This document shows positions 1-64,000 of a DNA stretch of 64,000 bases, in pieces. How positions within the stretch are numbered: the stretch's first letter is position 1; each line of letters begins with the position of its first letter. This DNA is from Saccharibacillus kuerlensis DSM 22868 (GTDB lineage Bacteria > Bacillota > Bacilli > Paenibacillales > Paenibacillaceae), in assembly GCF_000378145.1 (NCBI RefSeq), contig NZ_KB899278.1, positions 62,001-126,000 on the forward strand, read 5' to 3'. The position numbers and the translations under genes were made by a program. The notes below the pieces were generated by a model that did not search any database, was not told the DNA's origin, and was given only the letters and a program-made list of their open reading frames with translations.

Positions 1-1348
1 CGTTATCTTGGACGGCATTCATCATGTCACTCCTGCGATCAGCAGTTTCCGTGTCGTAATGCCGGGTTTTCAGTATCAGGAACCTCCTCAGCAGCATAAG
101 CTAAATCCGCTGGAAACAAGCGAAGAACAGTTTGCGCAAAAATGGAACGAAAATGTAGTCACTCCTCCCGTAAACCGGCTTGTTGACGCCTACACGGGCC
201 TCAGTCCGTTGATTGCCCAGGAAGTGCTCCACCGGGCAGCGTCAGGGAATCCGGAAGAAGAATCCGGCACTGACTCCTCTGCAGTCTGGCAGGCATTTGA
301 CGTTCTGATGAGCGATGTTCGCGCAGGAAAATTCTCTCCAACCAGCGGCCTTAACGCGCGCGGCAAGCTTGTGTTCTCCGCTGTGCCGCTGACGCTGATC
401 GAAGGCGAGCTTCGCCAATTCGATTCCATCAGCACCTGTATGGAACATTATTACGGAGACAAAGCCGACCGGGATACCGTCAAACAAAAGGTTGGCGACC
501 TGATCAAGTTTCTTCAGAACGAGCGCAGTAAAAACGTTAAGAAGCTTGACCATCTGGACAAGGACCTCGAAGAAGCGCAGGACGCCGAGCAGTACCGGAT
601 TTACGGCGAGCTGCTGTTTGCTTCGCTGCACCTGCTGAAGCGCGGCATGAAAGAGATCGAGCTGGTCAACTTCTACGACGAGGAACAGCGTACGGTCAAA
701 GTTCAACTCGATCCTCTTCTCGGTCCGTCGGACAATGCCCAGCGCTATTTCAAAAAGTACAACAAATACAAAAACAGTCTGGCCGTCATCGATGAACAGG
801 TCAAAAAAACGCATGAAGAGATCGCGTACATGGATAATCTGCTGCAGCAGCTTAATGATGCCTCGCTGCGTGACGTCGATGAGATTCGTGCCGAGCTTGC
901 GGAACAAGGATATGTACGCAACCGTGTTTCGCGCGGCGCCAAAAAGAAAAAGAAGAACGACAAGCCGACCCTGCATATGTATACATCGTCAGAAGGCATT
1001 GAAATTTATGTCGGTAAAAATAACTTGCAGAACGAATTCATCACCAACCGTCTGGCGCATTCCAGCGATACCTGGCTGCACACTAAGGATATTCCGGGTT
1101 CGCACGTTGTTATCCGCAGCGCGGAATATGGCGAAGATACGCTGAACGAAGCCGCCCAGCTGGCCGCTTATTTCAGTCAAGCCAAGCATTCCAGCAGCGT
1201 ACCGGTCGACATGACTCAAATTCGCCATGTTCGCAAACCAAGCGGATCAAAGCCAGGCTTTGTCATCTACGATCATCAAAAAACGCTCTTCGTTACGCCG
1301 GATGAAGATTTGATCAAATCTCTTCCAAATGCAGTAAAGAACGGGTAA
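1..1348 (+). CDS. rqcH: Rqc2/RqcH homologue, C-terminal part (5' end outside window)
   Basis: The reading frame is already open at the left edge, so this is the last ~449 residues of a longer gene. RqcH (once called FbpA, fibronectin-binding protein) binds obstructed 50S subunits and recruits tRNA-Ala to add C-terminal alanine tails to stalled peptides. The visible part holds the end of the NFACT-N region, a charged helical stretch (roughly residues 150-300 of the fragment) that fits the coiled-coil M domain, a Lys-rich linker (AKKKKKNDKP), then the NFACT-R domain with SSEGIEIYVGKNNLQNE, TWLHTKD and HVVIRS. Ends with TAA just before a strong terminator, so it is a last or single gene. Family assignment is firm from the NFACT-R motifs. 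Confidence 0.9.
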   Translation, partial: VILDGIHHVTPAISSFRVVMPGFQYQEPPQQHKLNPLETSEEQFAQKWNENVVTPPVNRLVDAYTGLSPLIAQEVLHRAASGNPEEESGTDSSAVWQAFDVLMSDVRAGKFSPTSGLNARGKLVFSAVPLTLIEGELRQFDSISTCMEHYYGDKADRDTVKQKVGDLIKFLQNERSKNVKKLDHLDKDLEEAQDAEQYRIYGELLFASLHLLKRGMKEIELVNFYDEEQRTVKVQLDPLLGPSDNAQRYFKKYNKYKNSLAVIDEQVKKTHEEIAYMDNLLQQLNDASLRDVDEIRAELAEQGYVRNRVSRGAKKKKKNDKPTLHMYTSSEGIEIYVGKNNLQNEFITNRLAHSSDTWLHTKDIPGSHVVIRSAEYGEDTLNEAAQLAAYFSQAKHSSSVPVDMTQIRHVRKPSGSKPGFVIYDHQKTLFVTPDEDLIKSLPNAVKNG

Positions 1349-1411
1349 ATACCGACTTAATAGAAATTCTTAATTACCCAGAGATCTCCAGATTTTGTGC
1401 GACTGAAAGAA

Positions 1412-1448
1412 AAAGCGTATTCGCCGTTTTGGCCGAATACGCTTTTTT
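1412..1448 (+). terminator. Intrinsic terminator of rqcH
   Basis: AAGCGTATTCG and its complement CGAATACGCTT close a short loop and are followed by TTTTTT. It lies about 65 nt after the rqcH stop. Edges may be off by one base. Confidence 0.8.
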
Positions 1449-1578
1449 GCATTCCTTAACTTATTCAGCGGTTTTACGCAGTTCCTTTTCGCGATTGCTC
1501 TTGCTCAGCCGCTTACAGACCAGCACCACTTTGCTTTGATCCGCTGTCTCTGCCAGTTTTTTTGGAATTATGCAAACT

Positions 1579-2445
1579 TCACTGCTGACTCAACTGCCGA
1601 AGAGTATCAACTACCGCTGCTTCAACCGTATAAGCGCCGAGCTCTCCATGGAACACTTTGCCCTGCCGAACTCCGTGGTAATCGGAACCGGCTGTCGTCA
1701 GCAGACCGTATTCTTCAGCCAGCTTCCGGTAACGCTCCTCGTCATCCGACATATGGTCGGGATGACGAACTTCAATACCGGCCGGCTTGGCCGCTTCCAA
1801 CACCGTGCGTACAAGTTCATCGTCACCGTACAGGCCCGGATGAGCCAGCACCGGTATCCCGCCTGCTTCGCGGATCCAATCCGCTGCTTCGACAGGTGTA
1901 ATACGCGGCGGAGACACATAAGCCGCCGCTCCTTCAGCCAGATATTTATCAAAAGCATCCCGAAGATCGGACGCATACCCTTTGCGTACCAGCACATCGG
2001 CCATATGCGGTCGACCGACACTCTCGCCGGGACCCAGTGGACGGCCGCCGCGATCCTTGACTTCATCAAGGGTAATTTCGACTCCAAGCTGCTGCAAGCG
2101 CTCCAGAATCAATTCATTGCGTTGGTCGCGTACGCTGCGCAGGCCGGCAAGTCGTTCCAGGAAAAGCTTGTTATCCGGATCAACAAAATAGCCCAGCATA
2201 TGAATGTCTTTACCATCCGCACGGGTGCTGATCTCCACTCCCGGTATGAAGTCCAATCCGGCGAGCCTCGCTTCCGTCTCCGCTGCGCGAACCCCCGCTA
2301 CCGTATCGTGATCGGTCAGCGCCATTCCCGCAAGTCCGCGTTCCGATGCCAGACGCACCAATTCCGTCGGCGTATTCATACCGTCCGAAGATGTGCTGTG
2401 CATATGCAAATCGTATAAGACGCGCATTTTTTCGATACCGCTCAT
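1579..2445 (-). CDS. PHP-domain phosphoesterase (YciV/TrpH-type)
   Basis: 288-residue PHP-domain metal-dependent phosphoesterase. Metal-binding motifs run in the normal order: DLHMHSTSSDG near the N-terminus, ALTDHDT, GVEIST, LAHPG and GSDYHG near the C-terminus. Members act on 3',5'-nucleoside bisphosphates or trim RNA 5' ends; the exact substrate here cannot be read from sequence. The frame is open further upstream, but I place the start at the ATG at 2445 because AAGGAGAGG stands 5-9 nt before it and it falls one base after the LysR stop codon. That spacing implies co-transcription and coupled translation with the LysR gene. Confidence 0.85.
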   Translation of the reverse strand: MSGIEKMRVLYDLHMHSTSSDGMNTPTELVRLASERGLAGMALTDHDTVAGVRAAETEARLAGLDFIPGVEISTRADGKDIHMLGYFVDPDNKLFLERLAGLRSVRDQRNELILERLQQLGVEITLDEVKDRGGRPLGPGESVGRPHMADVLVRKGYASDLRDAFDKYLAEGAAAYVSPPRITPVEAADWIREAGGIPVLAHPGLYGDDELVRTVLEAAKPAGIEVRHPDHMSDDEERYRKLAEEYGLLTTAGSDYHGVRQGKVFHGELGAYTVEAAVVDTLRQLSQQ

Positions 2446-2446
2446 C

Positions 2447-3397
2447 TTACTCCTCTCCTTTCCGCTTACGACTTGGTTTGCTGCCCTGCTTGTTCGTTTG
2501 TTCATACCGTTCCCGCAGAAAATTCAAAAAGGCAACGGCCGAAATCGGCAGCAGTGTCGACTTCAGTCGAACCGAGTAGAACTGCCGCTTGAACGATGCA
2601 TCTTCGATCGAAACAGCATGCAGCAGCCCGAGCGAAAGTTCGTGCTTGACCGAAGACGGAGACAGCATCGTGATGCCCAGTCCCGCTTCCACCGCCGATT
2701 TGACCGCTCCGGTGCTGCCGAGCTCCATTACCGTCTGCAGGCTGCGCGGGTCCATGCCCTTTGCCTTCCACTCATCCTCCATCACTTGACGCGTACCGGA
2801 GCCTTCTTCACGCAGAACAAACGGATAAGACGCCGCTTCTTCCAATGCAACCGATTTGCGATTCGCGAGCGGATGGCCGGTCGGCACAATCAGACGCAGC
2901 TCGTCCTGCATGACCGCTTCGCTGATCACATCCGGATGCACGACCGGAGCCTCGACAAGTCCAAAATTCAGCGTATGCCGGGCAATCTCATCGAGAATTT
3001 GCGTCGTATTCATCACTTTGAGCGAAATCGCGATATCCGGATGCTGACGACCGAACGGAACAAGCAGCGGAGGCAGCACGTATTCGCCGATCGTATTGCT
3101 CGCGCCAAACTGCAGCCTGCCTTCCAGCTTATGCGTAAAACGAGCCATTTCCATGTCCGTCTCCCGCATCAGTTCAATGCTGCGCCGAGCGAACGGCAGT
3201 AGGATCCGACCGGATTCGGTCAATTCGATTTTTTTCGTTGAACGATTGAGCAGCTTAGTACCGAAATACTCTTCCAATGTCTGCACCTGCATCGTTACCG
3301 CTGGCTGAGTCATGTGCATAGCTGCCGCTGCTGCGGAAAAACTCCCTTTTTCTGCAACCGTATGGAAAATATGAAGCTGATGAAAATTAAGAGCCAT
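2447..3397 (-). CDS. LysR-family transcriptional regulator (CysL-like)
   Basis: 316-residue LysR-type activator. The N-terminal winged helix-turn-helix (about residues 3-62: FHQLHIFHTVAEKGSFS, MTQPAVTMQVQTLEE) is followed by a periplasmic-binding-like effector domain with GASNTIGEYVLPP and EEGSGTRQVMEDEW. These effector-domain motifs resemble the CysL/YwfK and YeiE group, but the ligand is unknown. Start chosen at 3397 because AGGAGG is 7 nt upstream, which removes nine residues from the longest frame. Transcribed with the PHP gene that follows one base after its stop; the two may be functionally linked, which is inference only. Confidence 0.85.
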   Translation of the reverse strand: MALNFHQLHIFHTVAEKGSFSAAAAAMHMTQPAVTMQVQTLEEYFGTKLLNRSTKKIELTESGRILLPFARRSIELMRETDMEMARFTHKLEGRLQFGASNTIGEYVLPPLLVPFGRQHPDIAISLKVMNTTQILDEIARHTLNFGLVEAPVVHPDVISEAVMQDELRLIVPTGHPLANRKSVALEEAASYPFVLREEGSGTRQVMEDEWKAKGMDPRSLQTVMELGSTGAVKSAVEAGLGITMLSPSSVKHELSLGLLHAVSIEDASFKRQFYSVRLKSTLLPISAVAFLNFLRERYEQTNKQGSKPSRKRKGEE

Positions 3398-3410
3398 CTT
3401 TATCCTCCTC

Positions 3411-3444
3411 ACAAAAAAAAGCATGAAATAAAACTTCCATGCTT
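3411..3444 (-). terminator. Intrinsic terminator for the gene at 3514
   Basis: On the minus strand AAGCATG/CATGCTT forms a 7-bp stem followed by eight T. It separates the hypothetical gene at 3514 from the downstream LysR gene. Confidence 0.7.
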
Positions 3445-3513
3445 AGACTTACGTATTCGATTGAAATCCCCTGTAGGGAATGTCGTAATCCTCCATAACA
3501 TCCCAATTTTCCG

Positions 3514-3951
3514 TTACTTTTTTTTGCGTCCATTTTTCATCAGGGTCATTCTTCGCGAATGCCGGAGCCACGAATAATAAGTTTTCAGATCCCGAAGCTC
3601 GATCGTTTCCGACATTTTCCCGAGAAACGTTACGATAATCATCTTGTGCAGAGGTCCGCCTTCGACCGGATAAGGACCAGTCAGCTCGCCGAATTCCGCT
3701 ACCATAACAATATCGTTGTCGATCAGATAAACGTCTTCTTCTTTACGATAATACGAAACGATTCGCCCGGTTTGCAAGCATTCCCACAACCAGGCTGCAA
3801 TTTCTTCTGTACTCTTTTGCACACTATCAACCCGATCGCCATAGCGGCTTTTGGCATGATTCGTAATTACGATGTCTGCTACCTTTTTGTCGCCGAGAGC
3901 GATGAAAAAAGGTTCGTAAGTGCTCCATCGTTCCGTCGCCTTATCCCGCAC
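3514..3951 (-). CDS. Conserved-looking hypothetical protein, 145 aa
   Basis: Not recognised with confidence. The product is 145 residues, begins with GTG at 3951 with GGAGAG 9 nt upstream, and ends in a very basic tail (MKNGRKKK). The segment ITNHAKSRYGDR near residue 30 has the spacing seen in small RelE-like/DUF4258 proteins, followed by GRIVSYYRKEEDVYLIDND and MIIVTFLG strands. This is only a structural resemblance. It has its own terminator and is transcribed alone, with no antitoxin-like partner beside it, so a toxin role is not supported by context. Confidence 0.6.
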   Translation of the reverse strand: MRDKATERWSTYEPFFIALGDKKVADIVITNHAKSRYGDRVDSVQKSTEEIAAWLWECLQTGRIVSYYRKEEDVYLIDNDIVMVAEFGELTGPYPVEGGPLHKMIIVTFLGKMSETIELRDLKTYYSWLRHSRRMTLMKNGRKKK

Positions 3952-4255
3952 CGTTTATCACTCTCCAGAGACTCAACTTCGTCTGTTTTTTGGTCTACGC
4001 GTAATGGCAAGTTCAGTCCTCTTCCGGCAGAGTGTACGTTAATTATTGCCGGACTCAGGCAGTCGACAAACTTGCGAATACGTTGTAGGTCTTTATGTCT
4101 ACGCCTATATCTATGTCTATGTATATATACCCAATACATTACATCATGCCTCTTATTTATACAAGGAAATCCGAAAAGCATGCGGGAATTTTAAATAGTA
4201 TAGAAGAAGCGACCCGAAAAGGGCCGCTTCTTCTGCTCGTTTACACCGATCCAAA
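3952..4255. other. Intergenic stretch without recognised gene
   Basis: About 300 bases between the ylbG end and the 3514 start. Apart from the hairpin at 4201-4236 it holds AT-rich sequence with short CTATG/TATAT runs near 4100-4140. No open frame with a ribosome site and no known RNA motif is visible. Confidence 0.5.
4201..4236 (-). terminator. Likely terminator of ylbG
   Basis: AGAAGAAGCG..CGCTTCTTCT with an inner CCC/GGG pair, immediately downstream of ylbG. The T-run after the stem is interrupted, so it is weaker than the other terminators here. Confidence 0.55.
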
Positions 4256-4540
4256 TCAGCTTGACAGAGCTTCGGAATCGGGAAGCTCGATTTGAGCATC
4301 TTCCGGAAACTTACTGCCATAATCCGTTTTGAGATCTGTTCGATGCGATCTTTCGATTTTGCGTACATATGAGAGTCTGCGCATATGTTTCGCCGTCTCC
4401 TCAGCCCGATCGGCATTGAGATAAACGACGGCATAATGCATGCGGCGCGATACGTAATGAAGCGTTCCGTATTTCTCCAAATTCCGTGCCGCTTTCAGAT
4501 CGTTAACCCATACAATATAACCTATACGTTCCGGAACCAT
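4256..4540 (-). CDS. ylbG: YlbG-family protein (DUF2129)
   Basis: 94-residue cytoplasmic protein of the DUF2129/UPF0298 family found next to ylbF in Bacillales. The N-terminus RIGYIVWVNDLKAARNLEKY and the RRMHYAVVYLN segment match the family, as does the length. No biochemical role is established. ATG at 4540 has GAAGGTG 8 nt upstream. It lies 39 bp after ylbF on the same strand, the same order as in Bacillus subtilis, so the two are probably one transcript ending at the hairpin near 4220. Confidence 0.85.
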   Translation of the reverse strand: MVPERIGYIVWVNDLKAARNLEKYGTLHYVSRRMHYAVVYLNADRAEETAKHMRRLSYVRKIERSHRTDLKTDYGSKFPEDAQIELPDSEALSS

Positions 4541-4579
4541 GGTGCTCGCACCTTCTTTCTATAGTAGAACGACCGCTTG

Positions 4580-5017
4580 TCAGCCGCAGCCGCAGGAGCC
4601 TCCGCTTCCGCATCCTTTTTTCGGCAGATGATCGTTACCCGGCACTTTGATGCTCGAAGAAACCGAATAAGCGATTGTCTCCGACATTTCAAAGAGCAGT
4701 TCGTCCAGCGCTATCTCTGCTGCCTTGAAACGGGCTACAGCCTCAATCTGCTCCATCTCCCGCTGGGTAAGCTCGACTTCTTCTTTCGCCGCGTGATAAT
4801 TCGGATGGAAATGTCCGAATCGCTGCGTTTCTTCAAATAATTCCTTCTTGGCGTTCAACTTGTCCATAAGACGCCGCACTTCCGGATGCTCCTGCATCCG
4901 TTCGCGCCAATATAAGTAATCCGCAACTTCGACAGAACCGTTGATCATATCGCCTAATTCATATGCGCTCATGAGCACACGGGCCATGTCGACTGTTTCA
5001 ATCTCCGATACGCTCAT
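4580..5017 (-). CDS. ylbF: YlbF/RicF-type regulator with Cys-rich tail
   Basis: 145-residue helical protein of the YlbF/YmcA (DUF964) family. In B. subtilis RicF (YlbF) joins RicA and RicT in an Fe-S complex that adjusts RNase Y activity, competence, sporulation and biofilm formation. The helical core (MARVLMSAYELGDMI to LLFEMSETIAYSV) is followed by a glycine/cysteine tail, KKGCGSGGSCGCG, with three cysteines that fit cluster binding. I use the ATG at 5017; the longer frame adds a Cys-containing 25-residue stretch unlike the family, but the ribosome site before 5017 (GGGATG) is weak. Pairs with ylbG downstream. Confidence 0.85.
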   Translation of the reverse strand: MSVSEIETVDMARVLMSAYELGDMINGSVEVADYLYWRERMQEHPEVRRLMDKLNAKKELFEETQRFGHFHPNYHAAKEEVELTQREMEQIEAVARFKAAEIALDELLFEMSETIAYSVSSSIKVPGNDHLPKKGCGSGGSCGCG

Positions 5018-5175
5018 TTTGTCATCCCGCTTCTGTGCTTGAACTCTACCCGGTCCCACCCGGGACGGGCAGGTACAATTATCATAGCACAACCCTGTAC
5101 AGGATGTAAGCCTTTAACAGAATAGGAGAAGACAGAAGAACGCTCATACTTCATCGAGAGAACCTAACCTATCGC

Positions 5176-6345
5176 TTAATCCTTTTGTTGGAGCGCGGAT
5201 TCTGCCATTGCAATCAGCAGTGTCGCCGAAGCACTTAGCGCGGATTCGTCGAAATCAAAACGCGGATGATGATGCGGATAGACGAATCCTTTTTCGGAGT
5301 TGCCTGCTCCGACGAGCATGAAGCATCCCGGCTTTTCCTGCAGATAATAAGCGAAGTCCTCTGCCGGCATCAGCGGCTTGGCGATCTCGATGTTAAAACC
5401 CGGAAGAGCCTCTGGCGCAATTCGGAAGAAACGTTCCGTTTCGGAAGCGTGGTTAATAAGCGCCGGATAGCCCACTAGATAGTCCACCTGGGCTGAAGCT
5501 CCGTACGCTTCGGCGATCTGCCGGCTCATTTCTTCAATTCTCCGGCGGATCAGTGCCCTTGTCTCTTCATCGAACGTACGAACCGTACCAGTAATCCGCG
5601 TTGTTTCTGCAACGACATTTTGCGCAAATCCGCCATTGATCGTTCCGACACTGAGAACGGCTGGTCTGAGCGGATCGACGGATCGACTTACTATCGTCTG
5701 AAGCTGCATGACGAGTGCCGAAGCCGCGATGATGCTGTCGACCGTTTCATGCGGCATACCGCCGTGACCGCCCCGCCCGGTAATATCGATAAAAAATTCG
5801 TCAGTAGAGGCCATCATCGGTCCAGCGACAGAAGCGGCCGTACCGATTGGAAGCGGAGTCCAGAGATGAACGCCGTATACGGCATCGACTCCTTCAAGCG
5901 CTCCCTCCTCAATCATCGGCTTGGCACCGCCCGGGCATACTTCCTCGGAAGCTTGAAACAGCAGCCTTATTTCTCCCTCCAGCTGCTCGCGGCGCTCTGC
6001 GAAGTACTGCGCTGCACCAAGCAGTGCTGCCGTATGGCCGTCATGCCCGCAGGCATGCATAACCCCTTCACGTTTTGACGCATATTCGGCACCACTCTCT
6101 TCCGAGATCGGCAGCGCGTCCATATCCGCCCGCAGCGCTACGGTACGTCCCGGCAGTGCGCCTTTGACGATCCCGATCAATCCGTGTCCCCCTACATTCC
6201 GGCGAACCTCGATACCAAAGCTTTCAAGTTTTTCCGCTACAAATGCAGCCGTTTCTTTTTCCATATAAGATAATTCCGGATTGCGATGCAAGTGTCTGCG
6301 CCACTGCACCATATTTTCGAATTGAAGTTCCACTGTTTCGTTCAT
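5176..6345 (-). CDS. M20-family amidohydrolase / aminoacylase
   Basis: 389-residue zinc/manganese hydrolase of the M20 (HipO/AbgB-like) family that removes acyl or aminoacyl groups from N-acyl amino acids. Metal motifs: RADMDALPISE, MHACGHDGHTA (ligands Cys, His), ASEEVCPGGA (catalytic Glu pair), dimerisation-domain GRGGHGGMPHE, and a late HHHPRFDFDE. Start set at ATG 6345 with AAAGGA 9 nt upstream; the frame is open 31 codons further but without a ribosome site. Substrate is not determinable; YhaA and N-acetyl-diaminopimelate deacetylase are related, though the neighbours show no lysine pathway genes. Divergent from ftsW. Confidence 0.85.
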   Translation of the reverse strand: MNETVELQFENMVQWRRHLHRNPELSYMEKETAAFVAEKLESFGIEVRRNVGGHGLIGIVKGALPGRTVALRADMDALPISEESGAEYASKREGVMHACGHDGHTAALLGAAQYFAERREQLEGEIRLLFQASEEVCPGGAKPMIEEGALEGVDAVYGVHLWTPLPIGTAASVAGPMMASTDEFFIDITGRGGHGGMPHETVDSIIAASALVMQLQTIVSRSVDPLRPAVLSVGTINGGFAQNVVAETTRITGTVRTFDEETRALIRRRIEEMSRQIAEAYGASAQVDYLVGYPALINHASETERFFRIAPEALPGFNIEIAKPLMPAEDFAYYLQEKPGCFMLVGAGNSEKGFVYPHHHPRFDFDESALSASATLLIAMAESALQQKD

Positions 6346-6618
6346 TGCTTCAGGTCCTTTCCGGTCGGCTTCGCCTCGCAGGCTCCCCCTTATGGAAGCT
6401 TGCTTGACGTGCCTTTTTGTCATTGTAGCAAAAAACAAAAGCTGCGCCCACCGTTATGGGAGGTCTTGCACCGCTCTTTCAAAGCGACTATGATGAAAGA
6501 TGAAGTTTAGATACGGTTTCACAAGGAAGCTTTCAAAAGAAATATTGTCCTTGACCTCTGCCGAATACTCACATATCAAACGGCGCTTCCGCAGCGCCTG
6601 CCGAAGGATTGAACCTAC

Positions 6619-7902
6619 ATGAGCACAATTAAAACAAACAGAACAGGTCAGGCAAGCGGAACGGGCGTGAGAACGAAAAGCGGTCCGCCTAAATCGCCGC
6701 CCGATTTTCAACTGCTGATATTGACCCTGATCCTGACCGGCTTTGGTCTGCTGATGGTGTTTAGCGCCAGCGCCAGCGTCACGCTGCTCGGCAGCAAATT
6801 CAGGAATGATCCGCTTTATTTTGCACTTCCGCAGATGTTTTACGCGATAATTGGCATTATCGTTATGTTGATTGCTATGAGTATCCCTTATAAAAGATAC
6901 AAGAAACTGTTTATTCCATTATTCCTCTTTACTTTTATATCGCTGATTGTCGTACTGTTCATGCCTTCTACAAACGGCGCGCACAGCTGGATCAGGTTGG
7001 GACCGATTAATTTCCAGCCGACCGAACTAGCGAAAATCAGTACAATTTTGTACTTGGCTGCCCTGATCTCAAAAAAGGGAGAAAAATTCCGCGATCTGCG
7101 ATCCGGCTTTATGCCGGTTATTGTAATTGTCTCGGTAATTGCCGGACTCGTCATGCTGCAGCCCGATTTAGGTTCCTGCATGATTCTTGTATTGGCCTGC
7201 CTTCTTGTCATCTACGCGGGCGGAGCGAGTCTGAAGCATATTCTCGGCTCGATGATGATTCTCGCCGTTATTCTGGGCTTGTTCTTCGGCGGTAAAGCAC
7301 TGCTCACTCCGAAGACCCCGGATGAAGCAAGCGCAACATCCAGCTACAAAGCCAGCCGGATTCAAGCTTATCTTAATCCGTTTTCCGATCCGAAAGGTTC
7401 TACACAGAACCTGCTCAACTCCTTGATTGCGATTGGCGAAGGCGGAGCGACGGGAGCCGGATACGGTCAGAGTATTCAGAAGTTGTCGTATCTGACCAAT
7501 TCGCATAACGATTTTATTTTCGCTATTATTGGTGAGGAGTTCGGCTTTATCGGAACCGCGGTATTTCTTCTGCTCTATCTATACTTCCTCTGGAGAGGGC
7601 TGCTCGTTTCACTGCGCTGTCCGGATATTTTCGGTACATTGACCGGTGTCGGAATTGTCGGACTGATCGGCATTCAGGCATTCGTCAACATAGGCGGTGT
7701 AACCAATACGATTCCGCTTACAGGCGTCACTCTGCCATTTATTAGTCACGGCGGCACATCGCTGTTGATCACTCTCTTCAGCATGGGCATTCTGCTCAGC
7801 ATCTCGCGCGAATCCAAAAAGTCTGCCCCTGCCGTCAAGGAGCAGACAACGCAGACGGTAACGGTGCCGGAACGCCGTCCCGTTTTGTATCGTTCGCGTT
7901 AA
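6619..7902 (+). CDS. ftsW: Cell-division peptidoglycan polymerase FtsW
   Basis: 427-residue SEDS glycosyltransferase, about ten membrane segments, which polymerises lipid II at the septum with a partner class B PBP. The signature blocks are present: WIRLGPINFQPTELAK, RIQAYLNPFSDPKGS, YLTNSHNDFIFAIIGEEFGF and PLTGVTLPFISHGGTSLL. The Gln-Ser rich cytoplasmic N-tail is basic. SpoVE or RodA are alternatives in this family; proximity to ylaN and the ylb genes matches ftsW (ylaO) of Bacillus. AAGGAT precedes the ATG by 8 nt. Single gene with a strong bidirectional terminator. Confidence 0.85.
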   Translation: MSTIKTNRTGQASGTGVRTKSGPPKSPPDFQLLILTLILTGFGLLMVFSASASVTLLGSKFRNDPLYFALPQMFYAIIGIIVMLIAMSIPYKRYKKLFIPLFLFTFISLIVVLFMPSTNGAHSWIRLGPINFQPTELAKISTILYLAALISKKGEKFRDLRSGFMPVIVIVSVIAGLVMLQPDLGSCMILVLACLLVIYAGGASLKHILGSMMILAVILGLFFGGKALLTPKTPDEASATSSYKASRIQAYLNPFSDPKGSTQNLLNSLIAIGEGGATGAGYGQSIQKLSYLTNSHNDFIFAIIGEEFGFIGTAVFLLLYLYFLWRGLLVSLRCPDIFGTLTGVGIVGLIGIQAFVNIGGVTNTIPLTGVTLPFISHGGTSLLITLFSMGILLSISRESKKSAPAVKEQTTQTVTVPERRPVLYRSR

Positions 7903-7941
7903 AGTCAGGAATCAACCATTCAAAGTCTTTGATTCCCATAT

Positions 7942-7979
7942 AAAAAGGTTCCCTCGAAAATTTCGAGGGAACCTTTTTT
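7942..7979. terminator. Bidirectional terminator between ftsW and the Asp23 gene
   Basis: AAAAAGGTTCCCTCGAAA and its complement form a near-perfect stem with A- and T-tracts on both sides, between convergent genes. Confidence 0.9.
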
Positions 7980-8006
7980 GCTGCAGATTGCCGATTCATC
8001 TTACAA

Positions 8007-8393
8007 TTAACGGATACGTGACGGCTCTTCAATCGAAATGTCGTCTTTGAAAGCAACACCTTCAACTTTGACATTAACTTCGATCACTTTCAAACCGGTC
8101 ATATTCTCTACGGCTTCACGCACATTTTGCTGCAGCATGCGGCAAACTTCGTGAATCGGAGTCTCGTACAATACGATGATACGCAGGTCGATCGCCGTCT
8201 CCAGCTGCCCTACTTCAACCGTTACACCTTTTTGTACGTTCTTCCCGCTTAGACGTTTAGCCCAGCCTTCCGACAATCCCCCCGACATCGCTGCGATTCC
8301 TGGCGTTTCCAGTGCGGCCATTCCTGCGATTTTAGCTACAACATCATTCGCGATTCGCACATTACCATTGTCCAATTGTACTTGTTCGGACAT
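8007..8393 (-). CDS. Asp23/Gls24 family envelope stress protein
   Basis: 128-residue member of the Asp23/Gls24 family (alkaline-shock protein; membrane-anchored or cytoplasmic, linked to cell-envelope homeostasis). Characteristic sequence: GNVRIANDVVAKIAGMAALE, PGIAAMSGG, VTVEVGQLETAIDLRIIVLYETPIHEVCRMLQQNV and KVIEVNVKVEGVAF. An upstream in-frame ATG at 8399 is too close to the AAGGAGG; the ATG at 8393 sits 7 nt from it, so the ribosome site decides the start. Transcribed alone; ends before the terminator shared with ftsW. Confidence 0.88.
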   Translation of the reverse strand: MSEQVQLDNGNVRIANDVVAKIAGMAALETPGIAAMSGGLSEGWAKRLSGKNVQKGVTVEVGQLETAIDLRIIVLYETPIHEVCRMLQQNVREAVENMTGLKVIEVNVKVEGVAFKDDISIEEPSRIR

Positions 8394-8589
8394 GACCATC
8401 CCTCCTTACTTCATACTTCTAGTTTAAAGGGTAACCCCCTCACAGCGCAAATAGCTATTTTTCTTTTTTTCTCCGGGAAGCTTGCATTTCGTTTCAGGAC
8501 TCGGAAAATTGGCTTATATTTGGAGTGGATTTGTTATTTTGATTTTTACATATGAATCCAGACCGAATTTGTATACGGAGGCCTGACCC

Positions 8590-9750
8590 ATGAAAAAAAT
8601 GCTATCCCCTGTTCTGCTGATTCTCACTTTTGCGCTTAGCGCGGCCGGACATCTGCTTCACTGGAATTCGACTCTCGAATTTATACTGTCCGCGATCTCA
8701 GTCATTTTCGTAGCCGGATTCCTCGGACGCGCCACAGAGAGCGTCGCCCACTATGCCGGACAGAGACTTGGAGGCTTCTTAAACGCGACATTCGGTAATG
8801 CAGCCGAGCTTATTATCGCAATCATGCTCGTTAAAGAAGGTTTATTCGATATGGTTAAAGCGAGCTTGACCGGTTCGATTATAGGCAATTTACTGCTTGT
8901 ACTCGGCCTCAGCTTGTTTGCCGGCGGTATGAAATTTAAGGTGCAGCGTTTTAACGTGCCTCTTGCCGGAATGAACGGTTCGCTGATGGTCGTGGCAGTC
9001 ATCGCACTGTTCGTTCCTGCCGTGTTCCTGAACACGCATTCGATCGAGGGTCTGCAAATTGATACTTTGAGCCTGATTGTAGCGGCTATTCTGATTGTGG
9101 CGTACATCGCCTGGCTGTTCTTCTCGATGGTTACGCACAAAGATTACCTTGCCGATCCTTCCGAATCCCGTGCAGCGGCAGCCCTGCCTACGACCGTAGG
9201 AAACGGAATGCCAAGCGGAAGCGCAAATGCGGTATCTCCCGCGCCTGCGCAGACCGAGCACGAAGACGAACATGCTCCGGCTTGGTCGAAAGGTCGATCT
9301 ATCCTGTACCTCGTGATTGCTACCGTTATGGTGGCCTTCGTCAGCGAATGGCTGGTCGGTACACTGGAGACCTTTACCACACAGTTTGGTCTCAGTGAAT
9401 TGTTCGTGGGTGCCTTTGTGGTCGCCATTGTCGGCAACGCTGCTGAACACAGCGCTGCGGTTATGCTTGCGATGAAGAACAAGATCGGTGCTGCAGTTGA
9501 GATTGCGGTCGGCAGCAGTCTGCAAATTGCACTGTTTGTCGCACCGGTGCTTGTTTTTGTCAGCTTCTTTATGGGCGGCTTGAGCGGCACGATGGACATT
9601 GTATTTTCGACGATTGAGATTGTGGCTATCGTCGTTGCCGTATTTATTGCCAAATCCATTATTCAAGACGGCGAAACAACTTGGTATGAAGGTCTGCTGC
9701 TGCTCGCTGTTTATATCATTTTGGGCGTGTCCTTCTATATGGTCCATTGA
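8590..9750 (+). CDS. Ca2+/H+ antiporter (CaxA/ChaA family)
   Basis: 386-residue inner-membrane cation/proton exchanger, around ten to eleven membrane segments. The two alpha-repeats carry the family signatures GNAAELIIAIMLVKEG (about residue 70) and GNAAEHSAAVMLAMKN (about residue 280), whose Glu residues bind the ion. A hydrophilic Pro/Ser/Glu-rich loop (about residues 190-235) separates the halves. Exports Ca2+ in exchange for protons. Ribosome site GGAGG lies 8 nt before the ATG. Monocistronic, closed by the terminator at 9783. YfkE of B. subtilis is the nearest characterised type I would expect. Confidence 0.9.
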   Translation: MKKMLSPVLLILTFALSAAGHLLHWNSTLEFILSAISVIFVAGFLGRATESVAHYAGQRLGGFLNATFGNAAELIIAIMLVKEGLFDMVKASLTGSIIGNLLLVLGLSLFAGGMKFKVQRFNVPLAGMNGSLMVVAVIALFVPAVFLNTHSIEGLQIDTLSLIVAAILIVAYIAWLFFSMVTHKDYLADPSESRAAAALPTTVGNGMPSGSANAVSPAPAQTEHEDEHAPAWSKGRSILYLVIATVMVAFVSEWLVGTLETFTTQFGLSELFVGAFVVAIVGNAAEHSAAVMLAMKNKIGAAVEIAVGSSLQIALFVAPVLVFVSFFMGGLSGTMDIVFSTIEIVAIVVAVFIAKSIIQDGETTWYEGLLLLAVYIILGVSFYMVH

Positions 9751-9782
9751 TCTCGCCAGCCGCATAGAGAACGTCAAACAAA

Positions 9783-9822
9783 AAAAGCGCGTTCGAAGCT
9801 TATGCTTCGTGCGCGCTTTTAT
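9783..9822. terminator. Bidirectional terminator between the antiporter and ylaN
   Basis: AAAAGCGCG plus CGAAGC pair with GCTTCG and CGCGCTTTT around a short loop, between convergent genes. Confidence 0.85.
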
Positions 9823-9854
9823 TATGTTGAAGCTTGAAAGCGGCGGCAGATCCG

Positions 9855-10142
9855 CTACTCCCTGTTATTCAAAGCTTCATAGAGAACCGCTAAATTGCGT
9901 TCCAACTTACTGACGATCTGCTTACCTTCAACCTCGCCAACGAGACCTGCCCGGATCGCAAAATCGACCTGTCTGGAAAAACCGTACATTTGCGTATCCA
10001 GCACTTCCTCATAGAGAGGACAGTAGCGGGTCGCCAGATTCTCCATCTGTACTTCAATCAACTTCTCAATTTTATCTGCATCTTCTTGAAGAAGATTGGC
10101 TGCCTTAATTTGAAACTGCTCTTGCACATCAGATGAAGTCAT
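9855..10142 (-). CDS. ylaN: YlaN family protein (UPF0358)
   Basis: 95-residue acidic helical protein of the YlaN/UPF0358 family. Recognised from KAANLLQEDADKIEKLIEVQMENL, TRYCPLYEEVLDTQMYGFSRQVDFA and the length. YlaN has been reported to bind ferrous iron and to interact with the Fur repressor, releasing Fur control during iron limitation. Strong ribosome site (AGGGGGGAG) 5 nt before ATG. Its presence about 2 kb from ftsW echoes the ylaN-ylaO order of Bacillus, with other genes inserted between. Confidence 0.88.
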   Translation of the reverse strand: MTSSDVQEQFQIKAANLLQEDADKIEKLIEVQMENLATRYCPLYEEVLDTQMYGFSRQVDFAIRAGLVGEVEGKQIVSKLERNLAVLYEALNNRE

Positions 10143-10261
10143 ATTTTCTCCCCCCTATGCCCGAAAGTGTGGCCGGCGTTTCTAATCTAATATTAGACGA
10201 ATTTAAAAGGTAATACAAGAACCGCCTTTCAAGAGAAGAGTAAAATGCAAACGGACACAAG

Positions 10262-10296
10262 AAAAAGCACCGATCCGCTGCAAACGGTCGGTGCCT
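10262..10296 (-). terminator. Terminator of the HPr-like gene
   Basis: On the minus strand GGCACCGA pairs with TCGGTGC and is followed by TTTTT. Confidence 0.8.
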
Positions 10297-10317
10297 GGCT
10301 TGAGAACCTGCCGCTGC

Positions 10318-10563
10318 CTACTCCGGCGCAATTACGATATTCAGACCATGCTTCTCGAAAACTTCAACCATAGCCGCTTTGGCTTCTTCCGCGTCTGGAC
10401 CGATGACGTGCAGTTCATACTGCTGACTGCTTACGAGTGTCGTAAACAATCCCAGGATGCTCTTAACATCGATATACTTGTTCTCGGCTTGCAGAACGAT
10501 CGAAGAAGAATAGCGGGATGCGGTCTGAGCGATTTCAACAACCGCTGCATTGTTTTTAGCCAT
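10318..10563 (-). CDS. Short HPr-family protein lacking the catalytic histidine
   Basis: 81 residues that align with HPr/Crh from the first helix onward: QTASRYSSSIVL, then VKSILGLFTTLV around Ser35, which matches the HPr regulatory Ser46 region, then a final helix EEAKAAMVEVFEKHGL. The first beta strand and the His-Ala-Arg-Pro active-site loop of HPr are absent, about 11 residues in all. The start is secure: GGAGGG is 6 nt upstream and an in-frame TGA lies at 10585-10587, so no longer form exists. It cannot be a normal PTS phosphocarrier. A Crh-like regulatory role with CcpA is possible but is inference. Confidence 0.75.
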   Translation of the reverse strand: MAKNNAAVVEIAQTASRYSSSIVLQAENKYIDVKSILGLFTTLVSSQQYELHVIGPDAEEAKAAMVEVFEKHGLNIVIAPE

Positions 10564-10673
10564 TATTATCCCTCCGTCTGAATCTCAAAATAACAACCTG
10601 TATTCTTATCTTTCATGATAACTTGTATCCGCTTTCTTATCAACCGTTTTCCGCAGTCTTGAAACTTTTTGCG

Positions 10674-11789
10674 TTATTTCAAATTTTCAGGATTCAAACA
10701 TTCCAGTTCCGGTACAACGAAAATTCCATCTTTGCGGATCAGTCGATCATCGAAATAAATTTCTCCGCCACCGTATTCTGGACGCTGGATCAGTACCAAA
10801 TCCCAGTGAATCGACGAACGATTACCGTTGTCAGCGATCTCGTAAGCTTGCCCCGGGGTAAAGTGCAGACTGCCGGCAATCTTCTCATCAAACAGCGTGT
10901 CTTTCATCGGTGTCAAAATGTAAGGGTTAAAGCCGATCGCAAATTCGCCGATATGACGCGCACCTTCATCAGAATCGAGAATTTTGTTCAGCTTCTCCGT
11001 ATCATTGGCCGTCGCTTCGATGATCCTGCCGTTTTCGAAACGGAATTTTACGTTCTCAAATGTAATGCCGTTATATACGCTGGCCGCGTTATAGGAGATT
11101 GTACCGTTTACCGAATCCCGCACTGGCGCTGTGTATACCTCGCCATCCGGAATGTTGGCTGTCCCAGAACATTTGATCGCCGGGATATTCTCGATTGAGA
11201 ACGAGAGATCCGTACCCGGTCCGACGATGCGAACTTTCGACGTCTCGTTCATCAGCTTCTGCAGAGAATCCTGAGCACGGTCCATTTTGGCGTAATCGAG
11301 ATTGCAGACATCAAAGTAAAAATCTTCGAATGCCTGTGTGCTCATATTTGCCAGCTGAGCCATACTCGCACTTGGATAACGGAGCACCACCCATTTTGTA
11401 TGTTTCACGCGTTCTTCGCTATGTACCGGGTGATTGTATAGTGCATTATACATCTTCATTTTCTCTTCCGGAACGTCCGCCAGCTCGTTAACGTTCTCGC
11501 CGGAGCGAATGCCGATATATCCCTGCATTTGTTTCATCCGGTTCAAATCCTGCTCCGCCCAGGTGCGGATCATATCTTCCGTAGCGTTTATCAGCATCGT
11601 ACGCTGTACCCTTTTATCAGTCAGCTGTACAAACGGATTGCCGCCCAAAGCCGCAATCTCTTCCACAACCGCCTGCAGCAGATCCCGTTCGGGTCCAATC
11701 ATTTCGACGAGGATATTTTCGCCCGGCTGCACATTGACGGAATAGCCCGCCAGCGTCTTTGCCAATTTCTGTACTCTAGGATCACGCAT
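10674..11789 (-). CDS. M29 aminopeptidase (AmpS-type)
   Basis: 371-residue cytoplasmic metallo-aminopeptidase of family M29 (aminopeptidase II/AmpS/T), which removes N-terminal residues using two divalent metals. Supporting motifs are LAGYSVNVQPGENILVEM at the N-terminus, VVLRYPSASMAQLANMST, PAIKCSGTANIPDGEVYTAP with the metal-binding Glu, and the C-terminal SSIHWDLVLIQ and FVVPEL. I place the start at 11789, where GGGAGGG is 10 nt upstream; the 11 extra codons of the long frame have no ribosome site. Somewhat shorter than the ~410-residue characterised enzymes. Single gene. Confidence 0.88.
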   Translation of the reverse strand: MRDPRVQKLAKTLAGYSVNVQPGENILVEMIGPERDLLQAVVEEIAALGGNPFVQLTDKRVQRTMLINATEDMIRTWAEQDLNRMKQMQGYIGIRSGENVNELADVPEEKMKMYNALYNHPVHSEERVKHTKWVVLRYPSASMAQLANMSTQAFEDFYFDVCNLDYAKMDRAQDSLQKLMNETSKVRIVGPGTDLSFSIENIPAIKCSGTANIPDGEVYTAPVRDSVNGTISYNAASVYNGITFENVKFRFENGRIIEATANDTEKLNKILDSDEGARHIGEFAIGFNPYILTPMKDTLFDEKIAGSLHFTPGQAYEIADNGNRSSIHWDLVLIQRPEYGGGEIYFDDRLIRKDGIFVVPELECLNPENLK

Positions 11790-11936
11790 GCTGTCAGTTC
11801 CCTCCCGCAAATCGGGTTCCATTCTGACGGAAGCCCGCTTGAATTAAACGGCAGTCGGCAGGATACCGCTGCCGATAGCTCTATTATTGTAGCACTTCTT
11901 CCGTTTGAAGTCATTGCATCCAAAAGGTCTTCACCC

Positions 11937-11975
11937 AAAAAGCCCCGTACGGTATACATCCGTTCGAGGCTTATC
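11937..11975 (-). terminator. Probable terminator of the diguanylate cyclase gene
   Basis: On the minus strand AAGCCTCGAACGG pairs imperfectly with CCGTACGGGGCTT and runs into TTTTTGGG. Confidence 0.6.
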
Positions 11976-11987
11976 CAAAATCGGGTA

Positions 11988-13967
11988 TTAATCGGCCATC
12001 GCTGTGCGAATCTGGTTGCGCCCGTTGTTTTTAGCTTGATAGAGTGCCATATCCGCCCGATAAAACAACGATTCGACACTGATTGCCAAATCTTCTTTTG
12101 ACCATTCTGCAACGCCGCAGGATACGGTGACGCCGGGACGGGTATCCTGCTCAATCAGGCTTCGAATGCGCTCGGCTACCATCAACGCCTCGTCAAGTGT
12201 CGTTTCCGGGAAATAAACGGCCAACTCTTCGCCGCCCCAGCGTGCGGATACATCGCTTGTCCGAATAGAGTCGCTTACGATCGCGCTTACCTGCTGCAAT
12301 ATAGAATCTCCAATCTGATGGCCGTAGGTATCATTTACCTGCTTGAAACGGTCGATATCAATCACCAGCAGCGAACCTTTCGAGCCTTCAAGCTGATGAG
12401 TATGAATCTGCTCATCGAGATGACGGCGAACATAAAGACCAGTCAAGGCATCTCTATTGGCTACGCGCTGAAGCTCTGCGTGCAGCGTTGCATTGCTCAG
12501 GGCAAGACCGATATGCGTAGACAACATTTGCAGCAGCTTGAAGTTATCGTACGAGAAATAATGATCTTTTCCATGAGCCAGCAGAACGGCTCCCATCGTC
12601 TTGCCGTTCGATATCAGCGGAGCGGCGATCAGCGACCGGGCTTCTGACACTTCCATAAAGCGGGAAGGAATCGACGATTCCAAGTAGTCCGATATAATAA
12701 TCGGCTCGTGCATTTGCAGCACCATTCCGCCAAAGCCGTAATCTCGGCTAAATGAAGCCCCTTCCAGTTCCGGCAGACTGCAGGCCATCACGTCAAAACG
12801 CTGTTCCGCAGGATTATCTTTCACGATGCAGCAGTACTCCGCTCGGAAAATGCCTACCAGTTCCTGAATAGCAAAAGAGAATACATCGCTGAGCTGCAAA
12901 TTTTGATTCAGTCGTTTGGTAAGCTCATTGATCAGCAAAAGTTCACGGATCAATAAATTTGACTGTTCGTACAGCTTGGCGTTTTCAAAAGCTTTGCCTG
13001 CGGTATCGGAAATCATACCGAGCAGACGCGTATCCGGATTTTCGGTCGGAGCGTCGATTGTAAAGTGAAAGACACCGTAAACGCCCTGATGTCCGGCAAG
13101 CGGAAGCGCCGCTTCAATCCGATTTGGGTACTCGGGCGTAGGAATACGCTCAACTTCCACGCTCCCCTGCATGAAAGATGTCGTGCAAATACCCTGCTTG
13201 TGCTGGTCAAGCAGGAATGCTTGAAGATGCGGGTTTGAGCTTTGGTAATCCTGCGTCATCAACAGCTGACATCGGGCCGAAGGATGAAGCATTAATACGA
13301 TACGAAGCATCTCCTCGAGCACACCTTCAACGTTGAATTTATCGTACAGCCTGCGGACCATACGAAACAGCGCCGAGTCCCCGTTTAATCCTGGAGTACC
13401 AGCCTGACGGTTATAAAGTGTATCGTAAACAAACGAATACTCGAGCCGACGGTAGAAACAAGTACGAAAATGGGCTGCGCCTATCTCTACAGCTCTCTTT
13501 ATTCCGGCTGAATCATTCTCGGAAACCGAACAGCCAAGAACTGCGAACACATCCCCACTGCTGCGGGTAAAGATGGGAACGGCCAATGTCATACGCGTAC
13601 ACATGTGCTCACCCAAATGGCCGCCAGAAGGAACCATAACCGTTTCTCTCCTTGCCAAAGCCATCCATCCGGCATGCTCCGCTTCTTCTTTCAATCGAAG
13701 GAGCAAATTCGGATCACCCGCTACAGCCTCGCCGTCATGACCGAACAAAAACCATTCCGTTTCCGGTGAGAAGCCTCCGCTTTGTTCCCGCCATTCGGCG
13801 AAGCTCTCCCGAAGCAGCGGTTCTATATAAGGGAAATCGGCTGTGCCGATATCCACCGATTGAATCCAGAAAGACTGGTCTTCACGGGATATTACGGGAA
13901 ACAACGCGTCGCTAATTTCATCGCGCTGAAATTTCTCCACCGGGTTCTTCCCTGCGTGTTCGGACAT
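11988..13967 (-). CDS. GAF-domain diguanylate cyclase
   Basis: 659-residue soluble sensor enzyme making cyclic di-GMP from two GTP. Order: an N-terminal region of unknown fold (1-200), a GAF-like region (about 210-330), a second clear GAF (about 340-480) and a C-terminal GGDEF domain (about 500-650) with DALTGLYVRRHLDE, DIDRFKQVNDTYGHQIGD and active-site GGEEL. Five residues before it is RTSD, an RxxD inhibitory site, so product feedback is expected. No membrane segments, so the signal is probably cytoplasmic. AAAGGAG is 7 nt before the ATG. Single gene. Confidence 0.88.
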   Translation of the reverse strand: MSEHAGKNPVEKFQRDEISDALFPVISREDQSFWIQSVDIGTADFPYIEPLLRESFAEWREQSGGFSPETEWFLFGHDGEAVAGDPNLLLRLKEEAEHAGWMALARRETVMVPSGGHLGEHMCTRMTLAVPIFTRSSGDVFAVLGCSVSENDSAGIKRAVEIGAAHFRTCFYRRLEYSFVYDTLYNRQAGTPGLNGDSALFRMVRRLYDKFNVEGVLEEMLRIVLMLHPSARCQLLMTQDYQSSNPHLQAFLLDQHKQGICTTSFMQGSVEVERIPTPEYPNRIEAALPLAGHQGVYGVFHFTIDAPTENPDTRLLGMISDTAGKAFENAKLYEQSNLLIRELLLINELTKRLNQNLQLSDVFSFAIQELVGIFRAEYCCIVKDNPAEQRFDVMACSLPELEGASFSRDYGFGGMVLQMHEPIIISDYLESSIPSRFMEVSEARSLIAAPLISNGKTMGAVLLAHGKDHYFSYDNFKLLQMLSTHIGLALSNATLHAELQRVANRDALTGLYVRRHLDEQIHTHQLEGSKGSLLVIDIDRFKQVNDTYGHQIGDSILQQVSAIVSDSIRTSDVSARWGGEELAVYFPETTLDEALMVAERIRSLIEQDTRPGVTVSCGVAEWSKEDLAISVESLFYRADMALYQAKNNGRNQIRTAMAD

Positions 13968-14340
13968 AACTTCTCTCCTTTGCCGAAAACAATACCTTCA
14001 TTCGGTAACTTAACCGAATTTGATTTGCGTTCAAACCGTCACCTAAGCTGCGGCTTTCTGCAAGCGCCGAAACGGATGTCGGAAATAGATCGTTTAGTAA
14101 CAATCCGATCAAAATTTCTGCGCATTTATCTCTTTCTATTTTATACGAAAGTTAAACTGCAGTTCGCCTAAACAGAAATTAAACCCTGTTTTTTCCGAAA
14201 AAGGAAAAAAGAAGGTTATGTGCACCTTTTTCAGATATCTCCTTTTTATATTACTTTGTTCGCCTCATTTTTGCATCTTATTTTTCGCTATTTACGCTTT
14301 TGATTAGGCCTTTCGACGCACAACATTTAATAACAAATAA
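13968..14340. other. AT-rich intergenic region
   Basis: Between the divergent diguanylate cyclase and rpsD transcripts. It becomes strongly AT-rich from about 14100. I see no open frame with a ribosome site and no recognisable RNA fold apart from a weak GGT/ACC hairpin near 14212-14232. Confidence 0.4.
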
Positions 14341-14368
14341 ATTCCTTCTTTTTTAAGTACTTTAAAGC

Positions 14369-14397
14369 TTGACGTGATCGAAAGTTTCCTATAAACT
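14369..14397 (+). promoter_or_regulatory. Promoter of rpsD
   Basis: TTGACG at 14369, followed by TATAAA at 14390 (15-bp spacer) or TAAACT at 14392 (17-bp spacer). It lies about 230 nt before rpsD, leaving a long leader. Confidence 0.6.
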
Positions 14398-14403
14398 TTA
14401 GTG

Positions 14404-14622
14404 ATGTATGAACGCCGGATACCTACGTATCCGGGTGTAACGGTGCGTCACCCTCACGTTATTTTGTTGCTATCGGGACAGCGGCTGAACTTTCCCGATA
14501 TGAGTACGCTGATTCGTTTATTCCTTACTATAGAGGAGAGCGTTTCCGGCCTGCGTACGCGAAACAAAATACGGCGCACACGGTTCCCCGGCCATTACAC
14601 ATGACAAAGGAGTTTTTCCAAT
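14404..14622 (+). ncRNA. Structured rpsD leader, probable S4 autoregulatory element
   Basis: A ~220-nt untranslated leader. Stems seen: CCGGATAC/GTATCCGG (14415-14434), GGTG/CACC (14442-14452) and TATCGGGA/TCCCGATA (14471-14500). In Bacillus, ribosomal protein S4 represses its own synthesis by binding such a leader; that this one works the same way is inference from position and structure. No terminator-like U-run is present, so control would be translational. Confidence 0.5.
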
Positions 14623-15222
14623 ATGGCACGTTACACAGGCCCTAAATTCAAACTCAGCCGCCGCCTCGGTATTTCCCTGAGCGGTAACGGCAAAGATCTT
14701 AAGCGCAACTTCCCTCCGGGTCAGCATGGCGCTAACCAACGCAGAAAACAAAGCAACTACGGCATGCAGCTTCAAGAAAAGCAAAAACTGCGCCACATGT
14801 ACGGTCTGGGCGAGAAGCAATTCCGCACACTGTTCAGCAAAGCGCAAAAAATGCAAGGCATCGCCGGCGAGAACTTCATGTTCCTGCTGGAAAGCCGTCT
14901 GGACAACCTCGTGTATCGTATGGGCTTCGCTAACTCCCGCGCAGGCGCGCGTCAGTTGGTTGCTCACGGTCACGTAACGGTTAACGGCAAAAAAGTCGAC
15001 ATCGCTTCGTACGCAGTAAGCCTGGGCGACGTAATCGGCCTTCGCGAGAAAAGCCGCGGTATGTCGTCGATCAAGGAAGCTCTGGAAAACCGTGCACATG
15101 TACCCGCTTATGTTGAGTACAATGAAACGGCTCTGGAAGGCAAATATATCCGTTTGCCTGAGCGTTCCGAACTGTCGCAAGAAATCGATGAAAAGCAAAT
15201 CGTCGAATTCTACAACCGTTAA
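14623..15222 (+). CDS. rpsD: 30S ribosomal protein S4
   Basis: 199-residue primary 16S rRNA-binding protein of the small subunit. The N-terminal [34 protein letters not shown] and the S4 RNA-binding domain (about residues 90-150: [35 protein letters not shown]) are unmistakable. It is the cysteine-free form: no N-terminal zinc-binding cysteines are seen. AAAGGAG stands 9 nt before ATG. Single gene outside the main ribosomal operons, as in Bacillus, with its own promoter, leader and terminator. Confidence 0.97.
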
Positions 15223-15237
15223 TCGGAAAGCATGCAC

Positions 15238-15276
15238 AAAATACCCGCAAGCTGCAAAGCTTGCGGGTATTTTTTA
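15238..15276 (+). terminator. Terminator of rpsD
   Basis: AATACCCGCAAGC and GCTTGCGGGTATT form a perfect stem followed by TTTT. Confidence 0.92.
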
Positions 15277-15369
15277 TGTTTTACTCTTTTTGCTGATTTT
15301 CCCGACTTTTCCAGTCTTCTCCCTCCAAGGCCCTCCTCTCCATTTTCTGTGCTGTTTTTCTTGTTTTTG

Positions 15370-15378
15370 TGCTATAAT
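15370..15378 (+). promoter_or_regulatory. Extended -10 promoter of the class A PBP gene
   Basis: TGCTATAAT is an extended -10 element (TATAAT at 15373). The -35 region (TGCTGT near 15350) is poor, typical for extended -10 promoters. The ribosome site AAAGGAGG follows at 15391. Confidence 0.6.
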
Positions 15379-15409
15379 AAGCCCTGTTCAAAAGGAGGAA
15401 GATACGCTA

Positions 15410-18400
15410 ATGGCAGATGAGAACAAAACGCCCGAAACGAAAACTTCCGTCAAGAAAAGATCATTTTTCCGCAAAACGCTAACTTTTTTCAAATGGATGA
15501 TGATCCTTGGCTTTGCAGCTGTTCTTTTTGGAGGAGGAGCGGTAGCAGGTTATGTTACCTCCATCCTTGAGGATGAGCCGGTACGCTCCAGAGCAGCGAT
15601 CGAGCAGGCTATCGACGAAAATTCGATTACGGGTTTTGCTTATTTCCGGGACAGCTCGCCGATCGGCCAGCTTCGTACTGATGAGGACCGCAGGCCGGTC
15701 GTTTACGATCAGATTCCGCAGACCGTTATCGATGCTCTCGTTTCGATCGAAGACAAAAATTTCTATTCCCATCCCGGAATCGATACAAACGGTACGCTGC
15801 GTGCCGTCAAACAGAAAGTGTTGAATGAACCGGTACAGACCGGCGGCAGTACACTGACCCAACAGCTTGCAAGACGGGTATTTTTAAGTTTAGATAAGAC
15901 AAACGACCGTAAGATTAAGGAAATTTTGCTTTCTCTGCGCATGGAGCGTTTCCTCTCCAAAGAAGAGATTATGACAGCTTACCTGAATAAAATGCCGTTC
16001 GGTAAAGGCTCTACCGGTTATAATCTGTTCGGAGTCAAAGCGGCGGCGAAAGGAATTTTCGGCCTTAACGATCCTTCTCAATTGAATCTGGCACAAAGTG
16101 CTTACCTGGCAGGACTTCCTCAACTCCCGACCACGTATTCCGCATTCGACAGTCAGGGCAATTTTAACGAGAAAGGCTTCAAAAATGCCGTAAGCAGACA
16201 GCAACGTGTGCTTTCGAATATGCTAGAGGACGGCAAGATTACCAAGAAGGAATATGATGAAGCACTCGCTTTTGATTTGGAAGGCTCACTGTCCGGCAGA
16301 ACAGCGAAAGCTTACGCTATCTATCCGTATTTGATGGCGGAAGTGGAACGTGAAGCGACGAAAATCATCATGCAGCTGGAATCGCCGAATGTTTCTTCGA
16401 CGGAAGAAACCTCTTCTTATGAAGCGGCCAACGAGATGCTGCTGACCGGCGGATACCGTATATACACCACAATTGACAAAGATATATACAAAACGATGCG
16501 CAGTATTGCGGAAAACCCGACCAATTTCGGAGCCGCTGATCCGCATGGCCTTCCACAGCAGGTGGCCGCCAGCCTGGTCGACCAGAAGACCGGTGCCGTA
16601 ATCGGCATGATCGAAGGCCGAAGCTTCGATACATTGGAGATGAACCTCTCTACGCAGATGAGAAGGCAGCCGGGTTCAACGATGAAGCCGATTGCAGCTT
16701 ATCTACCGGCTCTCGACAGCGGAATCATTCAGCCTGCGAGTGTGATCGACGACGCGCCGATCATTTTGCAGACCGGTTCGACGTATCATATTCCCAAGAA
16801 CGCCAACAACCGTTATCAAGGACTGGTAACAGCGCGCTATGCGCTTAACCAGTCGCTGAATATCCCTGCGGTTAAGCTGTTTACCGAGAAAGTCGGAATT
16901 GAAGACTCTTGGGCATTTGCCAAGAAACTCGGTATTACGACGATTACCGATTCCGATTACAAAGCTCAAACCGGGGTACTTGGCGGAATGAGCCAGGGGG
17001 TTACCGTCAAGGAGCTGACCGGCGCCTACGCCGCAATCAGCAACGGCGGTAAATTCAACGAGACTTATATGATCGAGAAGATCCTAGACTCCAAAGGAAA
17101 TATCGTTTATAAACATCAAGTTAATCCGAGTCAGGTCTTCTCCGAACAGACGGCCTACTTAATGACTGACATGTTGAAGAGCGTAATCAGCGATGGCACC
17201 GGCAGCGCTCGGGGCAGCAGCATCCCAGAGATGTTCAATCAATATGGACAGACTGAAATAGCCGGTAAAACGGGGTCGACTCAAGATTATGGTGACGTAT
17301 GGTTCATGGGTTACAGCCCTGATATGACGCTCGGCGTATGGTCCGGCTACAATGAACCGATTAATACGATGAATGACGACAAAGGGCGTGCCCGAATTCT
17401 ATGGGCTGCAATCATGAACGAAGTGATGACGCTGAAGCCCGAGTTGTTCCCAAATAAGGAATTTGCCAAACCGGAAGGCATCGTCACAAAGACAGTGTCC
17501 GGTTATAGCGGCAAACTTCCAACCGAGCTGACAGTTCAATCAGGGAAACTGGTAACGGATATTTTCAATGAAAAATATGTGCCGACGGATTATGACGATG
17601 GATTGGTCTCCGCCAAATACATCATCTATAACGGAGTCAATTATGTGCCTCATCCGGAAACACCGGACGATATGGTGCTGAATAAGGTCACCGTCAATCG
17701 AGAAAAGCCGATTAATCAGCTGATTATCGAATTAAAAAATGCACTTTCCAAAATGCAAAACGGTCAACCGCTCAGCTATTACATCCCGGCGGATGCCGGC
17801 GTGGATATGCCAAAAGAAGTCGATCCGCGTACGGATGACGGCTTTGCTCCTTCCGCACCGGTCAATGTCTGGATGAATAACTCCGGTACATCGATTGCTT
17901 TTACGGCCAATCCTGAAAATGACGTAGTCGGTTACCGTCTCTACAGTTCATGGGATGGTGGAAGCTCATTCCAATATGCAGGTGCGGTACAGACGGGCGA
18001 ATTCCTGCAGTTCCCGTTGACTCCAAGCTCCGCTCTACATTACGTAGTGGCAGTCGATGTTGCAGGCAAGGAATCGGGGCCGAGCCGAACCGTCGGTGCA
18101 ACCAGCCAACCTCAGCCTCAGGCAGAGCCTGAACCTATCGTTCCGGAAGAACCGCAAACGGTCGAAGGAACTGTTGTACCTAATGAACCGATTGAAGAAG
18201 CCGAGACACCGGAGGTACAGGAGCAGGAATCGGACGAGGAAGAGACTCAAGGGTCAGTCGAGGAAACTGATGATAGTACGGACGCTCCGGATCCGAAGCC
18301 AAAGCCAGAACCGGAACCGCAGACTGAGGAAACTGCGCCTCCTGCGGCGCTTACTCCTCCCGCTGCACCTGATCAGCTTCAGGTCAGTGCATCTGCCAGC

Positions 18401-18619
18401 GGAGCACAGCTCAGTTGGGCACCTGCAGAAGGAGCATCCTCTTACACCATTTATTACAGCAAAACGGCGGAAGGCCCGTATACCGCAGTCGGAAATACGT
18501 CTTCCGCTTCGTTCAACTATACGGCTCAAGCTCCATTTGCGGCATGGTTCAAAGTCTCGGCCTCCAACGAAGCCGGCGAATCGCCCCAGTCGTTGACATT
18601 GCACGCAGCAAGTCCGTAA
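15410..18619 (+). CDS. Class A penicillin-binding protein with FN3 tail
   Basis: 1069-residue bifunctional peptidoglycan synthase. Order: basic cytoplasmic tail, one membrane anchor (about 26-50), GT51 glycosyltransferase with catalytic Glu114 in SIEDKNFYSHPGID and GGSTLTQQLARR, transpeptidase with GSTMKP (Ser423), SNGG and KTGSTQD (about 620), a FN3 domain (about 812-900), an acidic Pro/Glu-rich linker, and a final FN3-like domain (about 980-1069). Start chosen at ATG 15410 after AAAGGAGG; the frame is open back into rpsD but that part reads as untranslated sequence. Makes and cross-links wall glycan outside the membrane. Likely equivalent to ponA/PBP1. Single gene. Confidence 0.92.
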   Translation: MADENKTPETKTSVKKRSFFRKTLTFFKWMMILGFAAVLFGGGAVAGYVTSILEDEPVRSRAAIEQAIDENSITGFAYFRDSSPIGQLRTDEDRRPVVYDQIPQTVIDALVSIEDKNFYSHPGIDTNGTLRAVKQKVLNEPVQTGGSTLTQQLARRVFLSLDKTNDRKIKEILLSLRMERFLSKEEIMTAYLNKMPFGKGSTGYNLFGVKAAAKGIFGLNDPSQLNLAQSAYLAGLPQLPTTYSAFDSQGNFNEKGFKNAVSRQQRVLSNMLEDGKITKKEYDEALAFDLEGSLSGRTAKAYAIYPYLMAEVEREATKIIMQLESPNVSSTEETSSYEAANEMLLTGGYRIYTTIDKDIYKTMRSIAENPTNFGAADPHGLPQQVAASLVDQKTGAVIGMIEGRSFDTLEMNLSTQMRRQPGSTMKPIAAYLPALDSGIIQPASVIDDAPIILQTGSTYHIPKNANNRYQGLVTARYALNQSLNIPAVKLFTEKVGIEDSWAFAKKLGITTITDSDYKAQTGVLGGMSQGVTVKELTGAYAAISNGGKFNETYMIEKILDSKGNIVYKHQVNPSQVFSEQTAYLMTDMLKSVISDGTGSARGSSIPEMFNQYGQTEIAGKTGSTQDYGDVWFMGYSPDMTLGVWSGYNEPINTMNDDKGRARILWAAIMNEVMTLKPELFPNKEFAKPEGIVTKTVSGYSGKLPTELTVQSGKLVTDIFNEKYVPTDYDDGLVSAKYIIYNGVNYVPHPETPDDMVLNKVTVNREKPINQLIIELKNALSKMQNGQPLSYYIPADAGVDMPKEVDPRTDDGFAPSAPVNVWMNNSGTSIAFTANPENDVVGYRLYSSWDGGSSFQYAGAVQTGEFLQFPLTPSSALHYVVAVDVAGKESGPSRTVGATSQPQPQAEPEPIVPEEPQTVEGTVVPNEPIEEAETPEVQEQESDEEETQGSVEETDDSTDAPDPKPKPEPEPQTEETAPPAALTPPAAPDQLQVSASASGAQLSWAPAEGASSYTIYYSKTAEGPYTAVGNTSSASFNYTAQAPFAAWFKVSASNEAGESPQSLTLHAASP

Positions 18620-18649
18620 AGTGTCACAAAGAACCCATTATTCAACAAC

Positions 18650-18691
18650 AAAAGCCCTATATCACCGGCAGGTCGGTGATATAGGGCTTTT
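18650..18691. terminator. Bidirectional terminator between the PBP gene and mtnN
   Basis: AAAAGCCCTATATCACCG pairs perfectly with its complement around GCAGGT, between convergent genes. Confidence 0.92.
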
Positions 18692-18732
18692 CGGTAATGT
18701 AGGGCATCCCCGCAAACTTCACAAAAAAAGCT

Positions 18733-19446
18733 TTACTTTGTTACGAGATCGTCCCAATGCTCAAGCATTCCAACGACAATCGCATAAGAACGGGCCGATG
18801 CTGTTATGCTAAAATCGGCAAAGCTTCCTGGGGCTTCTCCGTTTGCTTTGTCGGACATTGAACGAATAATGACGTGCGGCAGTCCGTTCATCCGGCAAAC
18901 CTGTGCAACTGCAGCCCCTTCCATCTCTGTACACAGTCCGTCAAACTCATCGCGCAGACGCCTTACCTCGTTTCGATCGGCTACAAAGCGATCTCCCGAC
19001 AGAATGCGGCCGATCCGGAAGTCTACCCTCTCCGATTCACACGCGGCCTTGGCCTTTGCAATCAAACGATTGTCCGCCGGAAAGCAAAACTCTTCTTGAA
19101 AAGGAATCACTCCCGGAGCAAAGCCAAGCGGTGAAGCATCCATGTCATGCTGCAGACTTTCCGACGAAATCACAATATCGCCAATCTCCAGCTGCGGATG
19201 CAAAGCTCCGGCAACACCGGTAAAAATTAAGGCTTGAACATGAAACTCGCTGACCAGAATCTGTGCAGTAGCGGCAGCATTGACTTTGCCTACACCACTG
19301 CGACAAACGACAACATCTTGGCCAAGCAAACGGCCTTCCGTATAAACAATACCCGCAGCCTTTCGGCTGCGGGTATTGTCCATCTCATCAAGAAGCAGCT
19401 TGACTTCTTCATCCATTGCGCCCATCAAGGCTATCGGATTTTTCAT
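18733..19446 (-). CDS. mtnN: 5'-methylthioadenosine/S-adenosylhomocysteine nucleosidase
   Basis: 237-residue nucleosidase that cleaves adenine from MTA and SAH, feeding methionine salvage and S-ribosylhomocysteine (LuxS) production. Motifs: IALMGAMDEEVKLL, GVGKVNAAATAQ, FTGVAGALHP, SGDRFVADR, CTEMEGAAVAQVC with the ribose-binding Met-Glu pair, and IIRSMSDKANG with the catalytic Asp. ATG 19446 is preferred over the TTG just before it, but neither has a clear ribosome site; it starts 13 nt after the ccpA stop, so translation may be coupled to ccpA. The operon link with ccpA is from spacing only. Confidence 0.9.
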   Translation of the reverse strand: MKNPIALMGAMDEEVKLLLDEMDNTRSRKAAGIVYTEGRLLGQDVVVCRSGVGKVNAAATAQILVSEFHVQALIFTGVAGALHPQLEIGDIVISSESLQHDMDASPLGFAPGVIPFQEEFCFPADNRLIAKAKAACESERVDFRIGRILSGDRFVADRNEVRRLRDEFDGLCTEMEGAAVAQVCRMNGLPHVIIRSMSDKANGEAPGSFADFSITASARSYAIVVGMLEHWDDLVTK

Positions 19447-19459
19447 CAAATTTCGTCGT

Positions 19460-20470
19460 TTAGTCGTTCAGACGAGCGACGGATAGACGGAGAATCGTTT
19501 CATGCGGCAGGATAACCTGTGCATTTTCTACGTTCTCTTTCTTCATCAGCTTCGTCAGCAGACGCATAGCTACGGCACCGATATCGTACATTGGCTGAGC
19601 AACTGTCGTCAGCTGTGGACGAACCATCGAAGCCATACGAATATTGTCTACGCTCATGATTGAGAAGTCGTCCGGAACTTTGTAACCTTCATCTTGTACG
19701 CTGTGAATAGCACCAATAGCCATCTCGTCCGTAGCCGCAAAAATCGCGGTCGGCTTACGTTTAAGACCCAGGAAATACTTCATGGCTTCTACACCGGATT
19801 CATAACGGTAGTTGCCAATACGCACCAGATCTTCCTGATACTCAATCCCTGCTGTTTCCAGCGCACGTTTGTAACCTTGGAAGCGCGAGTAACCGTTTGC
19901 CGGATCCTGCAAAGTGCCGCTGATCATCGCTATTTCACGATGTCCGTGACGGACGAGTGCACTTACTGCATCGAATGCGGCTGCCTCATGATCGATATCA
20001 ACAGAAGGAATCGTACCGTTTTCATCTTTAGTCGCACAAAGAACAATCGGTACGGAAGCCGTCTGGAATGCTTGTACATGATCTTCGGTAATTGTACCGC
20101 CCATGAACAGCAGACCGTCAACCTGCTTCTCAAGCAGCGTATTGATGACTCGAATTTCCTTATCCTTCTTCTTGTCCGCATTACAGAGGATAATATTGTA
20201 ATGATACATGTTGGCGATATCCTCGATGCCGCGTGCAATTTCAGCAAAAATCGAGTTCGAAATATCGGGAATGACTACACCGACGGTTGTTGTCTTTTTG
20301 CTTGCCAGACCACGTGCAACCGCATTCGGGCGATAGCCGAGACGTTCAATAGCCTCGTATACTTTTTTCCGAGTTTGCGGCTTTACGTTAGGGTTGTTGT
20401 TTACAACCCGCGAAACGGTGGCCATCGAGACTCCAGCTTCACGCGCCACATCATAAATAGTTACCGTCAC
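19460..20470 (-). CDS. ccpA: Catabolite control protein A
   Basis: 336-residue LacI-family master regulator of carbon catabolite control; with Ser-phosphorylated HPr it binds cre sites. The helix-turn-helix is [20 protein letters not shown], followed by the hinge [13 protein letters not shown] and the sugar-binding-like core ([33 protein letters not shown]). The start is GTG at 20470: GGAGAG stands 7 nt before it and the protein then begins (M)TVTIYDVA like known CcpA. The longer frame gives MERND.. without a ribosome site. Next to brxC as in Bacillus; probably co-transcribed with mtnN downstream. Confidence 0.92.
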
Positions 20471-20543
20471 ATCATTTCTCTCCATTGCCAGTAAATTTTT
20501 CAATCAGGTTTCAATGAATTACATTCAAGCTTTCATTAGTACC

Positions 20544-20586
20544 ATGATACGATAAATTTGCTTGGTACGCAATGTTAACGCTTCAC
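20544..20586 (-). promoter_or_regulatory. ccpA promoter with a cre-like box
   Basis: On the minus strand TTGCGT (20567-20572), 17-bp spacer, TATCAT (20544-20549). Directly upstream, 20573-20586 reads GTGAAGCGTTAACA, matching 11 of 14 positions of the degenerate cre consensus, with both mismatches clustered at one end. Autoregulation is therefore possible, not shown. Confidence 0.55.
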
Positions 20587-20596
20587 TTTTTTCTGA

Positions 20597-20632
20597 AAAA
20601 AAGGCGCCTGTCCTAAGACAGAGCCTCACTCA
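20597..20632 (-). terminator. Terminator overlapping the brxC stop codon
   Basis: On the minus strand GGCTCTGTC pairs with GACAGGCGCC around TTAG and is followed by seven T. The TAG stop of brxC lies in the loop. Confidence 0.75.
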
Positions 20633-20954
20633 GCGCCGAAGAAGTGATTCGCGAATGCGAAGTATTCCATACTGCCCGGCCTTCTTTCAATACAATAGCC
20701 TGCGGCGAAGCGTGCTCCACTCCCAAACGATCAGCCGCTTCCAACGATACCGGCCGATCTTCGACCACATGAATCAGCATATAAGCGGCATCCTCATTCG
20801 GCGAGTCATTCAAATAACGCTGTGCTTCTTTGTATGCTCCTGCACTGATCGGGCAGCGTGTGCTGTGCTTGAACAGCAGTACCGTTTTCTCCTGCGACTC
20901 GCGAATAGCAGCTTCCAACTGCTCGCTCGTTGTAATTTGGGTAAAAGTAGGCAT
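20613..20954 (-). CDS. brxC: Bacillithiol-dependent monothiol redox protein (YtxJ/BrxC)
   Basis: 113-residue thioredoxin-fold protein of the YtxJ family, proposed to remove bacillithiol from oxidised proteins. LLFKHSTRCPISAGAYKEAQRY contains the single active cysteine in a CPIS motif; a cis-Pro-type segment ASPQAIVLKEGRAVW follows. The length is standard. GGAGGGAG lies about 11 nt before the ATG. In Bacillus, ytxJ is also beside ccpA, which supports the call. Implies the organism makes bacillithiol. Its terminator overlaps the coding end. Confidence 0.88.
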   Translation of the reverse strand: MPTFTQITTSEQLEAAIRESQEKTVLLFKHSTRCPISAGAYKEAQRYLNDSPNEDAAYMLIHVVEDRPVSLEAADRLGVEHASPQAIVLKEGRAVWNTSHSRITSSALSEALS

Positions 20955-21104
20955 GATAGGTCAGTCTCCCTCCGTCTATTTCAAATCCGATTATTGTTCA
21001 CACAAGTGTTAGGTTCCAGTTTAACAACCTGGCAAAACGAAGTCAAAAATACGACTGGTTTTGTTAATGTTCGTATTTTACAATGTCCGGATTTTCCTGA
21101 AAAT

Positions 21105-21557
21105 TTATACCGAAGAGTAACGGACCTCTTGACCATCTATATATACTTTCTCACTTAATTGAGACAGTCGGGCTTCGATTTCCGTCATCCAAGATCGATC
21201 GCCCGCATCTTTGGCACAGCGGTACAAATCGAGCAGCGTATTGATTCTCGCCGTACAGCTTTCTTGGATTTCCGCTTTCAAAGCGTCCTTGGTATCGGCG
21301 GGACTGCATGTAAAAATGACATATATAATGCAGGCCAGCTCATTGAAATCCGTGTAGTCAATCCCGTACGGTTCTTCGCAGAGCGACAGTTTCTGCAGCA
21401 GTGCAGTGAGATCCTTCCGAACCCAGGGCAGTACCTCTTCATATTCACATTTTGGGCAAACCAGAACCGGCACGTTATCGATGCTGACATGCTTTTTGTA
21501 ATCGACAAGCCGAAAGTCCAAGTCATACCTTTGTCCGCACTTACAATGTTCCAGCAT
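21105..21557 (-). CDS. Hypothetical protein with zinc-ribbon N-terminus
   Basis: 150-residue protein not assigned to a named family. The first 40 residues hold two cysteine pairs, CKCG near residue 5 and CPKC near residue 34, the layout of a small zinc ribbon (YgiT-like). The rest is helical and acidic with three further Cys (SLCEE, TCSPAD, SCTARI, YRCAKD) and a closing segment KVYIDGQEVRYSSV. GGAGGGG precedes ATG by 8 nt. Function unknown; it stands alone between brxC and the DJ-1-type gene, with no toxin partner as YgiT proteins often have. Confidence 0.65.
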   Translation of the reverse strand: MLEHCKCGQRYDLDFRLVDYKKHVSIDNVPVLVCPKCEYEEVLPWVRKDLTALLQKLSLCEEPYGIDYTDFNELACIIYVIFTCSPADTKDALKAEIQESCTARINTLLDLYRCAKDAGDRSWMTEIEARLSQLSEKVYIDGQEVRYSSV

Positions 21558-21762
21558 TCAACAATCCCCTCCAACATCGATATTTTCCGTATTTCAGTCA
21601 TACCTCGAAAGAAGCCGGCTAAAAAGTCTTCCATCCTGCCGGAAAAGAAATCATATTTCAGAGTAAGCTCTCATAGCAAAAGATTCGCCACTGCTTACGC
21701 AAATTCCTGCTTTTTTTCAAGAATGTTAAGCGCTCTCAACAAAAAAACCTCTGTTTCGTCTT

Positions 21763-21791
21763 TTGCGACCGTACCGTTGTCCTGTTACAAT
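21763..21791 (+). promoter_or_regulatory. Promoter of the DJ-1/PfpI gene
   Basis: TTGCGA at 21763, 17-bp spacer, TACAAT at 21786, about 40 nt before the start codon; a vegetative-sigma type promoter. Confidence 0.6.
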
Positions 21792-21832
21792 AATAGACGT
21801 TAACTAATGAACATAGGAAAGGAACGGTGAAC

Positions 21833-22360
21833 ATGCGACTCGACGGTAAAAAAGTGATTGCGTTGGTGGATGAAGAATTCGAAGATCTCGAGCTTTGGTA
21901 CCCGGTCTACCGGGTACGCGAAGAAGGAGCGGAAGTTCATTTGGCTGGAGCGGAAAAAGGCAAGTCGTATACCGGCAAATACGGTGTTCCTGCACAAGCC
22001 GAGTATGCTTTCGATGAATTGAACAGCGCCGATTATGACGGTATTCTCGTACCTGGCGGCTGGGCACCCGATAAGCTGCGCCGTTATCCGAAAGTTCTTG
22101 AGCTGGTTCGCGAAATGCATGAGGCGAAGAAACCGATTGGACAAATCTGTCATGCCGGATGGGTACTGGTTTCCGCACGTATTCTGGAAGGTGTCACCGT
22201 AACCTCCACGCCGGGAATTCGTGACGATATGGAAAATGCAGGAGCCATCTGGAAAGATGAGCCGGTCGTTGTCGATGGTCACATTATCTCTGCACGCAGA
22301 CCGCCGGATCTGCCGCCTTACGGCCTCGCTTTCTGCGACGCACTAGCGGCAAAATCGTAG
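21833..22360 (+). CDS. DJ-1/PfpI family protein (general stress protein 18 type)
   Basis: 175-residue class I glutamine-amidotransferase-like protein. The nucleophile elbow GQICHAGWVL has the cysteine, preceded by ILVPGGWAPDKLRRYP and an early Glu in DEEFEDLELWYP that usually assists it. Members are described as stress proteins, peptidases or glyoxalase/deglycases; substrate not determinable. The longest frame begins with GTG at 21827, but AAAGGAA is only 3 nt from that and about 8 nt from the ATG at 21833, which I take as the start. B. subtilis YfkM and YraA are close relatives. Confidence 0.85.
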   Translation: MRLDGKKVIALVDEEFEDLELWYPVYRVREEGAEVHLAGAEKGKSYTGKYGVPAQAEYAFDELNSADYDGILVPGGWAPDKLRRYPKVLELVREMHEAKKPIGQICHAGWVLVSARILEGVTVTSTPGIRDDMENAGAIWKDEPVVVDGHIISARRPPDLPPYGLAFCDALAAKS

Positions 22361-22363
22361 GCC

Positions 22364-22423
22364 AATTCATAACAGACAGAACTAGGTCTGGAAGATCTGA
22401 ATAAATTGGGCTCTTTTTTTGCA
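22364..22423 (+). terminator. Possible terminator after the DJ-1 gene
   Basis: GCCAATT and AATTGGGC pair across a loop that itself holds CAGAC/GTCTG, then seven T. The long loop makes it less certain than the next hairpin. Confidence 0.55.
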
Positions 22424-22429
22424 GTATAC

Positions 22430-22471
22430 AAAAAAGGTTCCGAAGCTTATTGACAGCCTCGGAACCTTTTT
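22430..22471. terminator. Bidirectional terminator between DJ-1 gene and ptsI
   Basis: AAAAAGGTTCCGA with TCGGAACCTTTTT around a loop, between convergent genes. Confidence 0.85.
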
Positions 22472-22564
22472 TTGCTTTTTATTTATCTCTTATTTCTTAT
22501 CTTTTATCTCTAGTCTTTTATCTCTAGTTGCCTGTTTATTTGGCTTTTTGTTTTATGGATTCCT

Positions 22565-24289
22565 CTATACTACAGGCGCCACAAACTCGGACAGCAGTCT
22601 CTCAATATCGCCCGAACGGCTGAGCCTGAAGCAGTCTTTACCGGTCTCTCTCGCCAATGAAGCCGTCGTGTTCAGTACACGATGCTTTACTCTGAGCAGA
22701 GACTGCGGCGACATACTAAGCTTGCCGACTCCAAGTTCCAGCCATAATGGAATGGCTCGTTCGTCGCCTGCCAATTCACCGCAGACACTCACTTCAATGC
22801 CTCGGTCATGTGCGGCGTTAGCGGTCATTCGCAGCATACGCAGAACAGCCGGATGATATGGATGATACATGTGGGCAATCTGTTCGTTCATTCGGTCGAC
22901 CGCCAATACGTATTGAACCAGATCGTTCGTACCAATGCTGAAGAAATCGACTTCTTCGGCCAGCAGGTCGGCAATCGCGGCTGCCGCCGGAACTTCAATC
23001 ATAATACCGACCGGAAGATCCGAACGATATGCTTCTCCCCGATCGTCGAGCTGGCGCATCGCCTTAAGCAGAAGCTTTTTCGCCTGGTGCACCTCGTCCA
23101 CGGAAGAGATCATCGGATACATTACTCGTACATCACCAAAAGCGCTGGCACGCAAAATGGCACGAAGCTGAGTCAGAAACAGATCATGATGGTCCAGACT
23201 GATCCGAATAGCCCGATAACCAAGAAACGGATTGTCTTCTTCCGGCAGCGCAAGATAATCCAGCGGTTTGTCTCCGCCAATATCAAGTGTACGAATAACG
23301 ACGGGATGCCCGCTCGCCCGCTCCGCAATACGGCGGTATACATCGAACTGCTCCTCTTCACTAGGGAACTCCGAACGGTCCATGAAAAGGAATTCCGTGC
23401 GGAACAGCCCCACACCCTGAGCGCCATGCTTCATCGCTGTCTCCAGTTCTTTCAACGAGCTGATATTCGCCGCAAGCATCAGCTGTTCCCCGTCTCTTGT
23501 AACTGGCTCGACTTCGGCCAACAGCTGCAACTGCTCCTTCTTGCGCTGCAGCCGCTGCCGCTTCTCCTCGTAGATTCGCATCGTTTCTTCATCAGGATCG
23601 ACAAAGAGTACTCCTTCGTCTCCATCAATGACGAGCAGCTCGCCGGTCTGAAAAGGCTCCTCCCGCTTGCTCTCAAGTCCCGCTACAAGCGGAATACCCA
23701 TAGCTCTAGACATGATAGCCGAATGCGATGTTTTTCCGCCTACCATTGTAACGATTCCGAGTACATGCTGCGGATTGAGATGCACCAGTTGGGAAGGCGA
23801 AAGTTCCTTGGCAACCAAAATATACGGTTGAGTATCGGACGGCAGCTTGATCTCCGGCGCACCCAGCAGATGCTTAAGTAGACGGTTACCCACATCTTTG
23901 ATGTCAGCCGCCCTTTCTTTCATATACTCGTCATCCAACAGATCGAACATGGTAACAAAGTGGTCGATCGCTTCCTTAACGGCTACCTCCGCCGCTTTGT
24001 ACTGACGTTCAATAATGCCCCGAATTTCGCTCATGAATACCGGATCTTCAAGAATGGCGAGATGAGCGTCGAAGATGCTTGATTCTTCCGGACCCACCAT
24101 TTCTTTGACTTCCTTTTTCATGTCTTCAATCTCGCAGCGGGACGTCCGGATTCCTTCGGTCAAACGTTCGAATTCACGCGTCAAATCGACGACATCCATC
24201 TTCTGGTCCGGCACGTCCCATTCCCATGTCGGCAGAACGAAAGCTCTTCCGATCGCAATTCCGGGTGCGGCCCCGATACAGGTAATCAT
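22565..24289 (-). CDS. ptsI: PTS enzyme I
   Basis: 574-residue general PTS phosphotransferase that autophosphorylates from PEP and passes phosphate to HPr. The phospho-histidine is His189 in GGKTSHSAIMSRAMGIP; the PEP-binding TIM barrel shows GVGLFRTEFLFMDR, IRTLDIGGDKPL, FFSIGTNDLVQY and SVCGELAGD with the conserved Cys. Full family length. AGGAGG is 8-10 nt before ATG. It follows nagP by 93 nt on the same strand, so both are probably one operon. Unusually, no ptsH lies next to it; HPr must be encoded elsewhere. Confidence 0.95.
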   Translation of the reverse strand: MITCIGAAPGIAIGRAFVLPTWEWDVPDQKMDVVDLTREFERLTEGIRTSRCEIEDMKKEVKEMVGPEESSIFDAHLAILEDPVFMSEIRGIIERQYKAAEVAVKEAIDHFVTMFDLLDDEYMKERAADIKDVGNRLLKHLLGAPEIKLPSDTQPYILVAKELSPSQLVHLNPQHVLGIVTMVGGKTSHSAIMSRAMGIPLVAGLESKREEPFQTGELLVIDGDEGVLFVDPDEETMRIYEEKRQRLQRKKEQLQLLAEVEPVTRDGEQLMLAANISSLKELETAMKHGAQGVGLFRTEFLFMDRSEFPSEEEQFDVYRRIAERASGHPVVIRTLDIGGDKPLDYLALPEEDNPFLGYRAIRISLDHHDLFLTQLRAILRASAFGDVRVMYPMISSVDEVHQAKKLLLKAMRQLDDRGEAYRSDLPVGIMIEVPAAAAIADLLAEEVDFFSIGTNDLVQYVLAVDRMNEQIAHMYHPYHPAVLRMLRMTANAAHDRGIEVSVCGELAGDERAIPLWLELGVGKLSMSPQSLLRVKHRVLNTTASLARETGKDCFRLSRSGDIERLLSEFVAPVV

Positions 24290-24382
24290 CGCACTCCCCC
24301 TCCTGTCTCTCTGTCTTTGATTCGATCCCGACTGATCCGCAGCGAAAAAATCGGGTGTGCAGCATTTTCCTATCCGTATTCT

Positions 24383-26260
24383 CTATTTCGAATTCGTATC
24401 TTTGTCATAAAGTACGACCGACATCACCGATGCTTGTCCTTTTTTGACCCCCTTGAACGGGGCGAAGCTCCAGGAGCGTACACGATCCGGATTCGTAATC
24501 AACATCGGAGTCGCCAACGACTTCGCTTTTTCTTTAAGCAGCGGCAGATCGAAGCGGATCAGCAGCTGTCCAGGTTCAACGATGTCTCCTTCCTTGATAA
24601 ACGCTTCAAATGCGCCTTCAAGATGCGACGTATCAATGCCAACATGCAGCAGAACGTCGATTTTCTCGTTGGTTCGGATACCCAGCGCATGCTGAGTAGG
24701 ATACACATGAATCACCGTACCTGCTACCGGCGATACCAACTCGTTTTTCTCCGGAATGAACGCTACGCCGTCCCCGACCAACTTTTTCGCAAAAATTTGA
24801 TCAGGAACATCCTCGAGCTGAATCATCCGTCCATGAACCGGCGAAGAGAACAGTACATGATCCAGCTCGCGGTCGATCAGCTTGTTGATCTCTTCGCGGA
24901 TCAGCTCGGAGTATGTCCCAAAGACGACCTGTACATTGCCTCCTCCAAGCCGGATTAACCCCGCCGATCCCAGTGATTTGAGCGCATGACCATCAATTTT
25001 CCGGTCATTGGCAACCGTCAAGCGCAGCCGGGTGATGCATGCCTGTACCTGAACGATGTTATCTCTCCCACCCAATGCTTGAAGAATGAGAGGTGCACGA
25101 TAAGGAATATTACCGGCCCAATCTTCCAGCATCGATCCTTCTTCGCGTCCAGGTGTCGGAATTTGGAATTTGCGAATGGCCCAGCGAAACAGAATGTAAT
25201 AACCGAGCCCGTATATAATACCGATCGGAATCAGTTTCCAACCGTTGCTCGACAGGTGAAAGTTCAGCACGAAGTCAATCAAGCCGGCCGAATAAGAAAA
25301 GCCGTGATGAATATCCAGCGCATACGTCAGCCACATCGCGAAGCCTGCAAGCACCGAATGCAATGCGAACAGAAACGGCGATGCGAACAGGAAGGCAAAT
25401 TCGATCTGCTCCGATACGCCAGTCAGCAGGCAGACAAGTGCAGCTCGGACAAATGTCTTACGTACCTTAGGTTTCAAGTCTTCGCGGGCTTCGTGAATGA
25501 CGGCCATTGCCGTTGCAGGCAGTGCAAACATCATGATTGGGAAGAGCCCCGCCATGAACACGCCTGCAGTGGGATCTCCGGCGAAGAATCGAGGCAGATC
25601 GCCCTGGACAATCGTTCCTGATGCCGTTTCAAAGGAACCGAACTGAAACCAGACGACATTGTTCAGCAAATGATGCAGGCCAAAGGCCGACAGCACACGA
25701 TACAAGATGCCGTATACAAATAGTCCAAATCCGCCCATTGCCTCGACTTCCAGACTCATCCAGTTGATTATGGCCTGCAATATTGGCCCTACTGCCAGCA
25801 TGGCAAAGGCGAACAAAGCCGACAGCAGGCCCATAAAGAGCAGAACGAAGCGCGATCCGCCGAAGAATTGGATCGTTTCCGGAAGTTTGAAATCTTTGAA
25901 GCGGTTGTACAGTGCACCTGCAATCGCTCCGAGCAAAATACCGATCAGAGTCGTCGGCTGAATCTGTCCGCTTGCAAAGTGTTCGATTACCTGTTCATAG
26001 ATGGTCATACCCATAAGCGCCGCCAATCCGGCGTAACCGGCCTGATTGGCAAGTCCCAATGCTACCCCTACGGCGAATATATAAGGCAGATAGAGCAATA
26101 CGCCCGATCCCGCCACATTTAACGCTTCGGATACGCCTGGAAGCCCCCATGACCCCCAGGGAAGACTGCCCGCGCTGAGCAGAATGGCCGCTGCGGGCAG
26201 GACCATTGTCGGGATCATCACGGCCCGGCCAAGCTGTTGAAGCGAACCTAACCAATTCAA
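24383..26260 (-). CDS. nagP: PTS sugar transporter EIICBA, N-acetylglucosamine/glucose type
   Basis: 625-residue permease with domains in the order IIC (about 1-370, membrane), IIB (about 395-470, phospho-Cys408 in ACITRLRL) and IIA (about 475-620, phospho-His539 in HVGIDTSHLEG). The IIC segments GLHHLLNNVVWFQFG and RFFAGDPTAGVFMAG are closer to N-acetylglucosamine (NagE/NagP) than to PtsG proteins, but the sugar is inferred. Start taken as TTG 26260 with GGAGAGG just upstream, giving (M)NWLGSLQQLGRAVMIP; the longer frame begins upstream of that ribosome site. First gene of an operon with ptsI. Confidence 0.85.
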   Translation of the reverse strand: MNWLGSLQQLGRAVMIPTMVLPAAAILLSAGSLPWGSWGLPGVSEALNVAGSGVLLYLPYIFAVGVALGLANQAGYAGLAALMGMTIYEQVIEHFASGQIQPTTLIGILLGAIAGALYNRFKDFKLPETIQFFGGSRFVLLFMGLLSALFAFAMLAVGPILQAIINWMSLEVEAMGGFGLFVYGILYRVLSAFGLHHLLNNVVWFQFGSFETASGTIVQGDLPRFFAGDPTAGVFMAGLFPIMMFALPATAMAVIHEAREDLKPKVRKTFVRAALVCLLTGVSEQIEFAFLFASPFLFALHSVLAGFAMWLTYALDIHHGFSYSAGLIDFVLNFHLSSNGWKLIPIGIIYGLGYYILFRWAIRKFQIPTPGREEGSMLEDWAGNIPYRAPLILQALGGRDNIVQVQACITRLRLTVANDRKIDGHALKSLGSAGLIRLGGGNVQVVFGTYSELIREEINKLIDRELDHVLFSSPVHGRMIQLEDVPDQIFAKKLVGDGVAFIPEKNELVSPVAGTVIHVYPTQHALGIRTNEKIDVLLHVGIDTSHLEGAFEAFIKEGDIVEPGQLLIRFDLPLLKEKAKSLATPMLITNPDRVRSWSFAPFKGVKKGQASVMSVVLYDKDTNSK

Positions 26261-26287
26261 AGACGTCCCTCTCCTCTCTTCCTTCAA

Positions 26288-26318
26288 ATGTTAAGCTTTG
26301 ACGGAAAGTTTGTCAAAG
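26288..26318 (-). promoter_or_regulatory. nagP-ptsI promoter with overlapping palindromic operator
   Basis: On the minus strand TTGACA (26311-26316), 17-bp spacer, TAACAT (26288-26293). The arms CTTTGAC and GTCAAAG (26296-26302 and 26312-26318, 9 nt apart) form an inverted repeat covering the spacer and -35, a natural place for a repressor. Confidence 0.6.
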
Positions 26319-26340
26319 AATTTGCTTTGTTTTTTACGCG

Positions 26341-26611
26341 GTGAAGAGGCTTTTTCCTATACGGCAAGAGCCTTGCTAGTTGAAGGTCCCGTTCGATGGA
26401 AAAGCCTTGATCGCGGCGGGGAACGTTCTTTTCGGTCGCGTGTTGCATTCGGGAAGCCTGAATCGGATGAAGAGGAAGCTTCCCGAATGCAAAGGCGAAC
26501 GCCTGGGCTCCTACACTGAACGTTCCCCTCTGCCTGAGGCAGCTTACATATAAATCGGAACGCTTCCTACATAGAAGCGAGGCTCTTCCTTCAAATAGGA
26601 AAAAGCTTCAC
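26341..26611. repeat. Large nested palindromic region enclosing element copy 1
   Basis: The ends GTGAAGaggCTTTTTCCTAT (26341-26360) and ATAGGAAAAAGCTTCAC (26595-26611) pair over 17 bp with a 3-nt bulge. Between them are GCAAG/CTTGC (26364-26376), the 111-nt element, CTGCC/GGCAG (26530-26542) and CGCTTC/GAAGCG (26561-26579). No open frame fits here. Confidence 0.7.
26418..26528 (+). repeat. Structured 111-nt element, copy 1
   Basis: Outer stem GGGGAACGTTC/GAACGTTCCCC (26418-26428, 26518-26528); 5' internal loop TTTTCGGTCGCGTG (14 nt); inner stem TTGCATTCGGGAAGC with its exact complement (26443-26457, 26478-26492); 20-nt apical loop; 3' internal loop of 25 nt starting AGGCGAAC and ending CACT. 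Copy 2 at 38088 has the same geometry and loops but different stems. The active strand is unknown; orientation is given by the shared sequence. Confidence 0.85.
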
Positions 26612-26660
26612 TTCGCCTAGCGAATAAACAGCGCGGGGAAAGGACTGAGGAAGGATATAA

Positions 26661-26705
26661 AAAGAGGTACTCTGTCTTCTTACATAGACAGAGTACCTCT
26701 TCAGG
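26661..26705 (-). terminator. Terminator of the aroA-CoA-binding operon
   Basis: AGAGGTACTCTGTCT pairs perfectly with its complement; on the minus strand it is followed by TTTTTAT. Confidence 0.88.
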
Positions 26706-26751
26706 CCAGATCATGAATAACTAGATCACGTAAGAAAAACGGTGAGTCACA

Positions 26752-27186
26752 TCAACGACGCGAACCGGCACCCGTTACAGCATCTTCGACTTTGATGCAG
26801 CGGTCCATAATGACGGTAAGGCCGGCTTCGCTCGCAATCTCCGCAGCTTCATCACTGTAGATGCCGGACTGAAGCCACAGGGTCTTGGCACCGACGGCAG
26901 CGGCTTCACGCGCCACGTCGGCGCAAAATTCGCTGCGGCGGAATACGTCGACGATATCGATCGGCTCCGGCACGTCGGCCAGCGAAGCATAGCAGGTCTC
27001 ACCAAGAATCTCCTGACCTGCGGCTGTCGGGTTCACCGGGATAATCCGATATCCGCGCAGCTGCATGGCCTGTGACACCATATGAGATGTCCGGTCGGGC
27101 TTGTCGGATAGTCCGACAACGGCAATGTTGCCTGCCGCTTCGAGCAGTTTGCCAATTTCGTCCCGGCTTGGATTCTGAAAAGCCAT
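26752..27186 (-). CDS. CoA-binding domain protein (YccU/YneT type)
   Basis: 144-residue single-domain Rossmann protein of the CoA_binding_2 family. The nucleotide-binding strand and loop appear as NIAVVGLSDKPDRTSHMVSQ, then RIIPVNPTAAGQEILGE, DIVDVFRRSEFCADVAREA and TLWLQSGIYSDEAAEIA. The biological role of the family is unknown, though CoA binding is structurally supported. Start at ATG 27186 with GAGGAGG 8 nt upstream, excluding 17 codons that overlap the end of aroA. It follows aroA by 35 nt and shares its terminator. Confidence 0.85.
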   Translation of the reverse strand: MAFQNPSRDEIGKLLEAAGNIAVVGLSDKPDRTSHMVSQAMQLRGYRIIPVNPTAAGQEILGETCYASLADVPEPIDIVDVFRRSEFCADVAREAAAVGAKTLWLQSGIYSDEAAEIASEAGLTVIMDRCIKVEDAVTGAGSRR

Positions 27187-27221
27187 GGGGTTCTCCTCCT
27201 CGATCTCGAATACACTTCTGT

Positions 27222-28514
27222 CTATTCTTTTACCCATTCCACGTTTGCTCCAAGCGCTTTCATATCGTCGAAAAATCCAGGATACGATTTGGCCACATGA
27301 TGCGCATCGGTAATTGTAATCGGCTCGTCCGCCCGCAATCCGACAATCGTAAGGGCCATAATGACGCGATGATCGTAATGCGAATCGATGCGTACGCCTC
27401 CCGCAACGCCCTGTGGTCGCCCATGCACGATAATTTCGTCGCGCTTCTCTTCCACGTCCGCTCCTGCTTTGCGCAGCTCTGCCAAATAATCCGTAATGCG
27501 ATCACATTCCTTATAACGAAGATTCTCTACATTATAGAAACGCGATGTCCCTTCGGCAAATACGGCTGCTGCAACCATAGCTAATACCGCATCGGTCGCA
27601 GCATCGCCGTCAAACTCGACAGCCTGCAGCTCTCCCGTACCCTGTACAACGGCAGTATCATTCTCATGCGTCAGTGGCGCTTTCATCATTTTTAGCACAT
27701 CGACGACAGCACGTTCGCCCTGCTTACTGTGAACGGCAAGACGCCGAACGGTTACATCGGACGGGAGCACAGCAGCTGCGGACAAGATGGCCGCCGAACC
27801 CGGGTAGTCGCCCTGTACCGAATATTCTCCCGCTCTATAGGCTTGGCCGCCCGGTACGCGGAACAGCGAATAATCGGCATTCGATTCGATACGGATCCCG
27901 GCCTGTTCCAACACCTCCAGCGTCTGCCCTACCACAACTTTTGACTTCAGATCGCCCGTAACGACGATCTCACTGTCTTCTTCCAGCAGCGGCGTCAGAA
28001 ACAGCAGTGCACTTAAATACTGTGAGCTGACTTCACCCGATACCGTTACACGGCCGCCCTTGACCGGTCCTCTGACCGTAATCGGCAGTCGGCCGCCGTT
28101 ATGGTCGATCTGCGCACCCATTTGCTGCAGCGCATCGATCAGATCGTCATGCGGTCTCTTGCCGAGCGAATCGGGATAGGTGTTTACAAAGTGTACCTCT
28201 TCTGACAGCGCCGAGACGGCCAACAGGAATCGCAGCACGGCTCCTGCATTGCCGACGTTCAGTTCCGCCTGTTTTTTCGGATAACGACCAAATCCTTTGA
28301 TTACGATCTTCTCGTCATCTTCTTCAAGTTCTGCGCCCAATCCTGCGATGCAGCGGCGCATCGCATCGCTGTCTTCGCTGTGTGCCGGAAAACGTACGAC
28401 GCTTGTTCCGTCAGCCAAAGCTGCGGCGAGCAGGTAACGGGTCGTATAGTTTTTGGAAGACAGCGCCTCAATCGTTCCTTCCAATTTCTCCGTACGTTTA
28501 ACGATTACGTCCAT
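27222..28514 (-). CDS. aroA: 3-phosphoshikimate 1-carboxyvinyltransferase (EPSP synthase)
   Basis: 430-residue enzyme joining PEP and shikimate-3-phosphate in aromatic amino acid synthesis. Conserved blocks: SSQYLSALLFL (shikimate phosphate site), YPGSAAILSAA, LRYKECDRI (catalytic Lys-Glu-Arg), SHYDHRVIMAL and KSYPGFFDDM. The PEP-site loops diverge: SSKNYTTR has Asn where Ser normally follows the Lys, and NAGAVLRFL replaces NAGTxxRxL, with Ala for Thr and Phe for Pro. Start at ATG 28514 with GGAGGAG 6 nt upstream. First gene of a two-gene unit; not near other shikimate genes. Confidence 0.87.
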   Translation of the reverse strand: MDVIVKRTEKLEGTIEALSSKNYTTRYLLAAALADGTSVVRFPAHSEDSDAMRRCIAGLGAELEEDDEKIVIKGFGRYPKKQAELNVGNAGAVLRFLLAVSALSEEVHFVNTYPDSLGKRPHDDLIDALQQMGAQIDHNGGRLPITVRGPVKGGRVTVSGEVSSQYLSALLFLTPLLEEDSEIVVTGDLKSKVVVGQTLEVLEQAGIRIESNADYSLFRVPGGQAYRAGEYSVQGDYPGSAAILSAAAVLPSDVTVRRLAVHSKQGERAVVDVLKMMKAPLTHENDTAVVQGTGELQAVEFDGDAATDAVLAMVAAAVFAEGTSRFYNVENLRYKECDRITDYLAELRKAGADVEEKRDEIIVHGRPQGVAGGVRIDSHYDHRVIMALTIVGLRADEPITITDAHHVAKSYPGFFDDMKALGANVEWVKE

Positions 28515-28553
28515 AATTTTCTCCTCCAAGCCGATGCTTTTCCTATTTTAAAT

Positions 28554-28583
28554 TTGACACAAGTTTTTCCTGTTCGCTATCAT
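28554..28583 (+). promoter_or_regulatory. Promoter of the rhodanese gene
   Basis: Consensus TTGACA at 28554, 18-bp spacer, TATCAT at 28578, about 32 nt before the start codon. Confidence 0.65.
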
Positions 28584-28614
28584 GGTATCATCCCAACCGA
28601 AAGGCAGGAAGTCC

Positions 28615-28923
28615 ATGAATCCTATTGCACAAATTGAACCTTCGGAACTTCGCGAACGAATCGAACAGGGCAATGCCCCGCTGATGATTGACGTACGTGA
28701 ACCGGAAGAAGTCGCCCAGGGCATGATCCCCGGCGCCGTTCATATTCCGCTCGGTCAGCTGGCCGGACGTCTGGACGAAATCGATCAAGACCGTGAGACG
28801 GTGTTTATCTGCCGCAGCGGTTATCGCAGCGAACGTGCTTGTGAATATCTAGAGCAGTCCGGGTTCGACAACGTCGTCAACATGACCGGCGGTATGATCG
28901 CTTGGTATGAAGACGAAGAATAA
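28615..28923 (+). CDS. Single-domain rhodanese
   Basis: 102-residue cytoplasmic sulfurtransferase. Rhodanese signatures LMIDVREPEEVAQGMIPGAVHIPLG split as MIDVREPEE and IPGAVHIPL, then the active-site loop FICRSGYRSE with the persulfide cysteine, and VVNMTGGMIAW at the end. Transfers sulfane sulfur; the acceptor is unknown. GCAGGAAG lies a few nt before ATG 28615, excluding 11 upstream codons. Divergent from aroA and alone in its transcript, ended by a terminator 8 nt after the stop. Confidence 0.9.
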   Translation: MNPIAQIEPSELRERIEQGNAPLMIDVREPEEVAQGMIPGAVHIPLGQLAGRLDEIDQDRETVFICRSGYRSERACEYLEQSGFDNVVNMTGGMIAWYEDEE

Positions 28924-28930
28924 TTCGATA

Positions 28931-28957
28931 AAAGGAGCCGTTTGGCTCCTTTTTTTG
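28931..28957 (+). terminator. Terminator of the rhodanese gene
   Basis: AAAGGAGCC and GGCTCCTTT with a TTTTTTT tail. Confidence 0.9.
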
Positions 28958-29100
28958 TCTCAAAAAGGTCGTCTTTCCCATGCGATACCTCGCCTGTCCG
29001 TTATATTCGCTGTACCCAATATGCTTATTATACATGCTCATTTATTCCTGTTCAATAATTAGACGCTGTAAAGCGTTAAATTAATTAGATTCTTATGAAG

Positions 29101-29147
29101 AAAAAAGCGGCGAAAACACGTCCCGAAGGACGGCTTCCGCCGCTTTT
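29101..29147 (-). terminator. Terminator of gnd
   Basis: AAAAGCGGCG..CGCCGCTTTT with an inner CGTCC/GGACG stem, just after the gnd stop on the minus strand. Confidence 0.85.
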
Positions 29148-29168
29148 GTATATCCGAATATTTTCGGA

Positions 29169-30620
29169 TTATTGATTTTTGACGTCCGGCAGATCCAGTG
29201 TGCCGTTGTCCAGATCCAGCCACTCGTGGTGGAACGATCCTTCTTTGTCTACACGTTTGAACGTGTGTGCGCCGAAGTAGTCGCGCTGCGCTTGCAGCAG
29301 GTTCGCCGGCAGACGCTCTGTACGGTAGCTGTCGTAGTATGCCAGTGCACTGGAGAAGCCTGGAACCGGGATACCGTTAGTTACAGCCGCAGCAATTACT
29401 TTACGCCACGATTCTTGGTAGTTCTCAATGACGTTCTTGAAGTACTCGTCGAGCAGCAGGTTGGCCAGTTGACCATCGCGCTCGTAAGCATCCTTGATGT
29501 TTTGCAGGAACTGCGAACGGATAATGCAGCCGCCGCGGAAGATCATGGCGATGTTGCCGTACTGCAGATCCCAGCCGTACTCGTCGGAAGCGGCGCGCAT
29601 CTGCGCGAAGCCTTGAGCGTACGATACGATTTTACTTGCGAACAGCGCTCTGCGCACGTTTTCGATAAATTCCGCACGGTCACCGGAGAATGCTTCGTTT
29701 TTCGGTCCGCTCAGCACTTTGCTTGCCGCAACGCGCTCTTCTTTCATTGCGGACAGGAAGCGTGCAAATACGGATTCCGTAATCATGGACAGCGGAACGC
29801 CCAGATCGAGCGCGCTTTGGCTGGTCCATTTACCTGTACCCTTTTGGCCTGCAGCGTCAAGAATAACATCGACCATCGGCTTGCCGGTTTCCGGATCTTT
29901 TTGCGAGAAAATGTCGGTCGTGATCTCGATCAGGTAGCTGTCGAGTTCGCCCTTGTTCCATTCGCTGAAGATTTGGTGCAGTTCGTCTGTATCAGCGCCA
30001 ACCACGTCTTTGAGAAGGTGGTAAGCTTCACCGATCAGCTGCATGTCGCCGTACTCGATACCGTTGTGCACCATCTTGACGTAGTGGCCTGCACCGCCAG
30101 GTCCGATGTATGTGCAGCAAGCGTCGCCGTCCACTTTAGCCGAGATTGCTGTCAAGATTGGCTCAACTAACTCGTATGCACTTTTCGGTCCGCCTGGCAT
30201 GATTGAAGGGCCTTTCAGCGCGCCTTCTTCGCCGCCCGATACGCCTGTGCCGACGAAACGGAAGCCTTTGGCTTCAAGTTCTTCGCTGCGGCGCTGTGTG
30301 TCAGGGAAGTAGGCGTTGCCGCCGTCGATGATAATATCGCCCTGATCCAGGAACGGAATCAACTGCTCGATCGTCGCGTCCGTTGCAGGACCTGCTTGAA
30401 CCATGATCAGGATCTTACGCGGTACTTCGAGAGATTGAACGAATTCTTCCACCGAGAACGTACCTACGAGATTTTTCCCTTTTGCTTCCTCAAGCAAATC
30501 ATGAGTCTTCTGCGGGGAGCGGTTGTATACCGAGACGGTAAAACCTTTGCTTTCGATATTGAGTGCCAGATTTTTGCCCATGACGGCAAGGCCGACCACG
30601 CCAATTTGCTGTTTCGACAT
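29169..30620 (-). CDS. gnd: 6-phosphogluconate dehydrogenase, decarboxylating
   Basis: 483-residue pentose-phosphate enzyme converting 6-phosphogluconate to ribulose-5-phosphate and CO2 while reducing NADP. N-terminal Rossmann fold [18 protein letters not shown] and NRSP; substrate motif [20 protein letters not shown]; catalytic [13 protein letters not shown] (Lys, His, Asn); C-terminal [18 protein letters not shown] that reaches into the partner subunit. The long form with FKRVD is the NADP-dependent GndA type. GGATGGAGA stands 7 nt before ATG. Single gene with clear promoter and terminator. Confidence 0.95.
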
Positions 30621-30668
30621 TTTAGGTTCTCCATCCTTTGCGTATGAAATAGGGTTTCAATAATTTTC

Positions 30669-30697
30669 ATTGTACTCGTTTTGTTTAGTAAAGTGAA
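30669..30697 (-). promoter_or_regulatory. Promoter of gnd
   Basis: On the minus strand TTCACT, 17-bp spacer, TACAAT, ending about 45 nt before the gnd start codon. Confidence 0.6.
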
Positions 30698-30749
30698 GTC
30701 CTCGGGATTAGCCTTCATCTTCCCTTCATGTCGAACCCCTCTAACCGTA

Positions 30750-30758
30750 TGCTATAAT
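30750..30758 (+). promoter_or_regulatory. Extended -10 promoter of yktB
   Basis: TGCTATAAT (TATAAT at 30753) preceded by TA; a weak -35 only. About 60 nt before the start codon. Confidence 0.55.
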
Positions 30759-30821
30759 GCTCGTTGAGTCGCTTGAAGATTATACGAGGAATCAGTTTCT
30801 GAAAGGAGCACAAACATCAAC

Positions 30822-31457
30822 ATGGAATTCCGCGGTTTTGACGAAAAAGATTTTGCCGTATTTGAAATAGAGGGCCTTGAGCCGCGTATGAATGCTCTGA
30901 TCGCCAATGTACGTCCGAAGCTTGAGGAGCTGGGCCGGACGATCGCTCCGTTCCTGTCCGCACAGTGCGGCGAAGAGATGTTCCCACACGTTGCCAAGCA
31001 TGCCCGGCGCACCGTGCATCCGCCTAATGATACCTGGGTAGCTTGGGCATCCAGCAAACGGGGTTACAAAGCACTGCCGCATTTTCAGGTAGGCATGTTC
31101 GCCGATTACCTGTTCATTGTGATGGCCGTTATCTATGAAAGTCCGAACAAGACAACATTGGCCGAGTCGCTTAAGAAGAATGAAATTAGCGTAATGAATC
31201 TTGTTCCGGACGAGCTGCGAGAGCAGTTCTATTGGTCGGTCGACCATATGAAACCGGGCGGCACGAAACATTCGGAACTCGGTCCGGACGGTCTGCAAAC
31301 GATCGCCCAACGGCTCGGTACTGTAAAAAAATCCGAAGTACTCTGTGGACGTTTCCTGCAAAAGGACGATCCGCTTCTCCAAGACGGAGACACGCTGATT
31401 CGGACTGTGGAAGAAACGTTCGAGACGCTGCTTCCGCTGTACAAAATGGCATTTTGA
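30822..31457 (+). CDS. yktB: YktB family protein (DUF1054/UPF0637)
   Basis: 211-residue cytoplasmic protein of the UPF0637 family, restricted mostly to Bacillota. Recognised from FRGFDEKDFAVFEIEGLEPRM, PHVAKHARRTVHPPNDTW, WASSKRGYKALPHFQVG and the overall length. No activity is known. AAAGGAG is 13 nt before the ATG, a rather long spacing, but no other start fits. Divergent from gnd, single gene with a strong terminator. Confidence 0.85.
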   Translation: MEFRGFDEKDFAVFEIEGLEPRMNALIANVRPKLEELGRTIAPFLSAQCGEEMFPHVAKHARRTVHPPNDTWVAWASSKRGYKALPHFQVGMFADYLFIVMAVIYESPNKTTLAESLKKNEISVMNLVPDELREQFYWSVDHMKPGGTKHSELGPDGLQTIAQRLGTVKKSEVLCGRFLQKDDPLLQDGDTLIRTVEETFETLLPLYKMAF

Positions 31458-31490
31458 CCATCGGACCGATCATTTTGACTCGATGATCTC

Positions 31491-31537
31491 AGCCGCTATC
31501 TTCGCATAGGCTGCACAGCTGCGAAGATAGCGGCCTT
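31491..31537 (+). terminator. Terminator of yktB
   Basis: GCCGCTATCTTCGCA and TGCGAAGATAGCGGC form a 15-bp stem followed by TTTT. Confidence 0.9.
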
Positions 31538-31555
31538 TTGGTATGCGTTCAGTTT

Positions 31556-31581
31556 GTAGGCGTTCATTTGTATACGCCTAC
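31556..31581. repeat. Small inverted repeat
   Basis: GTAGGCG and CGCCTAC, 12 nt apart, within a stretch rich in TATGCG/TATACG words. No T-run follows on either strand, so it is not a standard terminator. Confidence 0.4.
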
Positions 31582-31653
31582 TTGTATGCGTCTTGTATTC
31601 TTCAATCTCTATGCCGTCTATCCATTTATTCGAACGCCCCTGTCTCAGCCCGC

Positions 31654-32448
31654 TTACATCCCTTTAAAAGAACCGCCGTTGACCGGATACTCCGCGCCAA
31701 ATGCATACTCCGCCCGGTCGGAAGACAGGAACACGATCATGGATGCGATATCTTCCGGCTGGCCGATCCGGCCCACCGGCAGCTCCCGTACTTCGTCGAC
31801 AAAGAAATCAATGACTTCGTTTTTGGGCCTGCCGAACTTCTCGGAGATCGCGTCGATCATCCCGCCCGGCTGATCCCAAATATTCGTATGGGTCGGACCC
31901 GGCGATACGGTATTGACCCGAATGCCCTGTTCTCCGAATTCAAGCGACAGCGCCTTGCCGACACTAAGCACTCCGGCCTTGAATGCCGAATAGTCGACAG
32001 ACATCGGCTGCGGCTGCCGCGCATCTTCAGACGCCACACTGATGATTACGCCTTTGCCCTGCTCCATCATATGCGAAATAGCTGCTCTTGAAGTACGCAC
32101 CATGCTCATCAGGTTGTTCAGATACGTCTCTTCCCACTGCTCGTCTGTCGTGCCGAGAAAGCCGTCCAGCCGCGAGTGCGAAATTCCGGCATTATTGATC
32201 AGAATATCAAGGCGTCCGAATTTCTCGATTGCCGCGGCAACCAGCTGCTTCGGTCCTTCGGCCGTACTCAGATCGGCTTCCACAGCCAACACAGTGTCTG
32301 CATCGCCAAGTTCACGAATCTTTGCGGGATGACGGCTGACGCCGACTACCTTCGCACCCTCTTCCAGGAAAAGCTTTGCGGTCGCCAGGCCGATACCGGA
32401 GCTTGCACCCGTTACAATGACTACTTTATTTTTCAAATTAAGCTCCAT
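31654..32448 (-). CDS. Short-chain dehydrogenase/reductase
   Basis: 264-residue SDR oxidoreductase. The cofactor motif VIVTGASSGIGLA, LINNAG, a catalytic Ser region IISVASED, the YSAFK motif (catalytic Tyr and Lys) and IRVNTVSPGPTHTNIW are all in place. It oxidises or reduces an unknown alcohol or ketone with NAD(P). Start at ATG 32448 with AGGAGG 8 nt upstream; the 20-codon extension of the frame lacks a ribosome site. Lies downstream of the MFS gene on the same strand but behind that gene's terminator, so it is probably a separate unit. Confidence 0.9.
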   Translation of the reverse strand: MELNLKNKVVIVTGASSGIGLATAKLFLEEGAKVVGVSRHPAKIRELGDADTVLAVEADLSTAEGPKQLVAAAIEKFGRLDILINNAGISHSRLDGFLGTTDEQWEETYLNNLMSMVRTSRAAISHMMEQGKGVIISVASEDARQPQPMSVDYSAFKAGVLSVGKALSLEFGEQGIRVNTVSPGPTHTNIWDQPGGMIDAISEKFGRPKNEVIDFFVDEVRELPVGRIGQPEDIASMIVFLSSDRAEYAFGAEYPVNGGSFKGM

Positions 32449-32568
32449 GACTGATTCCTCCTGCCGTCCGATTGATTTGCTTTTTCGCAAAAAAAAGCAC
32501 ACCTTCATTCTTTAACCGTTTTGACGGTTCTTGAGCGACAGCGAAGGACCAACATCCATAGAACGCCA

Positions 32569-32596
32569 AAAAGCCGTCCGGAAGCGGACGGCTGAC
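32569..32596 (-). terminator. Terminator of the MFS gene
   Basis: On the minus strand GCCGTCCGC and its near-complement GGACGGC around TTCC, followed by TTTTTGG. Confidence 0.85.
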
Positions 32597-32614
32597 AGAA
32601 TTCGTTTGTAAATC

Positions 32615-33907
32615 TTAGACGGCCCGTGCCCGGCGGCGTGATGACCAGGCCATAGGTGCATGAATAATCAACAGCAGTGCCATCGAGATGGCACTGGCCC
32701 AGAAGGGTGCCTGCGGTCCGAAAGTATCCCAGGTCCAGCCGCCGGCCAGAGGCCCGACAACGGTTCCTACGCCCTGCAGCGTCAGGAACACGCCCCAGAT
32801 TGCACCGCGTTCTTTTTCCGGCACCAATTCGGCCAGCAGTGTATTCCATGCGGGCAGAATCATGGCGAAGCCTACGCCTGCGGTCAGAATGAAGCACCAG
32901 ACAAAGGTCATCTCATGCGTCGAGGCCAAACCGCACAGCGCGATAACGGCTAACAAAAATCCAATATGCAGGAACCAGCGTGTGCCGAATTTGTCGACAA
33001 GGCGACCTGCCGGAATCATGCCTACGACGGCCACACCTCCGCCAATGATCAGCAGCATATTGAACTGGCCTGGAGACATGCCCAGTTCGTTACGGATATA
33101 AACCGAAATGACGGGGGTCAAAATGCCGATCGCGAACGACTGCAGGAACATGGCCGGATACAGCAGCGGCGTCAGCTTGAGCGCCTGGAGCGCACGGAAC
33201 ACTTTTCGTACGGAATACACCGAGCGGACCGTATGACGCTTGACGACGCGGCGAATCCTTTTCGGGAACGGGAAGCCCGAATGCGAGCGGCGGACAACCT
33301 TTGGCGTCAGCGTTGTCATCATTCGGAGCGGCAGCAGCAGCGCAGCGGCCGTTACAAGTGCCATGACACTGAACAGTACCCAGAAGACGATCTGATACGA
33401 ATTGCCCACCAGCAGATTGGAGATGAGCGGTCCCGCTCCGGTTCCGGCCAAGGTCGCAATCTGGATACTCCCCATCTTGGCTCCGGTTCCTCCGTTCAGT
33501 TCGGCTTCGATACTGATCGTACTCATCACGACCGGCCAGATCGGCGCCGTACCGATACCGAGCAGCGTACAAGCGGCAATAAGTGAAACGCCAGTCATTG
33601 AAAAAGCGATCACACCTACAGCTGCCCACGACAGCAGCAGGCCGCCGACGATCGTCCATCGCAGACCTACATGCTCCGCCAGCCATCCCGTCGGACTGCG
33701 CAGCAGATTGTCGCCTATATACTGCAGCGAGAAGGCGAGACTAATTGTCAGCGCAGGAAGTCCCAGCGTATCGTTCATGTAAACGGGCAGCACTGTAACA
33801 AGCAGCGCTCCCTTCACAAATTCAGTCAAAAATACAATGATCCACAAACACGTAAACACGGAAAAAAGCCGCGATGTCGGCTTGGAACCGATCAACCGCT
33901 TGTTCAT
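32615..33907 (-). CDS. MFS transporter
   Basis: 430-residue major-facilitator permease with twelve predicted membrane segments. The loop between helices 2 and 3 (SPTGWLAEHVGLRWT) and its repeat in the second half (IPAGRLVDKFGTRWFL) are the classic MFS motifs. A basic cytoplasmic loop (PFPKRIRRVVKRHTVRS) joins the halves. Probably a drug or metabolite exporter; the substrate is unknown. Start at ATG 33907, where AAAGGGG is 7 nt upstream; the ATG two codons earlier is too close to that site. Single gene. Confidence 0.87.
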   Translation of the reverse strand: MNKRLIGSKPTSRLFSVFTCLWIIVFLTEFVKGALLVTVLPVYMNDTLGLPALTISLAFSLQYIGDNLLRSPTGWLAEHVGLRWTIVGGLLLSWAAVGVIAFSMTGVSLIAACTLLGIGTAPIWPVVMSTISIEAELNGGTGAKMGSIQIATLAGTGAGPLISNLLVGNSYQIVFWVLFSVMALVTAAALLLPLRMMTTLTPKVVRRSHSGFPFPKRIRRVVKRHTVRSVYSVRKVFRALQALKLTPLLYPAMFLQSFAIGILTPVISVYIRNELGMSPGQFNMLLIIGGGVAVVGMIPAGRLVDKFGTRWFLHIGFLLAVIALCGLASTHEMTFVWCFILTAGVGFAMILPAWNTLLAELVPEKERGAIWGVFLTLQGVGTVVGPLAGGWTWDTFGPQAPFWASAISMALLLIIHAPMAWSSRRRARAV

Positions 33908-34103
33908 AATCATGCCCCTTTCGGGCCGCTTGCGATGTCCTCGCAGCAGGCCTCTCCACATTCCGCATCCTAACGATGCAGATTTTATCTCTATAAGATT
34001 ATTAGGTCTTTATTATTGCTTATTCCATTCTGTTATTATATCGGGTAATCTCGCAGGAAGTCTAACAACTTGATCCTCTTTTACAATTCATAGAGCCATT
34101 TCC

Positions 34104-34132
34104 TTCTCATATCTCTGCATTTCCGGTATAAT
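34104..34132 (+). promoter_or_regulatory. Distal promoter of speA
   Basis: TTCTCA at 34104, 17-bp spacer, TATAAT at 34127, leaving a leader of about 140 nt in which I see no clear fold. Confidence 0.5.
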
Positions 34133-34184
34133 AGACGTTTATCCTTTTCTTTCCCCTGCATGTTGATTTCGAAAAATTGCTTTC

Positions 34185-34212
34185 TTGCAATCCTCCCTCA
34201 TTTTGCTATACT
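34185..34212 (+). promoter_or_regulatory. Proximal promoter of speA
   Basis: TTGCAA at 34185, 16-bp spacer, TATACT at 34207. Two promoters in tandem would give long and short leaders. Confidence 0.45.
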
Positions 34213-34278
34213 CAGTTTGTTTGATTTTTTTATCAGTGATCAACTACTTTACGCACACGAAAGGTTGTGACAGCCCTA

Positions 34279-35757
34279 ATGGATCATGCTCGTACTCCGC
34301 TCTTCACTGCGCTTAAGCGCCATGCGGACCAAAATCCGGTACAGTTTCACATTCCAGGTCATAAGAAAGGAATGGGTACCGATCCGGAATTTCGTGAGTT
34401 TATTGGGGATAACGCCCTTTCCATAGACTTGATCAACATCGCCCCTCTCGACGATCTGCATCAGCCGATGGGTGTGATCGAAGAAGCTCAGCAACTCGCC
34501 GCCGATGCTTTCGGCGCTACGCATACCTTCTTCTCTGTTCAAGGCACAAGCAGCGCGATCATTACGATGATCCTGTCCGTCTGCGGACCAGGCGACAAAA
34601 TCATTGTCCCGCGCAATGTGCACAAATCGATTCTTGGCGCGATTATCTACGCGGGAGCGAAACCGGTATTTATTGCACCAGAACGCGATGCGAATCTCGG
34701 AATCGATCATGGCATTACCGTTTCCGCAGTGAAAAAAGCGTTGAAACTGCATACCGATGCCAAAGCGCTGCTTGTCATTAACCCGACGTACTACGGCGTA
34801 TGTGCGGATCTGCAGCAGATCGTCGCTCTTTCGCACAGCTACGGCGTACCTGTGCTGGTCGACGAAGCGCACGGCGTTCTGATTCATTTCCATGATCAGC
34901 TTCCGCTGTCGGCTATGCAGGCCGGTGCTGATATGGCCGCGACCAGCGTCCACAAGTTGGGCGGTTCGATGACGCAGAGCTCGGTCCTGAACGTCAATAC
35001 GAAGAACGGCTACATCAATCCAAAAAGAGTGCAGACGGTCATTAGTATGCTGACGACAACGTCCACCTCCTATATTCTGCTCGCCTCGCTCGATACGGCT
35101 CGCCGCCAGCTTGCGCTGAATGGCTTCGCCATGGCCGAACGCGCGCTTAACTTTGCCGATTACACGCGAAGCGCAATCAATCAGATCGACGGACTGTACT
35201 GCTTCGGTGAAGAAATTCTCGGAAGCGAAGCAACGTTCGACTACGATCCGACCAAAATCACGGTTCAGGTCAGACGTCTTGGCATTACCGGTTACGAAGC
35301 CGAGAACTGGCTGCGCGACAATTACAATATTGAAGTCGAAATGAGCGATATGTACAATATCCTCTGCCTGATTACGGCTGGCGACAATGAGGAGACCATT
35401 CATATTCTGCTAAATGCGCTGCGCGATATGTCACAAGAGTTTCTTCCGCAGGGCAAAGAAGTAAAGGAACTGGTCGTCAAAATCCCAGACATTCCGCATC
35501 TCGCTTTGCTTCCGCGCGATGCTTTCTACGGCGAGACGGAGTCGATTCCATTCAAAGATTCCGCAGATCGCATCATTGCCGAATTCATCTACGTGTACCC
35601 GCCAGGCATTCCAATTCTGCTGCCGGGCGAAGTTATCTCGCAGGACAACATTGACTACATTACCGATCATGTTGAAGTTGGTCTTCCTGTCAAAGGGCCG
35701 GAAGATCGCTCGGTACAGTATGTCAAAGTCATTGTGGAGCCGGGCGCGATCCGGTAA
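34279..35757 (+). CDS. speA: Arginine/lysine/ornithine decarboxylase, SpeA type
   Basis: 492-residue fold-I PLP decarboxylase. FHIPGHKKGMGTDPEFREFI, SIDLINIAPLDDLHQP, FFSVQGTSSAI, VLVDEAHGVLIHFHD and ATSVHKLGG (Lys that binds PLP) match Bacillus SpeA, the biosynthetic arginine decarboxylase that starts polyamine synthesis; lysine or ornithine specificity cannot be excluded. The start is uncertain: GTG 34267 is 2 nt from AAAGG, ATG 34279 is 14 nt from it. I favour the ATG because it gives the same N-terminal length as SpeA. Single gene with tandem promoters. Confidence 0.9.
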   Translation: MDHARTPLFTALKRHADQNPVQFHIPGHKKGMGTDPEFREFIGDNALSIDLINIAPLDDLHQPMGVIEEAQQLAADAFGATHTFFSVQGTSSAIITMILSVCGPGDKIIVPRNVHKSILGAIIYAGAKPVFIAPERDANLGIDHGITVSAVKKALKLHTDAKALLVINPTYYGVCADLQQIVALSHSYGVPVLVDEAHGVLIHFHDQLPLSAMQAGADMAATSVHKLGGSMTQSSVLNVNTKNGYINPKRVQTVISMLTTTSTSYILLASLDTARRQLALNGFAMAERALNFADYTRSAINQIDGLYCFGEEILGSEATFDYDPTKITVQVRRLGITGYEAENWLRDNYNIEVEMSDMYNILCLITAGDNEETIHILLNALRDMSQEFLPQGKEVKELVVKIPDIPHLALLPRDAFYGETESIPFKDSADRIIAEFIYVYPPGIPILLPGEVISQDNIDYITDHVEVGLPVKGPEDRSVQYVKVIVEPGAIR

Positions 35758-35812
35758 CACCAATCGAACACATCTGAATTCTGCAGGGCCTGCCTTTGCA
35801 GATTACTTTACT

Positions 35813-35841
35813 AAAAACGGCCGCGAAAGCGGTCGTTTTTT
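35813..35841 (+). terminator. Terminator of speA
   Basis: AAAAACGGCCGC and GCGGTCGTTTTTT around GAAA. Confidence 0.88.
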
Positions 35842-35935
35842 CATGTCCGCCCATCTCTCTGCGGCCGATCGACCTGCCGAACTCCTTAAGTCCGGCACGA
35901 CATATTCCTGGCGATTCACATTTCGCCGGATGCAA

Positions 35936-35984
35936 AGCAAAAAGCGGATGCTCTCTTGCGAGAACATCCGCTTCTTGCTTGGGG
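35936..35984 (-). terminator. Terminator of the DUF1292 gene
   Basis: On the minus strand AAGCGGATG pairs with CATCCGCTT and is followed by TTTTGCTTT; the larger hairpin also pairs GCAAG/CTTGC at its base. Confidence 0.8.
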
Positions 35985-36014
35985 CGGCTTCCCTAGGGGT
36001 ATGCCGCGCCTCTA

Positions 36015-36344
36015 TTACTCTTCTTCGCCTTGTGAAGCGACGAGTTCATTGTAGGCTGCTTCGACTTTCGCCCATTCCGCTTCATCCTCGATGTTGACGA
36101 GAACAGTCTCGCCGTCTTCTTCTTCGAGACGCAGAATAAAGCCGTCGGCTTCCGGGTTGTTGCGTTCAAGCAGCAATGCATAGACATCTTCGCCTACATC
36201 GAAAGTTTGTACGAGTACCATTTCTTTCTCGTTACCTTCTTCATCGCTGAATGCAACTACAATTTCTTCTTCTTGGCTATGATCATGACCGCATCCGCAA
36301 TCTTCACCATGCTCATGGTTGTGTTTATGTTCGTGTTCGCTCAT
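36015..36344 (-). CDS. DUF1292 protein with histidine-rich head (YrzB-like)
   Basis: 109-residue acidic protein. Residues 1-20 hold six or more histidines plus CGCG (SEHEHKHNHEHGEDCGCGHD), followed by a DUF1292 beta-domain: EEIVVAFSDEEGNEKEMV, YALLLERNNPEADGFILRLEEED. YrzB of Bacillus belongs to this family; function unknown. The head looks like a divalent-metal (nickel, zinc or copper) binding tail. Start at ATG 36344; the ribosome site (GGGG) is weak, and the longer frame begins at 36380 without a better one. Single gene with its own terminator. Confidence 0.75.
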   Translation of the reverse strand: MSEHEHKHNHEHGEDCGCGHDHSQEEEIVVAFSDEEGNEKEMVLVQTFDVGEDVYALLLERNNPEADGFILRLEEEDGETVLVNIEDEAEWAKVEAAYNELVASQGEEE

Positions 36345-36466
36345 TGTGGTAAAACCCCGTTTCTTACAGCGTATACGCAAGCTTGCGCAGACGCCCTGAA
36401 TTTAATAGACACAGCTTATCCTACCACTTCGCCCGTCAGAGGTCAATTTGATCGCTGCACTGCCTT

Positions 36467-37015
36467 TTAGTCAACTGCGGTGATCGCTTTTTGCGCTACT
36501 TTAGTATATGCGGTATTGCCTTTTCTAATATAAAATTCAACGTAATATTTGCCGGTCCGGTTAAAGTCGTATGTAAAATCGTACGTCTTGAACCAGAAAT
36601 TATCTTTACGGGATTTCAGCTCTTGAGACTGAATATCTCTAACTTCCCCCGAAGGATTACGAATAGATACTTTTACCGCATTAATATCGGTATTCAGGCT
36701 GTCGATCTGGGAAAAGATGTAGAATTTCAATTTTCCTACACTGACGTTTCCAAACGGCGTATCTCCTTTGAAGAGGAAAATATCGACATTGGGCCGGGTA
36801 AAAGTAACCGTCTTGGTATTATCGTTGTATTCGGCCAGACCGTCGAATTCACGTACCGGCACATAGGTCGTACCGTCGATCAAGTAGCCGCCGCTGCTTA
36901 CTGCACTCCCATTAATTAAAACCCTGATCTTTTGAAACGCCGAATCGGCAAACGCAGCGGAGCCGCTAAGCAGCGACAGGGCCAGCGCACAGACCGCTAT
37001 TCTTTTCCACCTCAT
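36467..37015 (-). CDS. Secreted protein with copper-amine-oxidase-N-like domain
   Basis: 182-residue exported protein. A signal peptide (basic RWKR, hydrophobic core, cleavage near AAFA-DS) is followed by VLINGSAVSSGGYLIDGTTYVPVREF and TVTFTRPNVD, the pattern of the copper amine oxidase N-terminal (stalk) domain common in Paenibacillaceae surface proteins. The C-terminal half forms a beta-rich domain with VSIRNPSGEV and a closing YYVEFYIRKGN. No enzymatic domain is present, so a wall- or carbohydrate-associated role is a guess. GAGAGG precedes the ATG by about 13 nt. One of three such proteins in the window. Confidence 0.75.
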   Translation of the reverse strand: MRWKRIAVCALALSLLSGSAAFADSAFQKIRVLINGSAVSSGGYLIDGTTYVPVREFDGLAEYNDNTKTVTFTRPNVDIFLFKGDTPFGNVSVGKLKFYIFSQIDSLNTDINAVKVSIRNPSGEVRDIQSQELKSRKDNFWFKTYDFTYDFNRTGKYYVEFYIRKGNTAYTKVAQKAITAVD

Positions 37016-37258
37016 GTTCGGGCGTCATCCTCTCTGTATAATCTGGATCTTGTAAGCCGGACAAACCCCTCTGTACAGCTTACAGGCCTTTTTGTAAAAG
37101 GCCGTTCTCATATATCTATACTCTCCCTACGCTGTCAAGTTGCGGTGCCTTTGTTGATTCGGAAATGAAAATCGGCCATAATAATGCGGAAGAAAAAACG
37201 CGGCGCAGCGAAGCACCCAAACGCCGATCTGCCGGCGATCGAAACGGAGGAAATATCG

Positions 37259-37987
37259 ATGAATCTGCAAATGATCGGAACAGGCAGCGCCTTTGCCAAA
37301 AAGTATTTTAACAACAATGCGCTCATTGAGCAGGATGGCTTCAAGCTGCTGATCGACTGCGGCATTACCGCGCCTATGGCGCTGTATCAGCTGGATATCG
37401 GTATGGAAGAGTTAGACGCAGTGCTTGTTACCCATATGCACGGAGATCATGTGGGCGGCCTGGAAGAATACGGCTTTCAAATGAAGTTTAAGCACGGGCG
37501 CCGTCCGGTACTGTACTTGGCTGATACGCTCGCCGCTCCGCTTTGGAACAATACGCTGTCAGGTGGCATGACGCAGGAAGGAATCGAAAAGCTTGAGGAC
37601 GCATTCGACGTACGAACACTGCACACAGGTGATGTACAGGAGATCGCACCAAATCTGTGTGTCGAACTGGTACATACCCAACATATTGAGGGCAAAAACA
37701 GTTATTCGCTGATTCTAAATCGCGACGTGTTCTACAGTGCCGACATGACATTCGATCGTGAGCTGCTGATGACCCTGGTCCGCGACCGCGGAGTTCGCCG
37801 CATCTTCCACGAAGTCCAGCTGGAAGGTCCAGGCGCTGTACATACGACACTGGATGAACTGCTGTCGCTTCCCGAAGACATACAGGAAATGACGCAGCTG
37901 ATGCACTATGCGGATAATCGGGATGAGTTCGAGGGACGCATAGGCAAAATGAAATTTTTGGAGCAGGGACTTGTCTATTCGATCTGA
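37259..37987 (+). CDS. MBL-fold metal-dependent hydrolase
   Basis: 242-residue metallo-beta-lactamase-fold protein related to RNase Z-like and YhfI/phosphodiesterase types. Metal ligands: [10 protein letters not shown] (HxHxDH), a later His in [19 protein letters not shown] (bridging Asp) and the C-terminal LMHYAD. The N-terminus [20 protein letters not shown] is typical. Substrate unknown; nucleic acid or cyclic nucleotide phosphodiester are both possible. Start at ATG 37259 with ACGGAGG 8 nt upstream; a 25-codon extension reads through untranslated sequence. Single gene. Confidence 0.87.
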
Positions 37988-38011
37988 AGCGCGGCAAATT
38001 GAATCTTTTTA

Positions 38012-38043
38012 GAAAAGGGCCCGGCCAGTAGGCCGGGCCTTCT
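38012..38043 (+). terminator. Terminator of the MBL hydrolase gene
   Basis: GGCCCGGCC and GGCCGGGCC around AGTA; the T-run is short (TTC). Confidence 0.75.
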
Positions 38044-38087
38044 GGCTGCTCTCGAAAGTTACGTAGGCGGGGAAGCGAGCCGGCTCC

Positions 38088-38198
38088 GAGAGAAATTCGT
38101 TTCGGTCGCGTGTTGAAATCGAGAAATAGATTTAAATTTTAGTGGAATTTTCTCGATTTCAAAGGCGAACACTATCGTTCCTTCACTGAATTTCTCTC
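38088..38198 (+). repeat. Structured 111-nt element, copy 2
   Basis: Outer stem GAGAGAAATTC/GAATTTCTCTC (38088-38098, 38188-38198); 5' internal loop GTTTCGGTCGCGTG (14 nt, one change from copy 1); inner stem TTGAAATCGAGAAA with its complement (38113-38126, 38149-38162); 22-nt apical loop; 25-nt 3' internal loop beginning AGGCGAAC and ending CACT. Beyond it, GAAGCGAG (38072-38079) pairs with CTCGCTTC (38207-38214) across 8-by-8 nt, and AAAGT with ACTTT. It sits between the terminators of two convergent genes. Confidence 0.85.
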
Positions 38199-38230
38199 TC
38201 CGCCTTCTCGCTTCTAGATACTTTAGACTG

Positions 38231-38280
38231 TCTCGCAAAAAGAAGGCCCGGCCAATTGGCCGTGCCTTCTTTTTGCGAGA
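38231..38280. terminator. Terminator of the CYP102 gene (bidirectional shape)
   Basis: A 50-nt hairpin: TCTCGCAAAAAGAAGG pairs with CCTTCTTTTTGCGAGA, with an inner CGGCC/GGCCG. 26 nt after the P450 stop on the minus strand. Confidence 0.88.
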
Positions 38281-38305
38281 CATATGCTGTATCTGAAAGA
38301 AAGGA

Positions 38306-41300
38306 TTAAATGCCGGTCCAGACGTCTTTGACGTAGCGGCCGTTCTCCTGCAATTCATCCAACCAATGTTGGGACTCTTCTTCATTGGCATTATGCACAT
38401 CGCGGTAAGCACGGCGAAGCGTTTCTTCGACATCAGGCGCCATCTGTACGCCGTCACCGCAAACATAGAAGATGCCGCCTTCATCCAGCAGACGGATCAC
38501 TTCGTTCGTGTTTTCCGCCATTCGATGCTGAACATAAGTCTTCGGCTGGCCTTCTACCCGGGAAAAAGCGGTATGCAAATGTACGACACCTTCGGCCGCA
38601 TAAGCTTCCAGTTCGTCCCTGTACAAGAAGTCCGTCTCCGGGCTGCGGCAGCCGAAGTACAGCTGGGCTTCACCGAGTTCGACCCCCTGCTCTTTCATGA
38701 CGCGGCAAGCCTGCAGAAATCCGCGGAATGGCGCCAGTCCTGTTCCGGGACCGACCATGATGATTGGTGTCTGCGGATCTTCCGGAAGCGTAAAGCCGCT
38801 CTGCGGATCGCGGATAAAGGCAGAAATCTCCGCACCTTCGGGAAGTTCGGCCAGATAGTTCGAAGCGACGCCGGCATATTCGCCGCGTCCGCTGCGGGCA
38901 GGACCGCGTACCACGGCTACCGTCAGGCTGAGCTTGTCCGGATCCAGCTTCGGCGAACTGGATATCGAATAGTAGCGCGGCTTGAGCGGAGGAAGCAGCG
39001 TCAAGAAACGCTTGAATTCCATTTCGCAGGCGCGGTATTTTTCGAGAATATCCAGCATAGTCAGCCGCTTGAACAGCACTTCCCGCTTATAAATGTCTTC
39101 GTCCTTCATCAGCTCTTCAATCTCAACTTTGTGAGGCGGACAGACAGTCACCTCCGCAAGCTCCTTAAGCTGTGCCCGGCTGGCCGGTTCCTGCAGCTCC
39201 ACGCTGCCGGTCAGCAGTTCGCGAAGTTCCACCGGACGACCCAGCGGCAGATGTGCTGCAGCGCGGCCGCTGCCCTGAAGCTGCACGCGAGCATCCCCCT
39301 GCAGCCCAAAGCGTGCCAGCACCCGGTCGACAAGACTTCGCGGATTGCGAGGCAGCACGCCCAGATGATCGCCTTCCTTGTACGAAGCTCCGGCCGGCAC
39401 TTCGAGTTCAATATGCCGGGTACTGCGTCCGCCTTCCGGCAGCTGCAGTTCAATACCGCGCACAATTTTCATCGGCACCGCACCGTACGTATCGGCCAGT
39501 GGCGAATGTACCTGGACTCCGTCGACGAATTCGACGGAAATACCGGTCGGCGTCCCCTGCGCCGCTTCCGACATCGAAGCTTCGATGTTCAACTTCTTCA
39601 GCGCGGCTGGCCACAGCTGGCCTTTCCACTCATCCAGCATATGTTCGAAATCGTCATTGGCGTCGCCTTCGCCGCGATCCAGAACACGCTGTCCACCAAG
39701 ACGCTCCAGCGCATCGTCCACCTGACGCGGAATGCGCTGGTACGTATTCGCCCAATTGCGGTCCCCGCAGCCGAATACAGCGTAGTGCAAACCGTTCGCC
39801 GATCCACTCTCCGCCTGATCCAGCCAGTCGGTAAATTGTCCGGCATTGGACGGCGGCTTGCCGTTGTACGAAGCGGTCACGACGAGCAGCAGCCCCTCCT
39901 TCGGCAGATTGTTGGTTCCATTGTCCATCTTGGATACTTCCGCCCGGAAACCAAGCTGTTCTCCTTCTTCCGCCAGCTCATGCGCAATCCCTTCCGCCGT
40001 TCCGAGGTTCGAACCGTAGAGAATGGTCAGAGGCGTCTCGTGCCGATCCACTTCGATCTCATTTTTCTTCGGTTCGGCTTCTGCGACTGCGGTTCCCGAC
40101 CCCGGGAATGGAGATGCTGCCATAGGAGCGTTCGCTCTCGGACGCACCTGCATCGTAAATCCGTCCGGCTTCAGTGTGAGCGTCTCCTTGATCTTCAGTT
40201 CGTAATTCGCGCCATCAACGATATCGAAATACCGAAGCAGCGTACCGAGCACCAGCGTCGCTTCATGCATTGCAAACTGCTGACCAATGCAGGCCCGCTG
40301 TCCATTACCGAACGGCTTGTAGGCATCGTTCGGTACCTGGGATGGATCTTCGAATCGCTCCGGACGGAAAGCTTCGACTTCGTCGCCCCAGGCGCTTCGA
40401 TCACGGTGCAGAACCGGAATCAGTACATTAACTGCTTCGCCTTTTGCCATCGGATAGCGTCCGGCCAGCAGCGTATCTTCTTTGGCACGCAGCGAAAAGG
40501 CAGGCGCAGTCGGCCATAAACGGAGCGTCTCGTTCAAAATCATTCGAATATACTTCATCTCGCGAACCTGCTTGTAGGTCGGCGCGGCATCGGTCAGAAC
40601 ACGGTCGACTTCTTCCTGCGCCTTCTTCAACTTGTCCGGGTTATGCAGCAGGAAATACAGGGCGAACGACAGCAGTCCGCTTGTCGTCTCGTGTCCGGCA
40701 ATCAGGAATGTAATGATCTGGTAGCGAATGTTCTCGTCCGACAGCGATTCGCCCGAATCCGAGTCCTCTCCGCTCAACATATTGTTCAGCAGATCATTCT
40801 CGCCTTGATCCCCGCGCTCTCGGCGTTCCTTGACGATCTTGTCCACCAGCGAAAACATATAATCAATATCTCGCTGCATCTGCGCCTTTTTGCCAACCAT
40901 GATCTTATTGTGCACGCCGAGACGCTGCAGTTGGCTCATCGACTCGTCCAGCGAGCGCGTCATCGCCTCGACGAACGGGTGGTTGGATTCGCGGTAGAAG
41001 CTGTTGAATCGGTAATGGAAGCCGCACAGTCCAATCGTATCCAGCGTCAGACGAGTCATATCTTCCGGTACATCTACAAATTCATCCGGATTCAGCCGTG
41101 CCCATTTCTGCACAAGCTGCATTGCAATATCGACCATCATGTCATGATAACCGATCATCGCCCGCTGGCTGAAGCTCGGCATTAGAATATTGTGCGCTTT
41201 GCGCCAGTTGGGCTCTTCCGTCCAGCTCGTGAATAAACCATCCCCCGAAAAAGAGCGAACTTTCTGCAGCGGTGCCCAAACATTTTTCTCAAACCGGGAT

Positions 41301-41503
41301 TCATCACAGGCATCTTCCACCAGCTCACGACCCGAAATGTACAAGTTGTTGGGGCGTCCAGGAAGATCCATTCTAAAAATTGGACCTTGTTCCTCCGCCA
41401 GCTTCATCAGTGATTGTACCGGAGCCTTCGTATCGACCAGCGGCAGATTGCCGAGTGGACCGAACGTTTTAGGCTGAGGAATCATCGTTTCTTTTGTCGC
41501 CAT
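38306..41503 (-). CDS. Self-sufficient cytochrome P450/P450 reductase (CYP102)
   Basis: 1065-residue fusion like P450 BM3: heme domain (about 1-460), flavodoxin FMN domain and FAD/NADPH reductase domain. Heme part: [57 protein letters not shown] and [14 protein letters not shown] with the heme Cys. Reductase: [45 protein letters not shown]. Expected to hydroxylate medium/long-chain fatty acids near the omega end with NADPH. Compared with BM3 the substrate-entry Arg is kept but Tyr51 appears replaced (GRPNNLY). ATG 41503 follows GGAAGGGG by 7 nt. Single gene behind hxlR's terminator. Confidence 0.95.
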
Positions 41504-41711
41504 GTTTTGTCCCCTTCCTTCCAAATAAAGCATTCTTGAAATCATTTAAAAATATACCCTGACCAAATGACCGTTTTTAAATATCGGTTCTGAACTTACT
41601 TCTACAGTTTATCCTATTAGCTGCCTTTTGAAACGAAATTTCCAGAAAATGAGTAAAAAGGCCTCGCTTTTGCAATTGCAATGTCCCAGAGTCTTAGGCA
41701 ATCAAAAACAC

Positions 41712-41744
41712 AAAAAAGCGCTCCCGAAGGAACGCTTGATTTAC
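41712..41744 (-). terminator. Terminator of hxlR
   Basis: On the minus strand AAGCGTTCC pairs with GGGAGCGCTT around TTC, followed by TTTTTGTG; separates hxlR from the P450 gene. Confidence 0.75.
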
Positions 41745-41776
41745 GTATAAGCCGCTTTTTTCGCTTTTGTTTATAG

Positions 41777-42181
41777 TTAATCTTTAGGCTCTTTCTCTTC
41801 CTTCAGCCCATTTTCTTCTTTGTCCGATGTGTTCCAGATGACTTCTTCACCGTATTTCTTGCCCCAGTCATACATCATCCGCAGCACCGGAGTGAGACTC
41901 TCTCCATAAGCGGTAAGCGAATATTCGACTTTAGGCGGCACTTCCCGATACACTTCGCGGTGCACAAGCAGATCTTCTTCCAGCTCGCGCAGTTGATTGG
42001 TCAGCATTTTCTGAGTAATATTCGGAATCAGCTTTTTCAATTCACTGAACCTTTTTGTTCCTTCAAGGCCCAGATGCCACAAAATAATCAATTTCCACTT
42101 ACCGCCGATAACGGCCAGCGTCAATTCCTTCTCGCAGTTGATCGCCTGTAAGTCGATTCGTTCTTTTACTTCGCTCGCCAT
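41777..42181 (-). CDS. hxlR: HxlR-family transcriptional regulator
   Basis: 134-residue winged-helix (DUF24/MarR-like) regulator: [37 protein letters not shown] (recognition helix), [17 protein letters not shown]. Position is decisive: it is divergent from hxlAB, as in B. subtilis where HxlR activates hxlAB in response to formaldehyde. An early cysteine (INCEKEL), the residue that senses formaldehyde in characterised HxlR, is present near residue 15. Start ATG 42181 has GGAGGG upstream; 17 extra codons excluded. Ends in a highly charged tail rich in Lys and Glu. Confidence 0.88.
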
Positions 42182-42293
42182 CGCCCTATCCCTCCGCTTA
42201 TCTGTTTCTGGCGGTTCTGATCTACCGATCAATCCCGTTTATATTCCATTCATTTCCCTATCTATCTTAAGCTTCATTTTCTTGTTCACACCT

Positions 42294-42315
42294 CAATAGT
42301 ATACATTAGATACGT
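42294..42315. promoter_or_regulatory. HxlR operator candidate 1
   Basis: CAATAGTATAC followed four nt later by GATAC. The same 11-mer recurs at 42378, 84 bp away, in the hxlR-hxlA divergent region. B. subtilis HxlR binds two sites upstream of hxlAB. Confidence 0.55.
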
Positions 42316-42377
42316 ACCTCCCTGCAAAGAAAGTACAAACTTTAAGCATACTGGGTTTTTCAAACCCGCGCCCCGCC

Positions 42378-42399
42378 CAATAGTATACTCGGGGTAACT
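42378..42399. promoter_or_regulatory. HxlR operator candidate 2
   Basis: Second CAATAGTATAC, followed by GGGTAAC, just upstream of the predicted hxlA promoter. Confidence 0.55.
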
Positions 42400-42420
42400 T
42401 CGCCACTTTGAAGTGCCTTC

Positions 42421-42449
42421 TTCTTATTCTATGGAAAGCGGCTTACAAT
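42421..42449 (+). promoter_or_regulatory. hxlAB promoter and leader hairpin
   Basis: Poor -35 TTCTTA (42421), 17-bp spacer, TACAAT (42444), as expected for an activator-dependent promoter. In the leader AGCGGCG (near 42467) pairs with CGCCGCT (near 42510), with an inner TTCGG/CCGAA stem. Confidence 0.5.
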
Positions 42450-42551
42450 AAGTATAGAAAGTGCAGCGGCGAAGTGTTCGGTTCGGTCCGAATGCTTGCA
42501 GTTCAAAACGCCGCTCGCTAATCCAACTTACCCGATAAGGAGTGTTTGAAT

Positions 42552-43202
42552 ATGAAATTGCAATTGGCATTGGATTTGGTCGATATTCAGGGCGCGATCG
42601 ATATTGTCTCGGAAGTACAAGAATATGTAGATGTGGTTGAAATCGGAACGCCGATCGTAATTAACGAAGGTCTCCACGCTGTCAAAGCACTGAAAGAAGC
42701 TTTCCCGAAACTCGACGTTCTCGCCGACTTGAAGGTTATGGATGCGGGCGGTTATGAAGTCATGAAAGCAAGCGAAGCCGGTGCAAGCATCGTGACCGTT
42801 CTCGGCGCTTCCAACGATTCGACAATCCGCGGCGCGGTAGAAGAAGCGAAAAAGCACGGTACGCAAATTCTGATCGATATGATCAACGTGCCTAACTTGG
42901 CAGAACGCGCTGCTCAGGTCGACGCTCTTGGCGTAGATTACATCTGCGTGCACACCGGTTACGATCTGCAGGCCGAAGGCCAAAGTCCGTTCGAAGATCT
43001 TCAGACGATCAAGTCCGTAGTGAAGAATGCGAAGACGGCTGTAGCTGGCGGTATCAAGCTGGATACGCTGCCAGGCGTTATCTCTGCTCAACCGGATCTG
43101 GTGATCGTCGGCGGCGGTATTGCAAGCCAAGACGATAAAGCGGGCACAGCTGCCGAAATGCGCCGTCTCATTCAAGAAGGCTCCGCTTCAGTACAGGTCT
43201 AA
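42552..43202 (+). CDS. hxlA: 3-hexulose-6-phosphate synthase
   Basis: 216-residue aldolase that condenses formaldehyde with ribulose-5-phosphate, the first step of the ribulose monophosphate route; in Bacillus it serves formaldehyde detoxification. It is an OMP-decarboxylase-fold enzyme: LQLALDLVDIQGA, VEIGTPIVINEG, VLADLKVMDAGGYEV (metal/catalytic Asp-Lys-Asp), DMINVPNLAERA, YICVHTGYDLQ, AVAGGIKLDTLPG. ATG 42552 has AAGGAG 9 nt upstream; the TTG two codons earlier is too close. Followed by hxlB after 4 nt. Confidence 0.95.
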   Translation: MKLQLALDLVDIQGAIDIVSEVQEYVDVVEIGTPIVINEGLHAVKALKEAFPKLDVLADLKVMDAGGYEVMKASEAGASIVTVLGASNDSTIRGAVEEAKKHGTQILIDMINVPNLAERAAQVDALGVDYICVHTGYDLQAEGQSPFEDLQTIKSVVKNAKTAVAGGIKLDTLPGVISAQPDLVIVGGGIASQDDKAGTAAEMRRLIQEGSASVQV

Positions 43203-43206
43203 GATT

Positions 43207-43788
43207 ATGAGCAGCCAACCTTCCGCCCTCACAGGCACGGCGGACTATGCTGCACGGATTGCCGCAGAGCTGGCCGAATCCGTACGCGGCATCGATCCAG
43301 CGCAGGCGGAAGCTTTTGCCGAAGCGCTAGACCGTGCGGCAAACGTGTTTACCGCCGGAGCCGGACGCTCCGGGCTGATGTCTAAAGCGCTGGCTATGCG
43401 CTTGATGCACAGCGGCAGCGCCGCCCATGTGGTAGGCGAAACGGCAACGCCCGGTATTGGACCAGGCGATCTCCTCGTTATCGGATCAGGATCGGGCGAG
43501 ACTCGGACATTGGTACCGATGGCCGAGAAAGCTCGTGAACTCGGTGCAGAGGTCGCCGTTGTCACCTTGAAACCGGATTCGACGCTGGCCAGTCTGGCAT
43601 CGCTCATCGTCCGCCTGCCCGGCGCTTCCAAGTCCCGGGAGAACGACGATTACGAGACGATTCAGCCGATGGGTTCACTCTTTGAGCAGACCCTGCTGCT
43701 GTTCTACGACGCTTCCGTTCTGCGGTTAATGCAGCGGCGCGGACTGGACAGCGGACGGATGTATGGCAAACATGCCAATCTCGAATAG
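43207..43788 (+). CDS. hxlB: 6-phospho-3-hexuloisomerase
   Basis: 193-residue SIS-domain isomerase that turns the hexulose-6-phosphate product of HxlA into fructose-6-phosphate. FTAGAGRSGLMSKALAMRLMHSG, VVGETATPGIGPGDLLVIGSGSGET split as GETATPGIGPGDLL and VIGSGSGET, and QPMGSLFEQTLLLFYDA are standard. ATG 43207 starts 4 nt after the hxlA stop; the ribosome site is weak, so translation is probably coupled to hxlA. The longer frame overlapping hxlA is not used. Ends at a strong terminator. Confidence 0.93.
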   Translation: MSSQPSALTGTADYAARIAAELAESVRGIDPAQAEAFAEALDRAANVFTAGAGRSGLMSKALAMRLMHSGSAAHVVGETATPGIGPGDLLVIGSGSGETRTLVPMAEKARELGAEVAVVTLKPDSTLASLASLIVRLPGASKSRENDDYETIQPMGSLFEQTLLLFYDASVLRLMQRRGLDSGRMYGKHANLE

Positions 43789-43823
43789 CGGCAATTCTAT
43801 CCTTTATTTTACAAATGCCGAAC

Positions 43824-43868
43824 AAACGGTCGGTCTTCCTCACGGAAGAACCGGCCGTTTTATTTATT
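43824..43868 (+). terminator. Terminator of hxlAB
   Basis: AACGGTCGGTCTTCC and its near-complement GGAAGAACCGGCCGTT around TCAC, then TTATTTATTTT. Confidence 0.85.
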
Positions 43869-44005
43869 TTCTTCAAAAAATGAAATTTTATTAGCTTTAT
43901 TTTTCTCACTTGGCTTATACTGCGGTTATGGGAATTGATTTAAGTTTACTTTTTAAGTAGGTATTTCCCTAAAACAATTATGAAAAGGCAAAAGGAGCAG
44001 GCTTC

Positions 44006-44728
44006 ATGTTCAATGACAACGTTTCGGATGCAATCCGTTACAAGACACTTTCCTTATTTGCCGAACATTTCGGCGTCTCCCCGGCACGGGTCAGCGTAAC
44101 GCTTGATGACAGCTGTGTGATTATATACGCGCAGCGTTTTCTTCAGCCCGTCGTCGAATCAATGATTCTTGAAGAATCGCATGGTGCGCTGCAGTCTATT
44201 CGCGAGCTAATGGTCGGCTACCTGCTGCCCGAACTGAACATTTTTGTCAATCAGGATTGCGGAATTCCGGTAGAAGCGCAGGCTTACGACTGGAACGACG
44301 ATGACCTCTCCTGCTTGATCTTTATGATGTTAAGCGACCCCCTCTGTCTGCAGGAAAACAAACCCTACCCCGATCAAAATAAAATTCATCGTCACATTGC
44401 CGCCTTAACTTATGATGTCCAAAAATTCCCTCAAAAAATTTATTCGTTCTGGGTAGACCAGCGCATACTTGTCATTATTCGTGATGGAACACTGATTGAA
44501 GTGGAAAAAGCTTTGATCGAAGACGGTCACTGCGAACTGTTAAGACAGTCCAAACGTCGCGTGGAAAAATTCAGGTTCATCGAAGACCCTCCTTTCGGCG
44601 GAACGGCGATTCGCAATCTGAAGAGCGTGTATATGGATTGGATGTTCCCTCATGATCGCAGTGTGCTTGTCTACGTATTCGACACCCCTCAAGCTTGTGC
44701 TGCACTACCGCAAAAACCACCTTTATAA
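44006..44728 (+). CDS. Protein with two DUF2294-like domains
   Basis: 240-residue cytoplasmic protein. Two halves appear related to the DUF2294 family (usually ~110-120 residues): residues 1-115 with FAEHFGVSPARVSVTLDDS and FVNQDCGIPVEAQAYDW, and residues 125-235 with FPQKIYSFWVDQRILVIIRDG, RFIEDPPFGGTAIRNL and VLVYVFD. Family function is unknown. AAAGGAG stands 8 nt before ATG. No co-transcribed partner; a pyrimidine-rich repeat region follows directly. The domain assignment is from pattern memory and needs a profile check. Confidence 0.6.
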   Translation: MFNDNVSDAIRYKTLSLFAEHFGVSPARVSVTLDDSCVIIYAQRFLQPVVESMILEESHGALQSIRELMVGYLLPELNIFVNQDCGIPVEAQAYDWNDDDLSCLIFMMLSDPLCLQENKPYPDQNKIHRHIAALTYDVQKFPQKIYSFWVDQRILVIIRDGTLIEVEKALIEDGHCELLRQSKRRVEKFRFIEDPPFGGTAIRNLKSVYMDWMFPHDRSVLVYVFDTPQACAALPQKPPL

Positions 44729-44770
44729 GACTATACTTATTTCTATCTCTTCCCTGTATTTTTCTACCCA

Positions 44771-44824
44771 TTCTACTTATTCTATTTGTTCTATTTGTTC
44801 TATTTGTTCTATTTGTTCTACCTT
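44771..44824 (+). repeat. 9-bp tandem repeat (TTCTATTTG)
   Basis: About six units: a diverged TTCTACTTA, four exact TTCTATTTG, and TTCTACCTT. Around it (44740-44890) the words CTATCTC and CTGTATTTT recur. The whole 44729-44990 stretch is pyrimidine-rich with no credible gene; the frame reading repeated SIC has no ribosome site. Confidence 0.8.
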
Positions 44825-44995
44825 TCTATCTCTGTATTTTCTTACGCCTCTTACTTCTATGTACCTTGCCACCTCTATCTCCCTGTATTTTTGTATTCTT
44901 TTATCCTGTAAAAATGCGCTGTTAAACTGTGATGATGAATAATCGTTTCAGCTGCACACACTGGTCGGACGTGTAAGATTTAGCCAATTTCGCAT

Positions 44996-45034
44996 AAAAA
45001 AGAACCGGTGTTTTTCTTCCGGTTCTTTTTTGCA
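44996..45034. terminator. Bidirectional terminator
   Basis: AAAAGAACCGG and CCGGTTCTTTT with A/T tracts at both sides; serves the wHTH gene at 45100 and possibly the DUF2294 gene. Confidence 0.85.
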
Positions 45035-45099
45035 AAGGCTGCAAAACAGTCCATTGATTGCCGGCTGCCGTTCCGTCTTTTGGTTCCTCCTACGATTCA

Positions 45100-45369
45100 T
45101 TACTCATTTTCTCCGGTCATTTCAATCCGGTCGATGCCTTGAACAGTAATCGAAACCTCGAAGTTTCCGCCTTCGACAGGATTCATACGTATCAGACCTT
45201 TTTCGGCCAGGTAGCGATAAGCCAACTTTTTCTCCGGCTCTCCGTCAATCTCTTCTGCCGTTATGACGATAGGTTCTCCTTCAAGAGCGAACCAGCTATC
45301 GTAGAGTCTTCCCAGCACCTCACGCCGATGTCCGCGCCGACGGTTGAATTGTCCCATGCGTTCCACCAA
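45100..45369 (-). CDS. Small winged-helix-like hypothetical protein
   Basis: 89 residues, not assigned to a named family. AYRYLAEKGLIRMNPVEGG followed by FEVSITVQGIDRIE is the typical helix-wing-strand end of small winged-helix proteins, where the last phrase is often ITxxGIdxIE. It could bind DNA or act as a protein adaptor. AAGGAGG is 8 nt before the TTG at 45369; GTG directly after it or ATG 45357 are alternative starts. Single gene before the terminator at 44996. Confidence 0.6.
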   Translation of the reverse strand: MVERMGQFNRRRGHRREVLGRLYDSWFALEGEPIVITAEEIDGEPEKKLAYRYLAEKGLIRMNPVEGGNFEVSITVQGIDRIEMTGENE

Positions 45370-45531
45370 AGACCTCTCCTCCTTCGCATATGGATCGTGG
45401 GGCTCTTCGCTTACGCTCCCAACGAAAGGCCCTCACTCTCTATTACACGAATGTCAAAGGATTCTCCCACTGACATCGGACAAAAGCGGCTAAATGAGCG
45501 CTTGATTGGCGGTCCTCGCATAACTTGACAA
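45370..45531. other. Intergenic sequence, inverted repeat near its end
   Basis: No gene seen. CGCTTGATTG (about 45499-45508) and CAATCAAGCG (about 45529-45538) are complementary and flank the stop of the gene remnant at 45532, perhaps the relic of its terminator. Confidence 0.4.
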
Positions 45532-45660
45532 TCAAGCGTCTAGTTTCGCCAGCAGCTCGTTCAGCTTCTCGTCGCTGTTCGGCTGAGCGGCGAAGCCATC
45601 GACGCTCTCAACGGCAGGTAACGGCCGACCGCTTCCATCATGTCCGAACTGCCATCTTCC
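45532..45660 (-). pseudogene. C-terminal remnant of a glycosidase-like gene (GH3 type?)
   Basis: Read on the minus strand, EDGSSDMMEAVGRYLPLRA is followed, after a one-base frame change, by VDGFAAQPNSDEKLNELLAK and LDA before TGA. The MMEA..YLPLR..LLAKL pattern resembles the extreme C-terminus of GH3 beta-glucosidases. Upstream of 45660 the sequence turns abruptly AT-rich, so only ~43 codons survive, with a frameshift. The identification is tentative; the broken frame is direct. Confidence 0.45.
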
Positions 45661-45787
45661 TTTTTTAAATGTAAAGAGTTCACAAAATCGATTCTATGAA
45701 AAACTTACCTTTTTTTCATATCATGGAGATAGAATCTAAAATGGAAAAAAGCAGATTCCAAAAATAAAGGAAATTCTACAAAAGTGC

Positions 45788-45817
45788 TTGCTATACCTCT
45801 GTGCCCTATGGTATGAT
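45788..45817 (+). promoter_or_regulatory. Promoter of tRNA-Val
   Basis: TTGCTA at 45788, 18-bp spacer, TATGAT at 45812, about 43 nt upstream of the tRNA. Confidence 0.6.
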
Positions 45818-45860
45818 CTTTCTTGTCGAAAAGAAATGGAAACATTGAAGACATTCATGA

Positions 45861-45932
45861 AGGACGGTAGCTCAGCGGGAGAGCACTATCTTGACAGGGT
45901 AGGGGTCATGGGTTCGATCCCCATCCGTCCTA
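45861..45932 (+). tRNA. tRNA-Val (anticodon GAC)
   Basis: A 72-nt cloverleaf: acceptor AGGACGG/CCGTCCT, D-arm GCTC/GAGC, anticodon stem CTATC/GGTAG with loop TTGACAG giving anticodon GAC (Val, codons GUC/GUU), 5-nt variable loop, T-arm ATGGG/CCCAT with TTCGATC, discriminator A. CCA is not encoded. The first pair is A-U. It stands alone with promoter and terminator rather than in a tRNA cluster. Confidence 0.92.
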
Positions 45933-45935
45933 TAC

Positions 45936-45972
45936 TGAAAAGCCTCTTGTATATCAAGGGGCTTTTTGCTGT
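45936..45972 (+). terminator. Terminator of tRNA-Val
   Basis: AAAAGCCTCTTG and CAAGGGGCTTTTT around TATAT. Confidence 0.88.
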
Positions 45973-46048
45973 CTGAACATAATCAAGTTTATTGAACGCA
46001 ATCAAATCAAGAGAAGCCGAATATCAAATGTCCAGCTTCTTTTCTAGT

Positions 46049-46558
46049 CTATTCAGTAACCAGTGCAGCTTTATTGGCATTATCCCACTCTACGGTCGCA
46101 CCTGCTGCCTCTACTGCATTCCTCAAGCTTACAAAGATACGATTACTCTCTGTCTCAATAAACGGAACATGACGCATGGGTAAAGTCTTTTCCCCATTTA
46201 CTTCACCAACAAAACTTTTCAAAGAATACTTCAATTTAAGTCCAGATTTCGAGGCAGTAAGAGCTAAGTTATCTTTATCAAAAGCAAATTCCATTCCTAA
46301 CTGTTCAAAAAGATCTTTGGCAGGCACCATTAGGCTTTGGTTCACGATAACCAGTCTGGGTATAGTGGTTAACGTCTCTCCATTCCACTTCAAACTTCCT
46401 TTTGCAGAATTTGTATACGGATTTTCTATAACGTATGGAGGCTCCACAAGACCAACCGGTGGTTCCGGATAAGAACTATCCGATGCAGCACTCGCTTGTG
46501 TACTCAAACTAATCGCAGCACCTGCTACTATTAAGAACGAGAAAATCTTTTTTTGCAA
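46049..46558 (-). CDS. Secreted protein with copper-amine-oxidase-N domain
   Basis: 169-residue exported protein with a signal peptide ending near TQASA-ASD. A Pro-rich neck (YPEPPVGLVEPPYVIENPY) precedes a stalk-type domain: LKWNGETLTTIPRLVIVNQS, LMVPAKDLFEQLGMEFAFDK and a final SLRNAVEAAGATVEWDNAN. This is the copper amine oxidase N-terminal fold used as a surface or wall module; no catalytic part follows. Start is TTG at 46558, with a full AAAGGAGG 7 nt upstream. Transcribed toward the tRNA; base composition is more AT-rich than most neighbours. Confidence 0.75.
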   Translation of the reverse strand: MQKKIFSFLIVAGAAISLSTQASAASDSSYPEPPVGLVEPPYVIENPYTNSAKGSLKWNGETLTTIPRLVIVNQSLMVPAKDLFEQLGMEFAFDKDNLALTASKSGLKLKYSLKSFVGEVNGEKTLPMRHVPFIETESNRIFVSLRNAVEAAGATVEWDNANKAALVTE

Positions 46559-46682
46559 ATTTGTACCTCCTTTAATTCTTGCTGTAGAGCACTAAAAGAG
46601 CGGCTTGGAACATTATTTCCGTCCGGCTTTATGCTGCTATATACTGCTATATTTTTGCCTGCTAAAGGATGCTCCGATTCAA

Positions 46683-46844
46683 TCAATCTGCGAGAAGAAA
46701 AATAGCGCTAAAGATGCCGCTGCTGGCCGCATACTAAAGACTTTTTACTTCTTTATCCGAATTTGTTTGAAGCCATTGATTGATTTCACGCTCAAGCTCA
46801 TGAGAGTTCATATTCGCAAAAATCTTTACTGAAAATTTTTCCAT
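46683..46844 (-). pseudogene. Small Cse60-like gene split by an in-frame TAG
   Basis: From ATG 46844, with GGGAGGGG 7 nt upstream, the frame reads MEKFSVKIFANMNSHELERE and INQWLQTNSDKEVKSL, meets TAG at 46734-46736, and continues in the same frame YAASSGIFSAIFLLAD to TGA at 46683. The complete 53-residue pattern (VKIF..LE..IN.WL..EVKSL.YA..FSAI.L) resembles small sporulation proteins of the Cse60/DUF2758 type. Either a nonsense-mutated gene, a functional 36-residue product, or a readthrough gene. Family link is tentative. Confidence 0.5.
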
Positions 46845-46947
46845 GAGTTCTCCCCTCCCTTGTTGTTTTACTTCTATAAGCTATTTTCCGCTTTAACATT
46901 CAAAGTTTTCAACTCACTTTCTTTTAAACTTCCTTCCTTACACATCT

Positions 46948-46981
46948 ATAAAAAACCACCGTTGCCGGTGGTTTTTGTTTT
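46948..46981 (-). terminator. Terminator of the 70-aa gene
   Basis: AAAACCACC and GGTGGTTTT around a 6-nt loop, T-tract on the minus strand. Confidence 0.8.
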
Positions 46982-47005
46982 GTTCGAATTCTTGGGAGAT
47001 CTCTT

Positions 47006-47218
47006 CTATTCGTCTTCTTCTTCGCCGTCTTCTTGAATGTCATAGAACCAGAAATACTTGATAGTAGACGTGTTGATGGTGTTGCCGTCGATCTCGATCC
47101 ATGGGTTCGAAGTGATCTCTTCCGGCAGCCGTTCGAAATCCGCCTCGCTAACCTCAATTTCCAGCACTTCTCCGTCCGTAAAATGAATGGCCATAACTAC
47201 CGCTTGTTCCGTTTCCAT
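47006..47218 (-). CDS. Hypothetical acidic protein, 70 aa
   Basis: 70 residues, very acidic at both ends (QEDGEEEDE tail). A beta-rich core AIHFTDGEVLEIEVSEADFE, PWIEIDGNTINTSTIKYFWF suggests a small strand-helix-strand domain. AAAGGAGG lies 8 nt before the ATG, and a terminator follows the stop, so I regard it as a real gene. Not recognised as a named family, and no functional hint comes from the neighbours: the divergent unit is the small gene plus GH32 sucrase. Confidence 0.7.
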   Translation of the reverse strand: METEQAVVMAIHFTDGEVLEIEVSEADFERLPEEITSNPWIEIDGNTINTSTIKYFWFYDIQEDGEEEDE

Positions 47219-47447
47219 TCGGCACGCCTCCTTTAATCAATTTTCCCTGCTCTTCTTGTATTCTACACGTGTCGTGTTTCTCCTGTTTGCAGTTCTAATG
47301 TTTACAGAGGATAGACATATCTTTTATGTTTTTCACAGTAAACGTATACATTCAGATTGGGACAGGAAGAATCAATCTGGTAAAATGAAACTATATTCAA
47401 TCCCTATCTCACTCAATCACACCGTTTTAATTATAAGGAGGATATTC

Positions 47448-47768
47448 ATGCAGTTAAACCAATTGACCCGCCAAGGCGAAGAAATTCGCGATAAAGTTGC
47501 AAACAGCAGCGATTTCCGCAGTATTACGCTATGGCTGTCGAGTGCCTCCGTTTATCTCGAAACCCGGCATAAGAGTCTGAAGGAAACGGCTTCTTTTCTC
47601 GCGGAAAAGGACAGATTCAAAGCGCTTGTGCTGGAGAAAGATGAATACTCCCTGCTTCTGTTCGATTCGCTGCTGGGCACATTGAAGGCGATCGAAATGC
47701 TGGAAGATCTGCAGGCCGGAGAACGAAACGAATCGAGCCGGGGAACACGCAACTGGAACGATTTCTGA
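47448..47768 (+). CDS. Hypothetical helical protein upstream of GH32
   Basis: 106-residue soluble, mostly helical protein: QLNQLTRQGEEIRDKVANSS, SITLWLSSASVYLETRHKSL, LLFDSLLGTLKAIEMLEDLQ and a polar tail. Not recognised. The strong AAGGAGG 7 nt before ATG 47448 supports it, and the longer frame upstream is not used. The GH32 sucrase begins 28 nt after its stop with its own ribosome site, so they form an operon; a link to sucrose or fructan use is only positional. Confidence 0.7.
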   Translation: MQLNQLTRQGEEIRDKVANSSDFRSITLWLSSASVYLETRHKSLKETASFLAEKDRFKALVLEKDEYSLLLFDSLLGTLKAIEMLEDLQAGERNESSRGTRNWNDF

Positions 47769-47796
47769 GCGCCTAACATAAGGAGGACACTGAACA

Positions 47797-49506
47797 ATGA
47801 AATCGCCGCAGGACAAACACCGCAGTGCATTGGAACTCGCCGAAGCTTCACTTGACGAAGCACGGGAGCGGGTCGCCCGTAACCCTTGGAGGCTTCTCTA
47901 TCACGCCGCTGCCCCAGCTTATTGGATCAACGATCCTAACGGATTCTGCTTTTTCCGGGGTGAATATCATTTGTTCTATCAGCATCATCCATTCTCGCCC
48001 GAATGGGGACCGATGTACTGGGGGCATCTCAAAAGCCGCGATCTTGTGCACTGGGAACATCTGCCGATCGCGCTTGCGCCGTCCGAAGATTACGATATCG
48101 ACGGCTGCTTCTCCGGCAGTGCCGTTGTCAAAGACGATCAGCTCTGGCTGATGTATACCGGCAACCGCTGGACAGGTCCCGACCGGGAAAATGATCTGCT
48201 TCAGGTACAGGCACTAGCTGTCAGCGATGACGGCATTCATTTTGAAAAGTTTGTCGGCAATCCGGTCATCGACAAAGCGCCGGAAGGCGACATACATCCT
48301 TTTCATTTCCGCGATCCGAAGGTCTGGGTTCATGAAGGAAGTTATTACTGTGTATTGGGCTCGCGGACACAGGATCACCGGGGACAAGTGCTGCTGTATC
48401 GCTCCGAGAATCTGACCGATTGGACATTCGTCAGCGTTATGGCCGGAGGAAAAGAACCGGCGAATATTCTCGGTTACATGTGGGAATGCCCTGATCTGTT
48501 TTCTATTGGAGGCCGCGATATTCTGGCGTTCTCTCCACAGGGCGTTGCACCGCAGGGCGATCATCTGTACCGCAATCTGCATCAAGCCGGATATGTCCTC
48601 GGGCAATTGGACTACGGCACAGGTCTGCTGGAGCATGGCGAATTTGTGCCGCTGGATTACGGCTTTGATTACTATGCGCCGCAGACGATGGAAGACGACC
48701 GGGGACGGCGTATTCTGATCGCCTGGATGGCGATGTGGGAAAGCGAAATGCCCGAGCAGGCCAGCAGTTGGGCTGGGGCGATGACGCTGCCTCGCGTGCT
48801 GACGCTGGAGAACGGACAGGTACGCAGCCGTCCGGTTCCCGAACTTGAGGGGCTGCGCGGCGAAGAGGTTCGTTACGTCAACGAGCCGATTGATGGAGCA
48901 GCGATTGGCGAGTCCGCGGCCGGGATTGAAACGGCGGGAGCGAGTGAAGCCGCGATAGAGGGGACTGCCAGCGGAGCGGCGGCAGGAAGCAAAGCCGTGA
49001 CAGCGAGCGAAGCGGCGACTGCGAGCCAAGCGGCGGACGGCTCGGTTTCCGAAGAAACCGAGCCGAAGTTGAGCGGGACGCGCGCAGCCATTCGTTACGA
49101 ACGGGAATTTGCCGGCGTCTCCGGCGAGTGTCTCGAGCTGGAGGTCGAGCTCGACGGAGGCACGGCGTCGAGGTTCGGTATCGTGCTGCGGGCAGATACG
49201 GCCCGCGTCGAAGAAACGGTGCTGGCGTATGACCGGGCCGAGGAACGATTGATCCTCGACCGTGAGCGCTCCGGCGCCGGGCCCGGCGGTGTACGCCGGG
49301 CGCCCTTCTCGCTGCAGGAGGGCACGCTGCGGCTGCGGATTTTCCTCGACCGGTCGTCGGTCGAGGTGTTTGCCGGGGACGGCGAGCTGGCGATGACGGC
49401 CCGCATTTATCCCGGTGCCGAGTCAACGGGCATCCGATTCTTCGCGGACGGCGGCGAAGCGAAGCTGATCTCGCTGCGCTGCTGGTCGCTGGAGTCGGAG
49501 CGCTGA
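47797..49506 (+). CDS. GH32 sucrose-6-phosphate hydrolase / fructosidase
   Basis: 569-residue glycoside hydrolase family 32 enzyme without signal peptide, so it acts inside the cell on sucrose-6-phosphate, sucrose or small fructans. The five-bladed propeller has AYWINDPNGFC (nucleophile Asp), FSGSAVV, FHFRDPKVW and MWECPDLF (acid/base Glu). The C-terminal beta-sandwich carries RFGIVLRAD and FLDRSSVEVFAGDGE. Between them, residues about 365-430 form an Ala/Ser/Glu low-complexity insert not typical of the family. Close to SacA by organisation. Second gene of a two-gene operon. Confidence 0.9.
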   Translation: MKSPQDKHRSALELAEASLDEARERVARNPWRLLYHAAAPAYWINDPNGFCFFRGEYHLFYQHHPFSPEWGPMYWGHLKSRDLVHWEHLPIALAPSEDYDIDGCFSGSAVVKDDQLWLMYTGNRWTGPDRENDLLQVQALAVSDDGIHFEKFVGNPVIDKAPEGDIHPFHFRDPKVWVHEGSYYCVLGSRTQDHRGQVLLYRSENLTDWTFVSVMAGGKEPANILGYMWECPDLFSIGGRDILAFSPQGVAPQGDHLYRNLHQAGYVLGQLDYGTGLLEHGEFVPLDYGFDYYAPQTMEDDRGRRILIAWMAMWESEMPEQASSWAGAMTLPRVLTLENGQVRSRPVPELEGLRGEEVRYVNEPIDGAAIGESAAGIETAGASEAAIEGTASGAAAGSKAVTASEAATASQAADGSVSEETEPKLSGTRAAIRYEREFAGVSGECLELEVELDGGTASRFGIVLRADTARVEETVLAYDRAEERLILDRERSGAGPGGVRRAPFSLQEGTLRLRIFLDRSSVEVFAGDGELAMTARIYPGAESTGIRFFADGGEAKLISLRCWSLESER

Positions 49507-49589
49507 GCTGTCGATCGGTGAAAATTTCTAGCGGCACGACTCGCGCATGATGCGGACAGCGACATAGAGCAGTTCGAAAGGAACGCAAA

Positions 49590-49625
49590 AACACGGTACG
49601 CGCCGATCCGCGTGCCGTGTTTTTT
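49590..49625. terminator. Terminator of the GH32 operon
   Basis: AACACGGTACGCG and CGCGTGCCGTGTT around CCGATC, then TTTT. Confidence 0.88.
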
Positions 49626-49725
49626 GGCTGAACGTGTTTACAATAACCAGAGCTCCTTCTCTGCTGTCATACAAAGCCGGCGTTTTAACTTGTTGAAAGT
49701 TTTAGCGACGGCTGCAGCGTACGTG

Positions 49726-51054
49726 CTACTCGGTCCGAGACTGGGAAGCCAGCCATTCCATCAGCGTAACATGTTGTCCCTCGAGCTCTTTGGCAACTTC
49801 GTTATTGTATACATAGATCCAAGACCAGTGACCGTCATATTCGTACGGTGCTCTGCCTGACTTCTTGTAAAGACCGGAAGTATCGATCACGTTCTCGAAC
49901 AGGGACAGATGTACATCGGACGCTCCCGCTCTGATCAACCGGTTGTAGGTCGGTACGACATATTTATCGATAGGCACTACCGTATCTGTTTTTGCCGCAA
50001 TAAACCAGATCGGAAGATCTTTCATACGTTGAATATCGTTATCCGAAATCAAGCTGTCCAGCAGCGCTTCACAGGTTGGAAAGGCCGCTGCGAAATACTC
50101 CGGATAATCGCGAATCATCAGCATGGTCATGTATCCGCCGTTGGAGTCTCCTCCAATAAGTATCCGATCCGGATCGATATCCTTGTGATTGGCCGCATAA
50201 TCTTTGATTAATGCCATAAGCGCTTCTTGATACTTGGATGTGCCGTCTCCGAAGCCGGTCAGCCCGTCCATCCAGAAAGTTGGAGTCTGAGGAGCAAGCA
50301 CGTAAGCGCCGCCAAAATGGGACTGGATCTCTTCCGAGGCGAAATTGACCGCTTTATTACCGGAAATTGCGATAGTCGGATCGGTTCCACCTTCTCCTGC
50401 GCCGTGCAGCCAAACAATAAGCGGTTTCTTTTTATTATCCTGTGCGGGAGCATAGTCGGCATAAGTTAACTTCACTCCGTCATAGGTTGCTTCTCCCGTT
50501 CCGAAATCGTCCACCAGCTCTGTTGCTCCGCCCGCAAACGTATTGACGACCAGTCCCGAAACGCTTCCTGCCGGCGTCACGATATCTTTTTGCTGAATGA
50601 TAGTATAATCGCTTTTGTTCCAAGCGTTAAACCCGCTCGCCGGATCGTAATTCATCGGGGAACCCAATGTTGCGCCTGGACCGATCGGCATTTCCAGAAC
50701 CGCGTACTGCCCGGTTTGATTCGCTGGATTTCCGTTTTTATCCGCTACATAAGCCTTTTTGATTACACGGTATCCTTTTTCCAAGAAGGGATCCGTTAAG
50801 CGGCTGTCGCTCCGCTGGACATGAACAACAAAGGTATCCGCCGCTACGGAACCTGCCGGAATCGGTCTGCCCAAATCGACGATGATTTTGGTGATGGCAG
50901 GACCCCAGTCCTCGATTTTCGTAACGGTCTGGTAAGATGTGGGCTGCGTTTTGACTTCTTGAGCTTTGACTCCCGAAGCGAGCGAGAGCGAAGTGCCTAC
51001 AGCCAATGTGCATAACAATGCGACTTTCACACTTTTTCTGATCCCCTGTAACAT
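49726..51054 (-). CDS. Secreted alpha/beta hydrolase (esterase/peptidase-like)
   Basis: 442-residue exported serine hydrolase. Signal peptide with cleavage near GVKA-QE; an N-terminal beta domain (about 35-195); then an alpha/beta-hydrolase core with PLIVWLHGAGEGGTDP (oxyanion region), ILIGGDSNGGYMTM (nucleophile Ser in GDSNG), IPIWFIAAKTDTVVP-type segment (PIWFIAAKTDTVV, acid) and a late His in YDGHWSW. Similar two-domain proteins are annotated as prolyl-oligopeptidase-like or carbohydrate/polyester esterases; substrate unknown. GAGGAGG is 7 nt before ATG. The AraC gene lies just upstream on the same strand and may control it. Confidence 0.8.
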   Translation of the reverse strand: MLQGIRKSVKVALLCTLAVGTSLSLASGVKAQEVKTQPTSYQTVTKIEDWGPAITKIIVDLGRPIPAGSVAADTFVVHVQRSDSRLTDPFLEKGYRVIKKAYVADKNGNPANQTGQYAVLEMPIGPGATLGSPMNYDPASGFNAWNKSDYTIIQQKDIVTPAGSVSGLVVNTFAGGATELVDDFGTGEATYDGVKLTYADYAPAQDNKKKPLIVWLHGAGEGGTDPTIAISGNKAVNFASEEIQSHFGGAYVLAPQTPTFWMDGLTGFGDGTSKYQEALMALIKDYAANHKDIDPDRILIGGDSNGGYMTMLMIRDYPEYFAAAFPTCEALLDSLISDNDIQRMKDLPIWFIAAKTDTVVPIDKYVVPTYNRLIRAGASDVHLSLFENVIDTSGLYKKSGRAPYEYDGHWSWIYVYNNEVAKELEGQHVTLMEWLASQSRTE

Positions 51055-51185
51055 CTTTCATCCTCCTCATGGTTAAAGATCTGCTTTCCACCTTTATTGA
51101 AGCTGAAGCGTTTCAATTAAAGCGGTTACATTTATTTTAAGAAATATGCCTGACAAGTTCCTATCCTTTCTTAACTTGTTTAAGG

Positions 51186-52070
51186 TCAAATATTGACTTT
51201 TGGCATTTTGACCGCATTTTTGCTTTTGCGATATTGGTAAGCTGTTGCCTGGTAGGCGGCTTTGAACACTCGATTATACGACTTTTCATTCGGGAATCCA
51301 TGATTTAGGGCAATTTGCAGCGTAGAAAGATCGGTATTCATCAATTCCGGCAGCGACTTTTCCAAGCGAACCGCATTAATGTACTGAAACACAGTCATTC
51401 CCGTATATTTTGTGAAAAAGCGTGAAAAATATTCTGGCGATAGGTTAAATTGACCCGCTAGATAATCCAAGGATAAGTTCTGTCTATAATGCTGCTTGAT
51501 AAAATCCGTGAATTTTTCCAGTCGATCGGTATGTTTCCTGAATTCGATACTGCTGCTGTTCTTTTTCTTCGACTGAAAATGCCGCAGCAGGACATAAGCC
51601 AACTCGTAAGTCAGACCTGTTATCTTAATAGAAGCCAGTTCATCTTTTTCTAGATCGAGATAAGCGGCAATGAGAGCGTTCAGCACTTTGCGAAGCGCGT
51701 TGAACGATTTCTTACTTCGGCAGGTCTGTTCACCGATTGAGATGCAGTCGAATTCTACTCGGGGAATATCCGAAAACACGGCCTTCAAAAAGTCATTGGG
51801 AATCAAAAAAGTTACGACTTTTCGATTAGGCATCCTGTTGACGGAAAAAGAGTGAATCGCATTCGAATTGATGACTAGAATATCGCCTTCTCCCACCTCG
51901 TATTCTCTTCCATCCACATACACGCGATCAACTTTTCCTGAAAGCACGTAGCAGATTTCGAGACTGTCATGCCAATGTTCTGCAATAAAATGCCTGCTGC
52001 TTGAACTGTGAACGATCATCTTCAGCGGCAAATTTTGTAGAGGCTTGACTAATTCATATCGATATTCCAT
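51186..52070 (-). CDS. AraC-family regulator with cupin sensor
   Basis: 294-residue transcriptional regulator. The N-terminal half is a cupin-like sugar-sensing domain (SSRHFIAEHWHDSLEICYVLSG, YEVGEGDILVINSNAIHSF); the C-terminal 100 residues hold two helix-turn-helix units: LSLDYLAGQFNLSPEYFSRF and LSTLQIALNHGFPNEKSYNR. Ligand is probably a carbohydrate. GGAGGCG is 5 nt before ATG. It is 131 nt upstream of the secreted hydrolase gene on the same strand, a plausible target. Confidence 0.88.
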   Translation of the reverse strand: MEYRYELVKPLQNLPLKMIVHSSSSRHFIAEHWHDSLEICYVLSGKVDRVYVDGREYEVGEGDILVINSNAIHSFSVNRMPNRKVVTFLIPNDFLKAVFSDIPRVEFDCISIGEQTCRSKKSFNALRKVLNALIAAYLDLEKDELASIKITGLTYELAYVLLRHFQSKKKNSSSIEFRKHTDRLEKFTDFIKQHYRQNLSLDYLAGQFNLSPEYFSRFFTKYTGMTVFQYINAVRLEKSLPELMNTDLSTLQIALNHGFPNEKSYNRVFKAAYQATAYQYRKSKNAVKMPKVNI

Positions 52071-52424
52071 TTCTGCGCCTCCATTCTGCTTTTCTTTCCT
52101 TACTTGTGGTTATCAGAAATTCGGTTATCTCATTCACCAATCAAGCATGGATTCTATGTTCTATTCAACCATATAAAAACGGCTTAATCACCTGTCTAAA
52201 AATTCAACTTTTTCGCCTTGATGCATAAAAAGTATAGAAAAGAAGTCTTTTTTGTGCGGCGGCTATACTTTAATCCGGCTTTCTTTGATGATCTATTGGA
52301 TCTGCCGTTTGAATGGGTTTACAACCTTTTCGTCGTCGAATATAAACCAAGTTAACTATAAAAATGAACGTTTTTCCTCCCTCGTTTGTTTTATAAGCGA
52401 ATCTACCAGAAAGGGGGCGCACAA
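52071..52424. other. Divergent intergenic region, AraC gene / sigma factor gene
   Basis: AT-rich, about 350 bases. TATACT occurs near 52265 and an AACCTTTTCG..CGTC cluster near 52322-52340, but no -35/-10 pair with good spacing and no RNA fold stands out. Confidence 0.4.
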
Positions 52425-52958
52425 GTGACGAACAAAGAATTGTTCGAGACCTATCGGTCGGATGTATACCGGACCTGTTATTACATGCTAGGTCAAGCCG
52501 CGGATGCCGAGGATGTCTGCCAGGACGTATTCATGACCGCTTTTCGCAGCGAGTGGGAGAAGATTGACAACATCAGGTCTTGGATTCTGCGGATCGCAGT
52601 CAACCAATGCTTGAATCTGCTTAGACGCCGAACCAGTCTTCGTTCCAAGCTCACGAACAATCCCCGGCTGTTTACCGGGACGCCGGAGAAAACGCCGGAT
52701 GTTGCGGTTGAAGACCGGGAAGCGGCTGCAGAATGGGCTGGCTATATGAGCCGACTGCCGGTTAAGATCCGCACCGTCATCTCGCTTCGGTATCTGCACG
52801 ATCTGAGCACGGCCGAGATTGCCGAAGTGCTTAAGATCCCGGCAGGAACCGTTAAGTCCCGGCAGTACAAAGGACTTAAATTGCTGAAGCAGATGCTCGA
52901 AAAGCAGGGAAAACTTGAAGTCACCAAAGGAGGAGCTTATGAATATCAAATCCGTTAA
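52425..52958 (+). CDS. ECF RNA polymerase sigma factor
   Basis: 177-residue extracytoplasmic-function sigma factor. Region 2 (YRSDVYRTCYYMLGQAADAE, DVCQDVFMTAFRSEWEKIDN, WILRIAVNQCLNLLRRR) and region 4 (PVKIRTVISLRYLHDLSTAE, IAEVLKIPAGTVKSRQYKGL) are complete. Start is GTG at 52425 with AAAGGGGG 7 nt upstream; 13 earlier codons are excluded. Its end overlaps the anti-sigma gene by 20 nt, so the pair is co-transcribed and translationally coupled. Confidence 0.92.
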   Translation: MTNKELFETYRSDVYRTCYYMLGQAADAEDVCQDVFMTAFRSEWEKIDNIRSWILRIAVNQCLNLLRRRTSLRSKLTNNPRLFTGTPEKTPDVAVEDREAAAEWAGYMSRLPVKIRTVISLRYLHDLSTAEIAEVLKIPAGTVKSRQYKGLKLLKQMLEKQGKLEVTKGGAYEYQIR

Positions 52959-54630
52959 CGACAAAAAACAAGACGTGCAGGCTATGGAACCTCTGGTACG
53001 CAGTAAAATGAGCAAAGGCACCGCCATAGCGGAACCCGATTATGACGCCATGTGGATGAGAATGGAGCTGGAGTGGGAGCGCAGCAGTGAAGCGGCCTCG
53101 GCACAGGGTTCGACCAGACGCGCTCCGATGCAAATGCGAGTCCGCAAAGTTGCCTTGGCGACGGTACTTGGTGCCGCACTGGCGGCCGTACCGGCTTACG
53201 CCGCTTTCCAATACGACTGGAGCGATATCCTGACCGACCGCGAAGGTATTCAGACGGCACTGGCGCAGGGACTCGGCCAGAAGATCGAACAATCAGTGAA
53301 GCATGACGGCGTTACGCTGACGCTGCATACCGCCTTTACTCATGAGGACCGAACCTTGATTCTGTACAGTCTTGACCCGGACAGTGAAAAAGGAACGTCT
53401 TTCGACTTCTCTCGCCTTGCCATCACGGATAGCAGCGGACAGCGGCACGAAGTCTCCAATATAATGCAGCTTCCAAACGAAGATGGTGTTGTTCAAGGTT
53501 ATTTCGAGACGGATTGGTCGCCTGAAGCTTCATCCGAAGCTGTGCAATTCAGTGCGGAAGAACTCGGTTTTTACGAAAACAGAGAAATCCCACTTGAATT
53601 CAATGTCGGCAGCCCACACCCGCAAATGACCGACATTGGCAGAGACGGAGTCCAAGCCATACAAATCCAAGCCCTCGATGGGGGAGACGGCCGTACTCTT
53701 CTTCGCACTACAATCATACCGGAATCGGGTGAGTCGGAAAATCAAGCTTTTCCTAGCCTACTCGTTTACGATCAAAGCGGAAAACAGATTCAATGGTTAC
53801 ATCATAAAAGTGGCATGCCGGGAGAAGGAAATGCGACTTTGAACGACAGCTATTACGATACGACTTCTCTGCTCCAGCAGGGTGTCTCCTTCAAGCTGGC
53901 GTATAATCGAATAACAGAACGCAGTGACAGCAGTTGGGACTTCCCGCTTATCTTGGACAAGTCGCAGGTTGAACATGCCACCGCGAAGCAGAAGCTGAAT
54001 GTCACGATCGGAGAAGGCGACGAGCCATTGAAGATCGATAACCTGACGATCAGTCCGTCGCAGATTCGTCTCGGCCTGCGAGACGGCAGCGCCTCCTCCT
54101 CTTTTGCCGAATATAAATTGGTCGTAGACGGCAGGGAACTGGATCAGCCTCTCTACCTGAAAGCGCCGCAGAACTCAGAGAGTGCACTGGTGTTAGAACG
54201 TCCCGCCGATCTTACTCTCTCTGCCGACTCGAAGATCGAGCTGCAGGCCCGGCACGCCATCGTTACCCATAAAGGTGATCTGCCCGCTCCTGTCATGCTG
54301 ACAAATATTAGCGAGAACAAACAGACGATTCTTTCGCAGGTAGGCGGTTATCCGGTCAGTTGGACGTATTACCGACAAAATGGCGATCTGTACGTGCAAA
54401 CGAGCAGCAGTAGTTCGAACTTCGGCGGAATCGGCCAGACCCATATCGGAACAGGGCGAGATAGACTCTTAACCGAGCCGATTCGGGATTACCTGAACAG
54501 TATGATCACCAACCGAACTACCGAAATCTATCCCGACTATACTGGCGATACGGCGGAAATGCATATTTTCTCCTACACTGAGCATATGCCAAGCAAAGAA
54601 GTACAGGTTCAGCTGTATCCGGCGAAGTAA
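52939..54630 (+). CDS. Membrane anti-sigma factor, DUF4179 type
   Basis: 563-residue single-pass membrane protein. A short cytoplasmic part (about 1-70, with PDYDAMWMRMELEWE) would hold the sigma factor; one membrane segment follows (about 75-95, VALATVLGAALAAVPAYAAF); then a large outer domain beginning YDWSDILTDREGIQTAL, as in DUF4179 proteins, and further beta domains with KLNVTIGEGDEPLKIDNLTI. ATG 52939 has AAAGGAGG 5 nt upstream inside the sigma gene. Sets sigma activity in response to an envelope signal not identifiable here. Confidence 0.85.
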   Translation: MNIKSVNDKKQDVQAMEPLVRSKMSKGTAIAEPDYDAMWMRMELEWERSSEAASAQGSTRRAPMQMRVRKVALATVLGAALAAVPAYAAFQYDWSDILTDREGIQTALAQGLGQKIEQSVKHDGVTLTLHTAFTHEDRTLILYSLDPDSEKGTSFDFSRLAITDSSGQRHEVSNIMQLPNEDGVVQGYFETDWSPEASSEAVQFSAEELGFYENREIPLEFNVGSPHPQMTDIGRDGVQAIQIQALDGGDGRTLLRTTIIPESGESENQAFPSLLVYDQSGKQIQWLHHKSGMPGEGNATLNDSYYDTTSLLQQGVSFKLAYNRITERSDSSWDFPLILDKSQVEHATAKQKLNVTIGEGDEPLKIDNLTISPSQIRLGLRDGSASSSFAEYKLVVDGRELDQPLYLKAPQNSESALVLERPADLTLSADSKIELQARHAIVTHKGDLPAPVMLTNISENKQTILSQVGGYPVSWTYYRQNGDLYVQTSSSSSNFGGIGQTHIGTGRDRLLTEPIRDYLNSMITNRTTEIYPDYTGDTAEMHIFSYTEHMPSKEVQVQLYPAK

Positions 54631-54728
54631 TCGCCATCTTTTCGAACGCAGCGATCGCATTTATCATTAAAGGCTGTGACACTCCAATCTATCCCTCCAA
54701 AATCGAATGCCGAATAACAAAGAATAAC

Positions 54729-54767
54729 AAAAACGCCGGCTTCCCTTTCGGGACAGCCGGCATTTTG
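54729..54767. terminator. Terminator of the sigma/anti-sigma operon
   Basis: AACGCCGGCT and AGCCGGCATT with an inner CC/GG pair, then TTTTG. Confidence 0.75.
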
Positions 54768-54793
54768 TCTGGATTTTATTCAAATCGTGAACC

Positions 54794-54861
54794 TATTCAA
54801 CTCGTAACTCCATTCAGTTCGTAATCCCATTCAGTTCGTAATCCCATTCAGTTCATAAACC
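54794..54861. repeat. 17-bp tandem repeat across a gene end
   Basis: Four consecutive 17-bp units on the plus strand: 54794-54810 (diverged), 54811-54827 and 54828-54844 (both CATTCAGTTCGTAATCC), 54845-54861 (CATTCAGTTCATAAACC). They span the last codons and TGA stop of the minus-strand gene at 54831. Confidence 0.85.
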
Positions 54862-55994
54862 CATTTCTCTTCCCGTCCGAAGTCTGCTCCCGAAGCTATC
54901 CGCTTATACGTAAAAATTAGTCGATCGTCCTTCCGTTCCTCAAAGCGCAGTCTCGACTGAAGCAGCAGAAGCTCTCCCGTATTGCCCGTCACCGCGTCCC
55001 AAGCGCGAACTTCGTCTTCATCCGGCAGTTCTTTATACAGCAGTACAGCTTCTCCCGTCTTCAAATCGATCACCGTCGGCTGCAGCGTATCGAAAGCGCG
55101 TACGAGCAGGTAATCCGTCGTCACAGACTCCACGATGAACGGTCCTTTTTGTCCAGTTAACTCTTCCAGATCGTAGACCGCTGCCGCGCTGCCTCCTGCA
55201 CCCAAGACATCAACGACGTTTCCGTCCGTCAAATAGGTTCGCTGCGCAGACAGATCGCGAGGGCCCATTTCACTGGAAACATACAGACCGGAATAACGAA
55301 AATGGACCTGCCGCTGCACAATACCGTCCTTCACCAAAAATTGATACCGATTATGTACATTCTGCATAGCAGCGCCGTATTCCCGTCCGACCGTAAGCAA
55401 ATAAGCGTCTCCGCCCAGATTCTGCATATCTACTGTTCCCCACTCTAGATCCGAAACGTCCGCACCTATAAGTTTCTTCGGCACGCCGGATTCCAACGCA
55501 TACACCTCTCCTGTGGCAAAAGAAACCCAAGCCGTCCGTCCTCCCGACGAATCCATCCGGTAACGCCCCGGATCTTGCAGCGTAGCGCTTGCCGAAACGT
55601 TATCCCATCCGGCTTTGGTCTTCAATGCGCTCGACAGGGCTCGCAGCGGAATATAAATCTCTCCATCTTCGGCAAAAGCCGAGCTGCTTTTCACTTTCCG
55701 ACCGTCAATCTCCGCTCTCTCGCTTCCAACCTTCATTCGCAGATTCGTATCCGGACGCAGCAGCGTCAGCGTATGCGAGTCCCGATTATAATCGGCAAGA
55801 AATCCGAGCAGCTCCGACGCCGCTTCGAGAGACATATACGCGCGTCCCTCCCGAATTTCCAGTCCACCGCTGTTTACATTCGAGCCGTTTAGAATCAGCG
55901 AAGCCTTTTCCGGCGGGGCCGCATGCGATACGGGAGAGATCAGGAGGCTGCCTGCGAGCAGTCCGGCCGCCCATTTGCTCCATCTATTTTTCAT
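54831..55994 (-). CDS. Secreted stalk-domain protein, 387 aa
   Basis: 387-residue exported protein with signal peptide (cleavage near SHA-APP). Residues about 30-145 form two copper-amine-oxidase-N-like halves: LILNGSNVNSGGLEIREGRA, YMSLEAASELLGFLADYNRD and IYIPLRALSSALKTKAGWDN. The C-terminal 240 residues look like a beta-propeller-like sensor or lipoprotein-type domain (TAWVSFATGEVYALESG, YLLVRAFDTLQPTVIDL). No catalytic motif. The ribosome site before ATG 55994 is GGAGGAAATACTT-like (GGAGG, 8-9 nt). Its 3' end lies in a 17-bp tandem repeat. Confidence 0.75.
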   Translation of the reverse strand: MKNRWSKWAAGLLAGSLLISPVSHAAPPEKASLILNGSNVNSGGLEIREGRAYMSLEAASELLGFLADYNRDSHTLTLLRPDTNLRMKVGSERAEIDGRKVKSSSAFAEDGEIYIPLRALSSALKTKAGWDNVSASATLQDPGRYRMDSSGGRTAWVSFATGEVYALESGVPKKLIGADVSDLEWGTVDMQNLGGDAYLLTVGREYGAAMQNVHNRYQFLVKDGIVQRQVHFRYSGLYVSSEMGPRDLSAQRTYLTDGNVVDVLGAGGSAAAVYDLEELTGQKGPFIVESVTTDYLLVRAFDTLQPTVIDLKTGEAVLLYKELPDEDEVRAWDAVTGNTGELLLLQSRLRFEERKDDRLIFTYKRIASGADFGREEKWVYELNGITN

Positions 55995-56115
55995 ATAAGT
56001 ATTTCCTCCAGTCGGCTGACCCCAAATAGACAGAGGTCTACTCCATTAAGACGTTCGGCGGCGGCAAAAGGTTTCCTAATCGGCCGATCCTTTTTAATAG
56101 CCGTGAACAAAAAGT

Positions 56116-56167
56116 GAAAAGCCCGCCAATCTGCCTCCTTTCCGAGTCGGGGAGGGGCTTTTTCGGT
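56116..56167 (+). terminator. Terminator-like hairpin in the gldA leader
   Basis: AAAAGCCC..GGGCTTTTTC with inner CCTCC/GGAGG, read in the direction of gldA and ending about 48 nt before its start. No plus-strand gene lies upstream, so it may be an attenuator rather than a gene end. Confidence 0.6.
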
Positions 56168-56213
56168 TAATACAGCTAGGATGTGTTTCCAAATCGAAAG
56201 GAGCCAACAACCG

Positions 56214-57320
56214 ATGAGTGAAAAAGTGTTTATCAGTCCAGCCAAGTACGTACAAGGCAAAGATTTGGTCGACAAAGCCGGAGAGTATGTCAAAGTGCTC
56301 GGCAAATCGGCGCTCGTAATCGCGGACAAAATCGTATGGCCAATCGCCGGCGACCGTGTGGTAAAAAGCCTTGAAGAAGCGGGAGTTAAAACGATCAAAG
56401 TCGAATTCCAAGGCGAGGCGTCCCGAGGCGAGATCAAGCGGATTGCCGATTTGGGAGAAGACATCGACCTTGTTGTCGGCGTAGGCGGCGGCAAGACGCT
56501 GGATACGGCCAAGGCAGTCAACGATGTACTCGGTGCCTCGTGCGTAATCGTACCGACGACGGCTTCTACCGATGCACCAACAAGCGCATTGTCGGTTCTG
56601 TATACAGATGAGGGTGCATTTGACGCATACTCGTTTTACAAAAAAAATCCCGATCTTATCCTCGTCGACACCAAGGTCATCGCCGGCGCTCCGCCGCTGT
56701 TCCTGACTTCCGGTATCGCCGATGCCCTCGCGACCTGGGTGGAGTGCCGTGCCGTTATCGAAGCCAGAGCGACGACAATGGCCGGCGGTTTGACGACACT
56801 TGCAGCGGAAGCGATCGCACGCAAATGTGAAGAAACGCTGTTTGATTACGGTCTGCTCGCTTATGAGTCGGTCAAACGCAAAGTCGTAACTCCGGCGCTC
56901 GACGCCGTTATCGAAGCAAATACGCTGCTGAGCGGACTCGGCTTTGAAAGCGGCGGTCTGGCCGGCGCACACGCCATCCACAACGGCTTTACCGTACTGG
57001 AAGGCGATATCCACCATATGACGCACGGCCAGAAAGTCACGTTCGGTACACTGGTACAGCTGGCACTGGAACGCCGCCCACTCCATGAAATTGAACGTTA
57101 TATCGACTTCTATTTGAAGCTTGATCTGCCGGTGACACTTGAGGATCTGCATTTGAAAGACGTTTCGAACGAAGACCTCTACCGCGTTGCCGAAGCCGCG
57201 ACCAAGGAAGGCGAGACCGCGCACAATCTGCCGTTCCCGGTAACAGCCGGCGATGTGCTCGACGCCATTCTGGCAGCGGATCAGTATTCGCTGGCGTATA
57301 AGGCGAAGACCGGACGCTGA
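56214..57320 (+). CDS. gldA: Glycerol dehydrogenase
   Basis: 368-residue NAD-dependent, zinc-binding group III dehydrogenase oxidising glycerol to dihydroxyacetone. NAD site [17 protein letters not shown] and [16 protein letters not shown]; metal ligands Asp in [12 protein letters not shown] and His in [10 protein letters not shown] and HHMTHGQKV. Length and motifs match GldA rather than glycerol-1-phosphate dehydrogenase. Start at ATG 56214, with AAAGGAG 10 nt upstream; the frame extends 11 codons further without support. Single gene with a terminator-like hairpin in its leader. Confidence 0.93.
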
Positions 57321-57362
57321 GTTCTACTGCTTCATTATTCTTAACGTCTATATCGACAATTG

Positions 57363-57404
57363 CAAAAAAGCGGCCGTTCCCTGGAAAGGGCGGCCGCTTT
57401 CTAT
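57363..57404. terminator. Bidirectional terminator, gldA / GGDEF-EAL gene
   Basis: AAAGCGGCCG and CGGCCGCTTT with an inner CCC/GGG pair, between convergent genes. Confidence 0.85.
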
Positions 57405-57428
57405 TTTGATAAGTTTGCTCATCTCGAT

Positions 57429-59762
57429 TCACACTGCGCTTTCTTCCGGTTCAGACCGATTCTTTGCCTGAGAACGTTCATTTAACAGCTGTTCCACACC
57501 GTCAGCGGGAAGCGGTCGGCTGAGGTAATAACCCTGAACTTCGTCGCAGCCGGCTTCGCGAAGAAATTCCAGCTGATTCTCCGTCTCTACTCCCTCGGCC
57601 AGCACTTCCATGTTTAGACTGCGGCCGATCGCAATGATAGCCTGGACCATGCTGCCCCGTTCGGCTTCGGTATCGATACCATCGACGAAAAACCGATCAA
57701 TCTTCAGCAGATGCGGTTCAAATGTGCGCAGGTATTTTAGTGAAGCGTAACCGGTGCCGAAGTCATCGATTGCCAGCTTAATGCCCGACCTGCGCAGCAG
57801 TTGAAGCTGAGCCGACACTTTCTCGACATCACGGATAGCCAGAGACTCGGTTACTTCAATCGTAATGTATTCCGGGTCAACACCGGTTTCACGCAAGGTA
57901 TGCAGGATCTTTTCGACAAATAGTTCGTCCTGGAATTGATAAGGTGACACATTAATGCTCATCCGCAGTGATCCGTAACCCTGTTCTCGCCATTCTACCT
58001 GCTGTCGACAGGCTGTCTTGAAGACCCATTCACCAATCGGGATGATCATTCCAGTCTCTTCAGCGATCGGAATGAACTCGACCGGCGAAATTCCGCCCAG
58101 CACGGGATGATGCCAACGAATGAGCGCCTCTACGCCGATAATGCTGCAGGTTTGAATGTTTTTTTGCAGTTGATAGTGCAGCGATATTTCGCCGCGTCCG
58201 ATTGCACCACGCAGCTCCTGCTCGAGTTCAAGCTTATACGCCAATCGATCACCGAAGCTCGATTCAAAAAACTGGCTTTTCTGATGTCTGTTCTTTTTGG
58301 CTTCATGCATCGCGATATCCGCGTTTCGCATTAGCTCGTCTGCCGTCGTGCCGTCTCGTGGATAGAGGGAAATGCCGATGCTTGCCGATACGTATAACAT
58401 GGTTTCATTCAGCATAACCGGCTTTTTGAACGCTTCCTCGATGGCTGCAATCGTCCGATACGCTTCGACCTCCCCTTCAAGCGGATCGACCAGAACCGTG
58501 AATTCGTCGCTGCCCTGGCGGGCAAGCAGACGGGTGGAAGGAACATATTCGAGCAGACGCTCGGCAACAATCTGAAGCAGCTTGTCTCCAAGCATATGTC
58601 CCATGCTGTCATTAATATGTTTGAAGCGGTCCAAATCGAAAAACAGTAAAGCAAGCTGATGATTTTCCGCTTCCGCTCTCTCTACGGCTTTGCAAAGTTC
58701 GGCATCAAATTTCCTCCGATTGGCAAGCCCGGTAAGCAGATCATGATTGGCTTCATGCTCTTTGACTTCTACCGTATGGCTCAATCGGTGCAGCAGATAG
58801 TCATTTTCGATGAAAGTAAGAATTAGACGAATAATAATGAGCAGCATAGCAAACGCACTGCCAACCACCATTACATTAAATTTCGACAGCTCTTCAAGAA
58901 TAATCGCGAACAGCGCCACCAAGCTGATATAAGGCAGCAGCAGCCGTACCCAGTTCAGCTTCTTCTGCACAGAGGCGGACAGCCGTCTCTCCTTTTTGCT
59001 CTCTACTGTGTACAGCGATTCCATACCGGCAGCTGTCAAACATAATACTGAAGCCGTCCAAGTCACATCGATTGGACTGCCCAGCATATAAGTACCGCTC
59101 AACTGCATATACAGATAAACCGAATCTCCAAATGTCAGCAGAAGCGTACCGGCAAGAAGACCCATATGGGTTCGACTGCTGCCGAGCGACTGGTTGGCGA
59201 ACAGCAGAAGACTGAAGAGGAACAAATTGCCCAGATCGATAATGGGATAGCTGAGATTGACAAATGCCGGCAGCCAACTGCTGACCAGCATCGAAGATTC
59301 CAACATGGGTGCAATAAGCAGACTCCAGCTGCAGACGCCTATAGTTGACATAAAGATTGCAGCGTCCAGAAAATACTGCATCAAACGCATGCCTTTAAGA
59401 CGCTGATAAACGACAACAAGCAGCGCCATGAACAAAAAACAACCTTCGGCAATCCAAAATAAATCGGCAATGCTCGGCGAAGGCAGAACAATACGATCGG
59501 ACAGTGTATCGGCAAACAAGGTCAAAAGAGAAAGCAAATAACATAAGCCGCTGGCAGCATTAAGCAGCCAGAACAGGCGATTGTTCCGTTCAGAGCGTGC
59601 TGTTACGTACAGCAGCAGCAGCGTACAAGCCAATATTGGCAGTATATTCAGATGCCCGATCCATGTAAGCGCGGTCTCATTTCCTTGATATATGTGAGAT
59701 AGAATGAAGAATAGGATGAGATAACCCGCAGAGATTCCATAAAAGATTTTTTTCTGTTTCAT
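57429..59762 (-). CDS. Membrane GGDEF-EAL cyclic-di-GMP protein
   Basis: 777-residue protein with about nine N-terminal membrane segments (1-325), a GGDEF domain (about 345-500: HDLLTGLANRRKFDAEL, FFDLDRFKHINDSMGH) whose signature is GSDEF, and an EAL domain (about 515-765: GVEALIRWHHP, INVSPYQFQ, TIEVTES, LAIDDFGTGYASL, KIDRFF, LAEGVE, VQGYYLSRPL). All EAL catalytic residues seem present, so phosphodiesterase activity is likely; cyclase activity with Ser in the first motif is uncertain, and no RxxD site precedes it. CCGGAGG is 8 nt before ATG. Single gene. Confidence 0.9.
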   Translation of the reverse strand: MKQKKIFYGISAGYLILFFILSHIYQGNETALTWIGHLNILPILACTLLLLYVTARSERNNRLFWLLNAASGLCYLLSLLTLFADTLSDRIVLPSPSIADLFWIAEGCFLFMALLVVVYQRLKGMRLMQYFLDAAIFMSTIGVCSWSLLIAPMLESSMLVSSWLPAFVNLSYPIIDLGNLFLFSLLLFANQSLGSSRTHMGLLAGTLLLTFGDSVYLYMQLSGTYMLGSPIDVTWTASVLCLTAAGMESLYTVESKKERRLSASVQKKLNWVRLLLPYISLVALFAIILEELSKFNVMVVGSAFAMLLIIIRLILTFIENDYLLHRLSHTVEVKEHEANHDLLTGLANRRKFDAELCKAVERAEAENHQLALLFFDLDRFKHINDSMGHMLGDKLLQIVAERLLEYVPSTRLLARQGSDEFTVLVDPLEGEVEAYRTIAAIEEAFKKPVMLNETMLYVSASIGISLYPRDGTTADELMRNADIAMHEAKKNRHQKSQFFESSFGDRLAYKLELEQELRGAIGRGEISLHYQLQKNIQTCSIIGVEALIRWHHPVLGGISPVEFIPIAEETGMIIPIGEWVFKTACRQQVEWREQGYGSLRMSINVSPYQFQDELFVEKILHTLRETGVDPEYITIEVTESLAIRDVEKVSAQLQLLRRSGIKLAIDDFGTGYASLKYLRTFEPHLLKIDRFFVDGIDTEAERGSMVQAIIAIGRSLNMEVLAEGVETENQLEFLREAGCDEVQGYYLSRPLPADGVEQLLNERSQAKNRSEPEESAV

Positions 59763-59934
59763 TTCCGCGGCCTCCGGACGATGATAAGGATAGTCCTTAT
59801 ATCGGTCTTTGCCTTGCTTTTACTTAGATGTTTTTACTTTTTATTACATTTAGGACCTTGGTAGGATTGTTCTCCTCCTTTAGCAGGCCGTATCAACTGC
59901 GTTGTTTCCACGCCGAAATCAGCTTTTGACAACA

Positions 59935-59968
59935 GAAAAAACCGAAACGCATGCGTTCCGGTTTTTTC
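59935..59968 (-). terminator. Terminator of the YflT-type gene
   Basis: AAAAAACCGAAACG and CGTTCCGGTTTTTT around CATG. Confidence 0.88.
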
Positions 59969-60010
59969 CCTTTATATATGCCGCTATGGCTCGGGCTTTT
60001 TCGCTGGACG

Positions 60011-60505
60011 TTAATCGCTTGTGTTCGCGGTCATACCCAGGATGCTGCGAATCATTCCCATATCGCCGGCCGTTTCTTCCAGCATCAACAGAATCGATCC
60101 TCCCTGAATAGCTTCATCATATCTTTTCGCTTCTTCGCTGCTGAAGCCGAAGTTCGTAAAGTCATCTTTCCAACCGTTGCCACCGTAGTACGTATCCGAT
60201 CCGATAAATTTGTGCGCAAGCGGGCCTGCTGCCACATATGGACCGACGTTCGTAAACTCGCTTGGGCTTTCCGATTCGCTAAACGTATCGCGAATACTGT
60301 TCAGGAATCCTTTAGACTCTTCCGGTTGAGTATTCGCCTCCGGCGATTTGATATTTGTATCTTCACTGATTTCCTCGATATGCTGCGGATCACGGCCGAT
60401 GATCGTAATCTGGTCGCTGCCGACGCCTTGTGCTTTGAGCTGTTGAACGGCTTCCAATGCCCCTTGCTCGGTAGGGAACACGCCGATGATCGTTCGATTT
60501 GTCAT
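60011..60505 (-). CDS. General stress protein 17M-like (YflT family)
   Basis: 164-residue cytoplasmic protein with the YflT/heat-induced stress domain at the N-terminus (IIGVFPTEQGALEAVQQLKA, VGSDQITIIGRDP) and, after a polar linker, a second region GFSSEEAKRYDEAIQGGSIL with LMLEETAGDM that is found in related stress proteins. Expected to be part of the sigma-B-type general stress response; no molecular activity is known. AGGAGG is 8 nt before ATG. Single gene with terminator. Confidence 0.8.
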   Translation of the reverse strand: MTNRTIIGVFPTEQGALEAVQQLKAQGVGSDQITIIGRDPQHIEEISEDTNIKSPEANTQPEESKGFLNSIRDTFSESESPSEFTNVGPYVAAGPLAHKFIGSDTYYGGNGWKDDFTNFGFSSEEAKRYDEAIQGGSILLMLEETAGDMGMIRSILGMTANTSD

Positions 60506-60619
60506 AATGACTTCCTCCTGTCTAATCTGTTCATGGTGGAGCGTATCCCGCTACCATCCCTTCCTTCTATTAACCTTTTCCGATCCTTTCTAACCGAATA
60601 ACCATTGGGAAGGGATGCC

Positions 60620-60649
60620 TTGGATTTTTGCGGATGGCTTCGTTATAAT
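60620..60649 (+). promoter_or_regulatory. Promoter of the GNAT gene
   Basis: TTGGAT at 60620, 18-bp spacer, TATAAT at 60644, about 80 nt before the start codon. Confidence 0.6.
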
Positions 60650-60730
60650 GAGGTTTCGAGCCGCGGAATTGTCCGCGTCGACGGATCAAGGCGCAAACTG
60701 ATATGTGCCGCAACAGGAGGGCTTTTCTTA

Positions 60731-61177
60731 ATGAACAAATTGCAACTGGTAACGATCGAAAACGATGATCAACTGCGGCGCTGTCTCGCCGTACGGCGGG
60801 AAGTCTTCATTGAAGAACAGCAGGTGCCCGAAGAACTGGAAGTCGACACCTACGACCAAATCGGCTCGTCAGCCGGACACGTCCTGCTGATGACTGAAGA
60901 CGGAGACGCTGGCGCAGCTCGCTTCACTCCTTACCGGGAAGCGACGGTCAAAATGCAGCGCGTCGCCATTCGCTCCGCCTATCGCGGCCGTGGGCTTGGA
61001 CGCGTACTGATGACGGGACTGGAAGCGGCAGCGCGTTTGGCGGGATACAGGTACGCTGTTCTGGACAGTCAGTGTCATGCGGAACCTTTCTATAAATCAC
61101 TCGGATACCGTACTGTTCCCGGCGAACCTTTCTACGATGCAGGCATTCTGCACGTGCGGATGGAAAAGGAACTGTAG
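60731..61177 (+). CDS. GNAT-family N-acetyltransferase (YjcF/ElaA-like)
   Basis: 148-residue acetyltransferase. RREVFIEEQQVPEELEVD is the N-terminal helix region typical of the YjcF/ElaA group, VKMQRVAIRSAYRGRGLGRVLM holds the acetyl-CoA loop (RGRGLG), and LDSQCHAEPFYKSLGYR is the C-terminal motif B. Substrate unknown. ATG 60731 follows AGGAGGG by 9 nt; the longer frame from 60605 crosses the promoter region and is not used. Single gene. Confidence 0.9.
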   Translation: MNKLQLVTIENDDQLRRCLAVRREVFIEEQQVPEELEVDTYDQIGSSAGHVLLMTEDGDAGAARFTPYREATVKMQRVAIRSAYRGRGLGRVLMTGLEAAARLAGYRYAVLDSQCHAEPFYKSLGYRTVPGEPFYDAGILHVRMEKEL

Positions 61178-61206
61178 GATTTGGTATTTGGTAGGAATGA
61201 GCGATA

Positions 61207-61236
61207 GAAAAGCCGGGGCATGCACCCCGGCTTTTT
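61207..61236 (+). terminator. Terminator of the GNAT gene
   Basis: AAAAGCCGGGG and CCCCGGCTTTTT around a short CATGCA loop. Confidence 0.92.
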
Positions 61237-61315
61237 GGTTATTCTGCTGTTCTGTTGTTTACCGAATTGTCGTTTGAGACCATACTTCCCTTTTCTGGTA
61301 TCAGCGACAGAAGGG

Positions 61316-61454
61316 ACGAACATACCGGTCGTTCTTTTTGCTCCTTATCCACGGAAGGAACGAACATACCCGTCGTTCTTTTCTCTCCTTATCCGCGAAA
61401 CGAACGAACATACCGTTTGTTCCTTTCGCTGTTTACCCGCGAAACGAACGAACG
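61316..61454. repeat. 44-bp tandem repeat across a gene end
   Basis: ACGAACATACC recurs at 61316, 61360 and 61404, exactly 44 bp apart, and ACGAACG at 61448 starts a fourth partial unit. On the minus strand each unit contains TTCGTTTCGCGG-type sequence followed by TAA, i.e. copies of the last codons and stop of the gene at 61433. Confidence 0.88.
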
Positions 61455-61846
61455 ACGAAGCGATGCTCCCGTTTGTCGAGCACCGTGCCATCCTCCAATG
61501 TAACGGTCTGATCGTTGTGCTTCACAATATGCGTTCGCGCAGCCAGCAGAGTGCTTCCCTGCCAGACCATTATGGCCGAACGGAACAGAATAGCGTGTTC
61601 AAACTGCCGCATCGTTCTCATCACATACCCGATCGGATTCGGACGTCCGGCTGCCTGCCGGCTTTCCTGCGGAAGAATATCAATCTCACGGATTGACATA
61701 ATATCTTTCATGCCGATCCGGATCCCGCCCGGACTAAGTACCACATACTGCTCTTTATCATTCCAGCGGATCAAGGTCCCGTAGCGCTTTGTCTGATACG
61801 GTCCGCCATTGTCGACTACCACTTTCTTCCCCACCCAATGTTTCAA
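61433..61846 (-). CDS. Hypothetical protein, 137 aa, 3' end in tandem repeat
   Basis: Basic 137-residue protein, not recognised. The first half is beta-rich and Sm/LSM-like or KOW-like in feel: HWVGKKVVVDNGGPYQTKRY, GTLIRWNDKEQYVVLSPGGI, RIGMKDIMSIREIDILP. The second half includes RQFEHAILFRSAIMVWQGST and VTLEDGTVLDKREHRFVVRS. GGAGG is 8 nt from the TTG at 61846 and too close to the GTG at 61855, so I start at the TTG. Its stop codon and last codons lie inside the 44-bp repeat. Downstream of ung on the same strand, 24 nt apart. Confidence 0.65.
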   Translation of the reverse strand: MKHWVGKKVVVDNGGPYQTKRYGTLIRWNDKEQYVVLSPGGIRIGMKDIMSIREIDILPQESRQAAGRPNPIGYVMRTMRQFEHAILFRSAIMVWQGSTLLAARTHIVKHNDQTVTLEDGTVLDKREHRFVVRSFRG

Positions 61847-61870
61847 AGCGCGCACCTCCGGGCATTCGCT

Positions 61871-62539
61871 TTACAGCGAAGGTATTTCCCAATTTATCGG
61901 CTGAATGCCGTGGGATTCCAAATAATGATTGGTTTGCGAAAAAGGCCTGCTGCCGAAAAATCCACCCCTTGCCGATAAAGGACTCGGATGCACGGATTTC
62001 AAGATTCCGTGCCGATTCGCATCGATCAAGGCTTCTTTTTTTTGAGCATGGGCTCCCCACAAAATGAATACTGCAGGCTGCTCCCGTTCTCCGATCGCTT
62101 GAATAATCGCATCGGTAAAACGCTGCCATCCCAGCTTCTGATGCGAAGCCGCTTGGCCTTCTCGCACGGTCAGCACTGTGTTCAGCAGCAGCACGCCTTC
62201 TTCCGCCCAGTGAATCAGATAGCCGTGGTCAGGTACCGGAACGCCGAGATCCGAAGCCATTTCCTTATACATATTTCTTAGCGAGGGCGGAATCCGCACA
62301 CCTGGTAGAACCGAGAAGCTCAATCCGTGCGCCTGTCCTGGTCCGTGATAAGGGTCTTGACCGAGAATCACCGCTTTGACAGAAGCAAAAGGGGTCAGCT
62401 TCAATGCCTGAAACAAAAGCGGCTCCGGTGGATACACAGTATGTGTCCGGTATTCTTCCTGAACCCGCTGCATCAGCTCCTTGAAATACGGCTGATGAAG
62501 TTCGTCTTTCAATACATCATCCCAATCGTTACCGAACAT
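61871..62539 (-). CDS. ung: Uracil-DNA glycosylase
   Basis: 222-residue family-1 UDG removing uracil from DNA. The catalytic water-activating loop GQDPYHGPGQAHGLSFS (Asp), uracil-binding VLLLNTVLTVREGQAASH, and the minor-groove loop HPSPLSARGGFFGSRPFS (His) are intact. Start at ATG 62539 with AAAGGAG 7 nt upstream; ten upstream codons excluded. It may be co-transcribed with the hypothetical gene that follows after 24 nt. Confidence 0.96.
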   Translation of the reverse strand: MFGNDWDDVLKDELHQPYFKELMQRVQEEYRTHTVYPPEPLLFQALKLTPFASVKAVILGQDPYHGPGQAHGLSFSVLPGVRIPPSLRNMYKEMASDLGVPVPDHGYLIHWAEEGVLLLNTVLTVREGQAASHQKLGWQRFTDAIIQAIGEREQPAVFILWGAHAQKKEALIDANRHGILKSVHPSPLSARGGFFGSRPFSQTNHYLESHGIQPINWEIPSL

Positions 62540-62639
62540 TTTGTCACTCCTTTCCCAATATTTCGACATGCCATGAAAAATTCGTCATGGCTTCTATTAC
62601 CCGAAATCGATTCCTTCGCTCCGAACATCCAAAACGCTC

Positions 62640-62677
62640 AAAAAAAGCCGACTCTCGCGTGAACAAGAGCCGGCCTG
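62640..62677 (-). terminator. Terminator of rnhA
   Basis: On the minus strand GCCGGCTCT pairs with AGAGTCGGC and is followed by seven T; separates rnhA from ung. Confidence 0.85.
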
Positions 62678-62753
62678 GCGGTCCGGTAGACGTTAGAAAT
62701 TATACTAGCATGTTTAGGAGCACTGCGCAATTTGGCAAGCACTTTCAACCGGT

Positions 62754-63395
62754 TTATTTTCGTCCATAGTCGGCTTTAATTTCGCCCCAATCCCGGGTTT
62801 CCCATTTCATGATCTTTGTGCTGTATGGGTGCGTTTCCAGCCACTCTACTGCCCGGTCAACCAACATCCAGATTTCCTCGGTCGACTTATCGCGCGGCAG
62901 CGTGGAAGATACTCTGCGCTGTTTCACCCATTTGATCGCATTGACGGAGTCGCTGTAGACCGATTTATCACTACCTTCACGCTGGATATGAGCCAAAGCA
63001 TGCACAATTGCGAGAAATTCACCAAGGTTATTTGTTCCTTTTGCAATCGGTCCGTGTGAAAAAATGACCTCGCCGGTTGCCGTATCCACTCCCTTGTATT
63101 CGACAGGGCCCGGATTACCGCGTGTCCCTACGTCTACCGAGATACTATTGTAATCGATGTCACTTGTCGGTTTTGCTCCCGCTCTAGGGGCTGTCGGCTT
63201 TTTAGCAGCTCCACTGCCCGATCTTGCGTACGGCTTGGCTCCACCGGCGTATGCCGCTTCCGCCTCACTTTTCGATTCGAAAGACTTATACCGGGCACCC
63301 GGAAATCCGTCGACCTGTGCTTTGCATTCTGCCCAGGTGGCGTAAATGCCAGGCTGTCTGCCTGTCCAGACTACATAAAATTTAGACTTGCTCAT
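62754..63395 (-). CDS. rnhA: Ribonuclease H with viroplasmin-like N-terminus
   Basis: 213-residue two-domain RNase H1. Residues 1-50 (KFYVVWTGRQPGIYATWAEC, GARYKSFESKSEAEAAYAG) form the hybrid-binding caulimovirus viroplasmin/RNHB domain; an Ala/Lys-rich linker leads to the catalytic domain with ISVDVGTRGNPGPVEY (Asp), NNLGEFLAIVHAL (Glu), YSDSVNAIKWV (Asp) and a terminal WGEIKADYGRK (Asp). Cleaves RNA in RNA-DNA hybrids. Start at ATG 63395, GGAGG 5 nt upstream. Single gene with terminator. Confidence 0.92.
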   Translation of the reverse strand: MSKSKFYVVWTGRQPGIYATWAECKAQVDGFPGARYKSFESKSEAEAAYAGGAKPYARSGSGAAKKPTAPRAGAKPTSDIDYNSISVDVGTRGNPGPVEYKGVDTATGEVIFSHGPIAKGTNNLGEFLAIVHALAHIQREGSDKSVYSDSVNAIKWVKQRRVSSTLPRDKSTEEIWMLVDRAVEWLETHPYSTKIMKWETRDWGEIKADYGRK

Positions 63396-63592
63396 GCGCA
63401 CCTCCAGCCGCTGGGGCTTTTTAGAAAACTTTTTAAAGTACAAAATACTCATGGGATATCAAACACTTCATTATAAATGTTCGCTTCGTGGAAATGCAAC
63501 AGAAGAAGAATCTTTTGGAAGAGGAAAGTCATTTCGTTTGCGCTTTTAGTTCATCTCCCTACTAACTGCCTCTATACCCGTTTCCTCATCCC

Positions 63593-63624
63593 TTTGTATA
63601 CACTTGTATACAAAACTTTATAAT
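63593..63624 (+). promoter_or_regulatory. Palindromic operator and promoter of the ABC transporter
   Basis: TTTGTATAC and GTATACAAA, 4 nt apart (63593-63614), form a perfect inverted repeat immediately before TATAAT (63619-63624). It covers the -35 position, so a dimeric repressor (MarR/GntR/DUF24 type) is likely. Leader of ~60 nt follows. Confidence 0.6.
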
Positions 63625-63688
63625 GATAAACTATTTACATATTAGATGTCGTTGTTCAATCTTATTCTTATATTCAAGGAGCTGGTTC

Positions 63689-64000
63689 ATGCCCATGTCC
63701 AAATTTGGAACCCCTTCAATGGGACGTATGAAATTTGATGAAAATACCGAAAAGCCCGATCTGTCGTCTGCCATGCTGCGCCGGATTGCCGCTTATTTCT
63801 ACCCTTACCGAAAACGCACCCTTATCGTATTCGCCGTCTTGACGATCACTTCGCTGCTCGGTCTTCTGCCTCCCCTGCTGATTCAACAAATTGTCGATCG
63901 CGCGCTGCCAGACCGGGATCTGCGGTTACTCGCCTTCCTTGTATCGGCTTCGCTTGCGACAACCATTCTCTCCGGTGTACTCGGCGTGCTGCAAAGCTAC
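63689..64000 (+). CDS. ABC transporter, N-terminal part (3' end outside window)
   Basis: First 104 residues of an ABC exporter with fused membrane domain. After a polar start (KFGTPSMGRMKFDENTEKPD) comes RRIAAYFYPYRKRTLIVFAV, two membrane segments, and LLIQQIVDRALPDRDLRLLA, the usual first external loop and second helix of type I ABC exporters (MsbA/YknU-like). The nucleotide-binding domain is beyond the edge. AAGGAG is 7 nt before ATG 63689. Control by the palindrome upstream is likely. Confidence 0.85.
   Translation, partial: MPMSKFGTPSMGRMKFDENTEKPDLSSAMLRRIAAYFYPYRKRTLIVFAVLTITSLLGLLPPLLIQQIVDRALPDRDLRLLAFLVSASLATTILSGVLGVLQSY

What the first reader, a model, noticed from the sequence alone, without database searches (positions are those of the whole stretch)
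26418..26528. Two-copy 111-nt structured element with compensated stems and conserved internal loops
Seen directly: this segment and 38088-38198 are both exactly 111 nt and share one geometry (11-bp outer stem, 14-nt 5' loop, 14-15-bp inner stem, 25-nt 3' loop). The loops are nearly identical: TTTCGGTCGCGTG on the 5' side, and AGGCGAAC at the start and CACT at the end on the 3' side. The stems differ at about six outer and four inner pairs, every change matched on the other arm. Conserved loops with covarying stems point to selection on a fold (non-coding RNA, protein-binding RNA, or a single-stranded DNA hairpin used in trans), not to a recently copied transposon, whose stems would be as alike as its loops. 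I do not recognise it from riboswitches, ribozymes, retrons, HEARO or REP elements.
Basis: partly seen in the sequence, partly recalled or inferred. Interest (0 to 1): 0.88.

Follow-up and report, generated by a model that had tools for sequence, protein, structure and literature searches.

The report
Terminator-nested folded repeat of Paenibacillaceae
The two matching segments belong to a large family of small mobile DNA elements in Paenibacillus-type bacteria that sit beside gene-end signals and keep one folded shape while their letters change, which suggests that the folded strand itself does something.

Summary
A 16-letter motif finds 40 copies in this genome, and the family occurs in Paenibacillaceae and some order-level kin, up to about 120 matches per genome. 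Rfam has no match.

The core is a three-way junction rather than loops in a hairpin. In 44 mostly distinct sequences, 24 of 29 pairs show two-sided changes; the covariation score is 0.632 against 0.188 in shuffles.

In this genus the core lies between IS1182-type ends. The unit of about 200 bp inserts at terminator hairpins and duplicates them in 17 of 40 copies. Same-genus ISs share the ends, three of four also the duplication, and relatives have empty sites. Elsewhere the core lacks these ends, and eight copy-rich genomes lack the transposase domain.

What the fold does, and what moves the core in other genera, is unknown.

The parts
26418..26528 (-). Core of copy 1: three-way-junction fold (folded strand taken as minus)
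   Evidence: R2 hit 26553-26399 minus, 84.8 bits (R2 was built from A4, which holds this copy, so the hit is partly by construction)
26341..26611 (.). Wider quasi-palindrome round copy 1; outermost arms 26341-26360 and 26595-26611 pair (by eye)
   Evidence: read by eye; fold of 26336-26620 minus, z -6.6. No flank duplication reached the threshold for this copy
38088..38198 (-). Core of copy 2: three-way-junction fold (folded strand taken as minus)
   Evidence: R2 hit 38224-38069 minus, 106.8 bits (same caution)
38044..38244 (.). Copy 2 as a whole unit of about 200 bp between the two terminator copies
   Evidence: repeat ends 20 nt left and begins 23 nt right of the 158-nt model region; ends read by eye
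38018..38043 (.). Left copy of the duplicated terminator hairpin
   Evidence: score 17; control maximum 12; one search scores a terminator-like site at 38018-38039
38245..38270 (.). Right copy of the duplicated terminator hairpin
   Evidence: one search scores terminator-like sites at 38249-38262

Best explanation
The segments are cores of two copies of a dispersed, non-coding element family of Paenibacillaceae. Shown from sequence: a conserved three-way junction (outer stem, short junction helices, small hairpin, long inner stem with a variable apex) whose stems drift by paired changes; mismatch types that point to the minus strand of this window as the constrained one; a place at gene ends, often beside terminator hairpins; and, in this genus, packaging between ends like those of an IS1182-type IS, with insertion at terminators and duplication of the hairpin. 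Inferred: a same-genus IS1182-type transposase moved these units in trans. Inferred and least certain: the core persists because its folded single strand, more likely RNA than single-stranded DNA, is bound by a protein and so helps the element spread or be tolerated. In other genera the mover is unknown.
For: 40 copies. Covariation in 25 own copies: 20 of 36 pairs two-sided, score 0.273, shuffles 0.122, slides at most 0.111; in 44 diverse sequences 24 of 29, score 0.632, shuffles 0.188, slides at most 0.179. Hairpin duplication in 17 of 40 own copies, control maximum 12 in 356 pairs. Empty sites. Same-genus ISs with matching ends, 3 of 4 with duplicated terminators.
Against: One covariation measure is weak in A4: pairs with a two-sided change, 24 observed, 21.5 in shuffles, reached by 15 of 500. 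Window copy 1 and 23 of 40 own copies show no duplication at threshold; 0 of 28 in G014 do. DUF772 is missing in eight genomes with at least 20 matches and present in G017, which has none. The own copy of the IS is broken and the same-genus ISs have first open frames of only 195-196 aa, so activity is unproven. No promoter enrichment, so transcription is unproven. Pairs are mostly Watson-Crick (1208 of 1269, on elements preselected for pairing), fewer wobbles than I recall for typical RNAs.
Confidence: 0.58

Rival explanations
1. Host-useful RNA: the folded strand acts in readthrough or 3' transcripts (stability, attenuation or protein sponge), and transposition only spread it, as has been suggested for BOX, bcr or REP repeats.
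For: Gene-end placement: only 16 of 198 placed copies lie in divergent (promoter) regions; in tandem genes the presumed folded strand is sense in 74 and antisense in 42 (rough gene calls). A copy at one site recurs in most of 21 viral-collection contigs, by eye.
Against: No common neighbour gene family, no promoter enrichment, mixed orientation, and presence or absence differs between species of the genus.
Confidence: 0.27
2. Plain MITE: paired stem changes come from arm-to-arm correction (template switching) in a quasi-palindrome, without selection on a folded strand.
For: Whole element is a quasi-palindrome; pairs are nearly all Watson-Crick; mobile in this genus.
Against: Two- to four-pair helices inside the conserved junction covary too: 112-119 is GC 14 and AU 11 of 25, 57-64 is GC 35, AU 6 of 44; conserved junction letters are not complementary; correction predicts no strand asymmetry.
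Confidence: 0.13
3. Single-stranded DNA site: the folded DNA strand is bound by a recombinase or HUH enzyme, in the way attC or IS200/IS605 ends are (recalled).
For: The neighbouring hairpin lies on one side of the element (33 against 9 of 256) whichever way it terminates (19 and 19), which suggests DNA structure. G.T is also the milder mismatch in DNA (recalled).
Against: No shared neighbour gene appeared; no targeted search for such enzymes was made. G.A-type mismatches on the folded strand fit RNA as well.
Confidence: 0.12

Closest known systems
IS1182-family insertion sequences (IS1272, TnSha1)
   Same: Ends, hairpin targets; IS1272 and TnSha1 are reported to target stem-loops and terminators (PMC4923244, PMC5678879, passages read). 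The same-genus ISs here insert at terminators.
   Different: IS1272/TnSha1 are reported to delete or replace the target stem-loop without duplication; here the hairpin is duplicated. The core fold has no counterpart in the same-genus ISs.
bcr1-bcr18 repeats of the Bacillus cereus group
   Same: Short intergenic repeats, some MITE-like (bcr1-3), some with conserved RNA structure (bcr10, bcr18), about half transcribed in the passages read (PMC3446304).
   Different: Other lineage; no sequence comparison was made here. Here one family seems to combine mobility with a conserved junction across many species.
REP elements with RAYT transposases
   Same: Palindromic, intergenic, high copy.
   Different: REPs are 20-40 bp with a GTAG or CGTC tag (PMC3733652, abstract and passages); this element is about 160-200 bp. 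RAYT genes were not searched for.
BOX repeats of Streptococcus pneumoniae
   Same: Modular structured intergenic repeats (recalled; PMC3049150 seen only as a search listing).
   Different: Not compared by sequence.

Membership tests
MITE of an IS1182-type IS (subfamily in this genus) | Ends shared with a transposase-bearing element | tested here: met
   Own consensus ends match ends of ISs in G002, G003, G006 and the own broken copy. Family label rests on DUF772 hits and recall; PF13751 gave none in the own genome.
MITE of an IS1182-type IS (subfamily in this genus) | Same target habit and target duplication | tested here: met
   17 of 40 own copies, 12 of them with both repeats 20-24 nt outside the model; 3 of 4 same-genus ISs. 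Window copy 2 meets it, copy 1 does not.
MITE of an IS1182-type IS (subfamily in this genus) | Movement by the transposase in trans | not testable with these tools
   Needs a transposition assay.
MITE of an IS1182-type IS (whole family) | Ends and transposase present wherever copies abound | tested here: not met
   Eight genomes with at least 20 matches lack DUF772; G014 0 of 28 with duplication; 0 of 119 named loci match four such transposases within the 8-kb stretch.
Conserved structured RNA | Covariation beyond controls | tested here: met
   shuffles do not correct for relatedness, and one of five measures is weak.
Conserved structured RNA | Transcribed and folded in cells | not testable with these tools
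   No expression data; promoter scan not enriched.
Known Rfam family | Match at gathering threshold | tested here: not met
   Window: only a tRNA; permissive scans of copy 1 and of L070, L086, L093 gave sub-threshold hits only.
Group IIC intron (terminator-inserting, recalled) | Group II intron RNA match | tested here: not met
   No such hit in the window.
REP/RAYT | 20-40 bp palindrome with tag | tested here: not met
   Element length about 160-200 bp; definition from PMC3733652 abstract.
REP/RAYT | Associated Y1 transposase | not tested
   No search for PF01797 was made.

The most novel reading that the evidence does not exclude
The folded strand is a new class of bacterial structured RNA that is itself the mobile unit: a SINE-like RNA parasite, or a ribozyme- or guide-like RNA, that spread through Paenibacillaceae, lands beside terminator hairpins by fold-dependent chemistry, and was captured by IS1182-type ends in one genus only later.
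Probability: 0.14. Interest if true: 0.92.

Novelty: new variant of a known kind. Interest (0 to 1): 0.72.

Why it matters
Mobile intergenic repeats and covarying structured RNAs are usually treated apart. Here one family looks like both: a junction fold kept across many species while the stems were rewritten, in tens to about 120 matches per genome, set beside terminators. Many natural variants, empty sites and same-genus ISs make it directly testable whether a selfish repeat is selected on a folded strand. It would also help annotation of Paenibacillus gene ends.

Tried and rejected
Rejected: a two-copy element; a known Rfam class; the core as a regular part of IS1182-type ISs (R1 hits beside the gene in six G023 loci and in L188 of G034, plus a weak one, but none in the loci of G016, G019, G028, G036; 0 of 119); strict sense orientation; an own promoter (33 of 291 flanks reading into the folded strand, 25 into the other, 36 and 41 reading away); a shared neighbour gene. 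Non-Paenibacillaceae matches (L255, L304, L306, L309) judged chance by eye.

Uninformative or limited: tRNA wobble control found 3 genes only. One search scored at most 9 candidates per genome. Matches can include one copy hit on both strands (seen), and one search missed G034, where one search finds 41.8 bits. Junction counts chose the hairpin loop length that gave most pairs and dropped 39 of 178 elements; one search kept 141 of 164 parsed elements by pairing. Gene calls are rough. One search used transposases of another IS1182-type branch than the own one, and some loci are cut close to the core.

Full report
CHECK OF THE OBSERVATION. Both segments exist as described and fold better than all 200 shuffles on either strand. 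I count five outer and four inner changed pairs, all matched. Rfam gives no match at gathering thresholds in the window except a tRNA, and only sub-threshold hits to copy 1.

COPIES. The 5' motif with up to two mismatches occurs 40 times in the assembly, the reversed control once. All 40 places were fetched or lie in the window and were read; 34 keep the 3' half, six do not. Extra hairpin modules recur: an insert of about 42 nt in the inner stem of four copies and side hairpins in others.

FOLD. Twenty-five of the 34 were aligned (left out: two cut by contig ends, seven with modules). A hand-adjusted RNAalifold structure has 20 of 36 pairs with two-sided change, 95.3% of cells paired and a covariation score of 0.273 (shuffles 0.122, slides at most 0.111). 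The model R1 hit 26 of 39 genomes including the own one. Distant copies keep junction letters but have unrelated stems. For a wider test I aligned 44 sequences: 42 chosen so that 12 letters of the inner stem differ at more than three places, plus the two window copies (copy 1 is close to L009). There 24 of 29 pairs have two-sided changes and 90.9% of cells pair; the score is 0.632 (shuffles 0.188, slides at most 0.179), but the count of pairs with two-sided change is reached by 15 of 500 shuffles. This makes a three-way junction.

STRAND. Of 317 distinct helix 9-mers, 76 favour A.C and 29 G.T. Other mismatches there are pyrimidine-pyrimidine 129, purine-purine 14 (earlier count on 289 elements: 101 elements favour A.C, 24 G.T). 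On the opposite strand these become G.U and purine-purine. In the 44-sequence set the opposite strand has 18 G.U and 8 A.C, 12 sequences against 3, p 0.035. I take the reverse complement, minus here, as the folded strand. RNA and single-stranded DNA cannot be told apart by this.

MOBILITY IN THIS GENUS. The own alignment extends to ends TCAGGCTGTCGAGAAAGTC and GACTTTCTCGACACGTTGA. Left and right flanks share a direct repeat of score 16 or more in 17 of 40 own copies; 356 mismatched flank pairs reach at most 12. The repeat is a hairpin, in most cases a terminator, and in 12 of the 17 it lies 20-24 nt outside the model on both sides. Window copy 2 has it, copy 1 not. One tested copy each in G002, G003, G008, G009 and G011, and 1 of 12 in G013, have it; 3 of 8 in G028 pass too, two of them because L095 holds a tandem pair; the other genomes gave 0, G014 0 of 28. 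At the L016 site none of nine relatives printed has an element in the 330 nt read; at the L026 site five of six have none and G015 has a copy with other stems and its own duplicated terminator; at the L033 site none of three has one (by eye; further relatives matched but were not printed).

LIKELY MOVER HERE. The own genome has one broken DUF772 transposase gene with the same left end. ISs of about 1.57 kb in G002, G003 and G006 have matching ends; three of four examined are flanked by hairpin repeats of score 20-31, the fourth (G002) is not, and none has the core inside. Their first open frames are 195-196 aa, so I do not call them intact. IS1272 and TnSha1 of the IS1182 family target stem-loops and terminators (PMC4923244, PMC5678879; passages read). 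Movement in trans is inferred.

OTHER GENOMES. None of 119 named loci matches four such transposases. DUF772 is missing in eight genomes with at least 20 matches and present in G017 with none. So this transposase type is not the general mover, or has been lost. In 299 genomes drawn over the phylum, 5 match, all in the own family; within the order, G026, G028 and G031 of other families had 1, 8 and 1 matches.

PLACE. Promoters are not enriched. In G013, G014 and G021 several copies form convergent pairs, often round a terminator.

READING. Two layers should be kept apart. In this genus the outer layer meets most tests of a MITE of an IS1182-type IS. The inner layer is a conserved fold not tied to that IS elsewhere. 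The protein and the step it serves are unknown.

NOVELTY. Eight paper searches listed no description of this family; most subscription papers are not held. Nearest analogues are bcr repeats (PMC3446304, passages) and IS1272-type targeting.

Noticed in passing
L165-L168, L170, L173-L175, L178 (G013, G014, G021): Copies stand in convergent pairs, + then -, with a terminator-like hairpin between them in several cases.
   Followed up: partly
L024, L026, L031, L035; L020, L029, L031, L032, L034, L043, L166, L167, L175: Optional hairpin modules are inserted at the inner stem and at both sides of the junction, and similar modules recur in other genomes.
   Followed up: partly
L336-L354 (viral contigs): Most of the 21 contigs seem to carry the element at one shared site near one end of a phage-like contig, by eye.
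   Followed up: no
L388 (G006), about 3051: An IS1182-type IS inserted beside a structured core copy, with its own hairpin repeat.
   Followed up: no
   Followed up: no
window 37184-37987 and L170: The gene before window copy 2 has a close relative before a copy in G014, but the flanks suggest separate insertions.
   Followed up: partly
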